Part shown: positions 1 through 21,524 of the stretch, piece by piece | Layout of the letters: each line of letters opens with the position of its first letter | Position numbering within the stretch: position 1 is the first letter of the stretch | Virus record (IMG/VR): IMGVR_UViG_3300006793_000347 | Location: 1 to 21,524 of that record | DNA: 21,524 nucleotides | Source: a virus | Direction: 5' to 3' (one strand) | Notes under the pieces: generated by a model | Databases searched by the model: none | Told to the model about the DNA's origin: nothing | What the model saw: only the letters and a program-made list of their open reading frames with translations | Program-made: the position numbers and the translations under genes

Positions 1-16
1 CGTGTGTTGCTCTCAT
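1..16 (-). CDS. start of a leftward gene cut by the window edge (partial)
   Basis: Only the first five codons (M-R-A-T-H) are inside the window, so nothing can be said about function. The start is proposed because a TTGATATAC box with an upstream CGAAAC lies on the minus strand 27 nt before this ATG, the same architecture seen at complete genes here. A GGAGG sits just before the ATG. The gene would diverge from the plus-strand gene at position 91. The call depends on the promoter, not on coding evidence. Confidence 0.35.
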
Positions 17-34
17 CCCTCCGAGCGATAGGAA

Positions 35-50
35 GTATATCAATGTTTCG
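35..50 (-). promoter_or_regulatory. archaeal-type promoter (BRE + TATA) for the gene leaving the left edge
   Basis: On the minus strand the sequence reads CGAAACATTGATATAC. It matches the promoters at 16078-16086 and 604-612. The box begins 27 nt upstream of the ATG at position 16. Confidence 0.45.
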
Positions 51-60
51 TATCACAATG

Positions 61-68
61 TTTATGTG
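61..68 (+). promoter_or_regulatory. TATA-like box TTTATGTG, 30 nt before the start at 91
   Basis: The octamer begins exactly 30 nt before the ATG, the same box and spacing as in front of the gene at 4458 (TTTATGTA). No SD sequence lies between it and the start. Two near-repeats, TATCAATGTTT at 38-48 and TATCACAATGTTT at 51-63, lie just upstream and could be operator sites. Confidence 0.55.
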
Positions 69-90
69 CATCAATGCTTTGGGTCGACCC

Positions 91-591
91 ATGAACATAT
101 TCATCACCGATACAAACCCCCGAACTGCTGCTGAAAACCTCGCCGATGTTCATGTCGTTAAGATGGCATTGGAATCAGCACAAATGCTCTCAACGGCATT
201 GTATCATGTGGGAGTCGAAGAGAATGAAATGCCATTGACTAAATCTGGAACTGCATACAAAGCCACTCATAAGAATCATCCCTGCACCATCTGGGCGCAA
301 TCGAGTCGTGCTAATTTCAGTTGGCTGGCTCAACATGGCTGGTGGATATGCCAAGAATATACTCACCGATTTGGAAAGGTTCACGCTTGTCAATCTCCAA
401 TCGAGCAAATGTGGGGCATGGACAAGCGAATCCCCGAAGGTGATATGACACCGTTTGCTCAAGCCATGCCTGACGAGTTCAAGCACGAGAGTGCTGTTGT
501 TGCTTATCGCCAATACTACATCGAGGGCAAATCTGGAATCGCCAAGTGGGAGAAGTCCAGACCTGCACCAACATGGTTCAAAGGACATTGA
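91..591 (+). CDS. conserved phage/virus protein of unknown function
   Basis: A 166-aa soluble protein beginning MNIFITDTNP. I recognise the pattern from proteins common in marine phages and archaeal viruses: an N-terminal segment ending HVVKMALESAQML, a central HPCTIWAQSSRANF, then EYTHRFGKVHACQ, AQAMPDEFK and a C-terminal PTWFKGH. The conserved His, Lys, Arg and Trp residues suggest an enzyme or nucleic-acid-binding role, but I know of no established function and do not assign one. The reading frame stays open upstream to position 4. I chose the ATG at 91 because the recognisable family start begins there and because a TATA-like box lies exactly 30 nt upstream. It is followed by the plus-strand gene at 633, whose promoter overlaps this stop codon. 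Confidence 0.8.
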   Translation: MNIFITDTNPRTAAENLADVHVVKMALESAQMLSTALYHVGVEENEMPLTKSGTAYKATHKNHPCTIWAQSSRANFSWLAQHGWWICQEYTHRFGKVHACQSPIEQMWGMDKRIPEGDMTPFAQAMPDEFKHESAVVAYRQYYIEGKSGIAKWEKSRPAPTWFKGH

Positions 592-612
592 GATTCCAAA
601 GCATTGATATAC
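590..612 (+). promoter_or_regulatory. promoter: GAGATTCC element + TTGATATAC box, 29 nt before the start at 633
   Basis: GAGATTCCAAAG (590-601) is followed by TTGATATAC (604-612). The box begins 29 nt before the ATG at 633. GAGATTCC-type elements also stand before the boxes of the genes starting at 10266 and 7523. AAGCATTGATATACT is shared with the promoter of the gene starting at 16057. Confidence 0.65.
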
Positions 613-632
613 TGGAATGCACACGCAGGTAT

Positions 633-884
633 ATGAGCGCACACATTTTTGAAGCAGGCCAAACCTATCGAGCAACCAGCATTTGCGATTCCGAGTGCCA
701 TTGGTATTTCACTATCTCACGCCGAACATCATCATCCATCTGGACTGTCATTGACGGTGTTGAAGTTCGCAGAGCAATCAAGTCGACTTATTCCACATTC
801 CCAACCATGAATGTTGAAGAATACTTCATGCCCTTCGGGTCTTATTCGATGGCCGCTTCGTGCGGTGCTCGCAACATGGTTTGA
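633..884 (+). CDS. small conserved viral protein, unknown function
   Basis: An 83-aa protein starting MSAHIFEAGQTYRATSICD. The layout (F-x-x-G-x-x-Y, then S-x-CD, an Arg-Thr pair in a beta-rich middle, and a final EYFMPFGSYS) resembles short proteins I have seen in many archaeal-virus and phage genomes, always without known function. An upstream extension of the frame to 546 is rejected, since the ATG at 633 has a TATA-like box 29 nt upstream and the family start matches it. Its last 59 bases overlap the end of the minus-strand gene 826-981 tail to tail. The final residues after the SYS motif are less typical, so the convergent overlap is worth noting. Confidence 0.7.
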   Translation: MSAHIFEAGQTYRATSICDSECHWYFTISRRTSSSIWTVIDGVEVRRAIKSTYSTFPTMNVEEYFMPFGSYSMAASCGARNMV

Positions 885-981
885 GGCTACGCTTCACCAT
901 CTGGCGACAACCGTCGCACCATTTGTAGTCAGCATCACGGCTGCATAGGTTCGACATAGGTTGTCCTCGTCGCCCACCCAT
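826..981 (-). CDS. 51-aa cysteine-rich (zinc-binding-like) protein
   Basis: The protein has Cys13, Cys22, Cys25, a Cys-Cys pair and a following His near residue 40, embedded in a very basic sequence (ending RPSNKTRRA). This suggests a small zinc finger that may bind nucleic acid. The ATG lies one base after the stop of the gp10-like gene, so it would be the third member of the portal and gp10 operon and translated by coupling. No homolog is recognised. The call rests on the cysteine pattern and the tight spacing, and it overlaps the end of the convergent gene 633-884. Confidence 0.55.
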   Translation of the reverse strand: MGGRRGQPMSNLCSRDADYKWCDGCRQMVKRSLKPCCEHRTKRPSNKTRRA

Positions 982-982
982 A

Positions 983-1363
983 TCAGCGTGTTGACCCAGC
1001 ACGAGCCATCGCTCGTAGCACTCTGTTGCCATCCGACTTGAACATTTTCTTGATGTTCTTGGATTCGGCAACAACCGCTGGTTCTAAGAAGGGTTGAGGG
1101 CGTTGTTTGAATGTTCCCAGTTCGACGGCTTGGGCGTAGTTCACTCCAGTTCCAGCACCGCCGAATTGCACGATTCGTTGATGTTGATTGACACGCTTGA
1201 CTCGACCAGATGCACGAAGCGCACCAGTATCGACCACGACTAATTTTTTCGCTTTCGTCAGGATTGCCTGTGCGACCTTATCGAGAGTCTTTTCACCGAC
1301 GGTCTTATTGAACTCGACAGTTCCAACACTCACGGCCATTTGAGCCTTCACGAATGGATTCAT
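983..1363 (-). CDS. HK97 gp10-like head-tail joining / minor tail protein
   Basis: A 126-aa protein with the signature of the HK97 gp10 / tail-completion family: VDTGALRASG in the middle, then VNYAQAVELGT, then RPQPFLEPA. Family members act at the head-tail junction or in tail completion of siphovirus- and myovirus-type particles. Length is close to usual for the family. The start ATG overlaps the portal stop codon (ATGA overlap), and GAGG lies 7 nt upstream inside the portal gene, so translation is probably coupled. This gene supports a tailed particle. Confidence 0.85.
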   Translation of the reverse strand: MNPFVKAQMAVSVGTVEFNKTVGEKTLDKVAQAILTKAKKLVVVDTGALRASGRVKRVNQHQRIVQFGGAGTGVNYAQAVELGTFKQRPQPFLEPAVVAESKNIKKMFKSDGNRVLRAMARAGSTR

Positions 1364-4089
1364 TCTTCAGCCTCCACCGCACGAGATAATTTTCCAGCCC
1401 ATGACAGACCTGCACGACCTCCCCAGAGCATCGCCGCTGTCCACGCTGGGCTATCCTTCGGCTCGTCGAGGAATCGAGCGTTGCGACCCCACCATCGAAT
1501 CATTTTCTTCGCTTTGGCAACCGTGATTGCAGTTCCTCGTGCGATGGCTCTCGCTTCACGCAGAGTGGCCGCTTCGAGTCCAGAGCCACCATACCCATCC
1601 TCGAACAATTTGATGCCCGTTTGACACGCTTTACGCACTCCAGCGGGTGGAGTCAAATCCTTCTTTGTCAATGCTCGCTTTTGGTCGAGAACTGGAACGA
1701 GAACATCACTGGTTGGAACGACCTCATCTGCGGGTGGCTCATCGTCGACGGCCACGAATGTGCATCTGCAATTTGGATGCGCTGGAACAACGCCCTTCGA
1801 TTCCTCGATGCGATACTTCGCACCTTCATACGGGGCGCATAGGTCACGGTCTGTTCTATCGTCAACCGTCACCAACCTCTCGACATATCTGAATCCTGCT
1901 CGTCGCATCCCAGCGATGTGGGAGTTCTCGACGACTCTTCGGGTTTCAGTTCGTGCGATTCTTTCATAATAATATGCTGGATATTTTGAGCCATTCGGGT
2001 CAATCAAATCCTTCATTTGACCCTTCGCCCATTTCCATGATTCGCCTCGACCAACCATGTTCTCAAAGACTCCGATGATGTTCTCTCGATGTGAACCGAG
2101 TGTGTTCCTCAACGCTGGGAGAACCCATCGCCTTCGCCAGAATGCAATTGCCGCAACATCGTCGGCCATCAAAGCCGAAGCGATTCCAGTTGGTGCGAGT
2201 GTCATTCCAAGAGATGCGCCATAAACATCGGTCAGGAGAATCTCGGCCTCGACAATCTGCCTTTCCACTGTTGCTGCGATATTGGTGTCGATACGACCAA
2301 CAGCAACCCTGATGTCTGCGATTCCAATTTTGTCCTTTCGTCGAAACATCTTGACGGGAATGTCAAGGTCGACATCTGGAATCTCAACCGCCTCGTCACC
2401 AGCGGAGAACATTTTGTCCAGTTCGTCAATAACATCGTCGGCGAATTGTTGTTGTTGATTATTCAATTCCGATGTCAGCGCCAGTTGCGACTTTGAGATG
2501 AGAGCATCGTATTCGTCGGCAGCCTTGATTCTTCGAGATTTCATATCGAGCCGAATATCGTCAGAAAGTTCAGGCTGCGATATTTCATCGACCCAATCTG
2601 GAATCGAACCTGCACCTTTTCCTTCGTCGGCTGGAGATTCATCAGCGGGGAATAATTCCGAGAGTGTTGGTGGTGTCGATGGAGATTCGGATTCTCCACC
2701 CAGATTATCAGCACCAGCGTTGATGGATAACTTCGGAGATAGATAGAACGGGTCGTCGGCTTCAGGCTCGCTCAAACGCTCAAGACCCAGCATGGCTCTG
2801 GCCTCGTTGATACTGACGACGCTCTCTTGACGGAGGTTGCTGATTGCATCCGACTCCGATTTTCGTGTGTCGGCCATCTCCTTCTCACGGCTTGGGCGAA
2901 TCGTAGTGAACGAGAACTCCCAATCTGTGATTCCCAGAAGTGGGAGAAGTCGGTTGTTGATAACGGCCTCGATACGGCGGTGGAATGATTCAATGACATC
3001 ATACCACGCATCCAATTGTTGTTCTGGATTGGACATTTTTCCAGTTTGAACCCAGCCCAATTTCATTGGTGGGATTCCAAACACGGCGCATATCTCTTCA
3101 CGATAATAATAGAGCAAATCCAATTGCGCCCCTTCACGAGTCGAGTCCAAAACACGGTGCATATTGAAGCCAGTTCCTCCGTTGACAGCGACCAATCCGA
3201 ATGGAGATTTTCCACCAGTCAATTGTTGTTCAAGCAGGGAGAGCATCGCTTTCATCTCGGCGTTGGATATATCACCGACATTGAGGATGGTCTTAGGGAG
3301 AGTTCCAGTATACAGTTCGTTCAGATAGTTCGAGAGATTCAAATGTCCAGCAATCACATTCAGCAGCGAGATGAGGGGAGATGTTCCGTATGCTCGGCCA
3401 TGTTTGAACTTGGAGATGTGGATAACTTTGTCAGATGAGAACTCACGGGTTTCGCCATTGAGTTCTTGACTATATGCCATCTTGGGTGGTGCAGGTCTGC
3501 GATTCCCTGCGGTCAATTTCATTTGCTCTGCTGGGATAGGCCACACGCTGGTGAGTTCGCCGCCGAATGTCCACTTGACCCCTTTTCCATCGAGGTTGAC
3601 ATCTGCGGACCCGTCGAGTTCCAGATAAGCGTCACCGAATAGAGCCAAGTCATAGATGAGGGTTTCAAGCCACTCATTCCCGTTGTCGTCAGGATTCGGA
3701 TTCTTGAACCATTGTCGAACTTTTTCCAATTGACCCGTGTCGCCAGTTTCCTTTCCATCTGGCAATTTGAAATGATACCCATTCCCCAGAGTGTCGTCGA
3801 CAGTTCGTCGGAGAATTGCGTTCACGACTTCGGATTTCAAACTGATGTCACGAAGCAATTGATACGACACTTTTGTTTCAGTTCCAGATGATTGTTTCCC
3901 TCGACCTTTGGCGGTGGCTTGTCCGATTTTGCTCATGGATGCGAGGCTCTTATAATCCCAATCCATGTTCTCCCATTCGGATTTATGAGCGTCATTCACC
4001 ATGTTCGATAACTTCGCCAAATCCGCTGGGTCAGCGTCACGGTTGCGACCAAGCAGTTTGTCAGCGAGGGTGCGCTTACGCTCGGCCAT
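1360..4089 (-). CDS. portal protein fused to Mu gpF / SPP1 gp7-like head morphogenesis domain
   Basis: A 909-aa protein. Residues about 75-450 look like a phage portal: a VKWTFGGELTSVWPIP core, YGTSPL, a long helical segment and AVFGIPPMKLGW at 336-346. The portal forms the ring through which DNA is pumped by the terminase (7587-9122). Residues about 460-500 are an acidic Pro/Ser-rich linker. Residues about 640-785 match the gpF/gp7 minor head family: RIARTETRRVVENS, then DRTDRDLC and HPNCRC, with Cys751, Cys774 and Cys776. Residues about 820-905 form a third part containing MLWGGRAGLSWAG, a motif I associate with C-termini of phage head-assembly proteins. Usual portals are about 400-550 aa, so this is a fusion. 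A TTAAACC box lies 30 nt before the ATG. The gp10-like gene follows with an ATGA overlap. Confidence 0.88.
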   Translation of the reverse strand: MAERKRTLADKLLGRNRDADPADLAKLSNMVNDAHKSEWENMDWDYKSLASMSKIGQATAKGRGKQSSGTETKVSYQLLRDISLKSEVVNAILRRTVDDTLGNGYHFKLPDGKETGDTGQLEKVRQWFKNPNPDDNGNEWLETLIYDLALFGDAYLELDGSADVNLDGKGVKWTFGGELTSVWPIPAEQMKLTAGNRRPAPPKMAYSQELNGETREFSSDKVIHISKFKHGRAYGTSPLISLLNVIAGHLNLSNYLNELYTGTLPKTILNVGDISNAEMKAMLSLLEQQLTGGKSPFGLVAVNGGTGFNMHRVLDSTREGAQLDLLYYYREEICAVFGIPPMKLGWVQTGKMSNPEQQLDAWYDVIESFHRRIEAVINNRLLPLLGITDWEFSFTTIRPSREKEMADTRKSESDAISNLRQESVVSINEARAMLGLERLSEPEADDPFYLSPKLSINAGADNLGGESESPSTPPTLSELFPADESPADEGKGAGSIPDWVDEISQPELSDDIRLDMKSRRIKAADEYDALISKSQLALTSELNNQQQQFADDVIDELDKMFSAGDEAVEIPDVDLDIPVKMFRRKDKIGIADIRVAVGRIDTNIAATVERQIVEAEILLTDVYGASLGMTLAPTGIASALMADDVAAIAFWRRRWVLPALRNTLGSHRENIIGVFENMVGRGESWKWAKGQMKDLIDPNGSKYPAYYYERIARTETRRVVENSHIAGMRRAGFRYVERLVTVDDRTDRDLCAPYEGAKYRIEESKGVVPAHPNCRCTFVAVDDEPPADEVVPTSDVLVPVLDQKRALTKKDLTPPAGVRKACQTGIKLFEDGYGGSGLEAATLREARAIARGTAITVAKAKKMIRWWGRNARFLDEPKDSPAWTAAMLWGGRAGLSWAGKLSRAVEAEE

Positions 4090-4110
4090 ACTTAGGCGGT
4101 GGGTTGCTGG

Positions 4111-4119
4111 GGTTTAATT
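4111..4119 (-). promoter_or_regulatory. AATTAAACC box, 30 nt before the portal start
   Basis: Read on the minus strand, AATTAAACC begins 30 nt before the ATG at 4089, with no SD in between. The same TTAAACC core precedes the membrane-protein operon at 5886-5894. Confidence 0.55.
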
Positions 4120-4427
4120 GCATTGGGGGTTGAATAGGACTCTCGCATGGCGGGGCCGTTCCCACCTCCAAGAGTGTGGGGCGACCTCCCTGATGTTCGC
4201 CATGCTCGCCCCTCATGCACGAGGGTCATGGCTACTAACAAGGCTTGACACCGCTAAGTGCCACCGCTATGCGAGTTCCAACACTCCCCCTCGCCCGAAC
4301 TTCAGACTTGGGGATTGACTCCCACTCGATGGTGGGAGGTTGTCGGTGTTGGCCGAACAATCTATGGGAACAACCACCACTATAAGAACATTCCTATTGA
4401 GATACCGAGTATTGATATTGAGATACC
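4120..4427. other. structured intergenic region between divergent genes
   Basis: About 300 bp with no convincing gene. It carries an unusual density of inverted repeats: an 8-bp pair GCATGGCG (4145-4152) with CGCCATGC (4198-4205); a 7-bp pair GGGGCGA (4178-4184) with TCGCCCC (4206-4212); CCCTC with GAGGG (4210-4225, 6-nt loop); CTCCCAC with GTGGGAG (4319-4338, 6-nt loop); and TTGTCGG with CCGAACAA (4340-4360, one bulge). CACCGCTA occurs twice (4249 and 4262). It could encode a structured RNA or serve as a replication or packaging site. I could not fit a tRNA or a known riboswitch to it. Confidence 0.4.
4396..4427 (+). repeat. direct repeat ATTGAGATACC x2, 21 bp apart, abutting a TATA box
   Basis: ATTGAGATACC occurs at 4396-4406 and 4417-4427. 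The copies are offset by 21 bp, about two DNA turns, and the second ends directly against the TTTATGTA box. This is the layout expected of an operator bound cooperatively on one face of the DNA, or of an extended BRE region. Confidence 0.55.
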
Positions 4428-4435
4428 TTTATGTA
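4428..4435 (+). promoter_or_regulatory. TATA-like box TTTATGTA, 30 nt before the start at 4458
   Basis: The box begins exactly 30 nt before the ATG at 4458. It matches the box and spacing of the gene at 91. It decides the start, because an in-frame ATG at 4431 lies inside the box itself. Confidence 0.6.
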
Positions 4436-4457
4436 TGACCGAGTGCTGGTTCACATC

Positions 4458-4685
4458 ATGGACAACCGAACACCGAACCACCTCGCAAACTGGGGAACAG
4501 GCCAAAACAGAGTTCACCTCGCCAGCGCCCACACTGGATGCTGCGTTGGATGCAAAAAGAAAGTCTATGTCTGGTCGAGCAACGACCACGAAGCAAACAT
4601 GACTGTCGATGAAGTCAAAGCAACCGACTTTGGACTTTGTTCCTTCGTCAGCAATTTTTGGCTTGACCGAATGACTTCGGAGTGA
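4458..4685 (+). CDS. 75-aa cysteine-containing protein, unknown function
   Basis: Starts MDNRTPNHLANW and carries a CCVGC cluster at residues 28-32, followed by KKKVYVW and a later Cys in DFGLCSFV. This could be a small metal-binding fold. No family is recognised. I place the start at 4458, not at the longer ATG at 4431, because the TTTATGTA box lies exactly 30 nt upstream of 4458. It is one of only three clear plus-strand genes and has its own promoter with a tandem 11-bp repeat, which suggests separate regulation. It converges with the gene 4688-4834, the two stops being 2 bp apart. Confidence 0.6.
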   Translation: MDNRTPNHLANWGTGQNRVHLASAHTGCCVGCKKKVYVWSSNDHEANMTVDEVKATDFGLCSFVSNFWLDRMTSE

Positions 4686-4687
4686 GT

Positions 4688-4834
4688 TCATCCCCAATCT
4701 GGCCTATCGTCAGATTCGACGATACGCATATTCCCGTAGCGTCGAGGGCATTGAACGGCGTTGCACTTAGGTCTGGGAGAGCGTGTCCATTTGGTGCGCC
4801 CACAGGCCTCGCATAGCGCATGTCGGAGAGGCAT
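4688..4834 (-). CDS. 48-aa zinc-ribbon-like protein
   Basis: The protein starts MPLRHALCEACGRTKWTR and has a CxxC pair at residues 8-11 plus Cys24 and Cys29, a pattern expected for a small zinc ribbon. It is basic in the middle, so nucleic-acid binding is possible. The frame is open upstream to 4921, but GGGGGAGG (4843-4850) lies 8 nt before the ATG at 4834 and is among the strongest SD sequences in the window, so I use this start. It follows the membrane-protein operon on the same strand, about 130 bp further on, and ends 2 bp from the stop of the convergent gene at 4685. Confidence 0.55.
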   Translation of the reverse strand: MPLRHALCEACGRTKWTRSPRPKCNAVQCPRRYGNMRIVESDDRPDWG

Positions 4835-4967
4835 TAGTATGGCCTCCCCCATTGTTGGGCTTGATACACGACACACTTGATGCACATTCTGGATAGTCTG
4901 ATTGATGGTTTCCCTAAACAAAAGTGATAGCCATTCGGACAGGCTGGCAATCGTTTAGGATGGTCGC

Positions 4968-5252
4968 TCATATCATCTCAACCGCCATAGGTGCGCCAAC
5001 AGCAGCACCAATGGCAGTGATGATTCCCAAGAATATACGGCCTGAATACCGTCGAAGAACTGCGATGGCCTCATCCTTGAGTCCTTTCAATTCTCCAATG
5101 TCTTTCTTCATCATATCAACATCGTGCTTGAGGTTTGTCAAGTCCTCTTGAATATGAGCCAAGTGATTATCTCGCAGGTTGCTCAAGTCACGGTGGATTG
5201 CTTGAGTCCATTGAAATGTCGGGTCGTTTTTCCAATCTGGTTGGGTTGCCAT
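4968..5252 (-). CDS. coiled-coil protein with C-terminal membrane segment (holin/XhlA-like topology)
   Basis: A 94-aa protein. Residues about 20-65 form a heptad-rich helix (LSNLRDNHLAHIQEDL, then VDMMKKDIGELKGLKDE). Residues about 74-92 (IFLGIITAIGAAVGAPMAV) form one membrane span near the C-terminus. This layout is like XhlA-type phage membrane proteins, but I see no specific signature. It is third in a tight operon of small membrane proteins. A GTG start overlapping the previous stop is possible; I prefer the ATG at 5252. It may act in lysis, in envelope remodelling, or as a virion membrane component. Function is inferred from topology and context only. Confidence 0.6.
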   Translation of the reverse strand: MATQPDWKNDPTFQWTQAIHRDLSNLRDNHLAHIQEDLTNLKHDVDMMKKDIGELKGLKDEAIAVLRRYSGRIFLGIITAIGAAVGAPMAVEMI

Positions 5253-5257
5253 GATAA

Positions 5258-5665
5258 TCACTCTTCGCTGGTTTCGCCACTTATGAGTCCGAGTGAAACC
5301 TTCTGGGCTTCGGCCTCCAGTTCACGAATGTGAGCCGCTTGGCGGTCATTCATCTCTCGCAGATGGAGTGCTTCGGTTTCAGATTCTCTTTGTCGGGCTG
5401 TCCACATTTCAGGCATCGAAGTGATTTCCTGATTCTGTTCGGATTTCCAAAGTTCGAGTATCGAAGTCAATATCAAAAGTGCGGGTCCTCCGATGATTGC
5501 GATGAGAGTCGTATATCCGTCGATGTTGTTCATCACTTTGTCATCTTGGAGTCCAGACCAGATAACCAAACATGCGAAAGCCATCCAACAGAGCACGACT
5601 GGAACTCCAACCAGCAACATCATTCTGTCATTGACAGAACTCCCACTACGGTTTGGTTTAGCCAT
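5258..5665 (-). CDS. small membrane protein with two spans and a coiled-coil tail
   Basis: A 135-aa protein from the ATG at 5665. Two hydrophobic spans are visible, about residues 16-38 (LLVGVPVVLCWMAFACLVIW) and 51-70 (TLIAIIGGPALLILTSILEL). A Glu/Arg-rich helix follows (MWTARQRESETEALHLREMN and beyond). The short soluble N-terminus is basic (MAKPNRSG). An ATG at 5674 overlaps the stop of the preceding gene; GAGG upstream could serve either start. It is the middle gene of the three-gene membrane operon. No family is recognised; holin-like or envelope roles are guesses. Confidence 0.6.
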   Translation of the reverse strand: MAKPNRSGSSVNDRMMLLVGVPVVLCWMAFACLVIWSGLQDDKVMNNIDGYTTLIAIIGGPALLILTSILELWKSEQNQEITSMPEMWTARQRESETEALHLREMNDRQAAHIRELEAEAQKVSLGLISGETSEE

Positions 5666-5670
5666 GTGAA

Positions 5671-5865
5671 TCATTCCTCTTCGAGAATCTCTTCAACCTG
5701 CTCTTTGACTTCTTCGGCCTTCTCTCCGAGTGCTTTCACTTCGTCGATAACTTCGTCGAGAGTGATTTTTCCATCAGCCATCAAGCGAGTATATCGCTCT
5801 TTCAACCAGAGAATTGTCGGGATAGCGACAGCGGCAATAATCAGCATGATGGTTTCAAGTTCCAT
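5671..5865 (-). CDS. 64-aa single-span membrane protein
   Basis: Starts MELETIMLIIAAVAIPTILW, a single N-terminal membrane span, followed by a charged amphipathic helix ending VKEQVEEILEEE. This is the usual size and layout of many small phage holin-like or accessory membrane proteins, but no motif fixes the role. It is the first gene of the operon 5865-4968. A TCTTAAACC box 29 nt upstream serves as a leaderless promoter. The stop is overlapped by a possible ATG of the next gene. Confidence 0.6.
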   Translation of the reverse strand: MELETIMLIIAAVAIPTILWLKERYTRLMADGKITLDEVIDEVKALGEKAEEVKEQVEEILEEE

Positions 5866-5885
5866 GACAATCCGTGTGTCGTTGC

Positions 5886-5894
5886 GGTTTAAGA
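5886..5894 (-). promoter_or_regulatory. TCTTAAACC box, 29 nt before the membrane-protein operon
   Basis: Read on the minus strand, the box begins 29 nt before the ATG at 5865. It shares the TTAAACC core with the portal promoter, suggesting both are switched on together. Confidence 0.55.
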
Positions 5895-5903
5895 CCGTTT
5901 TCT

Positions 5904-7160
5904 TCAGGGTGTGGATTCATCGGAATGAATCACATCGTCAGTTCTTCGCCAGCCTGCATCTGATTCCCACCAAATATCGAGATGGATAGAATAGGTTTCG
6001 TTTGCTGCTGCACCAGACCAAGTGATACTTCGCCAATCCAGTTCAGTTCCAGTTATGTTGAATCCAAATGTCTGGGCGAATGCGGTTTGGTTCGTCGAGT
6101 TCTTGATGATAATATCGACTTCGATATATTCGGTTTCCTCCGAGCACACTAAATCTGCATCCAATCTGACTTTCATTTCAGTCGTGTTATTCTCAACATT
6201 CCAAACGATTTCACTCGCATAGAAAAATGGATTTTCTTCGCAGGCTGGCTCTTGTTCTTCAATGTCAATCGCCCAGAAGTTCACATTCTCCTTCGGCTCT
6301 CCTTGAACTCCAGCCTTGACTTTTGGAATCCAGTTCCCAACGGGAATCTCATCAAAGACATGGCTCACATCGGATTCGATTCCTCCCATCTCATTCGTTT
6401 GGTGGGTGTAGTTCGGCGCATGTCCATTCTGGAACAGTTCGATGGATAAGTCGATGTCGAAGTCGTCGCAATCATCTGGAACGACACGGAATGATACCAT
6501 TATGGCATCCTGCTCTGCGTCATTGGCCTCGTGGCCTCGATAGTGGTTATGGATGCCAACGGTGCAATCCTCGACGCTTGGGGCATACTCACACGACCCA
6601 TCATCCTCTTCGGCCTCTGGGTCGTAGTTATCAGCATTAGAATCGGTGCATCCTTTGATGTCCTCGTGTTCAGGCTCACATGAACCATCCTCGACGGTTG
6701 CTGACTCATCATAATTTGAAGCCGCTGGATTCATGCACCCATAGATAGGCCATACGCACGAGCCATCGTCGTCGGTGGCGTATGGGTCATAATTGTCAGC
6801 ATCCACCGCCATACAGCCCCAGATTGGCTCGTATGGAGGTTCGTAGTAGTATTCGTCGTCGTCGTCACCGTTCATACCCGTGAAGTCGGTGATTCCAAGC
6901 ATTTCAGCACCCCCTCCGCCCAAGAGAATGGCTATGACGGGCATCAAGGTTATCAGGAGGGTTTTGGCCTTCTCCGCTTGTTCATTGGCTTTGTCGAGGA
7001 TTCCTTTTTCAATAACGGCATCTGCACCAGATGAGAAGTTCAGTTCACCATCATCCAGCAGGTCTGCCAAAACATCTGATTTGTCACGACCAGTAGCCTC
7101 CGCCAGCAGTTCCGCCTTCTCGGTCAGGGCGACTAAATCCACATCATCCGCTACGCTCAT
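5904..7160 (-). CDS. membrane-anchored surface protein with GC-NYD-DDGSC repeats (possible adhesin or host-surface mimic)
   Basis: A 418-aa protein. Residues 1-65 are charged and helical. Residues about 67-83 form one membrane span (TLLITLMPVIAILLGGGG). An acidic/Tyr-rich spacer (DDDDEYYYEPPYEP) follows. Three copies of a roughly 21-residue repeat (GCM/T-x-A-x-NYD-x-DDGSC) lie at about 115-135, 141-161 and 170-190. A beta-rich C-terminal region of about 220 residues has several N-x-S/T sequons (NYT, NNT, NST, NQT, NIT, NET). Asp clusters plus paired Cys suggest calcium- and disulfide-stabilised extracellular repeats. I know this repeat from surface proteins of marine Group II archaea and marine Bacteroidetes. 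The frame extends to a GTG at 7190, but that GTG lies in the promoter box GTGAAAAACC, so I use the ATG at 7160. Possible roles are receptor binding, superinfection exclusion or a virion spike. Confidence 0.7.
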   Translation of the reverse strand: MSVADDVDLVALTEKAELLAEATGRDKSDVLADLLDDGELNFSSGADAVIEKGILDKANEQAEKAKTLLITLMPVIAILLGGGGAEMLGITDFTGMNGDDDDEYYYEPPYEPIWGCMAVDADNYDPYATDDDGSCVWPIYGCMNPAASNYDESATVEDGSCEPEHEDIKGCTDSNADNYDPEAEEDDGSCEYAPSVEDCTVGIHNHYRGHEANDAEQDAIMVSFRVVPDDCDDFDIDLSIELFQNGHAPNYTHQTNEMGGIESDVSHVFDEIPVGNWIPKVKAGVQGEPKENVNFWAIDIEEQEPACEENPFFYASEIVWNVENNTTEMKVRLDADLVCSEETEYIEVDIIIKNSTNQTAFAQTFGFNITGTELDWRSITWSGAAANETYSIHLDIWWESDAGWRRTDDVIHSDESTP

Positions 7161-7180
7161 GGTGAGCAATTCACCAGTGC

Positions 7181-7190
7181 GGTTTTTCAC
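7181..7190 (-). promoter_or_regulatory. GTGAAAAACC box, 30 nt before the surface-protein start
   Basis: Begins 30 nt before the ATG at 7160. It is a weak TATA match but ends in AAACC like the portal and membrane-operon boxes. Confidence 0.4.
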
Positions 7191-7208
7191 GGATGCGCCC
7201 GATAGTTC

Positions 7209-7523
7209 TCAAGCGAAGGTGTGCAATTCGATGACAGCGCCACCGTGAGTGATTTCAACACACGCAGGATAAACCATTGTTCCAGCGGCTCGGTTTGAGC
7301 GATGCCATTGGACATCTCCATCTGAATCAGTCCAGCGTTGAACATCGGTGATAACTTCGATAGTCAAGTGGTCTGCACCACATGGACAATCGTCAACGGG
7401 TCCACGACCCACCATTTTTCCAATGATGAATGCGTTGTCGCTGAATTGGCTGTGAAACGACTTAACTGTGTCGCCTGTGTGTATTGCTGTTCCGTGTCGG
7501 TCTGTGTAAAGGTATTCGCCCAT
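7209..7523 (-). CDS. 104-aa beta-rich protein, unknown function
   Basis: Starts MGEYLYTDRHGTAIHTGDTV. The opening (DRHGTAIHTGDTVKSF, then FIIGKMVG) looks like a small SH3/KOW-type beta barrel, a form common in short phage proteins. A DDCPCGADH cluster in the middle could bind metal. No known family is recognised. The start has a TTATAAGG box 29 nt upstream and no SD. It sits between the large terminase and the surface-protein gene. Confidence 0.65.
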   Translation of the reverse strand: MGEYLYTDRHGTAIHTGDTVKSFHSQFSDNAFIIGKMVGRGPVDDCPCGADHLTIEVITDVQRWTDSDGDVQWHRSNRAAGTMVYPACVEITHGGAVIELHTFA

Positions 7524-7542
7524 GATTTAGTCCAGCAGGTGA

Positions 7543-7585
7543 CACCTTATAACACCTTCGGAATCTCAATGCTATTGTTCCTTAA
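7543..7585 (-). promoter_or_regulatory. promoter with TTATAAGGTG box, GAGATTCCGAAG element and 14-bp upstream motif
   Basis: On the minus strand: TTAAGGAACAATAG (7585-7572), GAGATTCCGAAG (7567-7556), TTATAAGGTG (7552-7543). The box begins 29 nt before the ATG at 7523. The 14-mer recurs exactly once more in what I could search, upstream of a similar box at 14975-14988 on the other strand. Confidence 0.6.
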
Positions 7586-7586
7586 T

Positions 7587-9122
7587 TCAAGCACCGAAGG
7601 TTCTCATCGTTGGAAGCCCGCCGCCCTCATCCATCATATCGACGGCGATAAGCGCATAGAGCAGGCTGTGGAATGCGTGGTCGTCACCATCTCGACCATA
7701 CTTCGTCAGGGATTGGGAACGGCGTTGCCTCCCAGACTTCATGTCATCCTCGACGGATGAATTGATGGCACACCATTCGTGAATGACCCATTCCAGTTCA
7801 CGGTCTTTGAACGGCAATACAATCTCTTTGTTCTTGATTATCTCCAGTGTCTTTTCGATGTATGTTGTTCGGTCAATGACCGCCATGTTGATGATGTTTC
7901 GATTGTTGTCACGCTTCTTGAACTCGTATGGAGTCATTGGTCGACTCGAATAATAGCACGAGCAAACACGCTCACCGAACTCTTCCTGCAGTTCCTTGAC
8001 CTGCCTCGCACCATACCCAATATCACACACGACCTTTCGAGAATTGTATCGAAGAATGAGTTCTTTGATGCGCCCGACTTCATCCAGTTCGCCCTCGCCT
8101 CTGGCTTCAATTCGCATCGCATTCAATATCCGTTTTCCATCTGCCGAGAGAATCACGACGGTTGTTGTCAACCCCCAATCAATTCCCATCACGGATTCTT
8201 CTGGAATCTGCACCGACTCGACTGGGAACATATCGGAGTCGATAACTCCCAGCGCAACATCGAATGTCAGCGGCTTTGCTGACCCAGCGAAGAACTCGCC
8301 GAGAACTTCATTTTGGAATCTGCGGGGAGTGTATGTTCCTCGCTTTTGTTCGATGTCAGCAGCACTGACATCTGGGTGCATGACTTGGGTGATGTGATAC
8401 CCGATGATGTTCTGAACCTGCGTGTCGTGGCCGTGTGAATGAATCCATTGTTCACCATCCCATTCAGCCTTAGTGCTGGTTTCCCATAGCCTCCAGAACT
8501 CCGAACCCTGTTCACGGGCTGTTCCAGATACGAGAACCAATTTGTAGTTCGATTGGGTGAGCATCTCGATTAGCATTGGGAGAACATCGGGGTCCGAATC
8601 CTGATATTCGTCGATGCAACACATATCGGCGGCGATACCGAGCAAACCGTGAGCATCGCCCCAGTTCGAGTAAGCATAGAAGTGGTTCAACGACTTTGCA
8701 CCGACATCGAATGTCTGGTGACTCACGCTGGACTTGATTCGTTGCTTTAGAAGGCATCCGTTGTTGACGCTGGACATCATCGCCCCATTGAACCGTTCCT
8801 CGACGAATCTGGACACCTGTGGTTGTCTGGGGGCGGTATAGACGGCATTGAAGTATGGAATGTTCAACAACCCATAGAGAAGGAGGTTGCATATCGTTTC
8901 AGTCTTTTCGACTTTACGAGAGCACTTGAGAACGATGACCTTCGTCGTGTCATTGTTTTGAGATGCACCGAAGTGGCGATACACTTCTTGGAGATATGGT
9001 CGCTCGTGAAGAAGGAACGCTTTCCCTTCGATGGTTCTGAAATACTGCGCCCAGCGGTCTGGATAGAGAGCAATCTCTCGTGCCTGTTGCTTGGTTAAAG
9101 CCTGTCCAGCACCCTCGCCCAT
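7587..9122 (-). CDS. terL: terminase large subunit (packaging ATPase-nuclease)
   Basis: A 511-aa protein, normal length for the family. It drives DNA into the prohead through the portal and cuts it. The ATPase half shows a Walker A-like stretch KCSRKVEKTE at about 66-75 (Arg69, Lys73, Thr74; glycines of the standard loop missing), Walker B MCCIDEYQD at about 167-175 with Asp171 and Glu172, and the coupling motif SGT at 199-201. The RNase H-like nuclease half shows MGIDWG (Asp315), VVCDIGYGARQ (Asp367) and DGDDHAFHSLLYAL (Asp480/481). The start has a TTGATGGAG box 31 nt upstream. The small subunit is not next to it; a candidate is at 16333-16932. Confidence 0.93.
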   Translation of the reverse strand: MGEGAGQALTKQQAREIALYPDRWAQYFRTIEGKAFLLHERPYLQEVYRHFGASQNNDTTKVIVLKCSRKVEKTETICNLLLYGLLNIPYFNAVYTAPRQPQVSRFVEERFNGAMMSSVNNGCLLKQRIKSSVSHQTFDVGAKSLNHFYAYSNWGDAHGLLGIAADMCCIDEYQDSDPDVLPMLIEMLTQSNYKLVLVSGTAREQGSEFWRLWETSTKAEWDGEQWIHSHGHDTQVQNIIGYHITQVMHPDVSAADIEQKRGTYTPRRFQNEVLGEFFAGSAKPLTFDVALGVIDSDMFPVESVQIPEESVMGIDWGLTTTVVILSADGKRILNAMRIEARGEGELDEVGRIKELILRYNSRKVVCDIGYGARQVKELQEEFGERVCSCYYSSRPMTPYEFKKRDNNRNIINMAVIDRTTYIEKTLEIIKNKEIVLPFKDRELEWVIHEWCAINSSVEDDMKSGRQRRSQSLTKYGRDGDDHAFHSLLYALIAVDMMDEGGGLPTMRTFGA

Positions 9123-9144
9123 GTGGACAAGGGTGCGGATGCTT

Positions 9145-9153
9145 CTCCATCAA
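9145..9153 (-). promoter_or_regulatory. TTGATGGAG box, 31 nt before the terminase start
   Basis: Begins 31 nt before the ATG at 9122. It is a variant of the TTGATAAGG boxes found at the accessory genes. No SD follows. Confidence 0.5.
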
Positions 9154-9162
9154 CCTGTCGAC

Positions 9163-10266
9163 TCAAATCGACTCAACGAGTGAGAACTGGTCGGCGAATG
9201 CGTTGGCCTTCTCACGGCTATCGAATGTTGCGATGGTTTCGCCAGACTCACGGTCTTTGACGGCGAAGTTCCCTTTGTCATCCTGCATGATGAGGACTTC
9301 AAGCACCTTTGCTTCGATAACGCCTTCGATGACTCGTGCGGTTGCACGACTCCATGCGAGTCCGTAGTGTCCAGCGCATATTTTTCCATAGCCGTGTGCG
9401 GTTGAACGCTCGTCGGTCAATGGGAGAGAGCAGAAGCAACATCGGCCAGACTTTCGACCCATGTCGATAACTGTCTGAACTGGGTTGTCACGGAATGTTG
9501 CCATGACCGCACGAACTTCTTCGGAGGTTGCTGGGGTGTAGTTCCAAGCGGCGGTGTCTTTGGTGATGTGACCGAACTGTGCGTCACGGTTGCTCTTTTC
9601 AGCACCGTGATGGTGGACATAAAGAACGCTGTTGGATTCAGCCTTTCGACGGTTGGAACGGACAACGACTTCGTTTCCACTATCAGTTATCAAGTGGATT
9701 TTGGTGCGTGTGAGTGTTGAGCCAGCCGCATCAAAGAGTTCCAGAACTGCTTCGTAGCCTTCTTCAGCATCCTCGTCGCTAACTGGGGTTGTAGCGATGC
9801 GATGTGCTTCACGAGCCGCCGCACGAGCCGCCCTATCAGCGGCGTATTTTGCATCACGGGTTGCTCGACCTGCTTTGGATTCCTCTGCTTCAGCAATCAT
9901 CTTATGGACAAATGGCATTTGCTTATCGGAGAGCCATCCTTTGTTGCGACCTTGACGAATCAAGGATTGAGCGAAGTTCTGACTGTTGGCCGATAGGTAT
10001 GGGCGAAGTGAGTCCAGTTTGTCGACCAGTTCGCCAACGGGTTCGGAACTGGGTGTTGACTTTGGTTTTGAATCCGACACGGTTGCTTCGCCAGATACTT
10101 CAGCGACGAACTTGTTGACAAAGAACATTTGCTTGTCAGATAGACTCCACTTTTGGCCTTTACGCACCAAGTCCGATGCGAACTTGAGGTTTCTTGGGTT
10201 CAGTTTGTCCAGACCCGCTTCGAGGGTCGATATTGCTTTTTCTTGGGTTTCGCTAATGCTCGCCAT
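9163..10266 (-). CDS. DUF6011-like zinc protein with two N-terminal repeats
   Basis: A 367-aa protein. Two copies of a roughly 37-residue unit stand at about 20-56 and 84-126, each ending in LSDKQM-x-FV-x-K-x-x-AE. An Arg/Ala-rich helix follows (about 133-160), then a beta-rich middle. Near residue 275 is GRCCFCSLPLTDERSTAHGY continuing to GKICAGHYG, the Cys-rich pattern of DUF6011-type domains found in many phage proteins. Four Cys there probably bind zinc. The C-terminus (DDKGNFAVKDRESGETIATF) looks like a small beta domain. Function is unknown for the family; DNA or RNA binding is plausible. It has its own promoter and ends just before the terminase promoter. Confidence 0.75.
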   Translation of the reverse strand: MASISETQEKAISTLEAGLDKLNPRNLKFASDLVRKGQKWSLSDKQMFFVNKFVAEVSGEATVSDSKPKSTPSSEPVGELVDKLDSLRPYLSANSQNFAQSLIRQGRNKGWLSDKQMPFVHKMIAEAEESKAGRATRDAKYAADRAARAAAREAHRIATTPVSDEDAEEGYEAVLELFDAAGSTLTRTKIHLITDSGNEVVVRSNRRKAESNSVLYVHHHGAEKSNRDAQFGHITKDTAAWNYTPATSEEVRAVMATFRDNPVQTVIDMGRKSGRCCFCSLPLTDERSTAHGYGKICAGHYGLAWSRATARVIEGVIEAKVLEVLIMQDDKGNFAVKDRESGETIATFDSREKANAFADQFSLVESI

Positions 10267-10287
10267 GTAGTGTCCACACTGGGCGCA

Positions 10288-10310
10288 CTATATCAAGGCT
10301 TCGGAATCTC
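10288..10310 (-). promoter_or_regulatory. promoter: GAGATTCCGAAG + TTGATATAG, 30 nt before the start at 10266
   Basis: GAGATTCCGAAG (10310-10299) and TTGATATAG (10296-10288) read on the minus strand. The 12-mer is identical to that at the gene starting at 7523. Confidence 0.65.
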
Positions 10311-10323
10311 AAGTGTTGGAATA

Positions 10324-10827
10324 TCACTTCTTGGTGGGTGAATCGTCTTTCCAATCACGCTTTCGCTCGGCCATTTTAGCCTCACGAGCGACACGCTCGG
10401 TTGCCCTGCGTTCATCTGCCTTTCGACGGGTGATTGTTTTGTTGAGTCTTTCACGACCTGCATTGACGGTTGCTTCAACGCATGGCATAATCAATTGAGA
10501 ATCTGGTTTGTCAAAGTGAACAGCCCATTGGAATCCTCTTCGGAACATGGCAACATCTTCGACAACGGCATCATGTTTCAGCAGTATTGGTTTGACCTGC
10601 TGGAATGCAGATTCCTTCATCCATAACGAAGCGCAACCTTTGATTGAGCCATAGATTGCGGCTACGATTTGGTTGGGTTCGCCATCGAATCTGGCGACGG
10701 TATATTCAATCGAACCTGCTTTCATGTTCTCACATTCGAGTCCATGAGCCTCCAGTTCAGACTGGATTTTGGTTCTCGTCATTCTCTTCAATTCACGCTT
10801 CCCGATAGCGGGCTTCTTTCTTGGCAT
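10324..10827 (-). CDS. 167-aa basic protein, unknown function
   Basis: Starts MPRKKPAIGKRELKRMTRTK. Both ends are very basic; the C-terminal third (RERLNKTITRRKADERRATE and on to KRDWKDDSPTKK) is a charged helix. The middle is mixed alpha/beta with FDGEPNQIVAAIYGSIKG. This suggests nucleic-acid binding, but I recognise no family. The start is fixed by a TTGATAAAGGTGGGGA box 31 nt upstream. It lies between the SprT-like operon and the DUF6011-like gene, each with a separate promoter. Confidence 0.65.
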   Translation of the reverse strand: MPRKKPAIGKRELKRMTRTKIQSELEAHGLECENMKAGSIEYTVARFDGEPNQIVAAIYGSIKGCASLWMKESAFQQVKPILLKHDAVVEDVAMFRRGFQWAVHFDKPDSQLIMPCVEATVNAGRERLNKTITRRKADERRATERVAREAKMAERKRDWKDDSPTKK

Positions 10828-10842
10828 GTGTCGAGCGACTAT

Positions 10843-10858
10843 TCCCCACCTTTATCAA
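10843..10858 (-). promoter_or_regulatory. TTGATAAAGGTGGGGA promoter, 31 nt before the start at 10827
   Basis: Nearly identical to the promoters at 12179-12194 and 19099-19114, with the same spacing. The GTGGGGA part lies downstream of the TATA box and is not needed for TBP, so it may be an operator. Confidence 0.7.
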
Positions 10859-11430
10859 TTCTTCTGTTCTATCAACACATAAGACTCACACCAAACACCG
10901 TCGTTGAATGATTTGCAGCATTCTCGACACGCCGACTCTTCGGCCATTCGTCTGGTTCTGAATAGGATTTTTTTGCAGTTCGGACACGCATACTTGAACA
11001 GATTCCCGTTATCACGCTCGATACGCTCAACAGACCTGACGAACTTCGCTCGCTGATACCGATACTCGTCGAACAGTTCCCACTCGGATTCGAGTCTGGT
11101 GAACATGGGTCCATGACCTTCTTCACTCCCACATACGATGTGAAGCAGTTCGTGATGAATCAATCCTTTCAATAGGAGAGGTTGCATGAGATGATACTGG
11201 TCGAAAGCATACCGATTCAAAGACAATGTGAAGTCATCTTCACGGAATCGAACTTGAGCCATCGTGCGGATTGTTCCTGCCTTGAGGTATCTCCAGCGAA
11301 GCCAGCCTGTGCCACTTGGCAATCCACCAAGCACATCTGGTCGTTCAGCACGAAGTTCTCGATACAATCGTCGACAAATTAAGAGATGGTCGACGGACAA
11401 TGGGTTCGTTAATCGGTCACTCGTTGCCAT
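10855..11430 (-). CDS. SprT-like zinc metalloprotease
   Basis: A 191-aa protein. HHELLH at residues 92-97 holds the HExxH zinc motif (His93, Glu94, His97), with GHG following at 105-107 as the likely third ligand, as in SprT/SPRTN proteases. A C-terminal zinc ribbon has CPNC at 149-152 and CREC at 168-171. The N-terminal region has the expected FTLSLNRYAF strand before the active-site helix. SprT-family proteins cleave or process DNA-bound proteins; phage versions are common but poorly studied. The ATG overlaps the end of the preceding gene by 22 bp, and a TTTTTAT stretch 28 nt upstream could be an extra promoter. It is the last gene of the winged-helix operon. Confidence 0.85.
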   Translation of the reverse strand: MATSDRLTNPLSVDHLLICRRLYRELRAERPDVLGGLPSGTGWLRWRYLKAGTIRTMAQVRFREDDFTLSLNRYAFDQYHLMQPLLLKGLIHHELLHIVCGSEEGHGPMFTRLESEWELFDEYRYQRAKFVRSVERIERDNGNLFKYACPNCKKILFRTRRMAEESACRECCKSFNDGVWCESYVLIEQKN

Positions 11431-11621
11431 TCTTCACCCTCGACGGCGGTGATAAAAATAATGTCGTCTGCTCTGAACATACGGAACACCTGCTGTGGGT
11501 TCGCCATAGTGAGCATCAACACCTTATCTCCGATGGTTGATGGCGGGGATAGTGCGTTCATCTCCCAAGAATGGTGGGTGACTCCGTTGACTTCGATTTG
11601 CTTCTCGTCATCCTCGCTCAA
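11409..11621 (-). CDS. 70-aa protein, unknown function (TTG start)
   Basis: A small acidic protein with LSEDDEKQIEVNGVTHH at the start and a beta-rich end (ADDIIFITAVEGEEWQRV). No family recognised. The frame has no suitable ATG. TTG at 11627 overlaps the upstream stop, but GGAGG (11629-11633) sits only 1 nt from it; the same GGAGG is 7 nt from TTG at 11621, so I use 11621. It lies between the winged-helix gene and the SprT-like gene and overlaps the latter by 22 bp, so the three are one operon with coupled translation. Confidence 0.6.
   Translation of the reverse strand: MSEDDEKQIEVNGVTHHSWEMNALSPPSTIGDKVLMLTMANPQQVFRMFRADDIIFITAVEGEEWQRVTD
11451..11460 (-). promoter_or_regulatory. possible internal promoter TATTTTTATC before the SprT-like gene
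   Basis: A T/A-rich box inside the 70-aa gene, 28-30 nt before the ATG at 11430. It could let the protease be expressed without the two upstream genes. Confidence 0.35.
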
Positions 11622-11623
11622 CC

Positions 11624-12163
11624 TCAAGCCTCCACGAATAAATTGACGACTCCGTTCTTGACTTCGACGGTGAACTCTCGACCATCACGAGTCCATGACA
11701 AATCGCCATCCGACCTGTCGCCAATGATAGCATTCACGAACTGCATGATGTCGGTGAGGTTCAATCGAATCGAACCAGCATTGAGGATTTGCTTTGCTCG
11801 GTCAGAGAACTTCTCGTTGATGTAGTCGTTGTTTGTTGGAACGAATGAGATGTTTGGGTCAAATTGAACCATTCCCGCATTGACAAACCTGTTGTTTGAT
11901 TCAGGCTGTGATTCAGATTGGAACATTTGCTCTTGAAGCCAGTTCATTCCATTTCGAGTAGCCATCCAACGACGACTATTCTCTGGAGTGTTCGTGATGA
12001 GATTCATACCTTTCAATGCCGACATCGTGTGAGAATACGACTTCTCTGGGAGGTTGGATTTGATGATAATGCCTGTCTTATTTTGAGGCTGGTTGGAGTT
12101 ATTGATGAGCATTGTCAGCACATCTCGCATCTTGTTCTTGGTGGTTTCACGGATTCCCGTCAT
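11624..12163 (-). CDS. winged-helix DNA-binding protein, probable transcription regulator
   Basis: A 179-aa protein. Residues about 10-70 have a helix (NKMRDVLTMLI), a turn, a helix-turn-helix (KTGIIIKSNLPEKSYSHTMS, then ALKGMNLITN) and a wing (SRRWMAT), the layout of MarR/ArsR-like winged helices. A Gln/Asn/Ser-rich linker follows, then a C-terminal alpha/beta region ending FTVEVKNGVVNLFV. I infer a regulator of the virus or host; no exact family is claimed. The frame opens at a TTG at 12178, but the TTGATAAGGGTGGGGA box places the leaderless start at the ATG at 12163, 31 nt downstream. It leads the operon to the SprT-like protease. Confidence 0.65.
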   Translation of the reverse strand: MTGIRETTKNKMRDVLTMLINNSNQPQNKTGIIIKSNLPEKSYSHTMSALKGMNLITNTPENSRRWMATRNGMNWLQEQMFQSESQPESNNRFVNAGMVQFDPNISFVPTNNDYINEKFSDRAKQILNAGSIRLNLTDIMQFVNAIIGDRSDGDLSWTRDGREFTVEVKNGVVNLFVEA

Positions 12164-12178
12164 GTATCTCGCAGGCAA

Positions 12179-12194
12179 TCCCCACCCTTATCAA
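12179..12194 (-). promoter_or_regulatory. TTGATAAGGGTGGGGA promoter, 31 nt before the start at 12163
   Basis: Identical over 16 bp to the promoter at 19099-19114. It decides the start of the winged-helix gene. Confidence 0.7.
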
Positions 12195-12232
12195 CCAAAT
12201 GGTTGCGATTGCGAACTATGGTGGGAACATTC

Positions 12233-13024
12233 TCATTCAACAGTTATCGAACCGCCTTCATTCTTGGTCGGGTCGTGTTCCATCAATTGTTGAGCAACCG
12301 ATAGCATCAATTTGTTGCTGGATTCGATGTTGATTTTAGTCTGGGGAGTCATGCTCATCCACCTATCGGAGTCAATATCTGGTCGAATGCAATACGCCAT
12401 TTGACCCTGCTCTCGAAGAACATGGGGAGATGAGATTGCGATGAGTTCATTCTTGAGTGAATGATGAGCAAACAAATCTCGACCTGCATCTGGATGGTCG
12501 CCACGAGGCCATATTATCAAATCTCGATACTCGTCTGGGAGAGGTTGACACGATGCCGCTGGGAACACGATATAATCCTTAGAATGCACTTTCATTTTGG
12601 GTCTGTGGAATTGATTGGCGGTTGCATCAATCATGTAGCCATTAGCCTCGACAATGACATGGCCGTCATATCCTTCTGCATCGACAGCCTGTTCGTGGAA
12701 CACGCATAGATAGTATGGTCGAAGGTCTGGTCTGGTTTTCCCTCGACGCTTTCGTTGAGGGTGTCTTGGATTGGGCTTGGGCGGTTTGATTGGCACTCCA
12801 GCGGCGTGAGCAACCATGTCGTGATTCCAAGCATACACATCGCAGGCAATTGCTCTGGCATTCTCGTCGAACTGGAGTTCACGCAATACATGGGCGATGC
12901 CTTCGGAGATTTGATAACACGATACTGGGAGAGTGTCACTTTGAGCCAACATCATGGCAGCATTGATTGTAGCCTCGACTTCTTTTGGAAAGTGGGGCAT
13001 CCGTTCATACACTAAATCGGCCAT
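12233..13024 (-). CDS. papain/transglutaminase-like fold protein (possible cysteine protease or amidase)
   Basis: A 263-aa protein. A Cys at residue 36 opens a helix (SCYQISEGIAHVLREL), a His at 122 is in YDGHVIVEANGY, and an Asp at 133 is in MIDATANQF. The order Cys, His, Asp with the H-VxVxG-xxIDAT pattern is that of papain/transglutaminase-like enzymes. Between them is a Pro/Arg-rich stretch (about 79-103). It could cut or cross-link proteins or cell-surface polymers; the substrate is unknown. An ATG at 13045 lies too close to the TTGATAAGGTGG box for a leaderless start; the ATG at 13024 is 29 nt away, so I use it. Its neighbours are single genes with their own promoters. Confidence 0.6.
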   Translation of the reverse strand: MADLVYERMPHFPKEVEATINAAMMLAQSDTLPVSCYQISEGIAHVLRELQFDENARAIACDVYAWNHDMVAHAAGVPIKPPKPNPRHPQRKRRGKTRPDLRPYYLCVFHEQAVDAEGYDGHVIVEANGYMIDATANQFHRPKMKVHSKDYIVFPAASCQPLPDEYRDLIIWPRGDHPDAGRDLFAHHSLKNELIAISSPHVLREQGQMAYCIRPDIDSDRWMSMTPQTKINIESSNKLMLSVAQQLMEHDPTKNEGGSITVE

Positions 13025-13040
13025 GCCGTTCCCAGCGCAT

Positions 13041-13053
13041 TCCACCTTATCAA
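13041..13053 (-). promoter_or_regulatory. TTGATAAGGTGGA promoter, 29 nt before the start at 13024
   Basis: Same core as the other TTGATAAGG boxes, one G shorter. It moves the start of the transglutaminase-like gene from 13045 to 13024. Confidence 0.6.
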
Positions 13054-13070
13054 TGATTTGGTTCTCGCAA

Positions 13071-13430
13071 TTATTTGGGAGGGTTGATTGCTGGTGATTC
13101 TGTCGTCAGGCTGACGATGATTGCATTGTTTTCATCTGGGTGCGCTGCGTGATTCAGCACCCACTTGGATATTGACTTCGATACATTGACAATCTGGGTT
13201 GGCTGGGAAATGAGAATCGGATTCATCGAACTGTTGCCGACAGCGAACTTCTCCCAAAGTGCGACTTCACATATTTCGAGTGCATCTCCATACGAACTGG
13301 AATCGACTTCGGCGATTTTGTCTTTGGAATCATCCCAAGTGTGGATTTGGATTTTGCTCTCGTTCTTCACCAGAAGCAATATCGGTGTCAATACAGATGA
13401 AGCCATCGTCGATTGCAGGTCTGAACTCAT
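13071..13430 (-). CDS. 119-aa protein, unknown function
   Basis: Starts MSSDLQSTMASSVLTPILLLVKNESKIQIH. Mixed strand/helix, neutral, no Cys motif and no clear membrane span apart from a short hydrophobic VLTPILLLV near the start. No family recognised. The frame runs back to 13499, but the ATG at 13430 is 7 nt after the stop of the preceding gene and has GGGAGTGA upstream as a possible SD. It forms a two-gene operon with 13438-13731. A structural role is possible but not shown. Confidence 0.55.
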   Translation of the reverse strand: MSSDLQSTMASSVLTPILLLVKNESKIQIHTWDDSKDKIAEVDSSSYGDALEICEVALWEKFAVGNSSMNPILISQPTQIVNVSKSISKWVLNHAAHPDENNAIIVSLTTESPAINPPK

Positions 13431-13437
13431 TTGCAGT

Positions 13438-19470: not shown

Positions 19471-19692
19471 TCATTGAAGGCCGAGTCTTTTCCTCTCTGC
19501 TGCTTTCCATTTCAGATAGCATTTTCCACATCGGCATCCACCGACTCTCCCCTTTGCGGCGGCGGTGTTGTATCGGTTAATCTCTAATCCGCAATCCTGA
19601 CAAATGTTGCCATTGAACACGCCTTTCTTAGATGGAGAAGTGGCCTTTTTTTGACTGATTGTATGAGTGTATTCACGAGATTCTTCTGACAT
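19471..19692 (-). CDS. 73-aa zinc-ribbon protein
   Basis: Starts MSEESREYTHTISQKKATSP. CQDC at residues 31-34 and CRCGKC at 53-58 form a clear zinc ribbon, followed by a basic helix (KWKAAERKRLGLQ). Such proteins usually bind nucleic acid or protein partners; no exact family. The frame opens at 19716, but the ATG at 19692 has CATATAGTG 30 nt upstream. It follows the fibre gene on the same strand but has its own promoter. Confidence 0.6.
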   Translation of the reverse strand: MSEESREYTHTISQKKATSPSKKGVFNGNICQDCGLEINRYNTAAAKGRVGGCRCGKCYLKWKAAERKRLGLQ

Positions 19693-19713
19693 GGAATTAG
19701 TCCGATGAGATTG

Positions 19714-19722
19714 CACTATATG
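19714..19722 (-). promoter_or_regulatory. CATATAGTG box, 30 nt before the start at 19692
   Basis: A classic TATA core in the archaeal position. Confidence 0.55.
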
Positions 19723-19730
19723 TTCTTAAC

Positions 19731-19742
19731 GGGTTTGAACCC
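19731..19742. other. short inverted repeat after the fibre gene
   Basis: GGGTT and AACCC with a 2-nt spacer, 2 bp after the fibre stop. A weak hairpin, possibly a transcript end. Confidence 0.25.
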
Positions 19743-19744
19743 AA

Positions 19745-21524
19745 TCAATATGCGAGTTCAAATGGCAGACGACGACCATCGCCTCCAGAATAACCAGTCA
19801 CATGGTATCGAGGTTGTCCAGTTCCATCGTCGGGTATGAACATGAAGTCAACCCCCGCTTGAGGCTCGATTATCATTTGAAAACCCTCAATGGTTGTTCC
19901 CGCATCGGGGTGAAAGAATGTGAACAACGCCCCACTCTCATTCGCCATAACCATCGTTCCCTCTGGGTTGTCGCAATAAATCGTCAGCATCCAATTGGTC
20001 GATGGCAAATCTCCAATCTCAACGGGTGCGTTGGAATCGGTCACGATTGCTTTAGTCCATGACGCTGGAATCGGATTCCCTCCAGATATGGGTCCTCCAA
20101 CTGGTGGTGGCATTAGTCCTCCGCCTCCGCCTCCACCAGCGGCGAAGTCAAGACCATCCTCTGTTCCATTGACAATGACCGTTTTCCCAGCCGCACCAGC
20201 GTATGCTGCTGGAGTATCTGTCAAACCGATGAAGTCGCTCGCACCACCGCCTCCACCACCCGTTGCCGAGAGTGTGTTGCCAGTTAGCGAGAGATTTGCA
20301 CCAATCACCACTGGCTTGATGTCGCCATCACCGTCGGTATAGAGCATTGAGTTCGGTATTGCTTGGCGAATGATTCCATCGAATATCACATTCCCACCGA
20401 CTCTCATACCGCCTTGAAATATGAAAGTCAAATCGACGGTTTCAGCAACGGTGAACTGTGAATAATTATTGTTGTAGCCCAACCCCCATTCTGCTGTTGA
20501 TGGGTCTATCGCATCGGCGACGGGTTCGTCTAATACTCTCCAACCGTTGTATTGATTGTTGTCCGTCAAAACGATGCTGGCGACATTGGTTGGACTGTTG
20601 AAATAAACCTGCAAAGCACACCCATCATAGGTGTCCAGTTCCTTGATACGAATCTGTGAAATGGGCGCTGGATTTGTCGAAGCGTAGTTCGATGTGTTCA
20701 ATATCTGTATGTTGTTTGAATCATCTGTTCCGTAGTGGTGACTCACGATTGCCGTTATTGTTTGATGTTGACCTGATGACCTGTCAAGGAACTGGAATTG
20801 ACCCGACGCTCGTTGACCGCTGGCCGTTCCAGCACCCGTTCCTCCAGATGACCCTTGAACGAGTGCGACGGTGTGCCAACCAACGGGAACATTGTATGAG
20901 TAGTCCTTCTTTATTTTGAGGTCAAGAAATTGCTCGGTGGATGGTCGGATTATGATTGGCTTCACATACAGAGCATCTGTCGCTGGTATTCCCGACCATG
21001 ATAAGACAACAATACTCGCCCACTTCGCCGTTGATGATGGAGTGTATGTGATATTCTTCGTTTGATATGATGTCGTGACCGCTGCGTTGCTTATCGACGG
21101 CGATATTGAGGCATTCCTCGTGCCTTCTTGAACATAAGCGGGTCCGCTTGTTGCATTTGCAGAGATGACTAATTTTCCATCTGGTAAATCGGAATCGTAT
21201 TCATAGACTCGAAGATATACCCCGTTGGATGAAGCCACATCACACTTGAATGTGAACGCCCATGTCATTGTTCCCGCTTCTTCAACATTGAAGGCTGGAT
21301 ATGCCATTCCAATCGCACTATCGGTGGGTGATTGTAGCCTAAGAGCGTTCTCGGCAACATCGAATGTGACGCTGCCATCGTTGTCTTGATTGCCTCCATA
21401 TGCGGCCATAGCATCGCAACCCGCAGGTCGCCCGTCAGCACCATCAGCACCAGTAGCACCGTCAGCACCATCGTTTCCTGCAGGGCCTTGAGAACCCGCC
21501 ACTCCTTGAATCCCTTGAGCACCA
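19745..21524 (-). CDS. collagen-like tail-fibre / receptor-binding protein (partial, N-terminus outside window)
   Basis: 592 codons are visible and the frame is still open at the right edge, so the start lies outside. The first visible residues are Gly-x-y repeats (GSQGPAGNDGADGATGADGA), a collagen-like stalk that forms trimers. A beta-rich body of about 350 residues follows (SNGVYLRVYEYDSDLPDG, VPVGWHTVALVQGSSGG), then two poly-glycine hinges (ATGGGGGGAS and AAGGGGGGGLMPPP) around FIGLTDTPAAYAGAAGKT, a motif found in phage fibre and baseplate proteins. The end (FMFIPDDGTGQPRYHVTGYS) is a probable tip domain. It likely recognises the host surface. Poly-Gly and collagen parts are prone to length variation. 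Confidence 0.8.
   Translation of the reverse strand, partial: GAQGIQGVAGSQGPAGNDGADGATGADGADGRPAGCDAMAAYGGNQDNDGSVTFDVAENALRLQSPTDSAIGMAYPAFNVEEAGTMTWAFTFKCDVASSNGVYLRVYEYDSDLPDGKLVISANATSGPAYVQEGTRNASISPSISNAAVTTSYQTKNITYTPSSTAKWASIVVLSWSGIPATDALYVKPIIIRPSTEQFLDLKIKKDYSYNVPVGWHTVALVQGSSGGTGAGTASGQRASGQFQFLDRSSGQHQTITAIVSHHYGTDDSNNIQILNTSNYASTNPAPISQIRIKELDTYDGCALQVYFNSPTNVASIVLTDNNQYNGWRVLDEPVADAIDPSTAEWGLGYNNNYSQFTVAETVDLTFIFQGGMRVGGNVIFDGIIRQAIPNSMLYTDGDGDIKPVVIGANLSLTGNTLSATGGGGGGASDFIGLTDTPAAYAGAAGKTVIVNGTEDGLDFAAGGGGGGGLMPPPVGGPISGGNPIPASWTKAIVTDSNAPVEIGDLPSTNWMLTIYCDNPEGTMVMANESGALFTFFHPDAGTTIEGFQMIIEPQAGVDFMFIPDDGTGQPRYHVTGYSGGDGRRLPFELAY

Follow-up and report, generated by a model that had tools for sequence, protein, structure and literature searches.

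Small membrane-protein genes between the terminase and portal genes of a likely archaeal tailed virus: a candidate lysis module

Gene organization of the locus

The window, i.e., the whole stretch of 21,524 nucleotides of viral DNA analyzed here, carries on its minus strand a series of genes in the following order: the terminase large subunit (TerL), a 104-aa gene, a surface protein, A, B, C, two small Cys-rich ORFs, a portal-MuF fusion protein, and an HK97 gp10-like gene. The features in and around the focused region, all on the minus strand, are located as follows.

7587–9122, minus strand: TerL (PHROG 675, E 2e-59), the upstream boundary of the module
5904–7190, minus strand: surface protein of 428 aa, with an acidic N-terminal region, one span, and then ADNYDPxATxDDGSC-type Cys/Asp repeats; found in some relatives only
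5886–5892, minus strand: promoter-like box TTAAACC, 27 nt upstream of A; position kept in 10/10 loci
5671–5865, minus strand: gene A, 64 aa; N-terminal span and acidic helix
5258–5674, minus strand: gene B, 138 aa (likely start 5665, 135 aa); two-span hairpin and long, predicted cytoplasmic helix
4968–5261, minus strand: gene C, 97 aa (likely start 5252, 94 aa); long helix and C-terminal span
4834–4971, minus strand: ORF D, 45 aa, Cys-rich, overlapping the end of C; kept in the close clade
about 4688–4852, minus strand: ORF E, about 55 aa, zinc-ribbon-like; kept in the close clade
4111–4117, minus strand: TTAAACC box upstream of the portal gene
1360–4089, minus strand: portal-MuF fusion protein (PF04860, E 2e-36; PF04233, E 1e-7), the downstream boundary of the module

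Overlaps of a few bases join A, B, and C. The original prediction, which described a three-gene operon here, was correct in its gene map, coordinates, and membrane spans, as judged by the ORF map and span prediction. Its extent held only in part: the three overlapping ORFs stand, but the operon does not end at C, as ORFs D and E continue it in the clade of the window. A, B, and C are genes, not chance ORFs, because homologues occur in dozens of distinct contigs and the pN/pS values are 0.17–0.42. These values, obtained against relatives with synonymous sites near saturation, indicate purifying selection on all three; for A, the range is 0.17–0.27, and the homologues are matched at E 1e-16 to 1e-32.

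The window has two copies of TTAAACC, both on the coding strand: one precedes A and the other the portal gene, each at 27–28 nt, and the opposite strand has none. A TAAACC box was also found 26–28 nt before the first module gene in all of the 10 loci checked, whichever gene leads (B in L037). The claim that the operon is under a promoter like that of the portal gene agrees with this shared box. As for the translation starts, the first ATG/GTG of B and that of C each overlap the upstream stop codon within a conserved GAGTGATT element (in relatives, the GAGTGATT-N3-ATG element spans this stop codon), and the first start codon of B is absent in L003. The true starts of B and C are therefore probably the second ATGs, at 5665 and 5252, which lie 9 nt further downstream. 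Another promoter-like element, of the TTGATATT / TTGAGATTCC type, is seen before several other minus-strand genes (e.g., upstream of 15521–16057 and 7209–7523), which suggests a second gene class.

Predicted topology and family comparisons of A, B, and C

Single-span, two-span, and C-terminal-span proteins with charged helices had been proposed for the trio, and topology prediction reached the same assignment for A, B, and C, respectively. By the positive-inside rule, the charged helices of all three are predicted to face the cytoplasm. Significant matches to A, B, or C were not found in Pfam, PHROGs, PDB, or fold libraries, nor were homologues found in 50,697 phage records (tblastn for the B and A forms). 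Judged by sequence comparison, A, B, and C are conserved protein families that had previously been unnamed.

Protein A has one span (residues 3–21). The acidic helix behind it is predicted to be cytoplasmic and bears the motif Y-x4-ADGKITLDE; 50% of the residues in this tail are charged. The charge pattern among the homologues is N-out/C-in: the mean number of K/R is 0 before the span and 3.6 after it. Single members of A reach PHROG spanin families near 1e-3, a level where coiled coils match by chance. An Rz-like spanin identity was rejected: a spanin is N-in/C-out with a coiled coil outside, whereas A is N-out/C-in. About 30% of the A homologues, including further cases read by eye, carry at the predicted cytoplasmic end a SAP domain, i.e., a DNA-binding helix-extended-helix domain. 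In the Pfam scan, it was detected at E 6e-10 to 3e-12 in five single-span homologues (L044:5903–6238, L060:6425–6754, L089:6425–6745, L187:494–907, and L198:3856–4254) and was absent from L091, L042, and the A of the window itself. Two side observations concern the surroundings of A: in L042, a span resembling that of the surface protein is fused with A in one ORF, and a staphylococcal-nuclease-like ORF, recognized by eye, lies between B and A in two loci (L022:12510–12860 and L023:4639–4980).

Protein B is a two-span hairpin with the motif IGGPALLIxxSxLxLWK, followed by a long, predicted cytoplasmic helix. In the AF2 model (mean pLDDT 78.5), helices 11–40 and 48–124 were found, the two membrane helices leading into the 77-residue helix. 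The charge rule gives N-in/C-in for 53 of the 53 homologues. This predicted layout, two spans with both ends inside, is that of class II holins such as S21; B differs from them in its helical tail of 60–70 residues and in the lack of a family match by sequence or fold (Pfam, PHROGs, PDB, and fold libraries), the fold search giving no match at E ≤ 0.001.

Protein C consists of a long helix with the near-invariant motif DNHLxH...D and a C-terminal span; the AF2 model is one helix of 83 residues (11–93; mean pLDDT 88.8). Its charge pattern is N-in/C-out (K/R 3.2 before the span and 0 after it). The predicted layout, a cytoplasmic helical region and a C-terminal span beside a holin-like protein, resembles that of XhlA, which pairs with holins in the lysis cassettes of the PBSX type (PMC10630273). 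Membership of C in the XhlA family (PF10779) was rejected: the best score was 14.2 bits against the cut-off of 34.7, with a profile that also gives weak hits in 13 of 14 control genomes. C further differs from XhlA in the DNHLxH motif and in having no amidase or endolysin. Two C members each match the PHROG hemolysin families 937 (E 3e-4) and 1193, at an E level where chance coiled-coil matches also occur. A tape-measure reading was also rejected, the relatives encoding a separate tape measure of 765–865 aa.

Proteins with a coiled coil and a span can be ejected proteins. The trio is encoded among head genes, and A, B, and C might be minor components of the virion, inserted into the host membrane at infection to aid DNA entry. 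We regard this as very unlikely, as the trio has no virion family match above noise and the tape measure of the relatives carries spans of its own.

The nearest parallel to A and B was found in the F1 mycobacteriophages, in which LysF1a and LysF1b are both needed for efficient lysis (PMC13056207). In both cases, by prediction for A and B, a two-span N-in/C-in protein is encoded next to a protein with an N-terminal single span, N-out/C-in, and a highly charged cytoplasmic tail (PMC13056207). The present case differs in that A and B have no detectable homology in the phage collection, no endolysin genes are adjacent, a third protein (C) is present, and the virus is probably archaeal. The proposal of a candidate archaeal lysis or envelope module is supported in part: the predicted topologies match those of known lysis-cassette proteins (PMC13056207, PMC10630273), while the N-out/C-in charge pattern of A contradicts a spanin-like spanning of the envelope by this protein.

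Conservation and linkage among relatives

Using TerL as bait, which is unbiased towards the module, at least two of A, B, and C were found between TerL and the portal gene in 20 of the 20 fetched loci that reach both genes, some of these loci being near-identical. A set of 86 non-redundant loci, composed of the TerL-fetched loci and those fetched through B and C, contained A + B + C in 35, B + C in 22, A + C in 2, B only in 22, and none in 5, several of these being cut off before the region. The gene order is shuffled (A-B-C, B-A-C, C-B-A, and C-B), and the set is kept. Only C is universal in the group of the window, because L009/L010 lack B and no A was found for the C-B clade.

The B-only loci examined have B directly behind the portal gene, the exception being L093, where the context is different. 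In two records with such loci (G001 and G002), A is present as well (E 3e-16 and 3e-17), at some distance from B, and behind it come a C-like gene and then a second small tail-anchored gene; the C-like gene was assigned from an E of 0.03 in G001 and from gene position only. In G003 and L099, another small tail-anchored ORF follows B. With genes for a chaperonin-like protein, a clamp loader, and a family B polymerase, G001 and G002 look like magroviruses. Since the magrovirus-like genomes keep A, B, and the C-like gene and place B apart, it appears from these comparisons that conservation across the two virus groups concerns the set of genes rather than the exact operon. Retention of the trio as a set among related viruses was supported; the exceptions are the splitting of B from A and C in the magrovirus-like genomes, the loss of B, and the C-B clade. 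Separate occurrence in relatives, named with the original prediction as evidence against it, was found in part; the other such evidence, a match to known virion or tail families, was absent above noise.

The linkage to the portal gene provides the main rival to a function in lysis, namely that A, B, and C serve late in infection to tether the portal, the prohead, or the viral DNA to the inner side of the membrane. T4 gp40 is thought to hold the portal at the membrane (PMC13212656 and references there), and the procapsids of SPP1 start at a membrane-bound portal, the anchor being unknown (PMC13212656). The likeness to gp40 lies in small membrane proteins encoded with the portal, seen here as gene adjacency; gp40 is a single protein as compared with up to three here. 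The module abuts the portal gene even in the loci that have TerL on the other strand (L044, L060, L064, and L066), B accompanies the portal gene in both virus groups, and a SAP domain at the end of A that is predicted to be cytoplasmic (similar tails occur in other homologues) would suit contact with DNA. However, in both bacterial phages checked whose TerL is related, the portal gene comes right after TerL and no such membrane genes are present, unrelated genes commonly adjoin in late operons, the A of the window lacks the SAP domain, and B can be lost. This reading is rather doubtful in our estimation. Its fuller version is unlikely: in it, the trio would be a membrane platform to which both the portal and the viral DNA are anchored while the heads of archaeal tailed viruses are assembled or packaged, the SAP domain of A being the DNA tether in many of these viruses.

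The surface protein suggests another possibility, in which the proteins stay in the membrane of the infected cell and, with the exposed repeat protein, block a second virus (superinfection exclusion) or remodel the surface. A surface protein with external repeats is encoded just upstream in part of the relatives, and the single ORF of L042 joins its type of span to A. This protein is, however, variable, being often absent where the trio stays, the promoter box is common to the portal gene, and A, B, and C expose little outside the membrane; we consider such a role quite unlikely.

A candidate function in lysis

An 82-kb relative (G006) codes for an AAA ATPase, a VWA protein, a family B DNA polymerase, and a clamp loader of the RFC-like type. 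Several of its proteins, among them the polymerase and the clamp loader, match proteins of the haloarchaeal virus HVTV-1. Infection of archaea is therefore likely. To judge from the likeness to magroviruses (PMC12999244, PMC13108676), the host is probably Poseidoniales (Marine Group II); no host was confirmed via B or TerL relatives in the bacterial and archaeal genome contigs scanned. In six relatives of ~80 kb (G006, G007, G008, G010, G013, and G016), the conserved membrane proteins are essentially the trio itself, the tape measure, and, in part of them, the surface protein, besides a few poorly conserved small ORFs; this survey was hydropathy-based, on records not proven complete. Candidates for the breaker of the membrane other than the trio are therefore few.

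A virulent virus must exit its host, and this, together with the scarcity of other small membrane proteins and the layouts of LysF1b/LysF1a and XhlA, leads us to favour the reading in which A, B, and C form a late, endolysin-free lysis (egress) module of a tailed virus that probably infects archaea. We assign it a probability of about 0.48. This model draws on the gene structure, the conservation, the late-gene linkage, the shared promoter box, and the predicted topology. In it, B, the two-span N-in/C-in hairpin, would be a holin-like hole former or its regulator; A, with its single span and charged cytoplasmic tail, would be the partner of B, as LysF1b is to LysF1a; and C, the tail-anchored helix, would be an XhlA-like partner. 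The cytoplasmic helices of the three may associate into membrane patches, which would open late and breach the membrane. An endolysin would not be needed, because the hosts are taken to lack murein. The hetero-oligomer, the hole formation, the timing, the lack of a lysin, and the host are the parts of the model that we infer.

The module sits among late genes, between TerL and the portal gene, which speaks for lysis. Against lysis, none of the three has a significant match to a holin by sequence or fold, no endolysin or peptidase was seen beside the module, single members of the trio are lacking in some relatives, the SAP domain on ~30% of the A homologues is odd for a lysis protein, and B in the magrovirus-like genomes adjoins the portal gene, away from A and C. 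The computed evidence does not decisively separate the lysis module from an anchor of the portal, the prohead, or DNA.

The statement that the lysis genes of such archaeal viruses are little known agrees with the literature: according to a 2015 review, none of the isolated archaeal viruses has a holin gene that was found (PMC4456609), and among the 129 archaeal dsDNA viruses of a 2025 survey, lytic proteins were detectable in just 10.9% (PMC12596118). The exit route of tailed viruses from archaea without pseudomurein is unknown, and the trio, which belongs to viruses of probably abundant marine archaea, offers three defined, widely conserved candidate families that are testable by expression. 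Small holin-like membrane cassettes are already known; an endolysin-free archaeal version would be new. If the anchoring of the portal were true instead, the trio would supply candidates for the missing membrane link in procapsid assembly.

Finally, HVTV-1, an isolated haloarchaeal tailed virus, lacks B and C, and its best match to A is not significant (E 0.13). Its gene 124 (L224:28405–28737), for which no sequence relation was found, encodes a protein of 110 aa with an N-terminal span and a helical tail; it follows the capsid genes, a position resembling that of A in the magrovirus-like genomes.
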